Shown: piece by piece, positions 1 through 64,000 of the stretch
How positions within the stretch are numbered: the stretch's first letter is position 1
How the letters are laid out: the number at the start of each line of letters is the position of its first letter
Assembly: GCA_001797275.1 (NCBI GenBank)
Contig: MGOY01000014.1
Coordinates: forward strand, 186,001-250,000
Reading direction: 5' to 3'
Length of the DNA stretch: 64,000 nucleotides
From: Clostridiales bacterium GWF2_38_85
GTDB lineage: Bacteria; Bacillota; Clostridia; Oscillospirales; CAG-382
Notes under the pieces: model-generated
The model's database searches: none
Seen by the model: the letters and a program-made list of their open reading frames with translations, nothing else
What the model was told of the DNA's origin: nothing
Translations under genes and position numbers: made by a program

Positions 1-108
1 ATTAACAGTAGTTTTATGCGCTTGATCTAAAATGTCTTCAATATTCTTAATTGTCCGGTTGACAGCAGTACGATCGGCTTTTAATTTTTCTTCTTCTTTT
101 AATGCCAT
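1..108 (-). CDS. Partial unknown ORF (N-terminus only)
   Basis: The first 36 codons of a gene on the minus strand run off the left edge, starting at an ATG 7 bases after the rlmB stop. A GGAG-type ribosome binding site lies inside the end of rlmB, so the two are probably co-transcribed and translationally linked. The visible part begins MALKEEEKLKADRTAVNRT and is rich in Lys and Glu, probably helical. I do not recognise the family from this fragment. Confidence 0.55.
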   Translation of the reverse strand, partial: MALKEEEKLKADRTAVNRTIKNIEDILDQAHKTTVN

Positions 109-115
109 CCGTCAA

Positions 116-877
116 TCACTCCGTTTCATTCCTGTGTTTAGCTGCTTCCATTAAAACAACAGCAGCAGCCGCTGATACATTCAATGAACTAATTTTTCCA
201 TACATCGGAATGGATAAAATATAATCGCTTCGATCTTTGATAAGTCTTGAAACTCCTTCACCTTCACTGCCCAAAACAAATGCGGAAGGAGCATTTAATT
301 TTTCTTTATAATATGGTGTTCCGTTTGCTTCCAAAGCGTAAACCCAGACACCCGCTTTTTTCAACAGTTCAATTGTATTGACTAAATTTGATACTCTTGC
401 AACTGTAACATGAGCAGTCGCACCGGCAGATGCTTTAACAACTGTTGCGGTTATACTGACACTGTTGCGTTTCGGTATAATTATTCCGTGAACTCCCGCA
501 GCTTCGGCTGTACGGATAATTGCACCGAGATTGTGAGGATCGTTTATATTATCGCATATAACAATAAAAGGTTTTTCATTTTTTTCCTTCGCAATCTGTA
601 GAATATCTTCAACAGAGACATAATCGATAGTAGAAGTTGTAGCTGCAATTCCCTGATGAACAATACCGGACGCCATTTCATCAAGCTTCCGTTTGTCTGC
701 TTCGACAACCGGAACACCATGCTGTTTTGCTTCGTTTATTATTTTGCCAATAATACTGTCATGTAGTCCCTTTTGAATATAAATTTTATCAATTGAGCGC
801 TCACTTTTAATGAGTTCGAGAACAGAATTTCTACCGAACACAATTCCGGTGCTGTTATTGTTTTCATTTTCCGTCAA
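116..877 (-). CDS. rlmB: 23S rRNA 2'-O-ribose methyltransferase, TrmH/SpoU family
   Basis: SpoU (SPOUT) family methyltransferase that methylates a ribose in 23S rRNA using S-adenosylmethionine, in the cytoplasm. At 253 aa it has the usual length. An N-terminal substrate-binding domain (GRNSVLELIKSERSIDKIYI) is followed by the catalytic domain with the three family motifs: NDPHNLGAIIRTAEAAGVHG, FVLGSEGEGVSRL, and IPMYGKISSLNVSAAAAVVL near the C-terminus. The start is a TTG with an AGGCGGTG site upstream; an in-frame GTG eleven codons later has no comparable site. The RlmB name, rather than another TrmH paralogue, rests on overall resemblance. Confidence 0.9.
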   Translation of the reverse strand: MTENENNNSTGIVFGRNSVLELIKSERSIDKIYIQKGLHDSIIGKIINEAKQHGVPVVEADKRKLDEMASGIVHQGIAATTSTIDYVSVEDILQIAKEKNEKPFIVICDNINDPHNLGAIIRTAEAAGVHGIIIPKRNSVSITATVVKASAGATAHVTVARVSNLVNTIELLKKAGVWVYALEANGTPYYKEKLNAPSAFVLGSEGEGVSRLIKDRSDYILSIPMYGKISSLNVSAAAAVVLMEAAKHRNETE

Positions 878-966
878 TTATCGCACCGCCTTTTTAAACA
901 TCTGAACGCAATAAAACCAACATTTAGGTTAGATAAAATTTTCACATTTTTGCAGTTGGCTCTTAA

Positions 967-985
967 GAAAATGCTTTGCATTTTC
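967..985. repeat. AAAATGC hairpin, copy 1
   Basis: A perfect hairpin with arms GAAAATGC and GCATTTTC and a 3-base loop lies in the noncoding stretch between rlmB and the CBM2-like gene. A close relative on the other strand lies at 41229-41249, with loosely similar flanking bases (CCAAC on one side). The pair may be remnants of a dispersed palindromic element. Function unknown. Confidence 0.4.
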
Positions 986-1071
986 AGTAGATCAGCATGA
1001 ATTTATTATAACATAGTGACTTTTGGTTGTCAAGAGAACTAATGATAAAAAAGGGTAGATATTAAGTAAAC

Positions 1072-1098
1072 AAAAAAAGTCCACCTAAGGTGAACTTT
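1072..1098 (-). terminator. Intrinsic terminator of the CBM2-like gene
   Basis: On the minus strand, AGTTCACC, a 3-base loop and GGTGGACT (one G-U pair) are followed by a run of seven T. It sits about 27 bases after the stop codon of the CBM2-like gene. Confidence 0.85.
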
Positions 1099-1124
1099 AT
1101 GTTTTATTTCTTAAATTCTGATAT

Positions 1125-1960
1125 TTACGGTCTTGAAAAAGTCATTGTAATTGCATCACCGTCAAATGTCGCATTTGCAACACCGGTCGCAGCAGCACCG
1201 CCGTTTCCGATAATAGTAATAGAGCTGTGTGCGGGAATTGTATAAACAGGCTGCCATTGATTTGTCGGGTTGATTGTCATTCTTGAACCGGATCTATTAA
1301 GCAGAATAGAAGAACCGTTAACCCATACAGTATATACTGTACCGCCTACATAATCAAAAGAAAGTGTCCAGTTTGATATTGGTTGATCGCTGTTGTTGGT
1401 TACAACAATAGCAAAGTCATGATAATTTGCATGAGCAATATTTGTTATAGTAAGTGAAGCTGCAACAGCCGTAGTTGCTGCGCTGGGAATTGCGTAGCTC
1501 TCTATTTCAGCCTTCAGACCATTCAGAAAATTAACTCTTGCTTCAACAGCTTCAACTAATGAACCGCAAAGCGATATTGCAAGCATGTAATTACCGTCTG
1601 TATCAGCCTGCATCATGCTGTTTCTGTAGAAAGGAACCTCATATCTGCTTGTTCCGGGAGTTGCACGGTCACCAAAGAAAGCGCTTCTTCTAACGGTAAG
1701 GTCCTGAAGAAATGCGATTATCTGAGCATACTGTTCACGGGTAAGGTTATTTGCTGCTTGAATTTCTGCTGCGAATTCATCAAGTGTGGCGTTATAGCTT
1801 TCGTATGCGGGAACATATGTATGCTCATAATAATCTTTATAATTATTTATTCTGCGAGGTAATTGTCTCTTGTAAAAGACGGAACAGCGAATACAGTGTT
1901 TAATGGGCTGAGTGAAAATACAAGAATCAATGCTAAGGTAAAAGTCATTATTTTTTTCAT
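1125..1960 (-). pseudogene. Secreted CBM2-like protein, frameshifted
   Basis: An ATG at 1960 with a strong GGAAAGGAA site opens a 37-codon frame encoding a typical signal peptide (MKKIMTFTLALILVFSLS, ending near TVFA), which hits TAA at 1847-1849. The neighbouring frame picks up at once (RINNYKDYYEHTYVPAYES) and runs without a stop to 1125. It gives a helical N-terminal region and, over about the last 110 residues, a beta-rich module resembling carbohydrate-binding family 2 (DFAIVVTNNSDQPISNWTLS, conserved Trp, then IPAHSSITIIGNGG). Adding one base near 1850-1860 would restore a 278-aa exported protein. No programmed-frameshift slippery site is visible, so this is a real 1-base deletion or a sequence error. 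The CBM2 assignment is by motif resemblance only. The terminator at 1072-1098 follows. Confidence 0.75.
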
Positions 1961-2230
1961 ATTGTTTTATTCCTTTCCATGATGTATGTTTTGAGAAAAC
2001 AAAAAAGCTGCAAGCTCAATAATTACAGAAGTAATCATAAACATGCAGCCAGTCAATCATAATAAATACAAAAATTACTTGTATTATTTTAGACACTTAA
2101 CTTTGCGTCATCAGCTTTCGCTGAGTTTGCCAAATATTGAATTTATTAGTAATATATCAATTGATGAATCGATTGTATCACTATAATTTTCATTTGTCAA
2201 TATATTTTATTGAATCCTATAAAAATATTT

Positions 2231-2533
2231 TTAATCTTCTTTTAATCCGTCGATAAGATCAAGTATTTCATTAAGCAGCGACTGCTCCTCCGATTCTGTA
2301 AGCTCAGAAACAGCCGGGCTTTCATCTTTTGATGCTTCCTCACTGACATCAGAGATTTCACTTTGATCAGATTCTGTTTCTGACACCTGAGATTCAACAT
2401 TTGATATTTCGGATATCTCAGACACATCGCTTGCCCGGCTTTCAGGTTTTGATTCCGATAAATAATCATCACAGGATGTAAAAGTCAGGATAATTAAACA
2501 TGCTATTATTATAAAATTAAATTTACTTTTCAT
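2231..2533 (-). CDS. Small Ser/Glu-rich lipoprotein, unknown function
   Basis: The 100-aa protein starts with a lysine-containing n-region and a hydrophobic core ending in a lipobox-like TFTSC (Cys at residue 20), so it is probably exported and lipid-anchored. The rest is a low-complexity chain of SEIS/SDVSE/SEEA-type repeats, strongly acidic and probably disordered, ending in a short amphipathic helix (LLNEILDLIDGL). A GAGGT site precedes the ATG. It stands alone, oriented like the CBM2-like gene. No function can be given; the acidic linker suggests a spacer or surface role. Confidence 0.7.
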   Translation of the reverse strand: MKSKFNFIIIACLIILTFTSCDDYLSESKPESRASDVSEISEISNVESQVSETESDQSEISDVSEEASKDESPAVSELTESEEQSLLNEILDLIDGLKED

Positions 2534-2669
2534 TTCAGACCTCAGTAGCTTTTTGATTTCAAATGTATTTTAACACAAAACTATTGATAAATGCAATATG
2601 TATTTTAATGGTTTGAGTATATTTATTGTAAAAATTCTTGTAACATCTCGTATTTTAAAGTATAATGAA

Positions 2670-3938
2670 TCAGGAATCACGGTTGTATATTACTTTAACA
2701 TGCTTTCTGCCTTTATACATTACAAAGTATACTGCAAGCATATTAATACCCATGAAAGCCATTATAACAATACGTTCGGGAACGAATTCGCCTAAAGAAC
2801 CGGCTGCGAGCTGCCCCAGGATCGCTCCAAAGGACATAAACATCTGGAAGGTTCCGTTGAAACGCCCTCGTTTTGAGTCTGGAACATATGCCTGGGTTGC
2901 GGATATTCGGATGTTGAAGGATGTAACACCAAGGATACCAACAATAAAGAAGTTAATCATCATTACCCAAACCGGTAGATATAAGGTAAATGCCTCAATT
3001 ATTGATATTGTTGTATAAACAAAAAGTGCAATATTGAATTTCTTTTCAATAGGGTATTTATATTGATAATGAATAACTCCGCCGATCAACCTGCCAAGAA
3101 CTCCTATCCCACTTATAATCGAAAACCAAACAATACTTGTGATTATAAATCCGAAAAGTTCATATTGTGGGAATAACAAGGTATTGTTTTTAAAAAACGG
3201 TAGGGTCAGGGTACTGCTTGCTCCGTTTGCAAACATTGTTATGAAAAAGTAGATTGTGATAACCATCAAACCTTTTTCACCTTTTATGTAATTGAATCCT
3301 TCAATAAAATCCGTTTTGTATTTTTCTAAATTGAATTTTTCTTTTTTTTTGGATTTTATATGTTTCTCATGATATTCAATTCTTGTTTCAAATATTGCTG
3401 CGACAAGAAAGGTTATTGCATTAAAAGCAAAAATAGGAGCGACAGTTCCCAAAACAGAATATATAATTGATGATACGAAAACCATTACTGAAGCAATCGG
3501 ATAAATTATACTTGAAATTGAATATGCTTTAGATAAGTTTCCTTCAGTAACAAGATTCGGATATAAACTATCATATGCAACAGAATAAACACTGTCAATA
3601 CAACCGATTAAGAGAGTCAGCATCAAAAATATAGGGTAGTTAAACCAGCCACTGAAAATCAGAGCGAAAACAATAACATACATACCTGCTGATATAAAAT
3701 CAAGTGTATAAATAACTTTCTTGCGTGAAAATCTATCCATATAAGGACCGGCAAATAGCGGTGCGATAATATGCGGTATAAAATAAACTACCATGAAAAA
3801 TGCATATAAAAAAGTCGAATTAGTATAATCAAGAACAAGTATACTAATTGCAAATCCTGAAGCTGCATTTCCGAACATGGAAACAATCGAGCCTAATGTA
3901 AGTATTGTAAAATCACGGGTCCATAATTTATTTTTCAT
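2670..3938 (-). CDS. Major facilitator superfamily transporter
   Basis: A 422-aa polytopic membrane protein with about 12 hydrophobic segments. The loop between helices 2 and 3 carries the MFS motif A variant AGPYMDRFSRKKVIY. The overall pattern matches drug- or siderophore-exporter MFS proteins (TIGR00900/enterobactin-exporter-like); the substrate is unknown. I start at the ATG of MKNKLW (3938), which has GGA eight bases upstream; an ATG six codons earlier has no site. A basic loop (EKHIKSKKKEKFN) splits the two six-helix halves. Monocistronic; nothing around it points to a substrate. Confidence 0.85.
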   Translation of the reverse strand: MKNKLWTRDFTILTLGSIVSMFGNAASGFAISILVLDYTNSTFLYAFFMVVYFIPHIIAPLFAGPYMDRFSRKKVIYTLDFISAGMYVIVFALIFSGWFNYPIFLMLTLLIGCIDSVYSVAYDSLYPNLVTEGNLSKAYSISSIIYPIASVMVFVSSIIYSVLGTVAPIFAFNAITFLVAAIFETRIEYHEKHIKSKKKEKFNLEKYKTDFIEGFNYIKGEKGLMVITIYFFITMFANGASSTLTLPFFKNNTLLFPQYELFGFIITSIVWFSIISGIGVLGRLIGGVIHYQYKYPIEKKFNIALFVYTTISIIEAFTLYLPVWVMMINFFIVGILGVTSFNIRISATQAYVPDSKRGRFNGTFQMFMSFGAILGQLAAGSLGEFVPERIVIMAFMGINMLAVYFVMYKGRKHVKVIYNRDS

Positions 3939-4065
3939 ATAGTAATTCCATTTCAAAAATAATGACTGTGACGATTATAATATATTTAATTTAAAATGTC
4001 AATACTATAATTAAATAAATTAATAATAATATTAATTAAATCAATATGATGGATGGTGTTTCGTT

Positions 4066-4593
4066 TTGCGAATATTTATAGCTTTAAATTTTGATGAAAA
4101 GACAAAACAAAAGCTGTATAATATACAGGGAAAGCTGCTTCAGATAGGTATAGAGGGTAATTATACAAGGAGTGAAAATTTTCATCTGACGCTCGTATTT
4201 ATCGGAGAAACAAATAGGATTGATGATATAAAGGTTGCAATGAATAAAATACAATTTGCTCCGTTCAATCTAATTATCAAAGGAGCAGGGATATTTTCTC
4301 AGAGAGACAGCAAAATTCTTTGGGCGGGAATATATGCGCCATCATTATTGATTAATATACAAAAACAATTAGCCGACGATTTACAAAAATTGAAATTTGA
4401 CATTGAAACATGGAAATTTAAACCGCATCTTACTCTAATAAGGAATGCAGTTTTACCAAATAGTATCACAATGAATACAATATCGAATATAATCGGTGAA
4501 ATGTATGTTGAAATAAGTAAATTATCACTTATGAAATCCGAGAAGATAAACGGTATATTAACTTATACCGAAATTTATAATTCACATAAATAA
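4066..4593 (+). CDS. thpR: RNA 2',3'-cyclic phosphodiesterase, 2H family
   Basis: 2H phosphoesterase of the LigT/ThpR group (175 aa, usual length). It hydrolyses 2',3'-cyclic phosphate ends of RNA. Both catalytic His-x-Thr motifs are present: HLTLVFIGE near residue 45 and HLTLIRN near residue 125. The reading frame starts with TTG at 4066, preceded by GGATGG at suitable spacing; no in-frame ATG lies near. It is followed by about 100 bases of AT-rich intergenic sequence. Confidence 0.88.
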   Translation: MRIFIALNFDEKTKQKLYNIQGKLLQIGIEGNYTRSENFHLTLVFIGETNRIDDIKVAMNKIQFAPFNLIIKGAGIFSQRDSKILWAGIYAPSLLINIQKQLADDLQKLKFDIETWKFKPHLTLIRNAVLPNSITMNTISNIIGEMYVEISKLSLMKSEKINGILTYTEIYNSHK

Positions 4594-4698
4594 AATGGTT
4601 GAAATATTGGAATTGACATGTTACAATATGTATGCTTTTTATATGATTGATTAGTACAATTCATTTATTAATATAATAAATAAGAAAAGAGATTTGTT

Positions 4699-5508
4699 AT
4701 GAATTGGGAAAAGTTAACCGTTGATGAATTTAAAAACTCAATATCCGAAACCGGCAGAGTATGTATTGTACCTATTGGATGTCTTGAAAAACATGGCAAT
4801 CATTTACCGCTCGGTACAGATATTGCGGTTGCAAGAGAAATTGCTGAAAGAGCGGCAAAAACCGAGCCTGTAATGATATTCCCTTATTATCCGATAGGTA
4901 TGGTCAGCGAAGTCAGACATAAGTTGGGTACTGTTGCAATACCACCCGCACTCCAGATGTCGCTGTTATATGCACTCTGCGACGAAATCTCACGAAATGG
5001 ATATAAAAAAATTATCATTGCCAACGGTCATGGTGGCAACAATATGTTTTTACGCTATTTTGCTCAGGCAACATTACAGGAGCGTCATGACTATTCTGTT
5101 TATGTAAATGATATATGGGCATTGACCTATGACCAATCCATGATACTCGAAGAAAAATACGGTAAGATTTTAGATTGCGGCCATGCGGATGTGTATGAAA
5201 CATCAGATATAATGGCGATTTCACCGGAGCAGGTACATATGGAGCGTGTAAAAGTTGATGAAAGCAAATCAACACACCGCATGGACTCACTTGATGAGCT
5301 GCAGATATTCACTGCCATCAACTGGTATGGAGATTTTCCTCATCAGTTTGCCGGTGACCCAAGCAATGCTTCAGCCGAATACGGTAATGATATATTAAAT
5401 TATAATGCAGAGAATCTTGTTAAGGTAATCAGAGAAATTAAAAAGTCAAATCTTGTCGGTGATTTATTCGACGAATTTTATAATTACAGCGATAATCCGA
5501 CAGTTTAA
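4699..5508 (+). CDS. Creatininase-family amidohydrolase
   Basis: A 269-aa member of the creatininase (creatinine amidohydrolase) superfamily, metal-dependent hydrolases of cyclic amides and related compounds. The metal-binding signature PIGCLEKHGNHLPLGTD (residues about 21-37) and the downstream ANGHGGNN and CGHADVYETS motifs are present. The true substrate is unknown: the family also includes mycofactocin and FAPy-type deformylases. A good TTGACA lies upstream at 4613 but without a convincing -10. The following membrane-anchored gene begins 12 bases after the stop, so the two probably form an operon. Confidence 0.85.
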   Translation: MNWEKLTVDEFKNSISETGRVCIVPIGCLEKHGNHLPLGTDIAVAREIAERAAKTEPVMIFPYYPIGMVSEVRHKLGTVAIPPALQMSLLYALCDEISRNGYKKIIIANGHGGNNMFLRYFAQATLQERHDYSVYVNDIWALTYDQSMILEEKYGKILDCGHADVYETSDIMAISPEQVHMERVKVDESKSTHRMDSLDELQIFTAINWYGDFPHQFAGDPSNASAEYGNDILNYNAENLVKVIREIKKSNLVGDLFDEFYNYSDNPTV

Positions 5509-5520
5509 GGTGGTGATGTC

Positions 5521-6069
5521 TTGCATAATGCGAGCAAAAAAACTGTAATAACCTTATTTATAATATGTATAATTACAGCTTCCGTATTCTGGATATGGGG
5601 TGATAAGATCATCCCCAGCGATTATCATGAAAATGTGGAATCACTAATTGCGGGTAAGTTTGCATATGATGAAATTACATTGGAAGGCATATCAAAGGTT
5701 AAACAGGAAATCGATCAGATGTATGTAGATAAGCTAATGTTTTATATGTGCCGAACCGAAAGCGATGGTATACTATTAATTATATTTCAGGTCAGAGAAG
5801 ACGATGGTGTTCAGAAATACAAGTATGTAGCTCATAATTATTATGATTCAACAACATTCTCTCAGGCGCTGACGAATGCAAAAATTATAACCGTAAACGA
5901 TGAGGGTAACAGAGTCGGGTTTTATATTTCTTATAAAAAGAATACAGTTCAGAAAATAGATGACCAGACACCCGAAATCACTGAGTATAAAATAAAACTC
6001 GGAGAAACAGAATTCGAATTCATATTTGCATATACCCATTTAATTAACAGCGATTCAAGTGCAGGATAG
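5521..6069 (+). CDS. Membrane-anchored protein of unknown function
   Basis: A 182-aa protein with a single N-terminal hydrophobic segment (about residues 8-26, VITLFIICIITASVFWIW) after a basic stretch, then a mostly beta-predicted extracellular part. The start is TTG at 5521, with a strong GGTGGTG site overlapping the end of the creatininase-family gene, so translation is probably coupled. I recognise no family. It ends just before a strong hairpin terminator. Confidence 0.65.
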   Translation: MHNASKKTVITLFIICIITASVFWIWGDKIIPSDYHENVESLIAGKFAYDEITLEGISKVKQEIDQMYVDKLMFYMCRTESDGILLIIFQVREDDGVQKYKYVAHNYYDSTTFSQALTNAKIITVNDEGNRVGFYISYKKNTVQKIDDQTPEITEYKIKLGETEFEFIFAYTHLINSDSSAG

Positions 6070-6124
6070 TATGTAATATAATGAACATATTATGATTAAT
6101 GATATTATGTCAATAAATGTCAGT

Positions 6125-6165
6125 ATACAAGGGTGCCTTCAAGGGTCACCCTTGTATTTGTTATT
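6125..6165 (+). terminator. Intrinsic terminator
   Basis: An 11-bp perfect stem (ATACAAGGGTG with CACCCTTGTAT) is followed by a T-rich but interrupted tail. It closes the 4699-6069 operon. Confidence 0.7.
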
Positions 6166-6215
6166 CCGGAATACAGGTTCTTGTTAAAATATTTTAAGTA
6201 TTTTATTAAAACCTA

Positions 6216-6243
6216 TTGACTTCATAAAGAAATATCGTATAAT
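6216..6243 (+). promoter_or_regulatory. SigA-type promoter for hppA
   Basis: TTGACT, a 16-bp spacer and TATAAT lie about 70 bases before the chosen hppA start. A near-consensus vegetative promoter. Confidence 0.75.
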
Positions 6244-6310
6244 GGTATTTGTGGAAATTTGGGGCATAAATATATTAACCCAAAAAATTAAAGTTGAAAG
6301 GATAATCTCA

Positions 6311-8533
6311 ATGGCTCCTCTTTTAAGTATTGTTATCATTGCGGCGCTTGGTGCATTGGGGTATGCAGCTGTAAACTTCTTCTCTGTAAAGAAGCTTGAC
6401 GAAGGCACACCTCGAATGATGGAAATAGCTGCTGCAATTCGTCTTGGTGCGAATACATTTATTCGCTATGAGTATAAGATAGTTGCAATAGTTGCTTTAT
6501 GTATTGCAGTTCTTCTTTCAGTACTCATCTCATGGTCAACAGGTATTGCATTCTTACTTGGCTCAACAATGAGTGCATCGGCAGGTTGGATTGGTATGAA
6601 GATCGCAACTTACGCGAACGTTCGTGTTACTAACAGAGCAAATACAACAAAATCGCTTTCAGAAACTCTTAAAGTAGCCTTCAAAGGCGGCTCAGTAATG
6701 GGACTTTGTGTCGGTGGTTTTGCATTGCTTGGTATTTTTATTGTTTATTTGTTCTTTGGTATCGGACTTAATCAAATCGATGAATTGATTAATCATGAAA
6801 ATGTTAAAGCCTTATGGGAATCAACTACAAGCTTAATCGGTCTTAAAGCTTCGTTTACAATGACACTTTCAGGTTATGCACTCGGTTGTTCAATTATCGC
6901 AATGTTTGCTCGTGTCGGCGGTGGTATCTACACAAAAGCAGCTGATATGGGCGCTGACCTTGTCGGTAAGACAGAATTACATATTCCTGAGGATGACCCC
7001 CGTAATCCTGCAACAATCGCTGATAATGTCGGTGATAACGTAGGCGACGTTGCCGGACTTGGTTCAGACCTTCTTGAAAGTTTTGTCGGTGCAATTCTTT
7101 CAGGTGCGATCCTTGCTTCCGAATTGTTTATTCATGGTGTATATCAAGATACAGAGATGCTCAAAAAAATGTTATTATTCCCGATTGCTTTTGCAGGTAT
7201 TGGTCTTATATCATGTATAATTGGTATAGCATCTTTATTTATAAGAAAACACTTATCTGATAATCCTCATAAAGAGCTTAATATGGCAACCTGGATATCA
7301 GCAGGAATTACAGTTGTTTTAGGCTTCGGTCTTACTTATTATATGTTCTCTGATGTTGACACTCAGGTATTCAAAAATGCGGAATTTAATTTAGGTTACA
7401 TTTCACCCTGGCTTGCAGCAGCAGTCGGTGTTGTATCAGGTGTTATAATCGGTAAATTTGCAGAATATTATACAAGTTATGATTATAAACCCACAAAGAA
7501 GGTAGCTCAGGCATCAATCGAAGGTGCAGCTCTTACAATTACTCAGGGTATGGCGCTCGGTATGATGTCATGTATGGCACCCGTCGCAGTTCTCGGAATT
7601 GCAATCTGGGGTTCATATGCAATTTCCGGCATGTACGGTGTTGCAGCAGCAGCTATCGGTATGCTTTCATTCGTTGCAGCTACAGTTTCGGTTGATACCT
7701 ACGGTCCGATTTCGGATAATGCTGGTGGTATAGCTGAAATGAGCTTCCTTGATAAGGATGTTCGTGTTATAACAGATGAACTTGACTCTGTCGGTAATAC
7801 AACAGCTGCTATCGGTAAAGGCTTCGCAATAGGTTCAGCTGCATTTGCAACCCTCTCAATGATGACCTCTTATCTGTTTGCATATCAGAAAACAGAAGTT
7901 CTTAGCACTACCAACGGAGCTCTTGACTTAATTGCTATCAACCTTATCCAGCCGCTTACACTTGCCGGTGCTTTGGTTGGCGCAGCGCTTCCGTACCTCT
8001 TCTCCGGTATGCTTATTGAAGCAGTTGCAAAAGCTGCCCGTGCAATGGTTGTTGAAGTCAGACGCCAGTTTAGAGAAATCAAAGGTCTGCTTCAGGGTGA
8101 AGTTCTTCCCGACTACAAAACCTGTATTGAAATATCTTCGCAGGGTGCTTTAAAAGAAATGCGTTTTCCGGCTATTATGTCAATTTCTTTTCCTGTAATA
8201 TGCGGATTCATATTTGGTGCTGACTTTGTTGCCGGTGTACTGATTGGTGCTACCATCTCAGCTATTATGCTTGCTATCTTTACCGGTAATGCAGGCGGTG
8301 CGTGGGATAATGCGAAGAAATATATCGAAACCGGTGCTATTAAAGGACATTCAAAAGGTTCGCTTGCTCATGATGCAGCAGTTGTCGGTGATACTGTAGG
8401 CGACCCACTCAAGGATACGGTTGGCCCTTCTCTTGATATTCTTATTAAGATCATGTCAGTTGTTTCACTCGTAACAGTTATTGTATTCCAGAAATACAAT
8501 CTGGTTGATCTGATAGGTAGTTTGTTTAAATAA
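6311..8533 (+). CDS. hppA: Membrane-bound ion-translocating pyrophosphatase, K+-dependent type
   Basis: Integral membrane pyrophosphatase (740 aa, about 16 helices) that couples PPi hydrolysis to H+ or Na+ export. Signature sites are intact: KAADMGADLVGKTE, the Mg-PPi site DNVGDNVGDVAG, EYYTSYDYKPTKK, and the C-terminal DTVGDPLKDTVGPS. At the potassium-determining position the sequence reads GNTTAA, Ala rather than the Lys of K+-independent enzymes, so it should need K+; clostridial K+-dependent forms pump Na+ or H+, which I cannot settle by eye. The ATG at 6311 has AAAGGATAATCTCA before it; an in-frame ATG 23 codons earlier lies within the -10 region and is rejected. It sits beside PPi-dependent phosphofructokinase, a functional match. 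Confidence 0.95.
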   Translation: MAPLLSIVIIAALGALGYAAVNFFSVKKLDEGTPRMMEIAAAIRLGANTFIRYEYKIVAIVALCIAVLLSVLISWSTGIAFLLGSTMSASAGWIGMKIATYANVRVTNRANTTKSLSETLKVAFKGGSVMGLCVGGFALLGIFIVYLFFGIGLNQIDELINHENVKALWESTTSLIGLKASFTMTLSGYALGCSIIAMFARVGGGIYTKAADMGADLVGKTELHIPEDDPRNPATIADNVGDNVGDVAGLGSDLLESFVGAILSGAILASELFIHGVYQDTEMLKKMLLFPIAFAGIGLISCIIGIASLFIRKHLSDNPHKELNMATWISAGITVVLGFGLTYYMFSDVDTQVFKNAEFNLGYISPWLAAAVGVVSGVIIGKFAEYYTSYDYKPTKKVAQASIEGAALTITQGMALGMMSCMAPVAVLGIAIWGSYAISGMYGVAAAAIGMLSFVAATVSVDTYGPISDNAGGIAEMSFLDKDVRVITDELDSVGNTTAAIGKGFAIGSAAFATLSMMTSYLFAYQKTEVLSTTNGALDLIAINLIQPLTLAGALVGAALPYLFSGMLIEAVAKAARAMVVEVRRQFREIKGLLQGEVLPDYKTCIEISSQGALKEMRFPAIMSISFPVICGFIFGADFVAGVLIGATISAIMLAIFTGNAGGAWDNAKKYIETGAIKGHSKGSLAHDAAVVGDTVGDPLKDTVGPSLDILIKIMSVVSLVTVIVFQKYNLVDLIGSLFK

Positions 8534-8545
8534 AATAGTTAAAAA

Positions 8546-8583
8546 TTAAGTCTGTATAATCCGAAAGGATTGTACAGGCTTAA
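8546..8583. terminator. Bidirectional terminator between hppA and the PFK
   Basis: A 17-bp stem with two non-Watson-Crick (G-T type) positions (TTAAGTCTGTATAATCC paired with GGATTGTACAGGCTTAA) and a GAAA tetraloop. A- and T-rich flanks serve both convergent genes. Confidence 0.85.
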
Positions 8584-8612
8584 TTTATTACAGTTATCAG
8601 AGTATTTAGACT

Positions 8613-9860
8613 TTACTTAGCAATAACTTTTTTCAACTTAACGAATCTGGGAAGTCCATCCTCACGTGCGAGCTGGGATTCGCCTTGAATGAGGGGAAGT
8701 GCATATTCAATAAATTTCTCGTTGAGTCCGTCCCTTGTGCTGTTAAGCCATTCAAGCGGAACCTTCTTCTCCGTGTTTGCAACGATTGTCAAATCGAAGA
8801 GCTTAATGTTGCAAACATATTTGCCGTCAACATAGCTTCTCTCAAAGCCTGCCATCTTGTCTGTAATACCGCTTATTGCATATTCAACAGCGGACTTACC
8901 TGCAAGGAAGGATTCATCAATATCAGTTTGCGAAGCAGAGTGAGCTGCGCATCTTTGGAGAAGGCTGAGTTCGATTCCGCGAACCTTTGCACCGGTTCTC
9001 TTCTTAGCTTCATTTGCAAGGAATGAAGCAAGTCCACCAAGCTGTGCATGACCGAAGCTGTCCTTCGACTGGGAGAGGTCAGCACCGTATTCGGAAATAT
9101 ATTTGCCGTCCTTGTCACGGATACCTTCGGAAACAACAGCAATACATTTTGTATTTTTCTTGTATATTTCAGATACCTTTTCAAGAAATGCTTCGAGGTC
9201 AAACGGAACTTCGGGAAGGTAAATCAAATCAGGACCGTTGCCCTTGTAGTTTGCGAGAGCTGCAGATGCTGTAAGCCAGCCGGCATTACGTCCCATTGCT
9301 TCAACTATAGTTATCATACCTGTATCGTATACTCTTGCGTCATGGTAAATTTCCATAACTGAGGTTGCAATGTATTTTGCTGCTGAACCGTATCCTGGGC
9401 AGTGATCTGTGCCTGCAAGATCGTTGTCTATTGTTTTTGGAATACCCATGATGCGGCATTCATAGCCTTGAGCAAGCATATATTTAGAAATTTTATTGCA
9501 GGTATCCATTGAATCATTACCGCCGTTGTAAAAGAAGTAGCGGACATCATATTTCTTGAATATCTCGAGAATTCTCATATAGTCTGTATCATCGACAGTC
9601 GAATCCTTAAGCTTATAACGGCAGGAGCCGAGAGCTGAGGAGGGAGTATATTTCATATGAGCAAGCTCAGTAGGATCCTCCATACCCATATCAATGAGTT
9701 TATCATCGAGTACACCTTTGATTCCATTTGAAGCACCGTAAACCTTGGTAATACAGTCACTTTCAAGTGCTGTTTTTATTGCACCGTATGCGCTGGCATT
9801 AATAACCGAGGTTGGTCCTCCGGACTGACCGATTATACATGCGCCTTTTAATAAAGACAT
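8613..9860 (-). CDS. pfp: Pyrophosphate-dependent 6-phosphofructokinase
   Basis: PFK-family enzyme (415 aa, longer than the roughly 320-aa ATP-PFK) that phosphorylates fructose 6-phosphate, reversibly, with PPi as donor. The PPi-type markers are clear: GGNDSMDT where ATP-PFKs have GGDGS, and GIPKTIDNDL with Lys where ATP enzymes have Gly. The first residue after GG is Asn, not the usual Asp, a variant worth noting. GQSGGPTSVINAS near the N-terminus is the usual donor-loop start. The chosen ATG (9860) follows AAAGGATGAATAAT; upstream in-frame starts lack a site. It converges with hppA and diverges from fba, forming a PPi-glycolysis cluster. Confidence 0.93.
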   Translation of the reverse strand: MSLLKGACIIGQSGGPTSVINASAYGAIKTALESDCITKVYGASNGIKGVLDDKLIDMGMEDPTELAHMKYTPSSALGSCRYKLKDSTVDDTDYMRILEIFKKYDVRYFFYNGGNDSMDTCNKISKYMLAQGYECRIMGIPKTIDNDLAGTDHCPGYGSAAKYIATSVMEIYHDARVYDTGMITIVEAMGRNAGWLTASAALANYKGNGPDLIYLPEVPFDLEAFLEKVSEIYKKNTKCIAVVSEGIRDKDGKYISEYGADLSQSKDSFGHAQLGGLASFLANEAKKRTGAKVRGIELSLLQRCAAHSASQTDIDESFLAGKSAVEYAISGITDKMAGFERSYVDGKYVCNIKLFDLTIVANTEKKVPLEWLNSTRDGLNEKFIEYALPLIQGESQLAREDGLPRFVKLKKVIAK

Positions 9861-9897
9861 ATTATTCATCCTTTCAATATATATATTTATCTTTATA

Positions 9898-9926
9898 TTT
9901 ATAACATACTTTTTTACGAAAATCAA
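9898..9926 (-). promoter_or_regulatory. SigA-type promoter for the PPi-PFK
   Basis: Minus-strand TTGATT, 17 bp, TATAAA, about 40 bases before the start codon. Confidence 0.65.
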
Positions 9927-10059
9927 TTTATTTATACAAATTCAGAATTTTTAACAATAAAACAAGTGAATTGTAACATCGTTTTATTAATGTCGACTTT
10001 TCAACTAATGTTTTCAGAGGTATAAATAAGATAAAATTGATTTAAAATGATAAAACCCC

Positions 10060-10088
10060 TTGATTTATTTCAAAATAATTGATATAAT
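10060..10088 (+). promoter_or_regulatory. SigA-type promoter for fba
   Basis: TTGATT, 17-bp spacer, TATAAT, about 80 bases before the fba start. The 310-base divergent interval 9861-10170 otherwise holds only AT-rich sequence and the opposing promoter at 9898-9926. Confidence 0.75.
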
Positions 10089-10170
10089 ATAAACGGAAAA
10101 ATTCAATTATTATTTGGTATTAATTATTTTAAATATAACTAATGCGATCAAAATTTAAGGAGAGATTTAA

Positions 10171-11106
10171 ATGGCACTTGTTACATCAAAAGAAATGTTC
10201 AAAAAAGCATATGATGGCGGCTATGCTATAGGCGCGTTCAATGTAAACAATATGGAAATCGTGCAAGGTATTACTGAAGCCGCTATGGAAGAAAATGCAC
10301 CCCTTATTCTACAGGTTTCTTCCGGTGCTCGTAATTATGCAAAGCATGTTTACCTTATGAAGCTCATTGAAGCAGCAATTGAAGATACAGGTCTTCCGAT
10401 CTGCGTTCACCTTGATCACGGTGACACCTTCGAGCTTTGCAAATCCTGCATCGACGGCGGATTTACTTCAGTTATGATAGATGGTTCACATCACAGCTTC
10501 GCAGACAACATCAAGCTCACAAAGCAGGTTGTTGAATATGCTCATGCACACGGGGTTGTTGTTGAAGGAGAACTTGGCAGACTTGCAGGAATTGAAGACG
10601 CAGTTAATGTAAGTGCTGAAAATGCATCATATACAGATTCTGCTCAGGTTATCGAATTTGTTCAGAAAACAGGAGTTGACTCTCTTGCAATAGCAATAGG
10701 CACTAGCCATGGCGCATATAAATTTAAACCCGGTCAGAAGCCTCAGCTCAGATTTGATATTCTTGAAGCGGTTTCAAAAGAACTTCCCGGATTCCCGATA
10801 GTTCTTCACGGCGCTTCATCGGTTATACCTGAGTATGTTCAGATGATTAATGCAAATGGTGGCAAAATGCCCGATGCAATCGGTATTCCTGAAGATATGC
10901 TTCGTCAGGCAGCAAGAATGTCTGTCTGTAAAATCAACATAGATTCCGACCTCAGACTTGCGATGACAGGCTCTATCCGTAAGTATTTCAATGATCATCC
11001 GGATCATTTCGACCCCCGTCAATATCTCAAGGTTGCTCGTTCAAATATTAAGACTCTTGTTAAGAACAAGCTGGTTAATGTTCTTGGATGCAACGGTAAA
11101 GCATAA
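10171..11106 (+). CDS. fba: Class II fructose-1,6-bisphosphate aldolase
   Basis: Zn-dependent class II aldolase (311 aa) cleaving fructose 1,6-bisphosphate to DHAP and glyceraldehyde 3-phosphate. Visible motifs are VHLDHGDTFELCKSCIDGGF with the catalytic Asp and zinc His, the second zinc region VVVEGELGRLAG, IAIGTSHGAYKF, IVLHGASSV, and NIDSDLRLAMTGSIRK for phosphate binding. The start has a strong AAGGAGAG site. A perfect-stem terminator follows, so it is monocistronic. Next to PPi-PFK, its product-side neighbour in glycolysis. Confidence 0.95.
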   Translation: MALVTSKEMFKKAYDGGYAIGAFNVNNMEIVQGITEAAMEENAPLILQVSSGARNYAKHVYLMKLIEAAIEDTGLPICVHLDHGDTFELCKSCIDGGFTSVMIDGSHHSFADNIKLTKQVVEYAHAHGVVVEGELGRLAGIEDAVNVSAENASYTDSAQVIEFVQKTGVDSLAIAIGTSHGAYKFKPGQKPQLRFDILEAVSKELPGFPIVLHGASSVIPEYVQMINANGGKMPDAIGIPEDMLRQAARMSVCKINIDSDLRLAMTGSIRKYFNDHPDHFDPRQYLKVARSNIKTLVKNKLVNVLGCNGKA

Positions 11107-11143
11107 CCTTAAAGCTAACGCATAATTATATAATAAACAAGTT

Positions 11144-11178
11144 AATAGGAGCGGTCACACATGGTCGCTCCTATTATA
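11144..11178 (+). terminator. Intrinsic terminator of fba
   Basis: A 10-bp perfect stem AATAGGAGCG / CGCTCCTATT with a 12-base loop and an AT-rich tail. Confidence 0.7.
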
Positions 11179-11295
11179 AAATATTGAATACAATATTTAC
11201 ATTATTGTATTTATATTTGTAAATAGCGAAATCAAGAGTAAAAACAACATACTTTCATAATATCGTAAATTGCGAAGAAAGGGTGGAATATTACT

Positions 11296-12237
11296 ATGTT
11301 AGCAAAAGAAACTTTTAGTTTCCTCTCTTCCGACGGTATAACAAAAATTATTTGCTTTGCTTATCTGCCTTCGGATAAGCCGGCTGCGGTTGTGCAACTT
11401 ATCCATGGTATGTGTGAGTATACAGAGCGGTATGAAGAGCTTGCTTATTTTTTGAACGACAATAACATTATATTAATAAGCAATGACCATATCGGACATG
11501 GCAGAACCGTAACAAGCAAAGAAGATTACGGTTATTTCGGTGAAATGGGCAGTTATAAGAATCTGATAGAAGATACAGCAAAGCTTACCGGCACTATCAA
11601 AGAAAAGTATCAGCTGCCTGTAATTTTGTTCGGACACAGTATGGGTGCTTATATCGCACAGGTTTATCTTTCAAAGTACAGTGAAATGGTTGATGGTGCA
11701 ATCCTGACCGGTACCGGAGCAAGAAACCCGGTTCTTCCTGTTGGTTTAATGCTTTCATCAATAATATCAAAAATAAAAGGCAGCAGATTTCGGAGTAAAT
11801 TGCTTTATAAAATGTCAAACCAAAGTTTCAACAAGGGTTTTGAAGGCGGTAAAACAGGATTCGAATGGTTGAGTAGAGAACAGAATATTTGTGATAAATA
11901 TGCCAAGGATGTGATGTGTAATTACATATTTACCGCAAGTGCATATTATCTTCTATTTAAATTATACCGAAAAGCGACAGATAGAAATTGGGCGAAATAT
12001 ATACAAAAAGATATACCTATTTTGGTTGCTTCGGGCAGTAATGACCCTGTCGGAAGCTTTGGTAAAGGGCCAAAACAAGTATTCAAAGGCCTGCAAAAAT
12101 ACAATATAAACAGTGGATTAAAAATATACCCTGATGCCAGACATGAGCTTACCAACGAAACAAACCGTGATCAGGTTTACTCAGATTTTATAAACTACAT
12201 ATATAAAAATATATTAAAAGAAGGGGTTATTAAATGA
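11296..12237 (+). CDS. Alpha/beta hydrolase, monoacylglycerol lipase-like
   Basis: A 313-aa serine hydrolase of the Hydrolase_4 (lysophospholipase/monoglyceride lipase) group. The N-terminal LIHGMCEYTERYEELA and SNDHIGHG oxyanion region, the nucleophile elbow GHSMGAY (Ser near residue 117), the acid in ASGSNDPVG and the His in DARHEL form a complete triad. No signal peptide is seen, so it is cytoplasmic. Its stop overlaps the next gene's start (ATGA), implying coupling to the solute-binding lipoprotein. The substrate is unknown; lipid or ester breakdown is likely. Confidence 0.85.
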   Translation: MLAKETFSFLSSDGITKIICFAYLPSDKPAAVVQLIHGMCEYTERYEELAYFLNDNNIILISNDHIGHGRTVTSKEDYGYFGEMGSYKNLIEDTAKLTGTIKEKYQLPVILFGHSMGAYIAQVYLSKYSEMVDGAILTGTGARNPVLPVGLMLSSIISKIKGSRFRSKLLYKMSNQSFNKGFEGGKTGFEWLSREQNICDKYAKDVMCNYIFTASAYYLLFKLYRKATDRNWAKYIQKDIPILVASGSNDPVGSFGKGPKQVFKGLQKYNINSGLKIYPDARHELTNETNRDQVYSDFINYIYKNILKEGVIK

Positions 12238-13706
12238 AGACAAAAAAATTTTCAGCATTCATTATTCTTCTGGCAATTGTATTTATATTACCCTTGATTG
12301 CAGCATGTGATAATGATGATACTTCAAGTGCAAGCAGTACATCAGAAGAATCGGTTGTTTCGGAAACATCGGATTCATCAAGAAAATCAGCAAAGGACAA
12401 TCTTCCGGACAGAGATTTCGAAGATAAAGATTTTGTTATCTTCTGCAGATCAGAGCATGAATATGAATTTGCAGCCGAGGAGCTTAATAACGAATTCATC
12501 AATGACACAATCTACAATCGAAACTCTAAAGTTGAAGAGAGATACAATGTAAACATTAAAACATTTGCTGTGGACGGCGACTGGGGAGTACATACTCAGT
12601 TCTTTACAACATTGAAAAGTTATCTTCAAAGCGGAGCTGATGACTTCCAGTTGATAGCGGGATATGCTGCAGTAATTCCAACCATGGTCAGCGGAGGTAT
12701 CTTCTATAACTGGAAGGATATTGATTACATCGATTTTGACCAACCCTGGTGGTCTGAAGACCTTAATGACGAGTTAACAATAAATGACAAATTATATTTA
12801 CTTACAGGTGATATTTCTCTGACTCTTTGGGAAAATATGTGTGCAATGTTTTATAATAAGGATCTTGCAACCGAATACAACCTGCCTGATTTATATCAGA
12901 TGGTCAGAGACGGCGACTGGACCTTTGATGAAATGGCAATATTCGCAAAACAAGCATGCAAGGACCTTAACGGTGACAGTCAATGGACTAAAGACGATCA
13001 ATTCGGATATATATCAGCTAAAACAACCCAGGTTGATGTTTACTTGAATGCTTTTGATTTACCTGTAACAACAAAAAACAGTGAAAACATACCTGAATTT
13101 ACAATAAACCAATCAAAGACATATTCTATTGTGCAGAAGCTTTATGATTTCCTATGCGAATCAGACGACACATATACAACATTTTCTCTCGATAATGAAC
13201 AATATGAGATGTTTGGCGCAGAACAATCACTGTTTATGCCGGGACCTTTAAAATGGGGTGATTATTTAAATGGCTATGAATTTGATTACGGGATTCTCCC
13301 GATGCCTAAGTATGATACAAACCAAGAGGGATATTATACAACCTCTATTGACAACTACTCAATGCTCGCTGTTCCAAATACAGTAGTCGATACAGAATTT
13401 GTTGGAATCATAACTGAAGCATTATGTGCTGAAAGCTATCGCAGTGTTGTTGAGGAATACTATAACACAATGCTTCAAAATAGATATGCAAGAGATGAGC
13501 AGTCTGCGGAAATGATAGATATAGTAAGAGAGGGACTTAGATTTAACTTTGGATATGTCTATTCTTATACCTTGGATTGGCCGGCGCATCAGGTAAATAT
13601 TTGCATTAATAGCGGTACCCCTGAGTTTGCAAGCTTATGGCAATCGAAAGAATCGATGTTTGAAAAAAATCTTGAGACTCAGCTTTCTATTTACCTGGAA
13701 GATTAA
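12234..13706 (+). CDS. Extracellular solute-binding lipoprotein, family 1-like
   Basis: A 490-aa lipoprotein with a signal peptide ending in the lipobox LIAAC (Cys near residue 25), followed by a Ser/Thr/Glu-rich linker and a periplasmic-binding-protein fold of the ABC sugar-binder type (FYNKDLATEYNLPDLYQMVRD, then DQFGYI, and a C-terminal FGYVYSYT region). No permease or ATPase genes are nearby, so it is an orphan binder; a distant or promiscuous permease, or a sensing role, is possible. It shares 4 bases with the upstream hydrolase gene. Confidence 0.85.
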   Translation: MKTKKFSAFIILLAIVFILPLIAACDNDDTSSASSTSEESVVSETSDSSRKSAKDNLPDRDFEDKDFVIFCRSEHEYEFAAEELNNEFINDTIYNRNSKVEERYNVNIKTFAVDGDWGVHTQFFTTLKSYLQSGADDFQLIAGYAAVIPTMVSGGIFYNWKDIDYIDFDQPWWSEDLNDELTINDKLYLLTGDISLTLWENMCAMFYNKDLATEYNLPDLYQMVRDGDWTFDEMAIFAKQACKDLNGDSQWTKDDQFGYISAKTTQVDVYLNAFDLPVTTKNSENIPEFTINQSKTYSIVQKLYDFLCESDDTYTTFSLDNEQYEMFGAEQSLFMPGPLKWGDYLNGYEFDYGILPMPKYDTNQEGYYTTSIDNYSMLAVPNTVVDTEFVGIITEALCAESYRSVVEEYYNTMLQNRYARDEQSAEMIDIVREGLRFNFGYVYSYTLDWPAHQVNICINSGTPEFASLWQSKESMFEKNLETQLSIYLED

Positions 13707-13721
13707 TAAAAACACAAAAAC

Positions 13722-13756
13722 ATCACCGCTCCTGTTTGGGAGCGGTGATTACATTT
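13722..13756 (+). terminator. Strong intrinsic terminator
   Basis: An 11-bp perfect stem ATCACCGCTCC / GGAGCGGTGAT followed by TACATTTT. It ends the hydrolase-lipoprotein operon. Confidence 0.85.
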
Positions 13757-13784
13757 TAAATAATACGGAGGTTATATAATAATA

Positions 13785-13949
13785 TGGGGCGGATTTAACA
13801 GCGGCGGCGGTTAGAAAAATAACTTAAATAAATATTACGCATATCGTCAAACCAGTGGTGGCGGTAATAATTCAAATAACAGCGGTTGCATAACAAAAAT
13901 AATTGTTGTCGGCATAATTATTTTTGTGTTATATCCGATTGGGAAATAG
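13785..13949 (+). pseudogene. Decayed small Gly/Asn-rich membrane protein gene
   Basis: After a GGAGG site at about 13767, one frame reads WGGFNSGGG, a TAG at 13812, then on through KYYAYRQTSGGGNNSNNSG and a C-terminal hydrophobic helix (ITKIIVVGIIIFVLYPIGK) to TAG at 13947. It has an internal stop and no start codon: ATA codons stand where a start should be. The only ATG (13784) is in another frame and stops after four codons. Reads as a recently broken gene for a Gly/Asn-rich peptide with a single C-terminal membrane segment, of about 55 aa. It nearly touches the ygiQ stop on the other strand. Confidence 0.45.
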
Positions 13950-13950
13950 G

Positions 13951-15882
13951 TTATCTTCTTTTTCTGTTTCGGTTGCGGGGATTGCTTATTTTGTGTGAAA
14001 TAGCATTATTGGATTTAAACTTTGGTTTCTTATCTTCCTTTTTATTTTCTTTTGAATAAGGTCGTTCGACATTCTTACCGCTTAACAGGTATGAATATAG
14101 TTCGGGCTTACCAAGCATATTAAGTGCTTTTTTGATAATCGGTGCGTTTTTGGGGTTACTGTATTGCAGCAATGCTCTCTGCATCTGCTTTTCCTCATAA
14201 GTTTTGGGAACATACACCGCTTTACCCGTAAACGGATCGATTTCGGTATAATACATTACAGTCGAGGCTGTACCGGGTGTCGGATAGAAATCCTGAACCT
14301 GTTCGGGATGAATTCCATGATCCTTCAGGTATATCGCCAGCTCAAGCGCATCATTCAATGTACTTCCGGGATGAGATGACATAAGATAGGGGACAAGATA
14401 CTGCTCAAGTCCGGCTTCCTTTGACAATTCGAAATACTTGTCATAAAAGCAATTGTATGTCTCAACATTCGGCTTGCCCATTAAAGCCAATACATTCAGT
14501 GATATATGTTCAGGTGCAACCTTCAGCTGACCGCTTACATGCTTTGAAATCAACTGCCTGAAAAAGCTGTCGTCCTTATCCGCCATTACATAGTCAAACC
14601 TGATTCCTGAACGGATAAACACCTTTTTAACACCATCAATTGTTGCAACTTTGTTGAGTAGTTCGATGTATTCTGAATGGTCGCATATCAGGTTTTTACA
14701 AGGATTTGGTGCAAGGCAACGGCGGTTCTTACATACACCACCATTATTTTCTCGTACCTTTTCGCAGGGATTGTATCTGAAGTTTGCTGTCGGGCCTCCG
14801 ATATCGTGAATGTAACCCTTGAATCCTGGAAGTGTTGTCAGAAGCCTTGCTTCTTCAACAACCGATTCAATGCTTCTTGAAGTAACACAGCGTCCCTGAT
14901 GATAGGAAATTGCACAGAATGCGCAACCGCCGAAGCAGCCCCGGTTGTGAGTAATTGAAAACTCAACCTCTTGGATTGCAGGCACACCACCTAAAGCATC
15001 ATATGACGAATGCGGTCTGCGTGTATATGGCAGACTGTAGACCTTGTCAAGCTCTTCGCGTGTCAGCTGGGGAGCCGGAGGATTTTGAACGACCTTGCGT
15101 TCACCATAATACTCAACAACAGCTTTACCGTCAAACGAATCGTTGTTTTCATGCTGTATTTTAAAGGCTTTTGCATAAGCCTTTTTATCTGTTTTCAGAA
15201 TATCATAGTCATAGGTATCCACATATTCATATTTGGGAGTGTAGTCACGAGGGCAAATATAGCATGTACCCAACACATCCTTTATCTTCTTGACAGGAAC
15301 ACCTTTATTTAACAGAGTAGCTATAGATGTAATTGAGTATTCACCCATTCCATAGCTTAATATATCGGCCCTTGAATCAATCAAAATGCTTCTACGGACA
15401 CTGTCACTCCAGTAATCATAATGTGCAAAACGGCGCAGTGATGCTTCGAGGCCTCCGATTATTATCGGAACATCTCCGTAGGCTTGCCTGATGAGGTTGC
15501 AGTATACAATTACAGCTCGGTCGGGACGTAAACCTGATTTTTTACCGGGCGAATAATAATCATCGCTTCTGCGCTTTTTTGATGCTGTGTAATGAGCGAC
15601 CATTGAATCGATATTTCCTGCATTAACCAGAAATCCGAGTCTTGGTTTACCAAAGACACAAATTCCGCTTTCTCTATCAACACCCTTGACACGCCAGTCA
15701 GGCTGGGGTATAATTGAAATAGTATAGCCGTTAGCTTCAAGAACACGCGAGATTATTGCCGTGCCGAAGCTTGGGTGATCAACATACGCGTCTCCGGTGA
15801 CAAGAACAAAATCCGGACGTGTTATTCCGGACTCTTCGAGTTCCTTTTTTGTTATGGGAAGCGGTTTTTTTCCGAGTATCAT
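13951..15882 (-). CDS. ygiQ: YgiQ family radical SAM protein
   Basis: A 643-aa member of the conserved YgiQ (UPF0313) family: an N-terminal domain, then a radical SAM core with the cluster-binding cysteines in HNRGCFGGCAFCAISYHQG (residues about 310-330, CxxxCxxC). A further Cys-rich stretch (NNGGVCKNRRCLAPNPCKN) follows, and the tail is highly basic (NRNRKRR). The reaction is not established for the family. The ATG at 15882 has AAAGAGG six bases before it; an earlier in-frame ATG at 15927 lacks a site. Monocistronic, opposite the V-ATPase operon. Confidence 0.92.
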   Translation of the reverse strand: MILGKKPLPITKKELEESGITRPDFVLVTGDAYVDHPSFGTAIISRVLEANGYTISIIPQPDWRVKGVDRESGICVFGKPRLGFLVNAGNIDSMVAHYTASKKRRSDDYYSPGKKSGLRPDRAVIVYCNLIRQAYGDVPIIIGGLEASLRRFAHYDYWSDSVRRSILIDSRADILSYGMGEYSITSIATLLNKGVPVKKIKDVLGTCYICPRDYTPKYEYVDTYDYDILKTDKKAYAKAFKIQHENNDSFDGKAVVEYYGERKVVQNPPAPQLTREELDKVYSLPYTRRPHSSYDALGGVPAIQEVEFSITHNRGCFGGCAFCAISYHQGRCVTSRSIESVVEEARLLTTLPGFKGYIHDIGGPTANFRYNPCEKVRENNGGVCKNRRCLAPNPCKNLICDHSEYIELLNKVATIDGVKKVFIRSGIRFDYVMADKDDSFFRQLISKHVSGQLKVAPEHISLNVLALMGKPNVETYNCFYDKYFELSKEAGLEQYLVPYLMSSHPGSTLNDALELAIYLKDHGIHPEQVQDFYPTPGTASTVMYYTEIDPFTGKAVYVPKTYEEKQMQRALLQYSNPKNAPIIKKALNMLGKPELYSYLLSGKNVERPYSKENKKEDKKPKFKSNNAISHKISNPRNRNRKRR

Positions 15883-16073
15883 TTCAAACCTCTTTAGCAA
15901 TTTAGTAATCATATTATATACTTTCAAAATAAGTATGTCAACAAAAACAGCAGTAGTATAATTATCGTATATTACATCAGTTGTAAAGCGAATTATATGA
16001 TTTTCTATATTAAAACAAAATGGGAATAATAAAAAATAAAGATTAAAATACTCGTTAAATTATTTACAATTTG

Positions 16074-16104
16074 TTGCACATTTATATTTTTAAAGTGATA
16101 TAAT
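16074..16104 (+). promoter_or_regulatory. Possible promoter of the V-ATPase operon
   Basis: TTGCAC and a perfect TATAAT are separated by 19 bp, longer than optimal. This is the best candidate in the 303-base AT-rich gap 15883-16185, which holds no other gene I can support. Confidence 0.4.
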
Positions 16105-16185
16105 AAATTTGTTTGTCATTTATTAAAATTATTATTTAATTAATATATAGTTCTTAATTTATATAGTAAAATATAGGAGTAAGTA

Positions 16186-16497
16186 ATGGAAAAAATTATA
16201 AATAAATTATTTGAAGCAGAAAGTGATGCACATAAGCTTGTCGAAAAAGCAAAGCTGGATAAAGACTGGTCAACCGAGCTTTGTAATAAAGAACTCTCAA
16301 GAATACGCAAAAAGCGTTTTGAAGAAACCGAGGCAATGCTTAAGCTCGAAATCGAAGACAAGAAAAAAAGTTTTGATGCCGAAACCGATAATTCAAAGAT
16401 AAAGCATGAAGAAGATAAGAAGAGTATACAGCAGAAATATCAGAAGCTTCAGGATCAATTGATTGCGGATATGTTCAAAGAGCTTATCAGAATATAA
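16186..16497 (+). CDS. ntpF: V-type ATPase peripheral-stalk coiled-coil subunit (G/H type)
   Basis: A 103-aa protein, nearly all charged heptad-like helix (HKLVEKAKLDKDWST, KKRFEETEAMLKLEIEDKKK), as expected for the stalk partner of subunit E (NtpF/AhaH/subunit G). Such subunits are poorly conserved, so the call rests on size, coiled coil and first place in the operon. A GGAG site lies six bases before the ATG. It would pair with the E subunit at 20602 to link the V1 head to subunit I. Confidence 0.75.
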   Translation: MEKIINKLFEAESDAHKLVEKAKLDKDWSTELCNKELSRIRKKRFEETEAMLKLEIEDKKKSFDAETDNSKIKHEEDKKSIQQKYQKLQDQLIADMFKELIRI

Positions 16498-16541
16498 CAT
16501 TTTTATTTTATGTCAATATAAAACGGGGGATATGTATAGCT

Positions 16542-17594
16542 ATGGCTGCAGCAAATACATCATATAATTACTCAGCGGTATTTGCAAAATGCCGTGCAAA
16601 ATCAGCAACTCTTCTTAAATTTGAAGATTATCATGCAATGGCAGCTATGAAGAATGTCAGTGAAGTGGCATCATACCTTGATCAGAATTCCGATTATGCT
16701 GATGTACTTCAAGACGCAAATATAATAGAAATACATCGTGCTGAGCTTGAGGCATTATTGTATGAGAATTTATTTAAAACATATAAGTCTCTATATATTT
16801 TCACGAACGGTGAATTAAGGGAATTTATCGGCGCAATGATGCGAAAATATAACATTGATGTCATATTGAGGATTGCCCGGAATCTTACTTCGTCTGTAGA
16901 CGAGAAACGAAGCGATGACAATGACAGAGTTATAATAACAGTTGCACATACCGAGCTTAATATGCCAAAAATCAGTGCGGCTCAAAATCTTGAACAATTA
17001 GGTGAAGCGCTTGCAGGCACAAGATACTACAAGTCATATAAGAATTCTTTTATAAGTGGAAAATTAAATTACGGGATACTTGAAGTCAATTTGTATAATG
17101 AATATTATAATTTGATATATACAAAATTTGTTGAAAAGAAAAATACAACTTCAGCAAAGAGCATTCAAAAACTTCTATATTTGATGACTGATTTGATAAA
17201 TCTTACAACAATAATGAGATTGAAGATATCCTTCAATGCAAAAGCAGATAAAATAATTCCTTATTTATTAAGCATTAGATCAGGCAGAAACAAAAGAGAA
17301 TATATTGTGCTGAGCAATATGTCAAACGAAGATTTTATGGAATACCTTCGTAAAACGGCATACAATAAACAAGTATCGATTGACGCACGTATATCAACAT
17401 CTGATTATATAAACAATTACCTTTATATATACTACAGGAAGCTCATGATTAGTGCAACACCTTCTTTTGAACATCCTTTCGCATATTTATCGCTAAAGGA
17501 AATTGAAATAAAAAATCTGATTCACATTATCGAAGGTGTCAGATATAACATTACTGAAGAAAAAATTATGGATAAAATTATTATCAAACATTGA
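16542..17594 (+). CDS. ntpC: V-type ATPase subunit C (V0 subunit d homologue)
   Basis: A 350-aa mostly helical protein of the vATP-synt_AC39 family, which links the rotating central stalk to the K-subunit ring. Recognisable features are the N-terminal YSAVFAKCRAKSATLLKFEDYHAM and the repeated pseudo-threefold helical bundles with the conserved HPFAYLSLKEIEIKNLIHIIEGVRY near the C-terminus. A GGGGGA site stands upstream. In Enterococcus hirae ntpC follows ntpE; here it is second, before subunit I, a different but plausible order. Confidence 0.88.
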   Translation: MAAANTSYNYSAVFAKCRAKSATLLKFEDYHAMAAMKNVSEVASYLDQNSDYADVLQDANIIEIHRAELEALLYENLFKTYKSLYIFTNGELREFIGAMMRKYNIDVILRIARNLTSSVDEKRSDDNDRVIITVAHTELNMPKISAAQNLEQLGEALAGTRYYKSYKNSFISGKLNYGILEVNLYNEYYNLIYTKFVEKKNTTSAKSIQKLLYLMTDLINLTTIMRLKISFNAKADKIIPYLLSIRSGRNKREYIVLSNMSNEDFMEYLRKTAYNKQVSIDARISTSDYINNYLYIYYRKLMISATPSFEHPFAYLSLKEIEIKNLIHIIEGVRYNITEEKIMDKIIIKH

Positions 17595-17606
17595 AAGGGA
17601 AGCAAC

Positions 17607-19502
17607 ATGTCGGTAGTAAAACAAAAGCTGGCAACTGTAAGCGGTAACATGGATAGCCTTGAAGCAGCAGTATTATATTGTGCTTCCTTTCGAATCTTTT
17701 ATCCTGATGAACCGCCACGTAGTATAGGAAACTTTAAACGATATACATCACCGGGTGAGTTGAATCCATACGCAAATTTAAAAAACAAAGCCAAAATTCT
17801 GCTTGAAAATATAGACAAAAGTCTTTTACCTAATGACAATAAAAAAACCGAATGCAAAATGCCTATCTATGCTGATGCAAAGCAATATTCAGAGTATTTA
17901 GAGACAAAAGAGAATAAATTAAACGAATTAAGCTCAATTTGTGAGTCTCTTCAGAAAAAATTAATTGAAAACAGAGTAATAATCGAACAACTCGGACATC
18001 TGAAATCAATAAATATACCTCTTCGTGATCTTTATGAATTTGAGTATATAAAGATCAGATTCGGTTATCTGCCTCGAGAGAACTATGAACGTTTTGAGGT
18101 TTACATCGGGAGTATAAGAAGCGCAATATTCCTCCCCTCCTCAATTGAAAAAGACAGTGTCTGGGGTATGTATTTCACTATTCGCGGAGCAAGTGCAGAG
18201 AATGATACTATTTTTACAACTTTAGGTTTCAAACGAGTACATTTGCCTAATAAGGCAGACGAAATCCCCTCCGAGAGTATTCACGAACTACAGGTTGAAA
18301 CTACTCAACTCCAGAACAAATATACAGAAGCAAAAAAGCAATTACATGATTATGCATTGAGTGTATATTCAGAATTGCTTGAATGTGAAGAATATCTTTC
18401 AATGTTGTCTAAATCCTTCGACATTAAGAAAAAAGTATTGCTTGTCGGAGAAGAGACATATGCGTTTTACGGATGGATCAGCAATTCAATATTAAAAGAA
18501 CTGAAAGAAAAGCTGAAAAAAATCGGTGCCGATTTAACTATCGAAGAATATGAAGCGTCTGATATTTCAGAACCACCGGTAATATTAAAAAACTTTGTAT
18601 TATTCAAACCATTTCAGGAATTTGTTGAGATGTATGGGTTGCCATCATATCGCGAGTTTGATCCGACACCGTTTGTTGCAATCACATATGCGTTATTCTT
18701 CGGAATGATGTTTGGTGATATTGGGCAAGGTGCTTTATTAATTCTGTTTGGTTATTTAGTAAAGAAATTCCTGAAGATGAATATCGGCAGCATCTTGTTA
18801 ATAGTCGGTGTTTCTTCAATAGGATTTGGATTTGTATATGGTTCGGTATTCGGTTATGAACATTGGCTTGGCGGTTTTAAGCCAAGTGAAAACACAAACA
18901 CAATTTTACTATATGCAGTTGGTATCGGTGTCATAATGATAACAATTTGTTCTTTGTTTAATATTATTAACGGTATTAAACAGAAACGGATTGACAAATA
19001 TCTGCTATCCCCTAATGGCATTGTCGGTTTAGTTTTTTATTGGTCGATTTTACTTTTCGCTTTGGAGATGATCGGGGTACTTCAGTTACCTATTCCGAAA
19101 ATCGTATTAGAAGTATCACTACTGATTACCGGAATATTACTTTTCGCAAAAGAACCTCTGATTAAATTATTCGAAGGGAAAAAGGAAAAACGGACAGAAA
19201 ATATTTTTGAAATGTTTGTTGCAAACTTTTTCGAGCTGTTTGAAATTTGTCTGAGTTATATTACAAATACAATTTCTTTCATAAGAATAGGTGCATTTGC
19301 CATCAGCCATGCAAGTATGATGGCGGTTGTGTATATGCTCGCAGAACAACCTTCGGGCGGATATAATATTATAGCTATAATTGTGGGCAACCTTCTGGTT
19401 ATGGCACTTGAAGGTTTAGTAGTTGGTATACAGGTTCTTCGTTTGGAATTCTATGAACTATTCTCGAGGTTCTATGATGGAAATGGAAGAAATGTAGAAT
19501 AA
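17607..19502 (+). CDS. ntpI: V-type ATPase subunit I (V0 a-subunit)
   Basis: The 631-aa stator membrane subunit that forms the ion half-channels. Residues 1 to about 340 are the cytoplasmic coiled-coil part (NKYTEAKKQLHDYALSVYSELL); from about 350 the membrane half begins (FFGMMFGDIGQGALLILFGYL is the family hallmark), followed by further helices and the conserved TNTISFIRIGAFAISHASMM, whose Arg is the likely channel arginine. GGGAAG precedes the ATG. Length is at the short end of the usual 630-680 aa. Confidence 0.93.
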   Translation: MSVVKQKLATVSGNMDSLEAAVLYCASFRIFYPDEPPRSIGNFKRYTSPGELNPYANLKNKAKILLENIDKSLLPNDNKKTECKMPIYADAKQYSEYLETKENKLNELSSICESLQKKLIENRVIIEQLGHLKSINIPLRDLYEFEYIKIRFGYLPRENYERFEVYIGSIRSAIFLPSSIEKDSVWGMYFTIRGASAENDTIFTTLGFKRVHLPNKADEIPSESIHELQVETTQLQNKYTEAKKQLHDYALSVYSELLECEEYLSMLSKSFDIKKKVLLVGEETYAFYGWISNSILKELKEKLKKIGADLTIEEYEASDISEPPVILKNFVLFKPFQEFVEMYGLPSYREFDPTPFVAITYALFFGMMFGDIGQGALLILFGYLVKKFLKMNIGSILLIVGVSSIGFGFVYGSVFGYEHWLGGFKPSENTNTILLYAVGIGVIMITICSLFNIINGIKQKRIDKYLLSPNGIVGLVFYWSILLFALEMIGVLQLPIPKIVLEVSLLITGILLFAKEPLIKLFEGKKEKRTENIFEMFVANFFELFEICLSYITNTISFIRIGAFAISHASMMAVVYMLAEQPSGGYNIIAIIVGNLLVMALEGLVVGIQVLRLEFYELFSRFYDGNGRNVE

Positions 19503-19528
19503 ATAATTAAAATTAAGGAGTTAATATC

Positions 19529-19993
19529 ATGGAATTCATAATACCGATAGTTTTGTTTTTAATTGCTTTAATCCCTGTAGTTTTAGCCGGAACCGGAGTA
19601 ATCAAGACTCCTAAGGGTAAGAAAATCGCACTTATATGCAATATCGTTCTTGTATTCGGACTTGTTATAATTGGCACAACAGTAATGTTCGGTCAAACAG
19701 TAACGGCAGCTGAGAGCGATACATCAGCAGCTGAAATTGTTGCAGATGTAGTAGCTAATCAAAGTACTATTACAACTGGCTTTGGTTTAGGTCTTCTTGC
19801 GGCAGCATTATCTACCGGTCTATCATGTGTGGGTGCCGGTACAGCAGTTGCAGCGAGTGCTTCAGCAGCAATTGGTGCAATCAGCGAAAATCCGAAGACA
19901 TTCGGTAAAGCAATAATTTTCGTAGCACTGGCAGAAGGTGTTGCTTTATACGGTATGCTTATATCATTCCAGATATTATCATATTTGAAATAA
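19529..19993 (+). CDS. ntpK: V-type ATPase subunit K (c-ring proteolipid)
   Basis: A 154-aa rotor-ring proteolipid with four hydrophobic segments. The first two (residues 3-60) look like an N-terminal extension without ion-site residues; the last two form the canonical hairpin, with the carboxylate in ALAEGVALYGM. The Gln of Na+-type rings is absent from helix 3 (SCVGAGTAVA) and the Glu is followed by Gly rather than Ser/Thr, so I infer H+ coupling; this is by motif only. A clear AAGGAG site precedes the ATG. Confidence 0.88.
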   Translation: MEFIIPIVLFLIALIPVVLAGTGVIKTPKGKKIALICNIVLVFGLVIIGTTVMFGQTVTAAESDTSAAEIVADVVANQSTITTGFGLGLLAAALSTGLSCVGAGTAVAASASAAIGAISENPKTFGKAIIFVALAEGVALYGMLISFQILSYLK

Positions 19994-20018
19994 TAAATAT
20001 AACGTTAGAAGAGGGGCA

Positions 20019-20152
20019 AGGTTGAACAAAAAGAATCACCTCTTCCAATTTCAGTTTGTTCAGTCAGCGAGTTTGTGCTTATCCGCCATAATGCGTGACA
20101 GTAATTTCAGCAAACTGAAATAGCACAAACTCTAAAAGAAAGCATGTGACTT
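20019..20152 (+). ncRNA. Duplicated 134-bp element, copy 1 (before ntpG)
   Basis: This gap-free element is about 80% identical (about 108 of 134 bases by eye) to 31031-31164 and ends, like it, 3 bp before an ATG. Conserved blocks are AGGTTGAACAAAAAGAA, GTTCAG, GCGAGTTTGTG and CACAAACTC followed by AAAAGAAAGCATGTGACTT. Stems: TGAACAAA/TTTGTTCA (20023-20030/20055-20062) and GAGTTTGTGC/GCACAAACTC (20069-20078/20123-20132, perfect 10 bp). A third perfect 10-bp pairing, TTTCAGTTTG/CAAACTGAAA (20049-20058/20111-20120), would compete with the first and form a pseudoknot with the second. A TTG-initiated 33-codon frame (NKKNHLFQFQFVQ...) also lies inside. The following gene has no Shine-Dalgarno site. 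Confidence 0.65.
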
Positions 20153-20155
20153 AGA

Positions 20156-20524
20156 ATGAAAATATTTCTTATAAGCGATAACAATGACACCCTTTTAGGA
20201 ATGCGGTTTGCAGGTATTGAAGGTGTTATTGTACATGATAAAAATACTGCAATAGAAAAAATAATTGAAATTACAGCAGATAAAGATTGTGGTGTCATTT
20301 TAATTACATCGAAGCTGAAAAATCAGTGTAACGATTTCTTAAGTGATTTTATGGAGAAAAACCCTATACCTTTGTTCCAGGAGATACCTGACAGACATGG
20401 TGAACAAAGAGAGGGAAGCTCAATTCTTGAATTCATCGAGCATTCTATCGGGTTGAAGCTTGGTAATACCGGGAAAGATAATAAAAACATGAGCAAAGAT
20501 GAAAAAGATACTGAATTAACCTAA
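20156..20524 (+). CDS. ntpG: V-type ATPase subunit F
   Basis: A 122-aa subunit F (NtpG, AtpF) of the central stalk. The N-terminal part has the alpha/beta fold typical of the family (MKIFLISDNNDTLLGMRFAG, GVILITSKL, PLFQEIPD), and the C-terminal helix is long, charged and variable. Its ATG sits 3 bp after the 134-bp repeat, with no Shine-Dalgarno site in the usual place; an ATG-TGA pair stands 10-15 bases upstream. Translation probably depends on the repeat or on coupling. Confidence 0.85.
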   Translation: MKIFLISDNNDTLLGMRFAGIEGVIVHDKNTAIEKIIEITADKDCGVILITSKLKNQCNDFLSDFMEKNPIPLFQEIPDRHGEQREGSSILEFIEHSIGLKLGNTGKDNKNMSKDEKDTELT

Positions 20525-20573
20525 ACAACGAATATTTATTTCCTTTTGTACCTGGCAAGGTGTGGAGGTTAGC

Positions 20574-20609
20574 ATGTTTAATTTTTTTAGAGAGGTTCTA
20601 TATGGATAA
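20574..20609 (+). CDS. Leader mini-ORF overlapping the ntpE start
   Basis: MFNFFREVLYG (11 codons) starts at an ATG with an excellent GGAGG five bases upstream. Its stop TAA lies just inside ntpE, whose ATG it overlaps in another frame. It may couple translation of ntpE, although ntpE also has its own GAGAGG site. No sequence conservation was available to test it. Confidence 0.4.
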   Translation: MFNFFREVLYG

Positions 20610-21213
20610 ACAAAAGGTAGTATTTACAGATGAAGAAAAACTCGATTATTTCATAAAACGTGTTTCAGAACTTTCTCATGGGGATGAAGATAAAATACGT
20701 AATGAAATCGATGAATATAAATCTGATTTTCTCGGAAATGCTGTAAAAGCTCTTGAAAACGAAATAGCACAATACATTCAACAAATCAGAAGTAAAGGAA
20801 TCACGAACTATGATATCGCCAAATCGAGACTCGTGCTTGAACAGAAGCATGAATTGATCCGTATGCGCGAAGATAAGAAAAATGATTTGAAATCAAAGCT
20901 TACTGAGAAAGCAATAGCTTTTACCGAAAGTAATCAATATATAGATTTTCTGAAGGAGCTTGTTGAAAAGGCATATAACAGCGTTGCCGAAGGTGTTTTG
21001 AGCCTCAATAGTGATGATATCAAGTATGCTGATGATATAAAAAATTATATTAAAGCAAAATCCGGTTTTGAAATCAATATCGTCAGCGAGCCATTAATAA
21101 AGCTTGGCGGTATAAGATTATACAATCAGAAAACAGGAATTCTGATTAATGAGACACTCGAAAGTCGTATTGAACGGATTATCGACAAAATCGCACTTGA
21201 TGATATTTTATAA
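20602..21213 (+). CDS. ntpE: V-type ATPase subunit E (peripheral stalk)
   Basis: A 203-aa subunit E: a long charged N-terminal helix (EIAQYIQQIRSKGITNYDI, SRLVLEQKHELIRMREDKKN) that pairs with the G/H subunit, then a globular C-terminal domain ending in the family-typical GGIRLYNQKTGILINETLE and RIERIIDKIA. I choose ATG 20602 (MDKQKVV) with GAGAGG; an in-frame ATG fourteen codons upstream lies before the mini-ORF site and is not supported. It sits between F and A, as in many clostridial operons. Confidence 0.9.
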   Translation: MDKQKVVFTDEEKLDYFIKRVSELSHGDEDKIRNEIDEYKSDFLGNAVKALENEIAQYIQQIRSKGITNYDIAKSRLVLEQKHELIRMREDKKNDLKSKLTEKAIAFTESNQYIDFLKELVEKAYNSVAEGVLSLNSDDIKYADDIKNYIKAKSGFEINIVSEPLIKLGGIRLYNQKTGILINETLESRIERIIDKIALDDIL

Positions 21214-21253
21214 TAATTTAAATATTTTGATTCTAACATAGAGGAGGCTGCAG

Positions 21254-21283
21254 ATGCTGAGTTGTTTTCGGCATCGTAACTAA
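21254..21283 (+). CDS. Leader mini-ORF abutting the ntpA start
   Basis: MLSCFRHRN (9 codons) is preceded by GAGGAGG at six bases and ends with TAA directly against the ATG of ntpA. ntpA itself has no Shine-Dalgarno site within the last 20 bases, so its translation is likely by re-initiation after this mini-ORF. The same layout, in looser form, precedes ntpE. Confidence 0.5.
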   Translation: MLSCFRHRN

Positions 21284-23044
21284 ATGGAGTTATTAATTCA
21301 TTCAATATCCGGACCGATTGTAAAAATAAAAGGTGAAACATCACTTTTTATGAATGAGATGGTTTATGTCGGTAATTCAAAACTTATCGGCGAAGTCAGT
21401 GCGGTCTCAAGCAATGAAGCAATTATACAAGTTTTTGAAAACACAACAGGTTTGAAAACCAACGAGCCGGTATTCAGAACAGAAAGTCCGCTTTTTGTTA
21501 CATTAGGTCCGGGACTTATTTCAAGTATATTTGACGGTATATGCAGACCTCTTGATAAAATGGAAGCTGTTTCCGGTTCATATATCAGTAGAGGATTGAA
21601 TATTCCAAGTGTTGATATCGATAAACAATGGGATATAACTTTGAAAGTAAAACCCGGTGACAAAGTCAAGGAAGGCGATATTTACGCAGTTTGTTCCGAA
21701 ACATCCATAATAGAACATCGATTTATCGTTCCGGAAGGAATAAACGGAACGATTAAAAGCATATGCAGCAATGGTATGCATGCAGCAAAGGATATAATCT
21801 GCAGTATCGAAGATGATAAAGGTAATATTCAGGATTTGTCAATGGTCAGCCGTTGGCCTTTGAGAAAAGCACGTAATGTCAACAGAAGATTGCCGCCTAA
21901 GGTGCCGCTTATTACCGGTCAGCGTGTCATAGATACACTTTATCCTATTGCAAAGGGAGGTACCGCAGCAATCCCCGGAGGATTCGGTGCAGGCAAGACA
22001 ATGCTTCAGCATCAACTTGCAAAATGGAGCGATGCTGATATGATTGTCTATATCGGCTGTGGTGAGCGCGGAAATGAGATGACACAGGTTCTCGAAGAAT
22101 TCTCCGAGCTTGTTGACCCTAAAACAGGCAAGAGTATGCTTGAAAGAACAATTCTCATAGCAAACACCTCAAACATGCCTGTTGCAGCTCGAGAAGCTTC
22201 GATTTATTCGGGTGTAACACTTGCTGAGTATTACAGAGATATGGGTTACCATGTCGCTGTAATGGCCGATTCTACATCGCGCTGGGCGGAAGCACTCCGC
22301 GAAATTTCCGGTCGTCTTGAAGAAATGCCTGCTGAAGAAGGCTTCCCGGCTTATCTGCCGTCAAGACTGTCAGCTTTCTATGAGAGAGCCGGACTTTATG
22401 AAACGCTGGGTTCAAGAATAGGCTCTGTTACTATAATCGGTGCCGTATCACCACAGGGGAATGACTTCTCGGAACCGGTCACACAGAATACAAAGAGATT
22501 CATCCGCTGCTTCTGGGCGCTCGATAAATCACTTGCTTATGCAAGGCATTATCCCGCTGTAAACTGGAATATGAGCTACAGCGAATATGCCGGAGAGCTT
22601 CAGGAGTGGTTTATAAATAAATTCGGTAATGAGTATACACAATATCGCAATGAGATGATTAAGCTGCTTGCCGAAGAAGCATCACTCATGGATATTGTAA
22701 AGCTTATCGGTGCCGATCTGCTTGCTGATGAGCAAAAATCGGTGCTTGATATAACAAGAGTTATACGTATTGGTTTTCTGCAGCAGAATGCAACAAGTCC
22801 GATAGACTGTTATGTGCCGCTTGAAAAGCAATTTTCGATGATGAAATATACATCAATGTTATATGTAAAAACTAAAGAACTGCTTAAAATGCAGATCCCG
22901 CAGTCGGCTATACGTGACAGCGGAGTATATGAGCTGATGATAAAAGCCAAATTCGAGATACCGAATGATAATATCGAAAAATTTTCGCAGTTGTGGGATG
23001 AGATCAAGAAGAAGCTCGATGCTGTTGCGGAGAATTATAAATAA
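21284..23044 (+). CDS. ntpA: V-type ATPase catalytic subunit A
   Basis: The 586-aa catalytic head subunit. The Walker A loop is GGFGAGKTMLQHQL (near residue 230) and the Walker B region is VAVMADSTSRWAEALREISG. The family-specific ARNVNRRLPPKVPLITGQRV and the non-homologous insertion between the N-terminal barrel and the P-loop are present, marking A rather than B. It shares the head with subunit B. The ATG follows the stop of a 9-codon mini-ORF with no own ribosome site. Confidence 0.97.
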   Translation: MELLIHSISGPIVKIKGETSLFMNEMVYVGNSKLIGEVSAVSSNEAIIQVFENTTGLKTNEPVFRTESPLFVTLGPGLISSIFDGICRPLDKMEAVSGSYISRGLNIPSVDIDKQWDITLKVKPGDKVKEGDIYAVCSETSIIEHRFIVPEGINGTIKSICSNGMHAAKDIICSIEDDKGNIQDLSMVSRWPLRKARNVNRRLPPKVPLITGQRVIDTLYPIAKGGTAAIPGGFGAGKTMLQHQLAKWSDADMIVYIGCGERGNEMTQVLEEFSELVDPKTGKSMLERTILIANTSNMPVAAREASIYSGVTLAEYYRDMGYHVAVMADSTSRWAEALREISGRLEEMPAEEGFPAYLPSRLSAFYERAGLYETLGSRIGSVTIIGAVSPQGNDFSEPVTQNTKRFIRCFWALDKSLAYARHYPAVNWNMSYSEYAGELQEWFINKFGNEYTQYRNEMIKLLAEEASLMDIVKLIGADLLADEQKSVLDITRVIRIGFLQQNATSPIDCYVPLEKQFSMMKYTSMLYVKTKELLKMQIPQSAIRDSGVYELMIKAKFEIPNDNIEKFSQLWDEIKKKLDAVAENYK

Positions 23045-23090
23045 TTGGTTTTAGTGATCAACCCTGTAACTAATAATTGCAGGAAAAAGA

Positions 23091-24470
23091 ATGGAACATG
23101 ATATGAATATAGAATATGTTGGTTTACAAAATATTAACGGACCTCTGATTGTTGTTGATGGTATCAAGGATGTAGGTTATGAGGAAACAGTTGAGATAAT
23201 ATGTAACGAATCCGAAAGACGAACAGGCAGAGTAATCGAAATTAATGGCGATACTGCAATTATACAGGTTTTTGACGGTACTGAAGGTTTATCGCTCCAG
23301 AACACAAGAACACGTTTTATCGGTCATTCAATGGAAATATCTTTATCCCCGAATATCCTCGGTCGTATATTTGACGGAGCAGGACGCCCAAAGGACGGAC
23401 TTGGTAAGATCCTTTCCGATAAACGTTATGATATCAATGGTAGCCCGATAAATCCTGTAGCAAGAGAATATCCTCATGACTATATCCATACCGGAATTTC
23501 ATCGATCGACGGTCTCACAACCTTAATCAAAGGTCAGAAGCTGCCTATCTTCTCAGGTTCAGGTATGCTGCATAATGAGCTTGCGGTACAGATAGTCAAG
23601 CAGGCAAATGTCAAGGGTTCGGAATATGGTATAGTCTTTGCTGCGATGGGTGTAAAAAACGATGTAGCACAGTACTTTATCCGCAGTTTTGAGGAAAGCG
23701 GTGTTCTTGAAAGAGTTGTAATGTTCCTGAACATTGCAAACGATCCTATTATTGAAAGAATTCTTACCCCCAGGTGTGCTTTGACAGTTGCGGAATACCT
23801 TGCTTTCGAACTTGGCATGGATATACTGGTTATCATGACCGATATGACATCATATGCCGAAGCATTGCGTGAGTTGTCCTCTGCAAAGGGTGAGGTTCCT
23901 GGTAGAAAGGGTTACCCCGGTTATCTGTATTCCGATCTTGCTTCTTTGTATGAAAGAGCAGGTAAAATAAAGGGCAGAAAGGGTTCGGTAACACAAATTC
24001 CGATCCTTACAATGCCTAATGATGATATAACGCATCCTGTACCAGACCTTACCGGATATATCACAGAAGGGCAGATAGTTCTGGACCGTACACTTGCGCA
24101 AAAGGGGTTATATCCTCCGGTATCAATATTGATGTCATTGTCAAGACTTATGAAAGACGGTATTGGTGAGAATTTTACGAGGGGTGACCATTTTGTATGT
24201 TCAAACCAGCTGTACTCATCATACTCAAGAGTAACAGATGCACGTTCACTCGCATCTGTAATCGGTGAGGAAGATCTATCCCCGATTGATAAGCTTTATT
24301 TGCAATTCGGCAAACGATTCGAGGAAAAGTTTTTAAATCAGGGACTGTATGTAAACCGCACAATCGACCAGACGCTTGATCTTGGCTGGGAGCTTCTCAG
24401 AATGCTGCCTGTTTCAGAGCTTGACCGTCTTGGTGATAAAGAGATTGATAAATACATCAAACAAGTATAA
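23091..24470 (+). CDS. ntpB: V-type ATPase subunit B (regulatory head subunit)
   Basis: The 459-aa non-catalytic head subunit, paralogous to A. In place of a P-loop it has [17 protein letters not shown]; the downstream [20 protein letters not shown] and [19 protein letters not shown] are intact. The start at 23091 has GCAGGA about six bases upstream; a second ATG (MNIEYVGLQ) four codons later is also possible. Length is normal for the family. Alternates with A in the hexamer. Confidence 0.96.
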
Positions 24471-24495
24471 ATTATTTTAAAAAGAGAGTATTTCT

Positions 24496-25131
24496 ATGAG
24501 CATCCGTGTTATACCCACAAAAGGAAATTTAATAGCACTGAAAAAACAACTTTCGTTGGCTAAGCTCGGTTATGAGCTTCTCGATAGGAAGCGTAACATC
24601 ATGCTCAGGGAAATGATTGCTCTCGCCGGTGTTGCTGCGAAGGTTCAGGAAAAATCGAATACCGCCTTTGAGGAAGCATATAATGCATTACGTGAAGCCA
24701 ATTTCACAGCAGGTCAGAACAATATCAAGGATATTGCAAATATTTTACCGCTCAGAGAAGGGATAATGATCAGAACTCGTAGTGTAATGGGTGTCGAAAT
24801 CCCGGAGTTGATCGAATCGGACTTTGAAAAGGATCCAATTTACGGAATGCTGAGAAGTGACTCGTATATAGACAGAGTATATCTGAAGTTTAATAATGCA
24901 AGAAAATACGCTGCACAACAGGCAGCAATTGAAAATAGTGTATATCGGCTTGCTTACGCTATCAAACAGGCGCAAAAGAGAGCAAATGCATTGAAAAACA
25001 TAATAATTCCGATGCTGAGTGAACAGGTTTTGTATATTGCTGATTATCTCGAAGAAAAAGAAAGAGAACAATTCTTTGCGATGAAGTTGATTAAAAAAAC
25101 AAAACTCAAGAATGCAAATGTAACAGAATAA
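24496..25131 (+). CDS. ntpD: V-type ATPase subunit D (central stalk)
   Basis: The 211-aa rotor-shaft subunit, with the two long helices expected (PTKGNLIALKKQLSLAKLGY at the N-terminus and YRLAYAIKQAQKRANALKNI later) and the short beta region between. It ends the operon, as in most bacteria with this enzyme, and is followed by a strong GC-rich terminator. No NtpH/J-like transport genes follow. Confidence 0.93.
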   Translation: MSIRVIPTKGNLIALKKQLSLAKLGYELLDRKRNIMLREMIALAGVAAKVQEKSNTAFEEAYNALREANFTAGQNNIKDIANILPLREGIMIRTRSVMGVEIPELIESDFEKDPIYGMLRSDSYIDRVYLKFNNARKYAAQQAAIENSVYRLAYAIKQAQKRANALKNIIIPMLSEQVLYIADYLEEKEREQFFAMKLIKKTKLKNANVTE

Positions 25132-25136
25132 ATCAA

Positions 25137-25168
25137 TGGCGGGAGCAAATGCTCCCGCCAAATTAGTT
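25137..25168 (+). terminator. Intrinsic terminator of the V-ATPase operon
   Basis: A 10-bp perfect GC-rich stem TGGCGGGAGC / GCTCCCGCCA with a 4-base loop, then AATTAGTTCTT. Confidence 0.85.
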
Positions 25169-25296
25169 CTTATACTAATTTGATTTAAAAACAGTGATAA
25201 AATTCAAGGAAAAATTTATGATATAAGGACTTTTTCAACTAATTCCATTGGAATTAGTTTTGAATTATTATCTATTGTTTCTTATGAGAAATAGTA

Positions 25297-26085
25297 TTAT
25301 ACAAATAAGAGTGATTTATTTGCCATCCTAAGGTTGTCTGCAATCATTGCAATAAATTCGGCATTAGTTGGTTTGCCTCTTGACAAATTTATCGTATAAC
25401 CAAAATATTCTGTCAACACCTTTATGTTACCGCGGTCAAATGCAACTTCAATTGAGTGGCGGACAGCTCGTTCAACACGTGAGGGTGTTGTGAAAAATTC
25501 TTCGGCAACGTTTGGATATACAATCTTTGTGATCGCATTTGTCAGATTTGGATTGTTTACACACATAAGAATTGCAGAACGTAGGAATTTATAGCCTTTG
25601 ATATGTGCCGGAATACCGATTTCATGTATTATTTTTGTGATCTGTGCTTCAAGATCTGCTTGTGCTTCCGAAGGATTTTTTATCATGTGTTTCTTTCTGT
25701 CTCTTTCGGAAAGCTTAATTATCCTCTCAGATAAAGTATTGTAATCAATCGGTTTGAGCATGCAATATGCAGCACCTGCTTCGCTTGCTTCTTCAAACAT
25801 ATTCCGGTTACCGAACGAAGCAGCCATAATAAAAATAGGTGATGAGTCGGGCAGTTGTTTTGATACTTCTCTAATAAGCTGTGCTCCGTCGATTTTGGCT
25901 AAGTAAAGCTCTGATATAACAGCATTTGGCTTCAATCTTACTATCTTGGAGAATGCTTCCTGACCGTCCGCAGCCTCTGCGATTACATCAATACCGCATC
26001 TCCGGAGTCCCTGAGCACACTGTGTTCTGAAATCTGCATTGCTGTCTGCTAAAATAACTTTAGGTTTATTTTCGATCTTTTGCAT
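25297..26085 (-). CDS. spo0A: Sporulation master regulator Spo0A with non-canonical receiver
   Basis: A 262-aa response regulator of sporulation entry. The C-terminal DNA-binding domain is canonical (GYKFLRSAI, TPSRVERAVRHSIEVAFDRG, GKPTNAEFIAMIADN). The receiver is not: the phospho-acceptor position reads ISELYLAKIDG, Glu59 where Bacillus has Asp56 (VLDIIMPHLDG); the second acidic-pocket Asp is Ser15 (LADSNAD), and the switch Thr is Ala (IMAASFG), though Lys111 (MLKPID) remains. Glu often mimics phosphorylation, so control may lie in expression or partners. GGG precedes the ATG at 26085, and a 12-codon uORF overlaps the start. It stands alone, not next to spoIVB as in most clostridia. Confidence 0.95.
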   Translation of the reverse strand: MQKIENKPKVILADSNADFRTQCAQGLRRCGIDVIAEAADGQEAFSKIVRLKPNAVISELYLAKIDGAQLIREVSKQLPDSSPIFIMAASFGNRNMFEEASEAGAAYCMLKPIDYNTLSERIIKLSERDRKKHMIKNPSEAQADLEAQITKIIHEIGIPAHIKGYKFLRSAILMCVNNPNLTNAITKIVYPNVAEEFFTTPSRVERAVRHSIEVAFDRGNIKVLTEYFGYTINLSRGKPTNAEFIAMIADNLRMANKSLLFV

Positions 26086-26104
26086 ATGTCCCTAATCCTT
26101 TCAT
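26066..26104 (-). CDS. uORF overlapping the spo0A start
   Basis: MKGLGTYAKDRK (12 codons) starts with ATG after an AAGGGGCAAAAC site and terminates 17 bases inside spo0A in a different frame. It could couple or limit Spo0A translation. May be chance in an AT-rich genome. Confidence 0.35.
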   Translation of the reverse strand: MKGLGTYAKDRK

Positions 26105-26280
26105 GTTTTGCCCCTTAAAATATATTTATGTCTTCAATGTGGAATTATATAACAAGTGGGCTTGTTGTAATACATAATACCATAATATGTCACATATGTC
26201 AATAGCAAATACCAAAATAAACCAAATAAATTTTCAATATTATGTGTTACTTGCTATACCAACAAACTTCTTATTTTATC

Positions 26281-26309
26281 TTGACTTGAATATTGGCGTA
26301 TGTTATAAT
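26281..26309 (+). promoter_or_regulatory. SigA-type promoter for parA
   Basis: TTGACT, 17-bp spacer, TATAAT, about 110 bases before parA. The intervening leader holds a cysteine-rich 32-codon ORF. Confidence 0.8.
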
Positions 26310-26363
26310 ATAAACTTAGAAATAGCAGAGCTATGTAAGAAAATCTGGATTAAGAAAGGACGC

Positions 26364-26462
26364 ATGTGTTGTTGTGATTTAATACATATTGTTTGTATAT
26401 TGAATTACATTTTACAACATGCCGCTTGTTATGATAGAAACAACAAAAAGCAGCGATTTTAA
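26364..26462 (+). CDS. Cys-rich leader ORF overlapping parA
   Basis: A 32-codon frame beginning MCCCDLIHIVCILNYIL, with AAAGGACGC directly before its ATG, the best ribosome site downstream of the promoter. It overlaps the first 44 bases of parA, which lacks an own site. Five Cys occur, three of them in a row after Met. Coupling to parA is likely; a regulatory role is only inferred. Confidence 0.45.
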   Translation: MCCCDLIHIVCILNYILQHAACYDRNNKKQRF

Positions 26463-27255
26463 TACAAGCGATCGCGTCAGAATAAGATATAAAAAAATAG
26501 TTTTCGCAAATCAGAAGGGTGGAGTCGGGAAAACCACTTCAGCAGTAAATATTGCTGCCTGTGTCGCAAAACAGGGGTATAAATGTCTTTTGGTTGATGC
26601 TGATCCCCAAGGTAATGCAACAGGTGGATTAGGTATAAATAAAAGAAAAATCGCAGGTTCAACTTATGACACTCTGATCGGGCGTTTGAAGACATCAGAA
26701 GTTATTATTCCAACAAATTCAGAGAATCTTTCAATCATACCTGCGTCGATTGATCTTGTTGGAGCTGAGCTTGAGCTTGTTGACGCTGAGAATCGTGAAT
26801 ACCGAATGAAGGATGCGTTATCACAGATTGAAAATAATTACGACTTTATATTTATAGATTGCCCGCCGTCACTCGGACTGATGACAATAAATTCTCTGAC
26901 AGCTGCAGACGGTGTAATAGTTCCCTTACTGTGTGAGTATTATTCACTTGAAGGTCTTTCACAGTTGACAATGACTATCCGTTCAATCAAGAAGCTGTAT
27001 AATCCTGCACTTGAATTGATTGGTGTTATAGTAAATATGTATGACGGCAGATTAAACCTTACTGTTCAGGTTATGAATGAAATTAAGAAGTATTTTGCTG
27101 ATAAAATGTTCTCAACACCTGTACCACGAAATGTCAAGGTAAGTGAAGCACCCAGCTTCGGACTTTCAATTATCGATTATGATAAAAATTCTAAAGGTGC
27201 GGCAGCATATACAGCAATAGCGGAAGAATTAATAAGAAAATCAGTTATTAAATAA
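26419..27255 (+). CDS. parA: Chromosome partitioning ATPase ParA/Soj
   Basis: A 278-aa deviant-Walker ATPase (MinD/ParA family) for chromosome segregation with ParB and sporulation control. The P-loop ANQKGGVGKTTSAVNIAA, the LLVDADPQGNATGG strand, DFIFIDCPPSLGLMT and the C-terminal FSTPVPRNVKVSEAPSFG are all intact. A 25-residue N-terminal extension precedes the conserved core. The start (26419, or 26431 at the next ATG) has no Shine-Dalgarno site and lies inside an upstream ORF. parB follows after two acetyltransferase genes, an interruption of the usual parA-parB pair. Confidence 0.93.
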   Translation: MPLVMIETTKSSDFNTSDRVRIRYKKIVFANQKGGVGKTTSAVNIAACVAKQGYKCLLVDADPQGNATGGLGINKRKIAGSTYDTLIGRLKTSEVIIPTNSENLSIIPASIDLVGAELELVDAENREYRMKDALSQIENNYDFIFIDCPPSLGLMTINSLTAADGVIVPLLCEYYSLEGLSQLTMTIRSIKKLYNPALELIGVIVNMYDGRLNLTVQVMNEIKKYFADKMFSTPVPRNVKVSEAPSFGLSIIDYDKNSKGAAAYTAIAEELIRKSVIK

Positions 27256-27291
27256 GCATATCAAAATTAACAGAAATGCATATAGAAAAAG

Positions 27292-27777
27292 ATGAATAAG
27301 AATAATTTTAAAATAAGATTTGCCATTGAGAAGGACACAAGGTTGGTACTTGACCTTATCAAAGAGCTTGCCGAATATGAGAATTTATTATATGAAGTTA
27401 TTGCAACCGAAGAGATTCTTGAACAGTGGCTTTTCAAACTAAAAAAAGCTGAAGTTCTTATCGGTGAAGTTGATGGGAAACCGGTCGGTTATGCACTCTT
27501 CTTTTATAACTTCTCAACCTTCCTCGGTAGGGCAGGCATATATCTTGAAGATTTATATGTAAGACCCGAATACCGCGGAAATGGTTATGGGAAAAGTTTT
27601 CTGAAAAAGCTTGCGGATATTACTGTTGAACGCGGATGCGGCAGACTTGAATGGAGCTGTCTGGACTGGAATAAACCAAGCATAGATTTTTATCTTTCAT
27701 TAGGCGCAACACCTATGGAAAACTGGACTATATACAGAATAACAGATGATAAACTTAAGGATTTAGCATCTGAATAG
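27292..27777 (+). CDS. GNAT family N-acetyltransferase
   Basis: A 161-aa acetyl-CoA-dependent acetyltransferase. The core carries the family pattern: GYALFFYNFSTFLGRAGIYLEDLYVRPEYRGNGYGKSFL holds the beta-bulge and the Q/RxxGxG/A-type CoA loop (RGNGYG), followed by CGRLEWSCLDWNKPSIDFYLSLGA. It resembles diamine/spermidine acetyltransferases in the LEDLYV and FYLSLGA segments. The substrate is not fixed by sequence. It sits between parA and a second GNAT. Confidence 0.88.
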   Translation: MNKNNFKIRFAIEKDTRLVLDLIKELAEYENLLYEVIATEEILEQWLFKLKKAEVLIGEVDGKPVGYALFFYNFSTFLGRAGIYLEDLYVRPEYRGNGYGKSFLKKLADITVERGCGRLEWSCLDWNKPSIDFYLSLGATPMENWTIYRITDDKLKDLASE

Positions 27778-27850
27778 ACATGAAAGATATAGTTTATAAT
27801 TCAAAGAACTCTTATAATAAATGACAGCTGTGGATGTTTTGGAGACATAT

Positions 27851-28285
27851 ATGATACGTGTTGCAAATGAAACCGATCTTGAGGGTTTACTGAAACTTTA
27901 TACTCAACTGAAAACAAATCCATTATCCGGAGAAAGTGATAAACTAACGGAATTGTGGTATGAAATTATATACGATAAAAATCATTATGTTATTGTTGCG
28001 GATAAAGATGGAGAAATTGTTTCAACCTGCGTTCTGATTATAATACCTAACCTTACACATAATCAAAGATCATATGCACTCATTGAGAATGTCATAACAA
28101 ATGAGAATCATAGAAATAAAGGTTTTGCATCTGCCTGCCTTAATTATGCAAAAGAAATAGCTATAAAAGAGAATTGTTATAAGATCATGCTTATGACAGG
28201 CTCAAAAAGCGAAAACACACTTAAATTCTATGAACATGCGGGATATAACCGCAATGATAAAACCGCATTTATACAATGGCTATAA
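27851..28285 (+). CDS. GNAT family N-acetyltransferase
   Basis: A 144-aa acetyltransferase, unlike its neighbour in sequence. The CoA-binding loop reads ENHRNKGFASACL, followed by CYKIMLMTGSKSENTLKFYEHAGY. The start is taken at 27851 (MIRVANETD), with GGAG six bases upstream; an in-frame ATG ten codons earlier has no site. Substrate unknown. Two tandem GNATs between parA and parB are uncommon. Confidence 0.87.
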   Translation: MIRVANETDLEGLLKLYTQLKTNPLSGESDKLTELWYEIIYDKNHYVIVADKDGEIVSTCVLIIIPNLTHNQRSYALIENVITNENHRNKGFASACLNYAKEIAIKENCYKIMLMTGSKSENTLKFYEHAGYNRNDKTAFIQWL

Positions 28286-28320
28286 TAATAACATCATTAT
28301 GTTAACCGAAAGGAACAGAG

Positions 28321-29202
28321 ATGGCATTACAAAAAAGAGGACTTGGAAGAGGGCTTGACGCTCTTCTTACAGATAATACAATAGAAGAAACCGAATCGGC
28401 TACCGGAATAACCACAATCAGAGTATACGACATTGAACCCAACAGAAATCAACCTCGTCGCAGTTTTGATCAAGAATCGCTTGAAGAGCTTGCTGCATCA
28501 ATTACACAACACGGTTTGATTCAGCCAATTGTGGTACGTAAGAAATCAAATGGATTCTACGAAATTATTGCAGGCGAACGCCGCTGGCGAGCCTCAAAGA
28601 TGGCAGGCTTGAATGAAGTACCTGTTATTGTCAAAGAGCTTTCGGATAGGGATGCAGCGTTTCTGTCAATGGTCGAAAATCTCCAACGTGAGGATTTGAA
28701 TCCGGTTGAAGAAGCAAAGGGATATAAAACCTTAATTGAAAACTATGATCTGACTCAGGAAGAAGCTGCAGTAAAGGTCGGTAAGTCACGCACCAATGTT
28801 GCAAACATATTAAGGCTTCTAAAGCTACCCGACAGTATATTATCATTTGTTGAGAATGGGCAGCTGAGCTACGGTCATGCAAGAACTCTGATTCCTCTGC
28901 TATCAGTATTTTCCGAATCAGAGATAAAGAAACAGGCAGCATATATTATAGATAAACAATTATCGGTCAGAGAAACAGAAGCGCTGGTAAAAAATTTATT
29001 GACCGAAAAACCAAAAAAAATCGAGGGAAATCCAGTAAGACAGAGCTATTTTAAAGAACTCGAAAATAAAGTTTCAAACAATCTCGGCAGAAAAGTAAAA
29101 TTATCAAACAATTCACTCACTATCTCATATAAGAGCAGTGAAGATCTTGAACAGCTGTTAATATCCATTTGTGGCAATGAAATATTAAATAACGAAGAAT
29201 AA
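28321..29202 (+). CDS. parB: Chromosome partitioning protein ParB/Spo0J
   Basis: A 293-aa CTP-dependent clamp protein that binds parS sites. It has the N-terminal ParA-interacting basic helix (ALQKRGLGRGLDALL), the ParB/Srx catalytic region with IAGERRWRASKMAG, the HTH (LTQEEAAVKVGKSRTNVANILRLL), and a C-terminal dimerisation domain. AAAGGA precedes the ATG. serS follows, as near the origin in many clostridia, suggesting an origin-proximal location; no parS site was searched for systematically. Confidence 0.95.
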   Translation: MALQKRGLGRGLDALLTDNTIEETESATGITTIRVYDIEPNRNQPRRSFDQESLEELAASITQHGLIQPIVVRKKSNGFYEIIAGERRWRASKMAGLNEVPVIVKELSDRDAAFLSMVENLQREDLNPVEEAKGYKTLIENYDLTQEEAAVKVGKSRTNVANILRLLKLPDSILSFVENGQLSYGHARTLIPLLSVFSESEIKKQAAYIIDKQLSVRETEALVKNLLTEKPKKIEGNPVRQSYFKELENKVSNNLGRKVKLSNNSLTISYKSSEDLEQLLISICGNEILNNEE

Positions 29203-29226
29203 ATATTTTAAACAAGAGGGATGTTT

Positions 29227-30504
29227 ATGTTAGATATAAAGTTTATAAAAGAAAATACCGAATATGTCATGACAAGACTCGCAACCAGAGGAACTGACTA
29301 TTCAGCAGATATCGATAAATTACTTGAACTTGATACAGAGCGCAGAGCAATAATTGTAGACAACGAAGCACTTAAGGCAAAGCAGAATGCTGTATCAAAG
29401 CAGATTCCTGTTTTCAAAAAGGAAGGTAAGTACCTAACCGATATTTTTGCTGAGCAGAAAGAAATTGCTGCAAAAATTAAGGAAGATGACGCAAGACAAT
29501 CTGCAATCGAAGAAGAAATTGAAAAAATTCTTCTTAACATACCAAATATTCCACATGCAAGTGTTCCTGTCGGTGCAAGTTCTGATGACAATCCTGAGGT
29601 CCGCAGATATGGTGAAATACCGAAATTCGATTTCGAACCGCTTGCTCACTGGGATATAGGAAAAAATCTTGAAATACTCGATCCGGAAACAGCCGCAAAG
29701 GTTACAGGTTCGCGCTTTCATTTTTACAGAGGGTTGGGCGCAAGACTTGAGCGAGCTGTAATGAATTTTTATCTTGATACTCATACGAGCCGTGGATATA
29801 CAGAAATATTCCCACCGTTCATGGTAAACCGCGCCTCTATGAGAGCGACCGGACAGCTTCCGAAATTCGAAGAGGATGCTTTCAAGGTTCAGAATACCGA
29901 TTACTTCCTTATTCCTACTGCTGAAGTTCCGGTAACCAATATGCATCGCAACGAAATTCTCGAAAAAGCAAAGCTTCCGATAAAATATACTGCTTACTCT
30001 GCATGCTTCCGCGCAGAAGCGGGAACAGCAGGTCGTGATCAGCGCGGACTTATACGTCAGCATCAGTTCAATAAGGTTGAGCTTGTTAAGTTCACCGAAC
30101 CCGAGACATCATATGATGAGCTTGAGAAGCTGACCGCGGATGCTGAGTATGTTTTACAACAATTGGGCTTACCATACCGTGTCGTCCTGCTTTGCACTGG
30201 TGATATGGGCTTTTCGTCTGCAAAGACATACGATATCGAGGTTTATATGCCATCCTACGGGAGATATGTTGAAATTTCATCCTGCTCTGATTTTGAAGAT
30301 TACCAGGCATGCAGAGCGGCTATCAGATATAAAGGTGATATCAAAGATAAGGCAGCTTTAGTGCATACTTTGAATGGCTCGGGTGTTGCTATCGGAAGAA
30401 CTGTTGCTGCAATTCTTGAAAACTACCAGCAGGCTGATGGCAGTGTTGCTGTTCCTGAAGTTCTCAGAAGATATATGGGCATTGACAAAATAAGTAATAA
30501 ATAA
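29227..30504 (+). CDS. serS: Seryl-tRNA synthetase
   Basis: A 425-aa class II synthetase that charges tRNA-Ser. Residues 1-110 form the antiparallel coiled-coil arm ([20 protein letters not shown]). Class II motifs follow: motif 2 [20 protein letters not shown], and motif 3 [19 protein letters not shown]. The start at 29227 places GAGGG at a proper distance; the ATG two codons earlier is too close to it. No T-box leader is seen upstream. Confidence 0.96.
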
Positions 30505-30522
30505 TAAGAAACGAGGTGCTGT

Positions 30523-30981
30523 ATGATTAATTTTGGGTTGATAATGCCGCTGTCAACAGTATATGTTGACACAAATCCATATTATGAAATTATGATAGTT
30601 TTCTCAATCGGCATACTGATTGCTGCTTTTTATGCTTTATATAACAAAGCAGTTTTAGGGAAATTTGTCAGAGCGTTGATAAACGCTGAAGCTGAAAGTG
30701 AATCTTCTGCAAAAACACTTGATGAAATCGGATATGGCTTAAATAAATTAATCACACAATCGCTTCGCACTAATATTACTTTCAAACGCTATATTAAGAA
30801 ATCGAATAATATGTATTATATTTCTGCTGAAGATAAAGAAATGATGGCAAAAAGATTCGATAATAAAAATACTGACGCAAGAGCAATATTTTTAACCATA
30901 GTATTACTTGTGGTAACACTTTTATTTTTATGGTTTGTAATACCTTCACTTTTAAACTATGTTTATGATACATTCTCGTAA
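30523..30981 (+). CDS. Two-helix membrane protein of unknown function
   Basis: A 152-aa protein with an N-terminal helix (residues about 22-40, IMIVFSIGILIAAFYALY) and a C-terminal helix (about 122-145, FLTIVLLVVTLLFLWFVI) around a charged 80-residue loop containing NAEAESESSAKTLDEIGYG. The start has an ACGAGGTG site 18 bases after the serS stop, so it is likely co-transcribed. No family recognised. Confidence 0.65.
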   Translation: MINFGLIMPLSTVYVDTNPYYEIMIVFSIGILIAAFYALYNKAVLGKFVRALINAEAESESSAKTLDEIGYGLNKLITQSLRTNITFKRYIKKSNNMYYISAEDKEMMAKRFDNKNTDARAIFLTIVLLVVTLLFLWFVIPSLLNYVYDTFS

Positions 30982-31030
30982 TTAGCATAACGAAGACAAA
31001 TATATAATATGGTAAAGGTTTGGTTATTTT

Positions 31031-31164
31031 AGGTTGAACAAAAAGAAGCATCGCTTCCAATCTCAGCTTGTTCAGCCTGCGAGTTTGTGATTTTCTACCG
31101 TAATGTATTGCTATAATTTCTATAAACCGAAACCACACAAACTCCAAAAGAAAGCATGTGACTT
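31031..31164 (+). ncRNA. Duplicated 134-bp element, copy 2 (before the MORN gene)
   Basis: Same length as copy 1 at 20019-20152, about 80% identical without gaps, and ending at the same distance (3 bp) from an ATG. It forms TGAACAA/TTGTTCA (31035-31041/31068-31074) enclosing GAAGC/GCTTC (31045-31049/31053-31057), and GAGTTTGTG/CACAAACTC (31081-31089/31136-31144, perfect 9 bp). The competing third pairing seen in copy 1 is not kept. The shared TTG frame is cut by TGA after 18 codons. The terminal AAAAGAAAGCATGTGACTT with its ATG-TGA pair is identical in both. Confidence 0.65.
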
Positions 31165-31167
31165 TAT

Positions 31168-31962
31168 ATGATAAAAAAGAATGTCCGCCTGAATCCAATA
31201 GTCGCACTTTTATTCTTTGCTTTTATTTCTGTTTTATTGACTGTCTTGATAATATTAGCTCTAGGATATCGGTATATTGCAACTGACGAGTGTAAATTTA
31301 TCGGGAAAACAGGAAACGGACAGCCATTGACAGGTACGATATATTATAACGATGGACGAATCGGCGAGCTTGATTATGTAAACAACACAATTATGTATTC
31401 AAATGGCGATGTTTATACCGGAGACATAGATCAGCTATATCGTCATGGTACCGGAAAGATGACATACAGTGCTACCAGTGATACATATGAAGGCGATTTC
31501 AGGGAAGATAAAATGACCGGTCAAGGTACTTATACATATAAAAACGGTGATAAGTATGTCGGCGCTTTAGTTGATGGTAAAAAAGAAGGTTATGGTGAGT
31601 TCTTCTGGGCTGATGGTTCTTCATATAAGGGCAATTTCATCAATAATATGAAGGATGGAAATGGTGTGTACACTTGGGTTGACGGTTCAAAATATCAGGG
31701 AGCCTATACCAAAGACCTGAAAGATGGTTCAGGGACTTATACATTTTCAAATGGTGATGTTTATACCGGAGCCTTTAAAAACGATGTTAGAACAGGATAC
31801 GGAACATATATCTGGGAAAACGGCGAGAAATACGAAGGCGAGTTTCTTGATAACTATATCCACGGATACGGAACATATACCTGGGTTAATGAAGATGGAA
31901 ATCCGACAAGAACATACGAAGGTTATTTTGAATACGGTAAAATAGTCATAAAAGACGAATAA
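31168..31962 (+). CDS. MORN-repeat protein with an N-terminal membrane anchor
   Basis: A 264-aa protein with one N-terminal hydrophobic helix (residues about 12-32, LLFFAFISVLLTVLIILAL) and, from about residue 85, some seven 23-residue MORN repeats of the form GxGxYxxxxGxxYxGxF (for example DKYVGALVDGKKEGYGEF, SKYQGAYTKDLKDGSGTY). The repeats form an elongated beta-sheet, probably outside the cell or at the membrane face; such domains often act as spacers or bind membrane lipids. The start lies 3 bp after copy 2 of the 134-bp element and has no Shine-Dalgarno site. Confidence 0.85.
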   Translation: MIKKNVRLNPIVALLFFAFISVLLTVLIILALGYRYIATDECKFIGKTGNGQPLTGTIYYNDGRIGELDYVNNTIMYSNGDVYTGDIDQLYRHGTGKMTYSATSDTYEGDFREDKMTGQGTYTYKNGDKYVGALVDGKKEGYGEFFWADGSSYKGNFINNMKDGNGVYTWVDGSKYQGAYTKDLKDGSGTYTFSNGDVYTGAFKNDVRTGYGTYIWENGEKYEGEFLDNYIHGYGTYTWVNEDGNPTRTYEGYFEYGKIVIKDE

Positions 31963-31993
31963 GTTTTTACGAGAAAATATAGACGAGGTAGTT

Positions 31994-32857
31994 ATGGCAA
32001 ATTTTATTTTAAGTTCATTTGCTGACGAAATATCATCAAATTTTGACGAACAGTTAATAGCTGTTAAGAAGCTTGAAATACCACTGATTGAGTTGCGCGG
32101 TGTAGATGGGAAAAGTTTTGCAGCTTTATCTGATGATGAAGTTATGACAGTAAAAGCGAAGCTTGAAAAAGCGAGTATTGGTTTATCAGCACTCGGCTCT
32201 CCAATCGGTAAGATAACGCTTGATGATGACTTTGATACGCATTTACAACTCCTTGACAGAATTATGGACATAGGTGATATGCTGAATTGCAAACGAATCA
32301 GAATGTTCAGCTTTTATTGCGGTAGCCCGAAAAGTGAAGCAGAATTTAAAAAGCAAGTCATTATCAGAATCAGAACAATGCTTGACAAGGTAAAAACCCG
32401 TGGGCTTACTCTTTATCACGAAAACGAAAAGGATATATTCGGATATTCCCCCGAAAGAGTTCTTGAGCTTGCCCGTGAGTTTGGTGGTGAGCTGAGAATT
32501 GTTCTCGACAACGGTAATTTTTCCTTCTGTGGTGTGAATGCTGCTCCGGCATATGGGATGTTGAGAAACTATATAGATTATATGCATATCAAGGATGCTG
32601 ACGAAGACGGAATCATAGTTCCGCCCGGCAAAGGGGTTGCCTGTATTAAAGAAGTATTACAAAATATCAATATTGATAATCCTGGTAAAGATATAATTAT
32701 AACTATGGAACCTCATCTGATGATGTTTACCGGCCTTGAAGGTTTATCTAAGCTTGATGATATTAAACACAAATATATCTTTGAAACACCGTTTGAAGCT
32801 TTCAGAGTTGCAACCGAAGCAGTCAGAGATATGATTGCTGATTTAAAAATAAAATGA
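31994..32857 (+). CDS. Sugar phosphate isomerase/epimerase family TIM barrel
   Basis: A 287-aa xylose-isomerase-like TIM barrel (AP_endonuc_2 superfamily). Metal-site segments are visible: LTLYHENEKDIFG (Glu), RIVLDNGNFSFCG (Asp), YMHIKDADEDG (His and Asp) and IITMEPHL (Glu). The substrate is unknown; relatives include inosose dehydratases and epimerases. Its end overlaps the lnt start by four bases (ATGA), so the two are translationally coupled. Confidence 0.82.
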   Translation: MANFILSSFADEISSNFDEQLIAVKKLEIPLIELRGVDGKSFAALSDDEVMTVKAKLEKASIGLSALGSPIGKITLDDDFDTHLQLLDRIMDIGDMLNCKRIRMFSFYCGSPKSEAEFKKQVIIRIRTMLDKVKTRGLTLYHENEKDIFGYSPERVLELAREFGGELRIVLDNGNFSFCGVNAAPAYGMLRNYIDYMHIKDADEDGIIVPPGKGVACIKEVLQNINIDNPGKDIIITMEPHLMMFTGLEGLSKLDDIKHKYIFETPFEAFRVATEAVRDMIADLKIK

Positions 32858-34434
32858 CTATATTAAAAGAAAAATTAAAAAGGCTTTTAAAATACAAATG
32901 TTTGTTAGCATTTTTTGCAGGCAATTTATTTTCATTGCCTTTTTTCGATTCAAGGTTGTTCATTTTTACATATGCAGGCATTGCTTTATTGATTGTATCG
33001 TTATATGACAGAGAAAATTATTTAATAAAAAAAGCATTCAGAAAAGGAATGCTTTTTGGTATCGGTTTTTTCATCCCTTTATATCATTGGTTTATTGCAT
33101 TGTATCCTTTTGAAGGCTTTAATTTTACTCCTGCACAAGGTATATTTATAATTATCGCAGCTTGCATCGGTATTAGTATTTTCCATTCGTTGTTTTATGC
33201 AACCTCGATATATATTTTCAGTAAACTCAGAATCAACAGATGTTTTGCTCCGGTTGTTTTGGCAGCCTTCTGGGCAACTACAGAATGGATAATGGCGCTC
33301 GGTGATCTCGGCTTCTCATGGGGCAGAGTTGCAATATCGCAGATTTTTATGTTGCCTGCTGTCCAGACTGTATCATTGTTTGGCAGTTATTTTATAACTC
33401 TCATTGTTGTTGCCAGCGCCGGATATATCGGTATGGCATTGATTTCGATAGAAAAGAAGAAGCTACTGTTTGCATTATCAGCTTTGATATTTGGGATAAA
33501 TTTTGTTATCGGAACAGTTATTTTTTTAATTCCTGAAAAAGCTGAAAATGAGATAAATGTTGCTGTGCTTCAAGGAAACATAACATCAAGTGAAAAATGG
33601 GATAATGAGGGCAGAACATCAAAAGAAGCGTATTATGAATTGCTTAATAATGTTATACAAGATGATGAGATTGATATGGTTGTATTTCCCGAATCAGCAA
33701 TACCGCTTTATTATACAAAAAACTCCGAAGTCCGTGAATATTTACAGGAAATTGCGACCGAAAACGATATTATTATAATTTTAGGAGCATTAACAACCGA
33801 TGATGAATATAATTATAATTCTCTTGTAGCTATATATCCTGACGGTGGCGACAGTGTTGTATATAATAAAAGGCATCTGGCTCCTTTTGGTGAATTTCTG
33901 CCGTACAGATCGTTTTTTGAAACAGTTTTTCCATTCGTAAAAAATTTTAATCTTGCAGATGATGAATTTGCTTTCGGTAAGGGAAGCAGTCTTGTTGATT
34001 CAGAATACGGTAAGCTCGGCGGATTGATTTGTTTTGATTCTATTTTTGAACCTCTTGCACGTGAAAGTACATATGATGGAGCTGAAATATTGATACTTGC
34101 CACAAATGATTCCTGGTACAAAGACACTGCCGGTGTCAGACAACATGCTGATTTTGCAAAACTCAGAGCAATTGAAAACGGCAGATATATGGTCCGTGCT
34201 GCCAATACCGGTGTTTCAATGCTAATCAATACAAAAGGTCAGGTATTGATCTTACTTCCTGCTCTCCAAAAAGGCTTTGTCAGCGGCAATGTTTATACAT
34301 CAAGTAAGATAACATTGTACACAGAATACGGTGACACTGCTTTGCATCTGTCTAATATAATAATAATTATTTCGATATTATTTTCGATATATAAATCGAT
34401 AAAAAATAAGAAGGAAAATAATAATGGTATGTGA
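32854..34434 (+). CDS. lnt: Apolipoprotein N-acyltransferase
   Basis: A 526-aa membrane enzyme that N-acylates the lipid-modified cysteine of lipoproteins. N-terminal helices occupy residues 1 to about 230 (GLIALYPFEGFNFTP-like loops; YHWFIALYPFEGFNF), then a nitrilase-type domain with the triad Glu (VVFPESAIPLYY), Lys (YNKRHLAPFGEFLPY) and Cys (LGGLICFDSIFEP). Lnt is classic for Gram-negatives but occurs in some clostridia. Lipoproteins at 2231 and 12234 could be substrates. Confidence 0.9.
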   Translation: MTILKEKLKRLLKYKCLLAFFAGNLFSLPFFDSRLFIFTYAGIALLIVSLYDRENYLIKKAFRKGMLFGIGFFIPLYHWFIALYPFEGFNFTPAQGIFIIIAACIGISIFHSLFYATSIYIFSKLRINRCFAPVVLAAFWATTEWIMALGDLGFSWGRVAISQIFMLPAVQTVSLFGSYFITLIVVASAGYIGMALISIEKKKLLFALSALIFGINFVIGTVIFLIPEKAENEINVAVLQGNITSSEKWDNEGRTSKEAYYELLNNVIQDDEIDMVVFPESAIPLYYTKNSEVREYLQEIATENDIIIILGALTTDDEYNYNSLVAIYPDGGDSVVYNKRHLAPFGEFLPYRSFFETVFPFVKNFNLADDEFAFGKGSSLVDSEYGKLGGLICFDSIFEPLARESTYDGAEILILATNDSWYKDTAGVRQHADFAKLRAIENGRYMVRAANTGVSMLINTKGQVLILLPALQKGFVSGNVYTSSKITLYTEYGDTALHLSNIIIIISILFSIYKSIKNKKENNNGM

Positions 34435-35257
34435 AAAAATTAAAATTTATGACAAAGAAATTTATAGAGGCTGTGATGAGGTTATTCTCGAAACCTACAT
34501 TCATGCCAAATCAAGCGAGCTGCCCATACCGCCCAGACCGGCCATGCTTGTATTCGGCGGCGGCGGATACGAATTTGTTTCAGACAGGGAAGTAGAACCG
34601 ATTGTTACGCTTTATCTCGCTGCCGGATTCAATTGTTTTGCTTTAAGATATTCTGTCGGTAAGAATGCTGCCGGTGGCCATCCTATATTTGACGCTGCTC
34701 AGGCGTTATACACAATTCGTAAAAATGCAGTGGAATGGGACATAGATCCTGACAGAATAGCAGTTTGGGGAGCTTCCGCAGGTGGACACCTTGCAGCTTC
34801 AATAGGAACTGTATGTCATCGTAAAGAGCTGTATAATACACTTGGTATTCCTTATGGTTCAGCAAAAGTAAACGCTATGGTTTTATCTTATCCTGTTATA
34901 TCAGGTATAACCACACCACACCTCGGTTCATTCAAAAATCTGATTGGCAAAGAAAATCCAAGCGATGAAGAACTTGCTTTTTATTCGTGTGAATTAAATG
35001 TTGATAACAATACAGCACCAGCTTTTATCTGGCATACAATGATTGACAGTTGTGTACCTGTACAGAATGCTTTGGTTTTTGCGAAAGCATTGTCAGAACA
35101 TAATATTCCATATGAACTTCATATTTTACCGATGGGTGAGCATGGGCTTTCGAGAGCGAATTTTGAATCAGCACCGTGTCCGGAATATGATATACCATAT
35201 GTAGCACGTTGGGGCGAATGGTCTGTTAAATGGCTTGAACATATTTTTGGAAAATAA
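34424..35257 (+). CDS. Alpha/beta hydrolase, esterase/acetyl xylan esterase-like
   Basis: A 277-aa BD-FAE/hydrolase-3-type esterase. The oxyanion segment is MLVFGGGGYEF, the nucleophile elbow VWGASAGGHLA (Ser near residue 118), and the His is in MGEHGLS near residue 240. No signal peptide, so it is intracellular; substrate unknown, possibly deacetylation of sugars. The start overlaps the lnt end by 11 bases and uses AAGGAAAAT within that gene. Confidence 0.85.
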   Translation: MVCEKIKIYDKEIYRGCDEVILETYIHAKSSELPIPPRPAMLVFGGGGYEFVSDREVEPIVTLYLAAGFNCFALRYSVGKNAAGGHPIFDAAQALYTIRKNAVEWDIDPDRIAVWGASAGGHLAASIGTVCHRKELYNTLGIPYGSAKVNAMVLSYPVISGITTPHLGSFKNLIGKENPSDEELAFYSCELNVDNNTAPAFIWHTMIDSCVPVQNALVFAKALSEHNIPYELHILPMGEHGLSRANFESAPCPEYDIPYVARWGEWSVKWLEHIFGK

Positions 35258-35296
35258 GAAAGAAATTTTCGGGGAATATAAGAAAGGACTGATTGT

Positions 35297-35788
35297 ATGA
35301 AAAAAGCCAAGCTTTTATATGTTGTCATTACAATATTGTTAATGAGTATTACAGCATCGGCTGCAGTTTTCATTACTCTTGAAGTAACAAAAAATGATGA
35401 TGTTAATTCCGAAATTTATATTGATCCGAATGCTAAGGATATAATTGAAACTTCAGAGAATGTTTCTGAAACTTCTGAAGGGTATAAATTCATCAAAATC
35501 AACGGAAACGAGAAATTATATATTGCAGATAACAAAATTAAATCTTCAACCTTGCTTTGCAATTATAATAGCGATTATCTGATAAGGATAAGTGTCTGTC
35601 TTGACAACAGTGATTTAATGTATCAATCAGGTCTGATTCCGTCCGATAAAGGTATATCTGATGTACCTTTACTGAAGAAGCTGGCTAAAGGGGAATACAA
35701 AGCTCATATTGAGTACGAATTCTATACTTCTCTTGGCACTAAGTCGATAACTGAATTGGATATTCAAGTTATGTTGATTGTTGAATAA
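35297..35788 (+). CDS. Membrane-anchored protein of unknown function
   Basis: A 163-aa protein starting with KKAKLLYVVITILLMSITA, a signal-anchor helix, followed by a small beta-rich extracellular domain with KYNSDYLIR-type strands. AAAGGACTG precedes the ATG. No family recognised. A hairpin GGAAAACCC/GGTTTTTCC at 35825-35852 may be its terminator. Confidence 0.65.
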   Translation: MKKAKLLYVVITILLMSITASAAVFITLEVTKNDDVNSEIYIDPNAKDIIETSENVSETSEGYKFIKINGNEKLYIADNKIKSSTLLCNYNSDYLIRISVCLDNSDLMYQSGLIPSDKGISDVPLLKKLAKGEYKAHIEYEFYTSLGTKSITELDIQVMLIVE

Positions 35789-35898
35789 TATTAATCTTTC
35801 ATAAAACATTACGTTAAAATTCTGCGGAAAACCCATAAAGTAAAGGTTTTTCCTTGAATTTTATCTATGTTTTTAATCAGATTAATATAAGAAATGCG

Positions 35899-35930
35899 AA
35901 AATCCGATGATCATTCACCGGATTTTATTA
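35899..35930. terminator. Bidirectional terminator
   Basis: An 8-bp stem AAAATCCG/CGGATTTT between the convergent gene ends at 35788 and 35937, with a T-rich tail on each side. Confidence 0.6.
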
Positions 35931-35936
35931 TTAAAT

Positions 35937-37088
35937 TTAATTTTCCCACAATTCGTTAATCATATTTTCAATGAAAATTGCATATCCCTTTGTCGGATCA
36001 TTGATTAATACATGTGTTACCGCACCGATCAGCTTACCATCCTGTACTATCGGGCTGCCGCTCATTCCCTGAACTATACCACCGGTTGCTGCCAGCAAAC
36101 GTTCATCAGTAACTTTTATAAGCATATTTTTACTGTCCTGTTTATTTTTGTTGAGCTTCAGAATTTCGATTTCAAATTTATCGACGTTATTTCCATCAAG
36201 TGTACAGTAAATATATGCTTTACCGGTTTTTATTTCATTCTTGAGAGCAATAGGAATCGCTTCGTGTAGCTGCTCCGGTTGTGAATCAAACAGCCCGAAT
36301 ACTCCGACATCTGTATTTGCTGTCAGAAATCCTTCACGGATATTTGAAAAACTACCTTTCAGCTCCCCGGGATTGTTGACAACACCTTTGGATATTCCGG
36401 TTATATCAACATCAACAACCGCAGCTTTCCCTAAGGGCATTAATACTCCCGTATCAACATCACATATACCGTGTCCAAGACCGGCAAAAATATTGGTTTC
36501 CTTATCAATAAAGGTAACAGTTCCGATACCCGCAGTTGAATCCCGTACCCACAAGCCTGCTTTATAAGTGTTGGTTTCAAGAGATAAAACCGGTGTAATT
36601 TTAAGTGTTATGCTTTCGCCATTTCTCGAAATAGAAAAATTTATTGTCTCACCGTTACTTGCTTCGATTGCTTTTATAAGCATCTCAGCATTTTCAATCT
36701 TGTTGCCATTATATTCTTTAATAATATCTCCGACTTCTATACCTGCTGCTTTTGAAGGAGATATATTACCTTGTGTATTCTTAACATCGGATAAACCGAT
36801 AACAAGAACACCATCAGTAAAAAATTTGATACCGAATGCATTTCCACCGGGACATAGCTTAAGGCGCGGATATGTCTCGAGATTGACTTTTTTTATCGGA
36901 ATGACACCGAATAATGATGCCGTTATCGTTTGTCCGTTTGTTGTTGATGCTGTAATATACGGATAATCAGCAAAGCTTTCTTTTACAGTTTGATCATTGA
37001 ATATAGATACACTGTCCGGAATGGCTATATTCAAAACTGACATAATAATAATCAGAACAGATAATGTTGTGAAATAAAGTTTTTTCAT
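35937..37088 (-). CDS. spoIVB: Sporulation serine peptidase SpoIVB
   Basis: A 383-aa S55 peptidase that signals from the forespore to activate SigK processing. It has an N-terminal signal anchor (KKLYFTTLSVLIIIMSVLN), a PDZ domain (about 80-170, GNISPSKAAGIEVGDIIKEY) and the S55 domain with His in AGLGHGICD, the catalytic Ser in QGMSGSPIVQ and GAVTHVLINDPTKGYAIF. I start at ATG 37088, because a GGAGGAA site lies ahead with a perfect hairpin between (37095-37131). An alternative TTG at 37160 has no site. It lies about 10 kb from spo0A, on the same strand. Confidence 0.93.
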   Translation of the reverse strand: MKKLYFTTLSVLIIIMSVLNIAIPDSVSIFNDQTVKESFADYPYITASTTNGQTITASLFGVIPIKKVNLETYPRLKLCPGGNAFGIKFFTDGVLVIGLSDVKNTQGNISPSKAAGIEVGDIIKEYNGNKIENAEMLIKAIEASNGETINFSISRNGESITLKITPVLSLETNTYKAGLWVRDSTAGIGTVTFIDKETNIFAGLGHGICDVDTGVLMPLGKAAVVDVDITGISKGVVNNPGELKGSFSNIREGFLTANTDVGVFGLFDSQPEQLHEAIPIALKNEIKTGKAYIYCTLDGNNVDKFEIEILKLNKNKQDSKNMLIKVTDERLLAATGGIVQGMSGSPIVQDGKLIGAVTHVLINDPTKGYAIFIENMINELWEN

Positions 37089-37094
37089 TTTTTT

Positions 37095-37131
37095 GCATTT
37101 TGTTTTATCAGAATTACAAAATGCTTCCTCC
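37095..37131 (-). promoter_or_regulatory. Ribosome binding site with structured spacer, spoIVB
   Basis: On the minus strand, GGAGGAA (37131-37125) is followed by GCATTTTGT, a 12-base loop, ACAAAATGC (perfect 9-bp stem, 37124-37095), then six A and the ATG. Folding removes 30 bases, leaving an effective spacing of 8. The Shine-Dalgarno would be too far in the unfolded RNA, so the stem may be required for, or regulate, translation. Confidence 0.6.
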
Positions 37132-37326
37132 TTAAGAATTTTAATTATTAATTCTTTCAACAGTTAATTTGCTCTGAAAGAGATAAAATTATGTAGGTAA
37201 TTCTTGATGCAGAGAAGCATTGAAATTCAGATAATATATATGGATAGAATTTAAATTTAATTATTAAAAATAAAACATAATGAAATATTTGTTATAAAAA
37301 TAATCCATAAATATTCATAATCACTA

Positions 37327-37355
37327 TTGACGAAAAAAAATATATGTGGTATAAT
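37327..37355 (+). promoter_or_regulatory. Promoter with inverted repeat, DOMON-like surface gene
   Basis: TTGACG, 17 bp, TATAAT. The -10 lies inside an inverted repeat ATATGTG/CACATAT (37342-37363), a possible operator. The interval 37089-37326 between spoIVB and this promoter is AT-rich; I see nothing else. Confidence 0.75.
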
Positions 37356-37415
37356 TCACATATAGATGTACAATTCAAATTTGTGTTGTACTAAATTATG
37401 AAAGAGGAGAAACAT

Positions 37416-38333
37416 ATGAAAAAGTTTTTAACTATTTTTGTTGCAATACTTATGGTTTTTGCAATGCTAACAACAGCTTCTGCAAAAGATCCTTTCGCAG
37501 CTATTAATGTACCTCAGTGTACAACAGCTCCAGTAACTGACGGAACAATCGGTGTTGGCGAGTATAAGCTTATCGCATCATATGATGCTGGTTCAGCGTT
37601 GTGGAGCAGAGACTCACTTGGTCTTGAAGAAGAAGATGTTACACTTGACTTTTATGCTACTTGGGATGCTGATTATTTCTATTATGCAGTAAAAGTAACC
37701 TGCCTTGATGAAACACATCCCGCAGGTCCGAATAATTATGTTTTTGAACAACCCAGTATAATGACAGCTATGGTATATGACGATCCTACACTTGACGTTT
37801 TTGCATCAGCAGACGGCAGTGACTGGGATTGGGGCGATGCTTATGCTTGTACATTCGCACGTGAATGGACAATAGGCAGAACCGGTGATGGAACAGAGCT
37901 TGCAGCCGGTCCTTGCAATCATTTTGGTACAGTTAGAAGTGATGCAAACTTTAAATGGGAAGCTGCATGCGCAGATGGATATGATGTATATGAATTAGCT
38001 ATTCCGTGGTCTGCAATAGCTAAAACTGAAGGCATCGAAGTTGGCGGTAAATGCGGATTAGCATTCAGCTGCGTTGCTAAGAGTGCTGCTACTGATTATG
38101 ACGGTGGTATTATAGCATTTGCATCAGGTATTGTTGGTGGCAAGAGTTTTGATCGCTATGCTCAGGTTACATTAACTGCTAACGAACCTTTCGTTGATGA
38201 AGAAGAGTCAACACCGGCAGAAGAAAGCGATACAACAACAATTCCTACAGGCGACAATATGGCTATATTTGCTATAATCGCTGTCATTGCACTTGCTGGT
38301 GCAGTAATAGTTGTTTCAAAAGTTCGCAGATAA
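37416..38333 (+). CDS. Secreted DOMON/CBM9-like protein with PxTGD-like sorting tail
   Basis: A 305-aa exported protein. The signal peptide is KKFLTIFVAILMVFAMLTTASA, then a domain resembling CBM9/DOMON modules (PVTDGTIGVGEYKLIA at the start; VYELAIPWSAIAKTEG near the end). After a Thr/Ser/Glu linker the C-terminus reads IPTGDNMAIFAIIAVIALAG followed by a basic KVRR tail, a sortase-like signal of clostridial type. The same tail appears in the protein at 39465. GAGGAG precedes the ATG at 37416. Sugar binding is inferred; a terminator follows. Confidence 0.82.
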   Translation: MKKFLTIFVAILMVFAMLTTASAKDPFAAINVPQCTTAPVTDGTIGVGEYKLIASYDAGSALWSRDSLGLEEEDVTLDFYATWDADYFYYAVKVTCLDETHPAGPNNYVFEQPSIMTAMVYDDPTLDVFASADGSDWDWGDAYACTFAREWTIGRTGDGTELAAGPCNHFGTVRSDANFKWEAACADGYDVYELAIPWSAIAKTEGIEVGGKCGLAFSCVAKSAATDYDGGIIAFASGIVGGKSFDRYAQVTLTANEPFVDEEESTPAEESDTTTIPTGDNMAIFAIIAVIALAGAVIVVSKVRR

Positions 38334-38364
38334 CATCTGAGAATTTCATATCTATATAATTCAA

Positions 38365-38400
38365 AAGAGCTGTCTGCATAAAAGCGACAGCTCTTGATTT
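38365..38400 (+). terminator. Intrinsic terminator
   Basis: A 10-bp perfect stem AAGAGCTGTC / GACAGCTCTT with TTGATTTT after it. Confidence 0.8.
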
Positions 38401-38434
38401 TAATTAAAAGATTTTATGAAGGGAACTATCATTT

Positions 38435-39055
38435 ATGAATAGTTATAAAACTATTAGAGGTTATAGTGAGATACAGCTTGTCGAAAAACGCTCTGTTTTT
38501 ATCGGATATGCAAATAAAGCAGAAAACGAACAACAAGCGGTTGAATTCATAAATGAAATACAAAAAAAACATCAGGATGCAACACACAATGTTTACGCAT
38601 ACACTTTAAGAGAAAATAACACTGTGAGGTTCAGTGATGACGGTGAGCCGCATGGAACAGCCGGTGTTCCTGTGCTTGAAGTAATAAAAAAAGAAGGATT
38701 GATTGACACTGTTGTTGTTGTAACCAGATATTTTGGCGGTACCCTGCTTGGCACCGGTGGTCTTGTCAGAGTATATTCTGCTTCTGCAAAAGCAGTAATA
38801 GATGCAAGCGGTATAGTAACTATGATACCATGTCAGATTGTAAAAATAGAAACGAACTATAATGATTATAATAAAATATTATACGAAATAAATAAAACTG
38901 GTACGATAATTGAAAATACTATATTTACAGATATCATTGCAATTGATGCCTATACTAAAGAAGATGAATATGAAAATATCAAAAACAAAATTTACGAATT
39001 GACTAATGGTAAAACGAAAATTGATATCACCGGATATAAATATGCTTCGTTTTAA
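38435..39055 (+). CDS. yigZ: YigZ/IMPACT family protein
   Basis: A 206-aa UPF0029 protein. The N-terminal Impact domain shows DDGEPHGTAGVPVLEVI and VVTRYFGGTLLGTGGLVRVY, the family signature; the C-terminal DUF1949 half is variable. Its bacterial role is not settled; relatives bind nucleic acid or ribosomes and influence translation. It converges with spoIIID with 6 bases between stops and no obvious terminator. Confidence 0.9.
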   Translation: MNSYKTIRGYSEIQLVEKRSVFIGYANKAENEQQAVEFINEIQKKHQDATHNVYAYTLRENNTVRFSDDGEPHGTAGVPVLEVIKKEGLIDTVVVVTRYFGGTLLGTGGLVRVYSASAKAVIDASGIVTMIPCQIVKIETNYNDYNKILYEINKTGTIIENTIFTDIIAIDAYTKEDEYENIKNKIYELTNGKTKIDITGYKYASF

Positions 39056-39061
39056 TAAAAA

Positions 39062-39331
39062 TTATAATTGTTGACTTCTTTCGGCTAAATATTTTAATCT
39101 GGTGGCATTACCTCCTCTGATATGTCTTTGTTGTTTGTTAAGTTGAAGAATCACATTAACCTGTGAATATAATAACGGTGAAATATATTTCAGCCTTTTA
39201 GATAAATCTTTATGTACGGTAGATTTTGAAATCCCGAAAATCGATGCAGTTTTCCTAACAGTTGATTTGTTCTCTATTACATAAACAGCAAGCTCTTTAA
39301 CACGCTGCTCATAAAACGAATTGATTTCCAA
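39062..39331 (-). CDS. spoIIID: Sporulation transcription regulator SpoIIID
   Basis: An 89-aa mother-cell sporulation regulator that binds DNA as a small HTH protein. The conserved EQRVKELAVYVIENKSTVRK and the HTH ISKSTVHKDLSKRL are followed by a basic C-terminal helix needed for DNA contact (RHIRGGNATRLKY). Length and sequence match the family. It converges with yigZ. It lies within 14 kb of spo0A and spoIVB. Confidence 0.95.
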   Translation of the reverse strand: MEINSFYEQRVKELAVYVIENKSTVRKTASIFGISKSTVHKDLSKRLKYISPLLYSQVNVILQLNKQQRHIRGGNATRLKYLAERSQQL

Positions 39332-39402
39332 TTGTTATTCCCCCTTTTACTGCATTATATGAGCAAGAGGGAAAGAGTATTCATAAATAAAAAACAGACA
39401 GA

Positions 39403-39436
39403 ATAACACCCTGTGTTGAACCACACAAGGTGTTAT
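39403..39436 (-). terminator. Intrinsic terminator of the PDTGD surface gene
   Basis: A stem ATAACACC-TGTG paired with CACA-GGTGTTAT (one mismatch) and a loop of six, followed on the minus strand by TTCTGTCTGTTTTTT. Confidence 0.75.
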
Positions 39437-39464
39437 GATTATTATTTTTAAATAAATTCAGAGT

Positions 39465-40160
39465 TTAGTTTCTTGCTTTTGAAACAACAGCAGCACCGGA
39501 TAATGCGAGTATAGCTATGATTGCAAATATAGCAAATGAATCGCCTGTATCAGGTGTTTCAGCTACGCTTGACTCTGTTGTGCTTTCGGTTGCAGACTCA
39601 ACTACAGATTCAGCAGGAATTGTTCCGTCGTCATGAGCAATTGTAAAGGACGCACCGGATAATGAAGCAATAAAGCTGTCAGCAATTTCAATTTCGCCTA
39701 AGTCAACGCCTGTAAGAGTTACATAATCACCGACAACAGCAATATCCTTAACAGCAGCAACATCATCAGTTCTCTCACCGTTGATACCGATTATAAATCC
39801 ATTTTCAGGTATTTCAACATCAGCTTTTATCCCATCAGGTCTTCCGAGTGTGAAATATGTTTCTGTGATTCTGTAATCGTCGTTTTCGTCGGGTGCACAA
39901 ACAAGAAGCACGAAGTAGTTATAATCTTTTCCGCCGTCAACAGCTAAGAAATGTCCTGAGGTATCAGCGATCTTTGTTAATATGCCATCATTTGTTTCTG
40001 CTCTTGTGAGAATTGTAATTTCTCCACCAAGATATTGATTAGCACTTACAATATTTCCTGAAAAGTATGACTCTTCAGCAACTGCAACTGCTGAGATTCC
40101 GCAAATGATGACCATAAGACAGACAAGCATTAATGCAACGATACGTTTAATTGATTTCAT
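39465..40160 (-). CDS. Secreted surface protein with PDTGD sorting tail
   Basis: A 231-aa exported protein with a signal peptide (KSIKRIVALMLVCLMVIICG), a beta-rich domain of about 140 residues without a family I recognise, an acidic Ser/Thr/Glu linker, and a C-terminal PDTGDSFAIFAIIAILALSG with basic KARN tail. The tail is nearly the same as in the protein at 37416, so both are probably handled by one sorting system or simply membrane-anchored. No sortase gene is in this window. Confidence 0.75.
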   Translation of the reverse strand: MKSIKRIVALMLVCLMVIICGISAVAVAEESYFSGNIVSANQYLGGEITILTRAETNDGILTKIADTSGHFLAVDGGKDYNYFVLLVCAPDENDDYRITETYFTLGRPDGIKADVEIPENGFIIGINGERTDDVAAVKDIAVVGDYVTLTGVDLGEIEIADSFIASLSGASFTIAHDDGTIPAESVVESATESTTESSVAETPDTGDSFAIFAIIAILALSGAAVVSKARN

Positions 40161-40317
40161 TTAAAAATCCCTTTCAATAATGTTGATATATAATCAACAG
40201 TTTATTTATATTATAATTATATACAAAATCTTAAGTTTGTCAAGGTTTATTTACTATCTATTTTACAATGCTTCATTTTTCTAAGGTATATTGAGGGAAA
40301 TATTAGAATATTTTTAT

Positions 40318-41139
40318 TTATTGAATTGTATTAATTAAATTGTTTAACCAATCACCTTCAAATAATTCAATCATACCTTTATCGCAAGCAGCGGTGAGTT
40401 TGGAATCAATCGGTATTTTTGCAACATTGGTGATATTATGTTTTATAGCAATCTCATCAATGTGACTGTCACCGAATATTTCAATCTTCTTTCCGCAATC
40501 CGGGCAGGTTGCATAGCTCATATTCTCGACAATTCCAAGAATGGGAATATTCATCATCTTTGCCATATTAACAGCTTTACCGACTATCATCGAAACAAGC
40601 TCCTGAGGTGAGGTAACAATGACAATCCCTGTTATAGGTATTGATTGAAATACAGTAAGCGGTACATCACCTGTGCCGGGAGGCATATCGATAAACATAT
40701 AATCTACATCACCCCAAACAACATCAGTCCAGAATTGTTTTACAGCACCGGCAATTAACGGGCCACGCCATACTACAGGGTCAGTATCATTGTTGAGTAA
40801 TAGATTCAGCGATATTACATTGATCCCGGTTTTTGTTTTAACAGGGAACAGCCCTAATTCACTGCTTGTAGCTTTTTCTTTTAATCCGAATGCTATCGGT
40901 ATTGATGGACCTGTTATATCAGCATCAAGAATTGCTGTGTTAAATCCATTTCGGTTTGATATTACAGCAAGCAATGAGGTAACAAGTGATTTTCCGACTC
41001 CGCCTTTACCGCTGACAATAGCAATAACTTTCTTGATATGGCTCATATCGTGAGGCTTTTCCAATAAACTTTCTTTTTTTGTTCTTTCATCACAATCCAT
41101 TCCGCATTCGGAACAATTGTGATCGCAATTTTCAGCCAT
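40318..41139 (-). CDS. Mrp/NBP35-type P-loop ATPase, Fe-S carrier
   Basis: A 273-aa ApbC/Mrp-family ATPase that carries and delivers Fe-S clusters. The deviant Walker A is SGKGGVGKSLVTSLLAV (near residue 45), with MFIDMPPGTGDVPLT and the C-terminal CPDCGKK CxxC cluster site. It has an extra N-terminal Cys cluster (CDHNCSECGMDC), as in NBP35-like proteins, which may hold another cluster. The start (41139) has GGAG nine bases upstream. Monocistronic, divergent from the LysR gene. Confidence 0.9.
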   Translation of the reverse strand: MAENCDHNCSECGMDCDERTKKESLLEKPHDMSHIKKVIAIVSGKGGVGKSLVTSLLAVISNRNGFNTAILDADITGPSIPIAFGLKEKATSSELGLFPVKTKTGINVISLNLLLNNDTDPVVWRGPLIAGAVKQFWTDVVWGDVDYMFIDMPPGTGDVPLTVFQSIPITGIVIVTSPQELVSMIVGKAVNMAKMMNIPILGIVENMSYATCPDCGKKIEIFGDSHIDEIAIKHNITNVAKIPIDSKLTAACDKGMIELFEGDWLNNLINTIQ

Positions 41140-41228
41140 TAAATTCATCTCCAATTATATAATGTAGATAACAAAGTTAATTTTATATTTTATTGAATTT
41201 ATTATACCATAAAACAGATTGAAATTTC

Positions 41229-41249
41229 TAAAAATGCGAAGCATTTTTA
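41229..41249. repeat. AAAATGC hairpin, copy 2
   Basis: A perfect 9-bp stem TAAAAATGC/GCATTTTTA with a GAA loop, resembling the hairpin at 967-985 but in the other orientation. It lies in the 288-base divergent spacer 41140-41427, which otherwise holds only AT-rich sequence and the LysR promoter. Confidence 0.4.
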
Positions 41250-41351
41250 AAACCAACCACTCAAATATGGAATCCATATAAAACCCTATGTTAACTTTAT
41301 TATACCACAAAGTATTCGATTTGTCAAAACAATAAATTTCAAAAAATTATA

Positions 41352-41380
41352 TTGATTTTATTTTATATAACAGTTATAAT
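41352..41380 (+). promoter_or_regulatory. SigA-type promoter for the LysR gene
   Basis: TTGATT, 17 bp, TATAAT, about 50 bases before the start codon. Confidence 0.7.
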
Positions 41381-41427
41381 ATAATTGCAAATTATATAAT
41401 TCAAATTTAATATAAGAGGAAATTATT

Positions 41428-42309
41428 ATGACTGGAAATTTAGAGCATTATAAAGTATTCTATTATGTTGCTGAATGTAAAAGTATAACAGTAGCATCTG
41501 AAAAGTTGTATATATCTCAGCCTGCTGTAAGCCAATCTATAAAATTGCTTGAACAAAATGTCGGTTGCAGTTTATTCCTGAGGGTATCAAAAGGAGTGAA
41601 GCTCACACCCGAAGGAGAGCTGCTGTATAAATATGTTAAAAGCGGATATGAAACAATTTTGAGCGGTGAACAGAAGCTTGAACAAATGTTGAATCTTGAG
41701 AAAGGCGAGATCAGAATCGGAGCAAGCGACATGACATTGCGTTTTTTCCTTCTGACACATCTTGAGAAGTTTCACAGTATATATCCATCAATAAAAATAA
41801 TTGTTACAAACGGGCCAACTCCAGAAACTATCCAATATCTAATGGAAGGGAAGATAGATTTTGCTGTTGTCAGCGCACCGTTTGAACAAGATGAAGATAT
41901 GGCTGTTTCCGAAGTCAAAAGCATAACCGATATTTTCGTTGCAGGCAACGGTTTTCAACATCTGAAAGACAAGATATTATCAATTGATGAATTAAATAAT
42001 CTGCCTATAATCTGTCTTGATCGTAAAACAAGCACTAGGAGATTTGTTGACAACTTTCTTACAAAAAACGGAGTTGACATTGCACCGGAATTCGAGCTTG
42101 CAACAAGTGAACTTATTGTCAAATTTGCTGAGATGAATCTTGGCTTGGGTTCTGTTGTAAAAGACTTTGCAATAGATAGTATTGAAAGTGGCAGACTTTT
42201 CGAAGTGAAATTTTCAATTAAGTCAAAAGCACGTTCATTATGTGTCGTATCAAGTAAAAAATCACCGATTTCGCATGCAGGGCGGAAGCTTCTGGATATG
42301 ATAATATAA
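41428..42309 (+). CDS. LysR family transcriptional regulator
   Basis: A 293-aa LTTR. The winged HTH is at the N-terminus (FYYVAECKSITVASEKLYIS, QPAVSQSIKLLEQNVGC), followed by the linker helix and a two-lobe effector-binding domain (IRIGASDMTLRFFLLTHLEK). Closest in feel to CysB/CysL or CbbR types, but the target is unknown. It precedes purA by 100 bases on the same strand and may or may not control it; LysR genes usually regulate divergent neighbours, here the Mrp ATPase. Confidence 0.9.
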   Translation: MTGNLEHYKVFYYVAECKSITVASEKLYISQPAVSQSIKLLEQNVGCSLFLRVSKGVKLTPEGELLYKYVKSGYETILSGEQKLEQMLNLEKGEIRIGASDMTLRFFLLTHLEKFHSIYPSIKIIVTNGPTPETIQYLMEGKIDFAVVSAPFEQDEDMAVSEVKSITDIFVAGNGFQHLKDKILSIDELNNLPIICLDRKTSTRRFVDNFLTKNGVDIAPEFELATSELIVKFAEMNLGLGSVVKDFAIDSIESGRLFEVKFSIKSKARSLCVVSSKKSPISHAGRKLLDMII

Positions 42310-42409
42310 TTAAAACTTATGAAACATATAAAATATATATATTTTACTTATACAATAAGTTGTGATATTATAATGTTGTGAGTTAAAAATTTATTTTGGA
42401 GGCAATATT

Positions 42410-43708
42410 ATGGTAAGAGCAGTAGTAGGCGGTAACTGGGGCGACGAAGGCAAGGGTAAAATCATCGATTATCTTGCTGAAAAAGCCGATGTAGTAGTCA
42501 GATTTCAAGGCGGTGCAAACGCAGGACATACAATTATAAATCAATACGGCAGATTTGCACTGCATCTTCTGCCCTCAGGTTCATTCTGCAGCAATGTAAC
42601 CAATGTAATCGGTCAGGGTGTTGCTCTTGATATCGATAAGTTATTCAAAGAAATTGACAGTATAATATCCCAGGGCGTTCCGATGCCAAAGTTATTAATT
42701 TCAGATAGAGCACAGGTATTGATGCCGTATCATATATTATTCGATGAACTTGAGGAAGTCAGACTTGGTAAGAAAAACTTCGGTTCAACAAAATCGGGTA
42801 TTGCTCCGTTTTATTCTGATAAATATTTAAAAATAGGAATTCAAGTTGGTGAGTTATTCTTTGATGATGTTTTAAAAGAAAGACTCGATAAAGTCTGCGA
42901 ACTTAAAAACAATACTATAAAGGGCTTATACCCTGAAGCACAAATGATTGATCCTGTAAAGCTATTTGATAAACTTGTCGGATATCGTGAAAAACTCAAA
43001 CCACTTGTAGGTAATACAACCTTATTTATTCAGACAGCAATCCGCGAAAGTAAGGAAGTTCTTATTGAAGGTCAATTAGGTTCACTTAAAGATACCGACA
43101 ATGGAATTTACCCGTTTGTAACCTCATCATCACCGCTTGCAGGCTTTGCATCGGTCGGCGCAGGTATTCCACCTTATTGTATAAAACAAATAATTGTTGT
43201 TACAAAAGCATATTCATCCGCAGTCGGCGCAGGCGCGTTTGTTTCCGAAATATTCGGAGATGAAGCAGAAGACTTAAGAAAACGCGGCGGGGATAAAGGT
43301 GAATACGGCGCAACAACAGGAAGACCAAGAAGAGTTGGTTGGTTTGATGCAGTTGCATCAAAATACGGATGTATGCTCCAGGGTGCTACCGATGTTTGTC
43401 TTTCATTGATTGATGTACTCGGTTATCTTGACAAGATACCTGTATGTGTAGGTTACGATATTGACGGTATTATAACCGACGAGTTTCCGATAACCCCATT
43501 ACTCGATAAAGCAAAGCCGGTTTTTGAGTATCTTGATGGCTGGAAATGTGATATAAGGGGAATAAAGATTTATAATGATCTTCCCGAAAATGCAAAGAAA
43601 TATGTGGATTTCATCGAATCAAAGCTCGGTTATCCGATAACAATGGTTTCAAACGGACCCAAGCGCGAAGAAATGTTATCGAGAAAAAGCAATATAAAAG
43701 TTTGGTAA
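42410..43708 (+). CDS. purA: Adenylosuccinate synthetase
   Basis: A 432-aa GTP-dependent ligase joining IMP and aspartate, the first step from IMP to AMP. The P-loop GGNWGDEGKGKIIDYL, the IMP site GGANAGHTI, GATTGRPRRVGWFD and the C-terminal VGYDIDG are intact. A GGAGG site precedes the ATG. It converges with guaB, the GMP-branch enzyme, across a bidirectional terminator. No purine riboswitch was found upstream. Confidence 0.97.
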   Translation: MVRAVVGGNWGDEGKGKIIDYLAEKADVVVRFQGGANAGHTIINQYGRFALHLLPSGSFCSNVTNVIGQGVALDIDKLFKEIDSIISQGVPMPKLLISDRAQVLMPYHILFDELEEVRLGKKNFGSTKSGIAPFYSDKYLKIGIQVGELFFDDVLKERLDKVCELKNNTIKGLYPEAQMIDPVKLFDKLVGYREKLKPLVGNTTLFIQTAIRESKEVLIEGQLGSLKDTDNGIYPFVTSSSPLAGFASVGAGIPPYCIKQIIVVTKAYSSAVGAGAFVSEIFGDEAEDLRKRGGDKGEYGATTGRPRRVGWFDAVASKYGCMLQGATDVCLSLIDVLGYLDKIPVCVGYDIDGIITDEFPITPLLDKAKPVFEYLDGWKCDIRGIKIYNDLPENAKKYVDFIESKLGYPITMVSNGPKREEMLSRKSNIKVW

Positions 43709-43714
43709 ATAAAT

Positions 43715-43742
43715 CACCTGAACATCAATTGATGTTCAGGTG
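43715..43742. terminator. Bidirectional terminator, purA/guaB
   Basis: A perfect 28-base palindrome (CACCTGAACATCAA and its complement) flanked by A- and T-rich tracts, between convergent genes. Confidence 0.9.
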
Positions 43743-43757
43743 TAATTTTATATAGAA

Positions 43758-45242
<1,485 letters not shown>

Positions 45243-45364
45243 TTAAAAATAATATTAATTTAAATAAATTAGTTTATTATACACTTTGAACATATTGATG
45301 TCAATAGTCAAAGAATCTAAAAAAATCATATGACGATTAATGTTTTATCAGCATTTTTAAAGTA

Positions 45365-45393
45365 ATACCGCAGGAGTAAAACCCTTGCGGTAT
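45365..45393 (-). terminator. Intrinsic terminator of the PH-domain gene
   Basis: A stem ATACCGC/GCGGTAT with further AGG/CCT pairing inside. It lies next to the stop of the 45402-45815 gene. Confidence 0.65.
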
Positions 45394-45401
45394 AATTCTG
45401 T

Positions 45402-45815
45402 CTATGTATTATAATTATCCGAATCATCAATTTCGCCCATGAATTCACCGGCTCTGAATCTCATACGGAGCCTTTCTTTTTCTACTCTCTCGTCAAGAGC
45501 TTCCTTGAAAGCACGCACTCGCTTGATATTTCTAACAATTAATGTGGGATTGGTCTTATCAGAAGAAATAACAATCATCGTACTAAGCCCGAACATACGC
45601 TGAAACAGACTGCGTCTGATTGAGATATCCATTACTCTGAACAGCAGGAGGTCGTCTTCGGTGGTTGTAAAAAATCCCTTAAGCAACTTAAGGCTTTTAG
45701 CAGACAGATGATATTTTGTAAAGGTAAAGGGCAAGCCAAAGAATAACCAACGTTTTCTTTCTTTAATCACAGGGAAACTATTTTCTTTTTCAAAGGTATT
45801 ATTTGTGTCGTCCAT
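45402..45815 (-). CDS. PH domain-containing protein (bPH2, YdbS/YdbT-like)
   Basis: A 137-aa protein with a bacterial PH fold of the bPH2 type (KWLFFGLPFTFTKYHLS-like start; here RKRWLFFGLPFTFTKYHLS), LFRVMDISIRRSLFQRMFGL and TLIVRNIKRVRAFKEAL. Usual YdbS proteins carry membrane helices before this domain; this one has none, so it would be soluble. The ATG at 45815 has GGGGGG six bases before it. Function unknown. Confidence 0.78.
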   Translation of the reverse strand: MDDTNNTFEKENSFPVIKERKRWLFFGLPFTFTKYHLSAKSLKLLKGFFTTTEDDLLLFRVMDISIRRSLFQRMFGLSTMIVISSDKTNPTLIVRNIKRVRAFKEALDERVEKERLRMRFRAGEFMGEIDDSDNYNT

Positions 45816-45943
45816 AAACAACCCCCCAATATATTATTAAATTCATTATAAATGTAATATTGTAAATTGTCAATTAAATTTTATAAATTATTATAAGCAG
45901 TTCGATTATAATAATTGAACTGCTCAAAATTAATATTTATTTT

Positions 45944-47007
45944 TTATACCTGCTTCGAAAATGTCAGATACAACAATATAATATTGGCTATTATAATAAC
46001 AGCTGTTATCAACCATCCGATTATATTTGTTGTCTGTTTGTTTACCATCGAACCCATTAGATCCTTCCGAGCAGTTATCAACAGCATCGGTATTATTGCA
46101 AACGGTAATATAAAGCTCAAAATAACTTGGCTCATTACTAAAGTCTGCATTGGGTTTATACCGGAAATTATTATCAGCATACCCGGTAACATAGTTATAA
46201 ATCTTGTTATATTATCATTGATTTTCAGACCGACAAATCCCTGCATAATTGTCTGACCTGCCATAGTACCTACTGCTGATGATGAAAGCCCGGAAGCAAT
46301 GAGAGCAATACCGAATGCACCGCCTGAAGCTGCTCCTAACAAAGGAGATAATGATTGATGTGCTTGTTCTATTGTATCAACAACCATTCCATTTTTGTAG
46401 AATACCGCGGCAGATACTACAACCATAGCCGCGTTTACGATGAATGCGATATTCACTGCAATGGTTATATCTATTCTTTCCATTCTTAAATGTTTCTTCT
46501 TTTCTTGCTCGGACTGATCTTTATTTCGATGTTGAACAAGCTGGGAATGCAGATATATCACATGAGGCATAGCCGTAGCGCCGAGCATACCAACAGCGAT
46601 AAAAACTGCTTCACTGTTAGGTAAAGAGGGAATAAGTGTATGTTCAATCAATTCGGTTTCTGTCAGCGTTTCTTCTTGTACACCTATATTTCTCAGAAAC
46701 AATTCTATTATGTTGTGCCGTTGAAGAAGAAACTCTCTTATATCACGACCTTCATCAGTAAGTTCAATGATCCCATTTTTTTATAGTACAGCAGCTTCAG
46801 ATCACTCAGACGGTGCAGCATTTTAACTGTTGAAGGTGCTGTTACATTCAACAGCTCCGCTATTCTATTCAAGCGTATAAAACCAAAATTCGCAGTGTGC
46901 CGGTAAATCATTTCAAGATAATCTTCCATTGAATACGTCAGTGGCTTTCTGCCTTGCTCCAATAGTTGATACCCGCGAACTGTATGGTATTTTGATAAAT
47001 CAGACAT
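45944..47007 (-). pseudogene. Broken mntR-mntH fusion (Mn regulator plus half Nramp transporter)
   Basis: On the minus strand from ATG 47007 a DtxR/MntR-type winged helix (LTYSMEDYLEMIYRH, VTAPSTVKMLHRLS) breaks at an A7 run (46776-46782): the original frame stops at 46738, while the adjacent frame continues at once as IIELTDEGRDIREFLLQRHN and GVQEETLTETELIEH. With one A added the frame is single and 354 aa long. The regulator keeps all six MntR metal ligands (Asp, Glu, His, Glu, Glu, His), then joins, after IEHTL, to Nramp transporter sequence from helix 6 (PSLPNSEAVFIAVGMLGATAMPHVIYLHS shortened to GMLGATAMPH) to the end. Helices 1-5 with the DPGN metal motif are missing. Most likely a deletion fused mntR to mntH and the gene then decayed; sequence error is the alternative for the frameshift only. 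Confidence 0.8.
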
Positions 47008-47088
47008 AAAAAACACCCATTAAAAAGGTATTCAAAGTATAATAATAATATTCACGAATGAAAAATTTAGTATATTACGATTTTGATG

Positions 47089-47117
47089 TTGACTTATTTA
47101 TACATATATGTCATAAT
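47089..47117 (+). promoter_or_regulatory. Second possible promoter upstream of satD
   Basis: TTGACT, 17 bp, CATAAT. Weaker than the promoter at 47253-47281. Confidence 0.35.
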
Positions 47118-47167
47118 TCAATTGAATTATTTTATAGAAAAGATGTTTCAACAAGCAAATCATTTGT

Positions 47168-47247
47168 AATGATGCATCTACAGATGAATCTTTCGCAATG
47201 ATGCATCTGTAGATGCATCTCTTGCAATGATGCATCTACAGATGAAT
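47168..47247. repeat. Three 29-bp tandem repeats with internal palindromes
   Basis: AATGATGCATCT begins at 47168, 47197 and 47226, a period of 29. Each unit contains an inverted repeat; the middle one is perfect (GATGCATCT, 2 bases, AGATGCATC), the outer two have one change. The array ends 5 bases before the -35 of a consensus promoter. It fits a set of operators, or alternative hairpins in a longer transcript from the upstream promoter. Confidence 0.8.
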
Positions 47248-47252
47248 TATTG

Positions 47253-47281
47253 TTGACATATTATGAAAAATGTAATATAAT
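47253..47281 (+). promoter_or_regulatory. Consensus SigA promoter for satD
   Basis: TTGACA, 17-bp spacer, TATAAT: perfect at both hexamers, the strongest in the window. The start codon is 16 bases downstream of the -10, so the leader is very short. Confidence 0.85.
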
Positions 47282-47297
47282 TATCTTCGGGGTGATA

Positions 47298-47978
47298 ATG
47301 ATGTTTCAAAAAAAATGTGAAAATATATACATTGCTATAATTGGTGATATAATTAATTCCAAAAAAATTGATGAAAGAAATAGAATACAAGAGAAGCTTA
47401 AAAAAATATTAAACGAAATAAATTATAATTATCCCAACAATATTGTTTCAAATTTTATGATAACATTGGGTGATGAATTTCAAGGTCTTTTAACATTGGG
47501 AAGTGAAATTTTTCGGATTATTTCATTTATCGAAATGGAAATGCATCCTATTAAAATACGGTTCGGAATTGGTATAGGTGAAATAACAACAGAAATAAAT
47601 CGTGATTTCCCATTAGGTTCAGACGGTCCTGCATATTATAATGCAAGAGATATGATTTATGAATTGAAAAAGCTTGAAAGAAAATATGAATCATATAATG
47701 CGAATATAATGATTAAATCTGATATTTATAATTCGGAAACAATCGAATTAATAAATTCTATATTAACTTTATGTACTACAATCAAGGGAAAATGGACAGA
47801 AAGACAATATGAAATAATTAAATGCTATTTGGAAAATGATGAAAATCAACATTTGGCAGCACAGAGTTTAGCTATAAATCAATCGAGTGTTAATAAGTCA
47901 TTGAATAACTCCGGTTTTTATAATTATTGGAAAGCAATTAGTAATTTAATCAGTTTTTTAGATTACATGGAGAAATGA
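47298..47978 (+). CDS. satD: SatD family protein
   Basis: A 226-aa protein of the SatD family (PF16264), named from a Streptococcus acid-tolerance locus. The core is IAIIGDIINSKKIDERNRIQ, MITLGDEFQGLL and RFGIGIGEITTEIN, with a C-terminal HTH-like part (QHLAAQSLAINQSSVNKSLN). Biochemical role unknown; the GD/DEF motifs recall nucleotide-binding or cyclase-like folds. The start at 47298 has GGGGTGAT just upstream. It abuts the DUF3307 gene with no gap, a recurrent pairing in bacteria. Codon use is A/T-heavy compared with neighbours, consistent with a transferred module. Confidence 0.85.
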   Translation: MMFQKKCENIYIAIIGDIINSKKIDERNRIQEKLKKILNEINYNYPNNIVSNFMITLGDEFQGLLTLGSEIFRIISFIEMEMHPIKIRFGIGIGEITTEINRDFPLGSDGPAYYNARDMIYELKKLERKYESYNANIMIKSDIYNSETIELINSILTLCTTIKGKWTERQYEIIKCYLENDENQHLAAQSLAINQSSVNKSLNNSGFYNYWKAISNLISFLDYMEK

Positions 47979-48737
47979 ATGTTTAAAACAATTTTTTTAT
48001 TATTTGTTCTGGCACATATCCTTGGTGATTTTTATTTACAAACACCCAAACTTGCTGAAGAAAAAAATAATAAGTATTCAAAATTATTGATTCATTCTTT
48101 AATTTATTTAATTATTAGTCTTTCGATTGTCGTAGCTTTGATATCCATAAATAAATGGATGATACTTGGTGTAATTATAATTTCACTATGTCATTTTATT
48201 ATCGATACTTTAAAATTTTTATATTTGAAAAAATATAAGAAATCTCATAGAAGTCCTAACGAACGTGGAATATACATAGTTGATCAATTAGTACATATAG
48301 CAACATTATTTTTTATATCAATCGTCATTGCGAATTATATTCCAAAATTACAGATACCAAACTATCTAAATTACATTTTTGAAACAATAAATATACCTGC
48401 ATATTTATTGTTAAAATGGGTTGTGTTAATTTTACTAATAATTAAGCCAACTAACATTACAATTAAAAAACTCCTAAATTCATATCGTCCTAAGGATGAA
48501 GAATTAATCAAAACAGAGAAAAAGGGCAGTGGTAGTTTTATAGGTATTCTTGAAAGACTTGTTATTGCTATATTTCTTGCAATCAATCAATATTCTGCAA
48601 TTGGATTGGTGTTGACAGCAAAATCAATAGCGAGATATAATAAAATTTCAAATGAAAAAGAATTTGCAGAGTATTATCTGCTTGGTACACTAATGAGCAC
48701 TGTAATTGTTATATTAGCATATCTTCTTGTTATATAA
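47979..48737 (+). CDS. DUF3307 membrane protein (SatE-like partner)
   Basis: A 252-aa integral membrane protein with about six helices and the DUF3307 pattern: AHILGDFYLQT at the N-terminus and HFIIDTLKFLY, then IYIVDQLVHIATL, giving His/Asp pairs within helices that could bind metal. It starts immediately after the satD stop, so translation is coupled. Function unknown; in Streptococcus the linked satD-satE genes affect acid tolerance. Confidence 0.82.
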   Translation: MFKTIFLLFVLAHILGDFYLQTPKLAEEKNNKYSKLLIHSLIYLIISLSIVVALISINKWMILGVIIISLCHFIIDTLKFLYLKKYKKSHRSPNERGIYIVDQLVHIATLFFISIVIANYIPKLQIPNYLNYIFETINIPAYLLLKWVVLILLIIKPTNITIKKLLNSYRPKDEELIKTEKKGSGSFIGILERLVIAIFLAINQYSAIGLVLTAKSIARYNKISNEKEFAEYYLLGTLMSTVIVILAYLLVI

Positions 48738-48755
48738 TTAAGGGGACTTTTATGT

Positions 48756-48839
48756 TTGTTAAAATTTTCTTACGATAAAAGCTGGGACAGATATTTCTAC
48801 AACTATGAAAATATAAAATCTTATACTAATCTCGATTAA
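48756..48839 (+). CDS. Possible small aromatic-rich ORF
   Basis: A TTG-initiated 27-codon frame (LLKFSYDKSWDRYFYNYEN...) stands ten bases after AGGGG and ends in TAA at 48837. Tyr/Phe/Trp content is high. A remnant or a real small protein; weak support. Confidence 0.25.
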   Translation: MLKFSYDKSWDRYFYNYENIKSYTNLD

Positions 48840-48862
48840 AATGTTTTATGAGAGATTAGTAT
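48823..48862 (+). promoter_or_regulatory. Inverted repeat upstream of the SHOCT-like gene
   Basis: ATACTAATCTC and GAGATTAGTAT (perfect 11 bp) with an 18-base loop, ending 21 bases before the start of the gene at 48884. It could end upstream transcription or serve as an operator or leader hairpin. Confidence 0.5.
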
Positions 48863-48883
48863 TAAATACAGGAGGGCAACATT

Positions 48884-49360
48884 ATGTCAAACACAAGCGT
48901 TGTGAAAATTCTTGAAATGTATAAAAATGGGAAGATAACTTCTGATGAAGCGGAGGTTCTTCTTGATTCAGCAATCAACAATAAGATCGAAGGTGATGTG
49001 GCGACAATACCTGATACAGCTTGGGAGGATGACGGGAAGCTTCGTATTGTTGCTTTTGCAGGCAAAAAGATGTTGAAAAAGGGAAGTAAAGAGTATAATA
49101 AGCTCGAAGTCAAATACGACGGTCCTGCACTCAATGTCGACAGTTATATGAGCATTTCGTGCGGAACAATTTCAGGCAATGTTAGTGCCAGCAGCTATGT
49201 TACTGCTGCAAATGTCGGTGGGTATGTATCGGCAGGCAGTCATGTTACCTGTGGAAATGTCGAGGGGAATGTCTCAGCAGGCAGTCATGTTGAGTGCGGT
49301 AATATAAAAGGCAGTGTTTCTGCCGGCTCATCAGTCAGATGTGAATCAATGAGTAAATAA
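48884..49360 (+). CDS. SHOCT-like plus beta-solenoid repeat protein
   Basis: A 158-aa protein with two parts. Residues 5-30 (VVKILEMYKNGKITSDEAEV) form a short helical SHOCT-like domain as found at the start of YvlB/LiaX proteins. From about residue 85 come repeats of roughly 18-20 residues (SGNVSASSYVTAANVGGYV, SAGSHVTCGNVEGNV, SAGSHVECGNIKGSV), probably a right-handed beta-solenoid with conserved Cys/Ser/Gly, as in bactofilin or DUF4097-like proteins. No signal peptide or helix, so cytoplasmic. It could polymerise; function unknown. Strong GGAGGG site. Confidence 0.7.
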   Translation: MSNTSVVKILEMYKNGKITSDEAEVLLDSAINNKIEGDVATIPDTAWEDDGKLRIVAFAGKKMLKKGSKEYNKLEVKYDGPALNVDSYMSISCGTISGNVSASSYVTAANVGGYVSAGSHVTCGNVEGNVSAGSHVECGNIKGSVSAGSSVRCESMSK

Positions 49361-49562
49361 GTTTAAATAATACAACGTAAGGTGGGAGCTTGCTCCCGCT
49401 TTCTTTGCACACATATTTATTTTGTTATATTTGATATTTACTATTGACTTTAATAATATTAAATGTTATATTTAATAATGTTAAAGGTACTGTGAAGCAA
49501 AAGCTTTACATACGCAGAACGCGGCACAATTCCTACAAATTAAATAAGGAATGGTTATAACT

Positions 49563-49859
49563 ATGGAAGTTATTCCTGACTGGATGCAGAATCTTGATGA
49601 TGAGGACATGAATTTCATTAAAAAATTTATACTGTCATCAGGTTCACTTAAAGAAATAGCAAACTTATACAGTGTTACTTATCCGACAGTTCGGCTGAAG
49701 CTTGATAAGGTTATACAGAAAATCAACATCAGTGAAAACACAAGCAAAGAACCATATATAGCATTGATTAAACAGCTTGCTATTAATGAAAAAATAGATT
49801 TTGATACTGCAAAGCTATTGATAAATCAATATAAAAAAATTATTAAGGAGAATGATTGA
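49563..49859 (+). CDS. DUF2089-like HTH protein
   Basis: A 98-aa protein resembling the C-terminal HTH part of DUF2089 proteins (PDWMQNLDDEDMNFIKKFILSSGSLKEIANLYSVTYPTVRLKL; key residues only: W, DDED, GSLKE, YPTVR). These small regulators often accompany a membrane partner. The start at 49563 has AAGGAATGG. The next gene starts directly after its stop. Confidence 0.8.
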   Translation: MEVIPDWMQNLDDEDMNFIKKFILSSGSLKEIANLYSVTYPTVRLKLDKVIQKINISENTSKEPYIALIKQLAINEKIDFDTAKLLINQYKKIIKEND

Positions 49860-50162
49860 ATGGATATATCTGCTCTTTCTGTTATACTATTAGCTATTAT
49901 ATTATTCATATGCTTTATATTTTTACAATACTATTTATCAAAAAAAGATAATAAGTGGTATGGTATTATTATACCTGTCATTTGGTTTTTCGCCGCGACG
50001 ATAGTTGCCGCAACATCAGGATTGCTGATGACATTTATTTTATTTTTCTTTCTTTTGAATTTACCTACAGCTGCGTATTTCATTATTTATGCAGTTTGCA
50101 GAGAAAATTTAAAGAAGAAAAAACTTGAGATCAGCAAGGTCAATATTCAGGATTTAGATTAA
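49860..50162 (+). CDS. Small membrane protein paired with the DUF2089-like gene
   Basis: A 100-aa protein with three hydrophobic segments (about residues 4-23, 34-54, 58-77) and a basic tail (LKKKKLEISKVNIQ). It begins right after the DUF2089-like stop with no gap, so the two are coupled. Probably a cognate membrane sensor or anti-factor; inference from layout. No family recognised. Confidence 0.7.
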   Translation: MDISALSVILLAIILFICFIFLQYYLSKKDNKWYGIIIPVIWFFAATIVAATSGLLMTFILFFFLLNLPTAAYFIIYAVCRENLKKKKLEISKVNIQDLD

Positions 50163-50174
50163 GTTAACATAATG

Positions 50175-50204
50175 CAACTCGGATGCATAACTGCACCCGA
50201 GTTG
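50175..50204. terminator. Bidirectional terminator, end of the ilv/leu operon
   Basis: An 8-bp stem CAACTCGG/CCGAGTTG with an inner TGCA/TGCA pairing, between the convergent genes at 50162 and 50220. Confidence 0.8.
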
Positions 50205-50219
50205 TTTGTATTGAAGTTT

Positions 50220-51269
50220 TTATAAATTTTCGATAATTTTATCGGTAATTTCATTGTTGGTCATTTTACCACCGATGTCGCCTGTGAAATACTCTTGGTC
50301 GAGAGTCTTTACAACGGCATTTTCAATGCAGTCCGCTTCTTTCTCAAGCGAGAATGAATATCTCAACATCATGGCAACAGACAGTATTGTTGCAATCGGA
50401 TTAGCGATGCCTTTTCCGGCAATATCAGGTGCAGAACCATGGATTGGCTCATACATACCTCTTGTGCTTTCGCCGAGTGAAGCAGACGGCAGCATTCCGA
50501 TTGAACCGGTAAGCTGTGATGCTTCGTCCGAAAGTATATCACCAAACATATTCGAGGTAACAATGACATCAAACTGCGCAGGATTCTTGATCAGCTGCAT
50601 TGCTGCATTGTCAACCAGCATATCGGCATATTCGACTTCCTTGTATTCATGTGATAGCTTGTGCATGGTTTCGCGCCATAATCTTGAGCTTTCAAGCACA
50701 TTAGCCTTGTCTATGCTTGTGAGCTTTTTATTGCGTTTCTTTGCCGCTTCAAATGCAACTCTGCCGATGCGTTCGATTTCCTTTTCGCTGTAACACTCAG
50801 TATCAAAAGCTTCTTCACCGTACTGACCGTTTCTTCTTCCGCTTTCGCCGAAGTATATACCCCCTGTCAGTTCGCGAACAATCAGTATGTCGAAGTCATC
50901 AACCACTCTGAGCGGGCATCTGTCAGCTAAAGCGGAATAGAGCTTTGCAGGTCTGATATTTGCATATAAGCCTAATGCTTTTCTTACACCGAGCAGTGCT
51001 TTTTCAGGTCTGAGATGCCCGGGAAGTGTATCCCATTTCGGACCACCTACAGCACCGAGCAGTACGCTGTCGCTTTTTAAGCATTCGTCAAGCGTTTCTT
51101 TTGGTAGTGGTACTCCGGTTGCATCGATAGCACAACCGCCTGCAAGCAGTGAGGTGTAGGCTATGTCATGACTGTATCTGCGAGCAACTGTATCAAGTAC
51201 ATGACATGCGCTGTCGACGATTTCAGGCCCAATTCCATCGCCCTTGAGTAATGCAAGATTTATTCTCAT
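50220..51269 (-). CDS. leuB: 3-isopropylmalate dehydrogenase
   Basis: A 349-aa NAD-dependent oxidative decarboxylase of leucine synthesis; also acts on 3-methylmalate in the citramalate route to isoleucine. Motifs: [63 protein letters not shown], and [19 protein letters not shown]. The start overlaps leuD by four bases. It is the last gene of the operon. Confidence 0.97.
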
Positions 51270-51757
51270 AATAGACCTCCTTTAGCTGCGTTAATTAAAC
51301 CACCTGCGGATATAATCGACTGTATGAAAGCAGGGAATGGTTCGGATTGATATTCCTTACCTGTTGTAAGGTTCTTTATTATACCGCTGTCAAGATCCAT
51401 TTCAACAACATCACCTTCAGCGATTTCTGATGCAGCAGCTTCGCATTCGACAATCGGAAGCCCGATATTGATTGCATTGCGGTAGAATATTCTTGCAAAG
51501 TTTTTTGCTATAATCAGAGAAATACCGCTTTCCTTGATTGAAATAGGAGCATGCTCTCTTGATGAACCGCAACCAAAGTTTCTGCCTGCAACCATGATGT
51601 CGCCGACCTGAACTTTCTTTACGAATTCTTTGTCGATGTCCTCCATGCAATGCGAAGCAAGCTCTTTTTTATCTGATGTATTCAGATAACGAGCCGGGAT
51701 TATAACATCAGTGTCAACATTGTCGCCGTATTTTAATACTTTTCCATTTACATTCAT
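51266..51757 (-). CDS. leuD: 3-isopropylmalate dehydratase small subunit
   Basis: A 163-aa partner of LeuC. The swivelling-domain motif [13 protein letters not shown] and [13 protein letters not shown] are present; short-form length matches the archaeal-type/IPMI subfamily. A GGAGG site stands ten bases before the ATG, two bases after the leuC stop. Confidence 0.95.
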
Positions 51758-51759
51758 GA

Positions 51760-53037
51760 TTATTTATCCTCCAATTCGCTTGGCTGTGATATCTTACCCG
51801 TTATAGCACTTGTTGCTGCTACTGCAGGACTTGCAAGATAAACCTCGGATTCGGGATGTCCCATTCTGCCGACAAAGTTGCGGTTTGTTGTTGCAACAGC
51901 CCTCTCACCCTTCGCAAGTATACCCATATGGCCGCCAAGGCAGGGACCGCAGGTAGGAGTTGATACTGCTGCACCGGCTTTGACGAATATTTTAAGGAGA
52001 CCAAGCTCCATAGCTTCAAGATATATTTTCTGTGTAGCAGGGATTACGATAGTTCTGACCGATTTTGCAACCTTTCTACCCTTCATAATCTCTGCAGCTA
52101 TAACAAGATCCTCAATTCTTCCGTTGGTACATGAACCGATAACAACCTGATCGATTTTGATATCGCCGAACTGGTTGAAGGTCTTAGCATTTTCCGGGAG
52201 ATGAGGGAATGCGACAGTCGGTTTGATTTCTGACATATCGATTTCGATTACTTTGTCATATTCAGCGTCAGTGTCAGCTTTGAATATTTTCGGCTCTTTT
52301 GCTCCGGCACTTTTCAAGAATTTAAGAGTTTTGTCATCAACCTCAAAAATACCGTTCTTAGCACCTGCTTCAATTGCCATGTTTGTAATACAGAGCCTGT
52401 CGCTGACAGACAGTGTGTGAACACCATCTCCGAAGAATTCCATTGATTTATAAAGCGCACCGTCTACACCAATCATACCGATAATGTGAAGAATTACATC
52501 CTTGCCGGATACCCATTTCTGAAGGTTACCTTTGAGTACGAATTTGATTGCTAAGGGAACCTTGAACCATGCCTTGCCGGTTGCCATACCGCATGCCATA
52601 TCGGTTGATCCGACACCGGTCGAGAATGCACCCAAAGCGCCGTAAGTGCAGGTATGCGAGTCAGCGCCTATAACAACATCGCCTGCTGTTACAAGCCCTT
52701 TTTCAGGCAGCAGAGCGTGCTCAACGCCCATCTGACCGCAATCATAGAAATTTTCAATCCCCATATCACCTGCAAAGCAGCGGCATTTTTTTGCTTGCTC
52801 TGCTGCCTTAATATCTTTATTGGGAACAAAGTGATCCATAACCATTGATATTTTATGTTTGTCAAATACCTTATTTATATCAAGGCGGGCGAATTCATTA
52901 ATTGCAACGGGAGAGGTGATATCGTTGCCAAGCACCATATCGACATTTGCAAGAATTAGTTGTCCTGCCACGACGTGTTCAAGTCCGGTATGTGCGGCAA
53001 GGATTTTTTGTGTCATTGTCATTTTACTCATGCTCAT
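51760..53037 (-). CDS. leuC: 3-isopropylmalate dehydratase large subunit
   Basis: A 425-aa aconitase-family [4Fe-4S] isomerase that converts 2-isopropylmalate to 3-isopropylmalate, and citramalate to its isomer. Cluster cysteines are in [12 protein letters not shown] and [13 protein letters not shown]. It has the short LeuC/HacA form paired with a short Leu[19 protein letters not shown] is intact. An AAAGGA site precedes the ATG at 53037. Confidence 0.96.
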
Positions 53038-53052
53038 AAATTCCTTTCTTTA

Positions 53053-54612
53053 TCATGAATGTGCAAGTTTATATTCAACCGAGTCAGCCAAAGCAATGAG
53101 GCTGGCTTCAATTATGTCGTTTGAAACACCTATTGTTGTCCAGGTACTGTTCTCATCCGAGGTTTCAATCAGAACACGAACACGCGCTGCGGTTGTGCTG
53201 TTTTGCTCAAGCACACGAACCTTGTAGTCGGTCAACTGCATTTCTTTTATCTCCGGGTAGAAGACTGTCAGTGCTTTTCTGAGTGCAAGGTCGAGTGCAT
53301 TGACAGGGCCGTTGCCCATCACAGCTGTAACCTCTTCTGTACCGTCAACCTCAACCTTAATTGTCGCTGAAGCGGACATTCCACCAACCGGAACCGGAAA
53401 CTCACCCATTGTTTTATAAAGTACTATACTGAAATGCGGTTTATATGTCCCGAGAACCTTTTTTACCAATAATTCAAAGCTTGCATCTGCCGCTTCGAAA
53501 TGATACCCCTGATGCTCAAGCTCCTTCAAACGCTCAAGTATTGCTGCTGTGTTCGGTGAATCCTTCGCCAGCTCCGGAGCATAGTTTTGTATTTTCGTCA
53601 TTATCATACTGCGACCTGATACTTCGGACATTAAGAATTTGCGAGTATTCCCGACTGCTTCAGGGGAAATATGTTCAAATGAAGCTGATAGCTTGAGAAC
53701 ACCGTCGATATGCATACCGCCCTTGTGAGCGAATGCGCTTAAGCCTGTATATGGTTTGTTGGTATCAATTTGTGTGTTTGCAATTTCAGCAATTTTTCTT
53801 GAAGTTTCAAACAGTTCCTCAACATTTCCGCTGCATTCGTATTTGGATTTTAATTTCAGATTAGGTATGATTATACTGAGATCGGTATTTCCACATCTTT
53901 CACCGATTCCAATGAAAGTACCCTGTACATGAGTAGCACCCGATCTAACGGCAAGCATTGAGTTAGCAACCGCACAACCAGTATCATTGTGGCAGTGGAT
54001 TCCGATTGTTTCTTCGGGAAACATATTGCAGACCGATTTTGTTATGTCGCAAACATCGGACGGCATTGTACCGCCATTTGTATCACAAAGCACTAGAGTT
54101 CTTGCTCCACCCAATACTGCTGCTTTTAAAACGCTCAGGGAATAGGTTGTGTTTGCCATATAACCGTCGAAGAAATGCTCGGCGTCAAATATTACTTCCT
54201 TACCATTTGATACAAGATATTCAACAGTTTGCTTAACTATTTCTATATTTTCTTCAAGCGTTATTTTCAATATTTCGGTAACATGCATATCCCATGATTT
54301 TCCAAAAATCACAACAACAGGTGTTTGTGCCTGAAGCAATGATTTCACATTTGCATCATCTTCGGGATTGCTGTTTTTTCTGCATGTGCTGCCGAAAGCA
54401 CATAGCTTTGAATGTTTTAGTGTCAGGTTTGAAGCTTGATTGAAAAAGTCCAGATCCTTTGGATTTGAACCGGGGTTGCCTGCTTCAATATAATCAACTC
54501 CGAATTCATCAAGTGCTTTTACTATATGTAGTTTATCGTTTACCGAAAAGGATATTCCTTCACCCTGGGCACCGTCGCGCAGAGTTGAGTCGAATATTTC
54601 TATTCTTTTCAT
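53053..54612 (-). CDS. cimA: (R)-citramalate synthase
   Basis: A 519-aa HMG-CoA-lyase-like enzyme condensing pyruvate and acetyl-CoA to citramalate, the first step of the threonine-independent isoleucine route. The N-terminal IFDSTLRDGAQGEGISFS, the HCHNDTGCAVANSM metal site, and the C-terminal regulatory domain are present; sequence is clearly of the CimA (TIGR00977) branch rather than LeuA. It lies in the operon with LeuC/D/B that would handle its product. The ATG at 54612 has ACAGGAGG upstream. No threonine deaminase gene occurs in the window. Confidence 0.93.
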   Translation of the reverse strand: MKRIEIFDSTLRDGAQGEGISFSVNDKLHIVKALDEFGVDYIEAGNPGSNPKDLDFFNQASNLTLKHSKLCAFGSTCRKNSNPEDDANVKSLLQAQTPVVVIFGKSWDMHVTEILKITLEENIEIVKQTVEYLVSNGKEVIFDAEHFFDGYMANTTYSLSVLKAAVLGGARTLVLCDTNGGTMPSDVCDITKSVCNMFPEETIGIHCHNDTGCAVANSMLAVRSGATHVQGTFIGIGERCGNTDLSIIIPNLKLKSKYECSGNVEELFETSRKIAEIANTQIDTNKPYTGLSAFAHKGGMHIDGVLKLSASFEHISPEAVGNTRKFLMSEVSGRSMIMTKIQNYAPELAKDSPNTAAILERLKELEHQGYHFEAADASFELLVKKVLGTYKPHFSIVLYKTMGEFPVPVGGMSASATIKVEVDGTEEVTAVMGNGPVNALDLALRKALTVFYPEIKEMQLTDYKVRVLEQNSTTAARVRVLIETSDENSTWTTIGVSNDIIEASLIALADSVEYKLAHS

Positions 54613-54628
54613 GAGCAACCTCCTGTTC

Positions 54629-54958
54629 TTAATGTGTATATTCTATAATTTTTATTTCTTTAAGATTGTCCTTTATTGCCTTGATAATTGTATTTGCATG
54701 CGGGCAAGTAAAACCTATAGGATTTCCACGGGTTATGCAAGAAGCGAGTACAATTGTATCTGCACCTCTTTTAACCATTTCTTTTGCTCTGGTAACAGCT
54801 TTTTTACCGGGACATCCACCACAAGAATTAATACCAATTATCTGTATATCTTCATCAATTCCTTCAAAAGCACATTTTTTTTCAGAAATTATTTTAAAAT
54901 CCGTTGTTGCAGGACACATATCCTCTGTCTGTTGACATCTAATTAAACCGATTTTCAT
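54629..54958 (-). CDS. CGGC domain protein
   Basis: A 109-aa small protein of the CGGC family (putative metal-binding). Cysteines: IRCQQTEDMCPATTDF, NSCGGCPGKKAV (the name-giving CGGC), VLASCITRG and FTCPHANTI. Family function is unknown. It is inserted between leuA and cimA, an unusual place, with only a weak ribosome site. Possible roles are Fe-S/metal supply for LeuC or IlvD, inferred only from position. Confidence 0.85.
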   Translation of the reverse strand: MKIGLIRCQQTEDMCPATTDFKIISEKKCAFEGIDEDIQIIGINSCGGCPGKKAVTRAKEMVKRGADTIVLASCITRGNPIGFTCPHANTIIKAIKDNLKEIKIIEYTH

Positions 54959-54992
54959 TTAAATATACCCGAATTTTTAATTCAGAATCCTT

Positions 54993-56501
54993 TCATATAA
55001 TTTCAAGAAGTTTGTTTATACCATTGATATAAGCTAAAATACTGGATTCAATAATGTCTGTTGAAAGTCCACGTCCAGTAACAGTTTTGTCCTTTGCCTT
55101 AAGCTTAACCGTAACTTCACCAAGAGCATCATTACCGTCCGATACCGAATGAATGTTGTAATTACTCATCTCTTCACAGATGCTGCCTGTTATCTTATCG
55201 ATTGCATTGTATGCAGCATTGATAGGACCTTGCCCAAGTGATACTTCCTCGAATTCTTCGTTTTCTCTCATCAGCTTGATAACGCATGTTGAAGTTGCAT
55301 TCTTTGTTGTGTGAACATCAAAGTGAACAAGCTTATAAACACCCTCGATACGTCTCCTGTTAGTAACAATAGCATCTATATCGCTGTCTGTTATGAACTT
55401 TTTCTTGTCAGACAGAGCCATGATTTTATCATAGTATTCACCAAGCTCTTTTTCTGTGAAAGTATAACCAAGTTCGGTCAGTTTATCAGCGATTGCATGC
55501 TTACCGGAATGTTTTCCGAGTACAAGCTTATTCTTTGTTATTCCGATTTCTTCGGGGATCATTATTTCATATGTTGATTTATCAGCAAGAACACCATGCT
55601 GATGTATGCCTGCTTCGTGTGCAAATGCATTGGCTCCGACGATAGGTTTGTTTATAGCTGCCGTCTGACCGATTACATTGTAAATCAATTTGCTTGTTCT
55701 GTATATTTGTTTTGTATCAATATTAGTATAACCACCATAAAGATTGTATCTTGTTTTAATTCCCATAACGATTTCTTCGAGTGCTGCATTTCCTGCTCTT
55801 TCGCCAAGTCCGTTTACAGTGCATTCAACCTGCCTTGCACCGGCTCTTACACCGGCAAGCGAGTTTGCAACCGCCATTCCAAGGTCGTTGTGGCAGTGAA
55901 CAGCAACATCAACCTTTTCGATTCCGCTGACTGTTTCCATCAAATAGCGAATCAGCGTATACATTTCTTCAGGTGCGGCATAACCGACTGTATCGGGTAT
56001 GTTTATTACATTTGCTCCTGCATCAATAGCTGTTTTAACTGCTTTGGCAAGAAACTCACGTTCAGAACGTGTTGCATCCTCAGCTGAGAATTGAACATCA
56101 CTGCAATAATTTTTCGCATATGATACAGATTGTTGTATACGTTCGATTACCTGATCGGGAGTCATCTTGAGCTTATGTTCCATATGGATAGGGGAGGTCG
56201 CAAGGAATGTGTGGATTCTGGGTGAAACAGCATTCTTTACTGCCTCGTATGCCGAATCGATGTCTTTCTGCACAGCTCTTGCAAGAGAAGCAACAGTACA
56301 GTTCTTAACAGCTTTTGAGATAGCTTCAACTGAGTTGAAGTCGCCGGGTGAAGAAATTGCAAAACCTGCCTCGATAATATCAACCTTAAGAATCTCAAGC
56401 TGTTTTGCTACTTCAATTTTTTCATTTATATTCATGCTGCAGCCCGGTGCCTGTTCACCGTCACGCAGCGTTGTATCAAAAATTTTCACATGGCTTTCCA
56501 T
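54993..56501 (-). CDS. leuA: 2-isopropylmalate synthase
   Basis: A 502-aa enzyme condensing 2-oxoisovalerate with acetyl-CoA, the first step of leucine synthesis. Motifs: [17 protein letters not shown] at the N-terminus, [17 protein letters not shown] for metal, and a C-terminal LeuA dimer/regulatory domain (from about residue 370) where leucine would bind. The start has AAAGGA upstream. Paralogous to cimA in the same operon, but with the LeuA-type HEAGIHQHG loop. Confidence 0.95.
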
Positions 56502-56527
56502 AAGATTGTTCCTTTCACAATGGCAAA

Positions 56528-58207
56528 TTAATCAGCATATTTGTTTACTATCGCGCCTTTGTCGGCAGATGAAACCGCTTTTGCATAACGTGCAATGTAA
56601 CCCTTTAGATTATCTTTTTGCTTTATATTTATTTCCGACTTGCGTTTTTCCATTTCTTCTGCCGAAACCAACAACTCAAGTTTTTTGTTCGGTATATCGA
56701 TTGATATCATATCGCCTTCGCAAACATATGCGATTGGTCCGCCTTGAGATGCTTCGGGCGAGATATGTCCGATTGCGGCACCGCGGGTTGCCCCTGAGAA
56801 TCTGCCGTCTGTTATTAATGCAACATCCTTGTCAAGTCCCATTCCTGCGATCGCAGAGGTTGGGGATAGCATTTCACGCATACCCGGACCACCCGAAGGA
56901 CCTTCGTATCTGATTACGACAACATCGCCTTTTACGATTTCGCCGCCGTATATTGCTGTTATAGCATCCTCTTCACATTCGAAAACTCGTGCTTTGCCTG
57001 TATGAACAAGCATTTCCGGAGCTACAGCGCTTCTCTTAACAACACCCCCGCTTGGTGCAAGTGAACCGAACAGAACAGCAATTCCGCCTGTCGGTGAATA
57101 TGGGTTGTCAAGTTTTCTTATTACATCGGTTCTTGTTATGTTGAACGGTTCGCTCTTCAGGTTCTCACCCATTGTCATACCGGTTACAGTCATAACGCTT
57201 TCTTTTATAAATCCACCTTTAGCAAGGGTATCTATAACCTTATATACACCGCCGGCATTGTATAAATCCTGCATATGATGTTTTCCTGCAGGTGCCAGCT
57301 TGCAGAGATTCGGTGTTTTTTCGCTGATATTGTTTATCAATTGTAAATCAAGCTTAATACCGGCTTCATTTGCAATCGCCATCAGATGTAAGATTGAGTT
57401 TGTCGAACAGCCGAGAGCCATATCAACCGATAGAGCACTATAGAAGGCATCGGTTGTCATAATGTCGCGAGGACGAATGTCTTTCTTCAACAATTCCATT
57501 ATCTGAGTGCCTGCTGTTTTTGCCAGTCTTATACGTTTAGCGTACACAGCAGGAAGCGAACCGTTGCCCGACAGTGCCATACCGATTGCTTCGGAAAGGC
57601 AGTTCATTGAGTTTGCGGTAAACATTCCTGAGCAGGAACCGCAGCTCGGACAACAATTTTCTTCGATTGAACAAACATCAAACTCAGTCATAGTGTTGTT
57701 CTTGAAGCTACCGACTGCTTCAAATGCACTGTTCAGGTCAAGGCTGATACCGTTTCTGTCTTCAAGTGAAAGCATCGGACCGCCCGAAACAAAGATAGAG
57801 GGTAGATTCAATCTTGCTGCTGCCATAAGCATTCCGGGAACAATTTTATCACAATTTGGTATGAAAACCAGAGCGTCGAAGCAGTGAGCCATAACCATAC
57901 ATTCGATACTGTCCGCAATCAGCTCACGCGAAGCAAGCGAATATTTCATCCCCTGATGTCCCATCGCCAGTCCGTCACAAACACCGATAACATTAAATTC
58001 GGATGGAGTTCCACCAGCTGCCAGAACACCGTCTTTAACTGCCCGGGATATATTTTGTAGGTGTATATGCCCCGGTACAATCTCATTGAACGAGTTAACA
58101 ATACCGATTATCGGACGGGAGATATCATTGTCGGTATAACCCATAGCTTTTAGTAGTGATCTTTGCGGTGCTTTTTCTATACCTTTTTTTATATTATCGC
58201 TGTTCAT
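56528..58207 (-). CDS. ilvD: Dihydroxy-acid dehydratase
   Basis: A 559-aa Fe-S dehydratase for valine and isoleucine synthesis. Cluster cysteines lie in [24 protein letters not shown] and [18 protein letters not shown]. The C-terminal half carries [16 protein letters not shown]. The ATG at 58207 has GGAG eight bases upstream; an in-frame TTG two codons earlier is rejected. Normal length. Confidence 0.97.
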
Positions 58208-58244
58208 CCTCAACGCTCCTTTTTTCAGTTTACATAATTACTTA

Positions 58245-59255
<1,011 letters not shown>

Positions 59256-59297
59256 TCAATAATAAAATTTTGTTTTTACAACTTGGTATTAGTAGTA

Positions 59298-59804
59298 TTA
59301 AAGACTGTTAGCACCGCGTTTCATAGCAAGTGCACCGGAACGGCACATTTCAATTATGCCGTAGGATTTTGTAAATTCAATGAAAGCATTCAGCTTTGAT
59401 GGCTCTCCGTTGATTTCAACCGTAACCGAATCGGAATTGAAATCAACAATCTTTCCTCTAAAAACATTAACTGCTTCAGTTATCTCACTTCGAGTTTCTC
59501 GGCTTACATTTATTTTTATTAACAAATGCTCTCTCAAAACCGTTTCCTCTTTTGGAAGCATCTCGACCTTCATAACCTCCTGCAGCTTTCCAAGCTGCTT
59601 GACAATCTGGGATTTAATATATTCATCGCCGGTAACGATGATTGTCATTCGTGAGGTTTCAGGGTTTTCGGTTTCACCTACATTCAGGCTGTCGATATTA
59701 TAGCCTCTGCGTGAAAACAGACCTGATATTCTTGTCAGCACACCAAAATGGTTTGCTACCAATACGCTTAAAATAAATTGTTCCTTCTTTGTACTGAAAT
59801 CCAT
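59298..59804 (-). CDS. ilvN: Acetolactate synthase regulatory subunit
   Basis: A 168-aa small subunit with an N-terminal ACT domain (LVANHFGVLTRISGLFSRRG, YNIDSLNVGETE), which binds valine for feedback inhibition, and a C-terminal ALS_ss_C domain. The ATG at 59804 has GGAG six bases upstream; another ATG four codons earlier is too near GGCGGA. The gene is separated from ilvB by a 166-base structured region. Confidence 0.94.
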   Translation of the reverse strand: MDFSTKKEQFILSVLVANHFGVLTRISGLFSRRGYNIDSLNVGETENPETSRMTIIVTGDEYIKSQIVKQLGKLQEVMKVEMLPKEETVLREHLLIKINVSRETRSEITEAVNVFRGKIVDFNSDSVTVEINGEPSKLNAFIEFTKSYGIIEMCRSGALAMKRGANSL

Positions 59805-59819
59805 TTTAATCTCCATTCC

Positions 59820-59959
59820 GCCGCGTAGCGGCTATGTTAAAAAATCAAATGAAATTCTTGAGTCGGTTTTCCGACAAAAATGGGCAGGGTCCCATTTTTA
59901 AAGAATTTCGAGGCGTGAAATAAGTTACGCATCAATATTTATTAACTTAATTTTCACGC
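59820..59959 (-). ncRNA. Structured intergenic RNA between ilvB and ilvN
   Basis: In transcript order: a 15-bp stem with a 2-base bulge (59952-59959+59943-59949 with 59113-type partner at 59113 offset, i.e. 59913-59927); then an outer 9-bp stem GAAATTCTT/AAGAATTTC (59101-type partner at 59901-59909 with 59851-59859) closing two perfect hairpins, AAAAATGGG/CCCATTTTT (59876-59884 with 59891-59899) and GTCGG/CCGAC (59862-59866 with 59871-59875), i.e. a three-way junction; and GCCGC/GCGGC (59820-59832) just before the ilvN site. Nearly every base of the spacer is paired. It could be a processing, stability or partial-termination element setting the ilvB:ilvN ratio. Confidence 0.6.
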
Positions 59960-59970
59960 TACACCTTCCC

Positions 59971-61632
59971 TTAATTTATTATTATGTTTTCAACCGATCC
60001 GCCTGGAGGTATCATCGGAAGTACACGTTCATCACAATCTATGACACAATCGATTACGAACGGAGTTTTTATCGAAAATGCTGTTTCTAAAGCTAAGCTG
60101 AGTTCACCTTCACCTACTACCCTCATACCGTTAGCTCCGAACGCTTTTGCAAGAAGCACAAAATCGGTCTTTCTGTCCAGAGTTGTGCTCGAATAACGTT
60201 CATCAAAGAAGATTGTCTGCCATTGACGAACCATTCCAAGCACACCGTTATTCATGATTATAATAACCAGCGGAAGATTATTTGAAACAGCAGTCGCAAG
60301 CTCTGCAAGATTCATCCCAAAGCTACCGTCACCGGTGAACAGAACGGTTCTTTGGTTTCCACTGCCGAAACAGCCACCGATTGCTGCACCCATACCATAA
60401 CCCATTGTTCCGAGACCTCCGGATGTTAAGAAGGTTCTTCTGCCTTTTAACTTGAAATATTGTGCTACCCACATTTGATGCTGTCCAACATCGGTTGCAA
60501 TTACAGTCTTATCATCAATTAAATTATTGACTCTCTCAATAATATTTTTTGGATGCATTCCGTAATTCTGAGGGTAATTTGCCTGTTCATCAGCTATATA
60601 TCGATTTATCTCTTCTTTCCATTCAGGATGTTTTTTAGGTTTAACCTTTTCAAGCAACTTATTCAAAATATATTTAACATCACCGATCACACCGAAATAT
60701 GTGTTGATATTTTTATCTATTTCAGCAGGATCAATATCGATATGAATAATTTTTGCATTCGGAGAATATTTCAGCTTATTGCCTGTTGCTCTGTCACTGA
60801 ATCGAACACCTATTGCAATAAGTAAGTCGGTTTCCGAATTTGCTTTTATTGATGCATACCTGCCATGCATTCCGGTAAGACCGAGATTGTTGGGAAGTGA
60901 TCCATCCATCGCAGAAAGTCCCATCATTGAGAAGCCTACGGGAGCATCGATGCGTTCAGCAAATTGCTTCAGCTCATCACCGGCATTGGAAATAACAACA
61001 CCGCCACCGCTGTAAATATAAGGTTTATTTGATGCTTCGATGAGTTCAACAATCTTATCAATATTGATTTGTTCGGTTAAAACATCCAAAGTTTTTTCTA
61101 CCGGCTTTCCGGGTTTATATTCACAAGTCGCAAGTTGAATATCTTTCGGTATATCAACAAGAACAGGACCAGGACGACCGGATTTTGCTATTCTGAATGC
61201 GTCCCGAAGGATTGAGGCGAGTTCGTTGACATCTTTAACAATGTAATTATGCTTTGTTATCGGCATAGTGATTCCCATGATATCTACTTCCTGGAAGCTG
61301 TCACGGCCGAGAAGTGCGAGCGGAACGTTTCCTGTTATAGCTACAAGAGGAACAGAATCGAGAAAAGCATTTGCGATTCCGGTTACAAGATTTGTTGCAC
61401 CCGGACCGGATGTTGCGATAACAACACCGACCTTGCCTGAAGCTCTGGCATATCCGTCAGCAGCATGAGCCGCACCTTGTTCGTGAGCGCTTATTACATG
61501 ATGTATGCGGTCGCTTGCTTTATAGAGTTCGTCATAAATGTTGATGACGAATCCACCGGGGTATCCGAATACAGTTTCGCAGTCTTGCTCGATTAATGTC
61601 TCAATAATAATTCGTGCTCCGGTAAGTTTCAT
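59971..61632 (-). CDS. ilvB: Acetolactate synthase catalytic subunit
   Basis: A 553-aa ThDP-dependent enzyme, the common first step of valine/leucine (acetolactate) and isoleucine (acetohydroxybutyrate) synthesis. The catalytic Glu is in VISAHEQGAAHAADGYARA, the cofactor site is GDGSFGMNLAELATAV with NNGVLGMVRQWQ. The start has AAGGAG. It is the first structural gene behind the attenuator. Confidence 0.97.
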   Translation of the reverse strand: MKLTGARIIIETLIEQDCETVFGYPGGFVINIYDELYKASDRIHHVISAHEQGAAHAADGYARASGKVGVVIATSGPGATNLVTGIANAFLDSVPLVAITGNVPLALLGRDSFQEVDIMGITMPITKHNYIVKDVNELASILRDAFRIAKSGRPGPVLVDIPKDIQLATCEYKPGKPVEKTLDVLTEQINIDKIVELIEASNKPYIYSGGGVVISNAGDELKQFAERIDAPVGFSMMGLSAMDGSLPNNLGLTGMHGRYASIKANSETDLLIAIGVRFSDRATGNKLKYSPNAKIIHIDIDPAEIDKNINTYFGVIGDVKYILNKLLEKVKPKKHPEWKEEINRYIADEQANYPQNYGMHPKNIIERVNNLIDDKTVIATDVGQHQMWVAQYFKLKGRRTFLTSGGLGTMGYGMGAAIGGCFGSGNQRTVLFTGDGSFGMNLAELATAVSNNLPLVIIIMNNGVLGMVRQWQTIFFDERYSSTTLDRKTDFVLLAKAFGANGMRVVGEGELSLALETAFSIKTPFVIDCVIDCDERVLPMIPPGGSVENIIIN

Positions 61633-61663
61633 AGTTTTAACTCCTTATCTTATAAAATAGTAA

Positions 61664-61697
61664 CAAAAAAGTCCTACAGTTTTGCACTGTAAGACTT
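61664..61697 (-). terminator. Attenuator terminator of the ilv/leu operon
   Basis: Minus strand AAGTCTTACAGT, 5-base loop, ACTGTAGGACTT (one G-U) and a T run. It lies between the leader peptide stop and ilvB, 31 bases before the ilvB start, and so must be read through for expression. Confidence 0.9.
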
Positions 61698-61721
61698 ATA
61701 AATTGTTGTCATTATATAGGT

Positions 61722-61838
61722 TCAACAATGTTTTGTCTTATTCACAGTACAAAAAAAGCCATTATCAATAATACCTAGCACGACAACTAAGCTGATAATG
61801 ACGTTAATAATTATTACTGTAGCAAAACTATAAAACAT
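61722..61838 (-). CDS. ilv leader peptide (attenuation)
   Basis: A 38-codon ORF with AAGGGG upstream of its ATG, coding for MFYSFATVIIINVIISLVVV then LGIIDNGFFC...; 15 of residues 8-24 are Ile, Val or Leu. Ribosome stalling on uncharged branched-chain tRNAs would control the terminator at 61664-61697, as in enteric ilv leaders. Inside, CATTATCA/TGATAATG (61793-61800 with 61760-61767) forms the likely early hairpin, and ATTGTTG/CAACAAT (61723-61729 with 61702-61708) covers the stop codon. The exact antiterminator pairing is not resolved by eye. Confidence 0.88.
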   Translation of the reverse strand: MFYSFATVIIINVIISLVVVLGIIDNGFFCTVNKTKHC

Positions 61839-61893
61839 TATATTTTACCCCTTTTACAGACTTCTTAATAATTTTTCAAAATTAAGATAGTTT

Positions 61894-61922
61894 ATTTTAT
61901 CATATTTCTATATAGGTGTCAA
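61894..61922 (-). promoter_or_regulatory. SigA-type promoter of the ilv/leu operon
   Basis: Minus strand TTGACA, 17 bp, TAAAAT, about 55 bases before the leader-peptide start. Confidence 0.8.
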
Positions 61923-62002
61923 TCGTCAATTATTATATAATTTTAATTCATTTGGGCATAAAAATATAGTTAAAACATACAAAAACTATGAATAAAAATG
62001 CA

Positions 62003-62024
62003 ACAAGTGGCATATGCCACTTGT
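62003..62024 (-). terminator. Intrinsic terminator of htrA
   Basis: A perfect 22-base palindrome (ACAAGTGGCAT and its complement), then TGCATTTTTATT on the minus strand, 33 bases after the htrA stop. Confidence 0.8.
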
Positions 62025-62056
62025 TACGGGAAAATTTCAGGAAGAAATGATAAGTA

Positions 62057-63433
62057 TTAATCTGTTCTTGCGTCGAGTTTAAAAGTTATCTCGACAGTTT
62101 CTTCGTTATGGTAAACCTTGATTGTTACAGTATCACCGGCTTCGTGTTTATTCAATACGTTGAGAAGATCATCAACACTTTCGATTTTATCACCTGCAAA
62201 TTCTGTGATAATATCATTTCTGCGAAGTCCTGCTGCATATGCTGAACCGGTTGGCTCAATATAGGTTATAAGTGCACCCATTGGGACATCATATAACTCT
62301 GCATCACTTTCGGTAACATCACCGACCTTAACGCCAAGATATGGGGAAGCTGTAACAGAACCGTTAGGATCGGTTACTGTGCCGGTTTCAACCAGCTGAT
62401 TAATTATGTCAACTGCATCTGACATAGGTATTGCAAAACCTATACCTTCATAATCGGATACAAGCTTCATCGTGTTTATACCAATAACCTGCCCCTTCAT
62501 ATTAACAAGAGGACCGCCGCTGTTACCGCTGTTAAGAGTTGCATCTGTTTGCAGCATAGTCATTGTCTTTATAACTGAACTTCCACTTGTAACTTTAATT
62601 TTACGATCGGTTGCTGATATAAATCCGAATGTATGTGTGCCTGCGAGATCAAGGCTGTAGGGTGTGCCGATTGCAATAACCATATCACCTATTACAAGGT
62701 CATCGCTGCTACCAAGTTCAACCGGTACAAAGTTCTCACCTTCGATTTTTAGTACTGCAATATCATAAAGCGAATCGCTGCCGACAAGTGTTGCTTCATA
62801 TTCAGTTTCATCATAAAATATTACCTTGATTGTCTGCGATCCATCGATTACATGATGATTGGTTACAATATAACCGTCTTCACTGATAACAAATCCGCTT
62901 CCGAATGAATAAGATGATGTAGATGATGTACCCCAGCCGTTATTTTCTGTTGTGCAGTAAACAGTAACAGTACTCTGATCAAGCTTTTGGGCAATTTCCT
63001 GCAAGGTTAATGCATCACCGTTTTGACTTATCTGTACATTGAATGATTCATGAGATTTATCTGAAGCCGATGATTCTGAGGTTCCGGATTGTTCACTTTG
63101 CAGATCTGAGGTATTTCCGTTAATAAACGGAGATTGATTCATCACTAAAACAAATATTAATGATGAAATAGAAAGAACGGTTAAAACAGTCGTTATTGCA
63201 ACAAATATTTTTAGCTTGCCATTTCCATTTTTATGTTTTTTTTGATTTCTGTTTTCGTTGCCGTTCAATGGGACTCCGTTTTCCCACTTATAATGAAATT
63301 CTTCATTATTTGTTGCTTCATTTACATCCTGATTTTCGGGACTTGTTATCTGATTGATATCGGTATTATTTTCATTCTGATTCTGAGTATTGTCTTCCTG
63401 CTCGTTGTCAAAATTATTAAGATCTTCGTTCAT
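62057..63433 (-). CDS. htrA: HtrA/DegP-type membrane-anchored serine protease
   Basis: A 458-aa quality-control protease. An Asn/Asp/Gln-rich cytoplasmic N-terminus (about 75 residues) leads to one membrane helix (KIFVAITTVLTVLSISSLIF), a Ser-rich linker, and the trypsin-like domain with triad His (IVTNHHVIDGS), Asp (LYDIAVLKIEG) and Ser (NSGNSGGPLVNM). A PDZ domain (about 370-450, GALITYIEPTGSAYAAGL) ends the protein. The ATG at 63433 has AAGGAGTG upstream. It follows a histidine-kinase gene, as in many two-component/htrA pairs. Confidence 0.95.
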   Translation of the reverse strand: MNEDLNNFDNEQEDNTQNQNENNTDINQITSPENQDVNEATNNEEFHYKWENGVPLNGNENRNQKKHKNGNGKLKIFVAITTVLTVLSISSLIFVLVMNQSPFINGNTSDLQSEQSGTSESSASDKSHESFNVQISQNGDALTLQEIAQKLDQSTVTVYCTTENNGWGTSSTSSYSFGSGFVISEDGYIVTNHHVIDGSQTIKVIFYDETEYEATLVGSDSLYDIAVLKIEGENFVPVELGSSDDLVIGDMVIAIGTPYSLDLAGTHTFGFISATDRKIKVTSGSSVIKTMTMLQTDATLNSGNSGGPLVNMKGQVIGINTMKLVSDYEGIGFAIPMSDAVDIINQLVETGTVTDPNGSVTASPYLGVKVGDVTESDAELYDVPMGALITYIEPTGSAYAAGLRRNDIITEFAGDKIESVDDLLNVLNKHEAGDTVTIKVYHNEETVEITFKLDARTD

Positions 63434-63561
63434 AATATTCACTCCTTAATATTATTTTTTTGTCTATGTCAACATTATACACTCGATATATTAATCCGGA
63501 GTGTTTTTAAAGTAAAAATGAGCTGAAATGCATGTGAAAAATATTTCACAATATACAGCAA

Positions 63562-64000
63562 TCAATTTATTTGCTTCGGTTCCTTTGGTTCGTTTTTAAC
63601 AGTAGGAAGCATAAAGCTGAATTCACAATATTCACCTTGAGTTGAATGTACTTTAATTTCTTCACCATGTCTGTTTACTGTACTTTTAACAATAAAAAGA
63701 CCGAGTCCTATACCGCTCTTGTCAAGACCTCTTGAACGGTCACTCTTGTAAAAACGATCGAAAACGAAAGGCAGATCGGCTTGCGGAATACCTTCGCCGG
63801 TATTGTGCACCGATATAAAGGCCTTCTTTTCACGTTTTTCGATTGTTATTGTTATAACTCCTTTTTCAGGGGTGAATTTAATCGCATTGTCACAAAGGTT
63901 GTATAATACTTGATGTATCGCATCCTTGTCAGCATTGACAAAAACATCGTTTTCATCATTGTTGAATACAATTTCAATCTGCTTGCTGTCAATTTTCTTC
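63562..64000 (-). CDS. Sensor histidine kinase, C-terminal part (runs off the edge)
   Basis: The last 145 codons of a histidine kinase enter from the right edge. The visible HATPase domain has the N box (NLCDNAIKFTPEKG), the G1 box (HNTGEGIP, with Asn where Asp is usual, common in PhoR-type kinases), the F box (FDRFYKSDRSRG) and the G2 box (SGIGLGLFIVK). The reading frame is open to 64000, so the start and sensor domain lie outside. Probably the partner of a response regulator further right, with htrA downstream. Confidence 0.9.
   Translation of the reverse strand, partial: KKIDSKQIEIVFNNDENDVFVNADKDAIHQVLYNLCDNAIKFTPEKGVITITIEKREKKAFISVHNTGEGIPQADLPFVFDRFYKSDRSRGLDKSGIGLGLFIVKSTVNRHGEEIKVHSTQGEYCEFSFMLPTVKNEPKEPKQIN

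Follow-up and report, generated by a model that had tools for sequence, protein, structure and literature searches.

A small non-coding mobile DNA family of Clostridia that probably inserts into the gap between Shine-Dalgarno sequence and start codon

Why are two genes with unrelated products, one for V-ATPase subunit F (atpF) and one for a MORN-repeat protein, preceded by almost the same stretch of DNA? Both genes are located in the window, by which we mean the whole analyzed stretch of 64,000 nucleotides from Clostridiales bacterium GWF2_38_85, and the coordinates of both copies and of their parts are listed in Table 1. A comparison of the two copies using blastn revealed 81% identity over 134 of 134 bases without any gap (E=8.9e-30), which bears out the end-to-end alignment given in a preliminary description of this locus, as well as its observation that both copies stop 3 bp before an ATG. 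The stems named there, TGAACAA/TTGTTCA and GAGTTTGTG/CACAAACTC, are also found in the window copies, and the sense strands fold with z-scores of -3.5 and -2.0 compared to dinucleotide shuffles. The statement that neither gene has a Shine-Dalgarno (SD) site was wrong: the element itself carries AAAAGAAAG, and additional SD-like sequences are located upstream of it (AGAAGAGGGG at atpF and AAAGG at the MORN gene). We consider it probable that both copies belong to a family of small non-coding mobile DNA, whose members enter a gene in sense orientation between its SD and its start codon, leave exactly 3 nt in front of the latter, and provide a presumptive replacement SD in their 3' tail.

Table 1. 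Positions of the two element copies, their parts and the adjoining genes in the window.
Feature	Position	Strand	Details
Native SD-like AGAAGAGGGG of atpF	20007..20016	+	now 5' of copy 1; SD enrichment in 5' flanks is family-wide
Element copy 1, subfamily 1	20019..20152	+	separates the SD of atpF from its ATG
Hairpin P1, copy 1	20020..20065	+	arms 20020-20030 / 20055-20065
Three-way junction, copy 1	20069..20132	+	closing stem P2 arms 20069-20079 / 20122-20132; inner hairpin P4 20104-20121
3' tail, copy 1	20133..20152	+	SD-like AAAAGAAAG; followed by AGA and ATG at 20156
V-ATPase subunit F gene (PF01990)	20156..20524	+	start 3 bp after copy 1
AAAGG, 5' of copy 2 (MORN gene)	31014..31018	+	SD-like, more distant than that of atpF; flank AAAGGTTTGGTT also in the element-free G001 orthologue
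Element copy 2, subfamily 1	31031..31164	+	adjoins the MORN gene on its 5' side
Hairpin P1, copy 2	31031..31078	+	arms 31031-31041 / 31068-31078
Junction domain, copy 2	31081..31144	+	stem P2 arms 31081-31089 / 31136-31144
3' tail, copy 2	31145..31164	+	SD-like AAAAGAAAG; followed by TAT and ATG at 31168
MORN-repeat protein gene (PF02493)	31168..31962	+	start 3 bp after copy 2

The two copies are not an isolated segmental duplication, as the genome of the window (G000) contains 74 matches at E<=0.05 to a final covariance model built from 96 copies. Using blastn 12 matches were detected in this genome, and a first covariance model built from seven copies yielded 29, among them a second and more divergent subfamily with the same plan. 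With a covariance model of this second subfamily 15 of 119 relatives were positive: G001 has 16 copies, G040 17, G045 11 and G112 22, and most of the others have none. In a low-sensitivity survey of the class with the final model, 7 of 391 genomes were positive. Scanning of named records with a DNA pattern added the cultured Acetanaerobacterium elongatum and several Oscillospiraceae and Clostridia MAGs. Copies are also present on viral contigs of IMG/VR (L234-L237, L273-L275), where they precede phage genes and a recombinase, and given these copies phages may ferry the element between hosts; a blastn search of phage and plasmid records gave no match. One MAG labelled Desulfobulbaceae (L149) contains the same stretch as the viral contig L237 and its host label is therefore doubtful. 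A search of Rfam 15 with both subfamilies at relaxed E-values revealed no matching family, in agreement with the preliminary description, which did not recognize the element as a known riboswitch, T-box or repeat family. The family is previously undescribed and unannotated, and its distribution in other Clostridia and some phages is patchy.

The element is non-coding and about 50 to 170 bp long. Read from 5' to 3', the arrangement consists of the native SD with a few bases, the insertion point, a hairpin P1 (consensus AGTTTGAAAGATAAATCTTTCAAACT in the main subfamily), a three-way junction formed by stem P2 and the inner hairpins P3 and P4, the tail AGAAAGGAATGGTCATA, three bases and the start codon. 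Where copies stand in tandem they abut exactly, tail against P1. Short forms of about 50-60 nt consist of P1 and the tail without the junction domain and are common in G001 (L201 dapB, L195 metH, L268, L283, L284 and others). In some copies tiny hairpins such as AGCTTTCGCAAGGCGAAAGCT are found within the tail between AAAGGAA and ATGGTC (L162 at about 4185-4210; 3' ends of L068 and L082), which represent a second, still smaller insert between the SD-like site and the ATG.

The most striking property of the family is its position. In 102 of 105 distinct copies the element lies in sense orientation directly before an open reading frame, and the start codon is located exactly at the end of the model in 88 of the 105, which means that it is usually 3 nt away. 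The suggestion of the preliminary description that a dispersed element could have been captured as a 5' leader applies to the family as a whole, the copies are not placed at random relative to genes, and the search of related genomes proposed there returned many copies 3 bp before start codons with covarying stems. As the models include the tail and the ATG, the search was repeated with P1 alone, and 47 of the 58 unique exact copies found in this way precede the start of an open reading frame, while a reversed control pattern gave zero matches. Inspection of the other eleven copies by eye indicated several antisense readings, as well as decayed or truncated copies. Because the distance to the start codon is fixed and the distance to the SD is not, the start codon appears to be the point of reference for the placement. 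Selection may contribute to this pattern, since insertions elsewhere in the ribosome-binding site would be lost; neutral intergenic sites are nearly empty of copies as well, and this is not explained by selection alone. For about two thirds of the copies, an upstream open frame on the same strand ends within 60 nt of the 5' boundary of the element, and the delivery of a promoter is for this reason unlikely as a role. At ileS (L096) the element stands before a GTG from which the protein would be about 11 residues longer at its N-terminus than usual; translation of this gene may in reality start at the next ATG, which has an SD of its own.

Evidence for insertion comes from the sequence in front of the element and from orthologous genes. 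The 22 bases 5' of the element pair with the 16S rRNA tail at -8.8 kcal/mol compared to -3.8 kcal/mol for control flanks (p=2e-32), and 83% of the flanks reach -6 kcal/mol or lower, compared with 21% of the controls. The end of this SD core is most often 4 nt and mainly 2-6 nt away from the insertion point, and in-silico excision of the element restores an SD-start spacing with a mode of 7, close to the spacing of 6-7 in ordinary genes of the window. An empty site is found at pyrH, where G044 reads GGAACGGGGGAATATATATG and G068 consists of GGAACGGGGGGATA, the element and CACATG. Similarly, the flank AAAGGTTTGGTT of the MORN gene is the same with the element in G000 and without it in G001. The genes atpF, gmk, ilvE and others carry the element in G000 and lack it in G001, the converse is true for rplI and others, and orthologues without the element are found in both G001 and G007. 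As the element-free orthologues of sister species start with a plain SD-ATG, we regard the copies as insertions and not as ancestral leaders. This presence and absence at orthologous sites of related species is the pattern expected of a mobile element. At dapB and metH the site is occupied by some form of the element in both sister species, with a different or shorter form in the second one, which may point to old shared insertions or to repeated insertion.

The conserved 3' tail AGAAAGGA is complementary to the 3' end of the 16S rRNA. The complementary runs in the tail are most often 7-8 nt long, and their register relative to the start hardly varies from 9-10 nt, which places the tail SD 2-3 nt further from the AUG than in native genes. 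Judged from this complementarity, the tail probably replaces the SD that is split off by the insertion. In 63 copies of A9 the tail also contains an in-frame ATG that precedes the gene start by exactly 12 nt (MVIxM; e.g. L039 1615-1629); both window copies have ATG TGA at this place, so that an in-frame AUG is not required. A leader peptide starting from a YTG in P1 is not conserved either, because the reading frames vary among the copies.

In the mechanism that we propose, insertion would split the native SD from the start codon, the tail AGAAAGGAATGGTCATA would act as a replacement SD and the ribosome would bind there but still initiate at the original AUG. In this way a functional start would be regained with every insertion, which would do almost no harm, and this near-harmlessness could let copies accumulate before essential genes. 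The fold of P1 and three-way junction would serve the spread of the element itself, probably as folded DNA, rather than regulation of the host. The preliminary description had considered that the element might supply or control translation initiation: supply is in line with an SD-like tail complementary to the 16S rRNA, from which we infer the replacement, and the part concerning a regulatory RNA is not supported.

Such an RNA would be a folded leader, riboswitch-like or protein-binding, which controls in cis the access to the tail SD in the genes of a regulon. The location directly 5' of start codons, the SD within the element and the conserved and strongly covarying stems would fit this explanation. 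Changes on both sides are found in 30 of 34 pairs, and the covariation score is 0.51 in an alignment that was fitted to the structure, compared with 0.15 for shuffles and at most 0.10 for slid controls; the covariation agrees in an independent MAFFT alignment of eight copies. An alternative pairing of the 3' arm of P1 with the tail SD, as far as can be seen by eye, is possible in some subfamilies only. However, the downstream genes have no common role, sister-species orthologues do without the element, short forms dispense with the junction and Rfam holds no match. Furthermore, a functional RNA is expected to tolerate G.U pairs, but in the stems G.U (103) is not preferred over A.C (117), with observed/expected ratios of 0.42 and 0.48, respectively. 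As A.C is as common as G.U, it is more likely that the pairing reflects a requirement of folded DNA, or of source copies, followed by neutral decay after insertion, than an RNA function, and we regard the regulatory leader as unlikely.

A tiny RNA intron, which is cut from the mRNA and thereby rejoins the native SD to the start codon, would explain why virtual excision gives a canonical SD-AUG spacing, and the sharp boundaries and the conserved fold would be in line with it. We consider this very unlikely, as a strong SD kept in the tail would be pointless if the tail was removed, a known ribozyme core is absent, the fold is variable in length with a dispensable junction, and a reverse transcriptase was not found in several carriers. 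Even less probable is mobilization by a Y1 transposase or a reverse transcriptase, with the family being a non-autonomous IS200/IS605 or REP-type hairpin element or a derivative of a group II intron or retroelement: the small size, the terminal hairpin and a pairing that looks like a DNA-level feature speak for it, but Y1_Tnp (PF01797) was not found in the draft genomes of the carriers G000, G001 and G045, RVT_1 (PF00078) was not found in the drafts of G001, G040, G045 and G112 (the latter only 60% complete), and the 5' flank has no fixed short target motif. With several carriers lacking these genes, a correlation of the element with RVT_1 or Y1_Tnp was rejected. Integron attC sites were also dismissed, because the arms GTTGAAC...GTTCAAC of subfamily 1 share the core letters but not their order, and are missing from subfamily 2.

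Points against a mobile DNA family that enters the gap between SD and start are the greater distance of the tail SD from the AUG, the sites of dapB and metH occupied in both sister species, and the fact that our analysis revealed neither a transposition event nor an enzyme. A non-exhaustive inspection of P1 copies from five genomes and the viral contigs, comprising full or short elements, detected no enzyme gene inside the element. Terminal inverted repeats are absent, as the ends AAGTTTGAAAG and GGAATGGTCATA are not complementary and the 5' hairpin lies within one of them. In 86% of the copies the last base of the 5' flank is an A, but a target duplication is not seen at the empty sites of pyrH and the MORN gene. 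It is conceivable, and we offer this only tentatively, that the target is the translation start itself, so that a start site bound by the ribosome is read for placement and the imitation ribosome-binding site keeps the entered gene expressed.

To our knowledge, no mobile element targets the gap between SD and start and replaces the ribosome-binding site that it splits. A search of the literature on mobile elements at ribosome-binding sites, with supplements, preprints and most subscription papers outside its range, revealed no description of such an element. Related solutions exist in other systems. The byps of yeast mitochondria, mobile translational bypassing elements, are small hairpins which insert within coding sequences and are hopped by the ribosome; they resemble the present element as mobile hairpin inserts tolerated by a translation trick, but the element described here does not need hopping. 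Split ribosome-binding sites, as in phage T4, likewise have a folded stretch, a hairpin, separating SD and AUG; there the fold shortens the distance from the old SD to the AUG, whereas the present insert, dispersed and mobile, comes with an SD of its own. Among small bacterial mobile repeats (MITE, RUP, ERIC, Correia) and the Rickettsia palindromic elements (RPE), reviewed in PMC2229807 and PMC10969869, a size of about 100-200 bp and a dispersed, non-autonomous and folded nature are shared features. In contrast to MITE, RUP, ERIC and Correia, the present element has no terminal inverted repeats and, among the copies inspected, no clear target duplication or parent IS; its position is set at 3 nt in front of start codons, and a 16S-complementary tail probably replaces the SD. 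RPEs are also tolerated inside unrelated essential genes, but they insert in frame within the coding sequence, whereas the present copies precede start codons. The TAACTGA direct repeats of Beggiatoaceae, a 7-nt tandem repeat before the starts of unrelated genes (PMC4679880), are similarly dispersed, mostly in one orientation, a few nucleotides before start codons and patchy across taxa; they differ in having little SD character and no long fold, and the intergenic regions that contain them seldom have a canonical SD.

Taken as a mobile family with a replacement SD, the element would account for the presence of a repeat at dozens of housekeeping genes in a host that survives it. It alters translation start regions between sister species and raises the question how the start codon can set the point of insertion. 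Should the tail function as a portable ribosome-binding site, genetic work with Clostridia may also gain a useful part.
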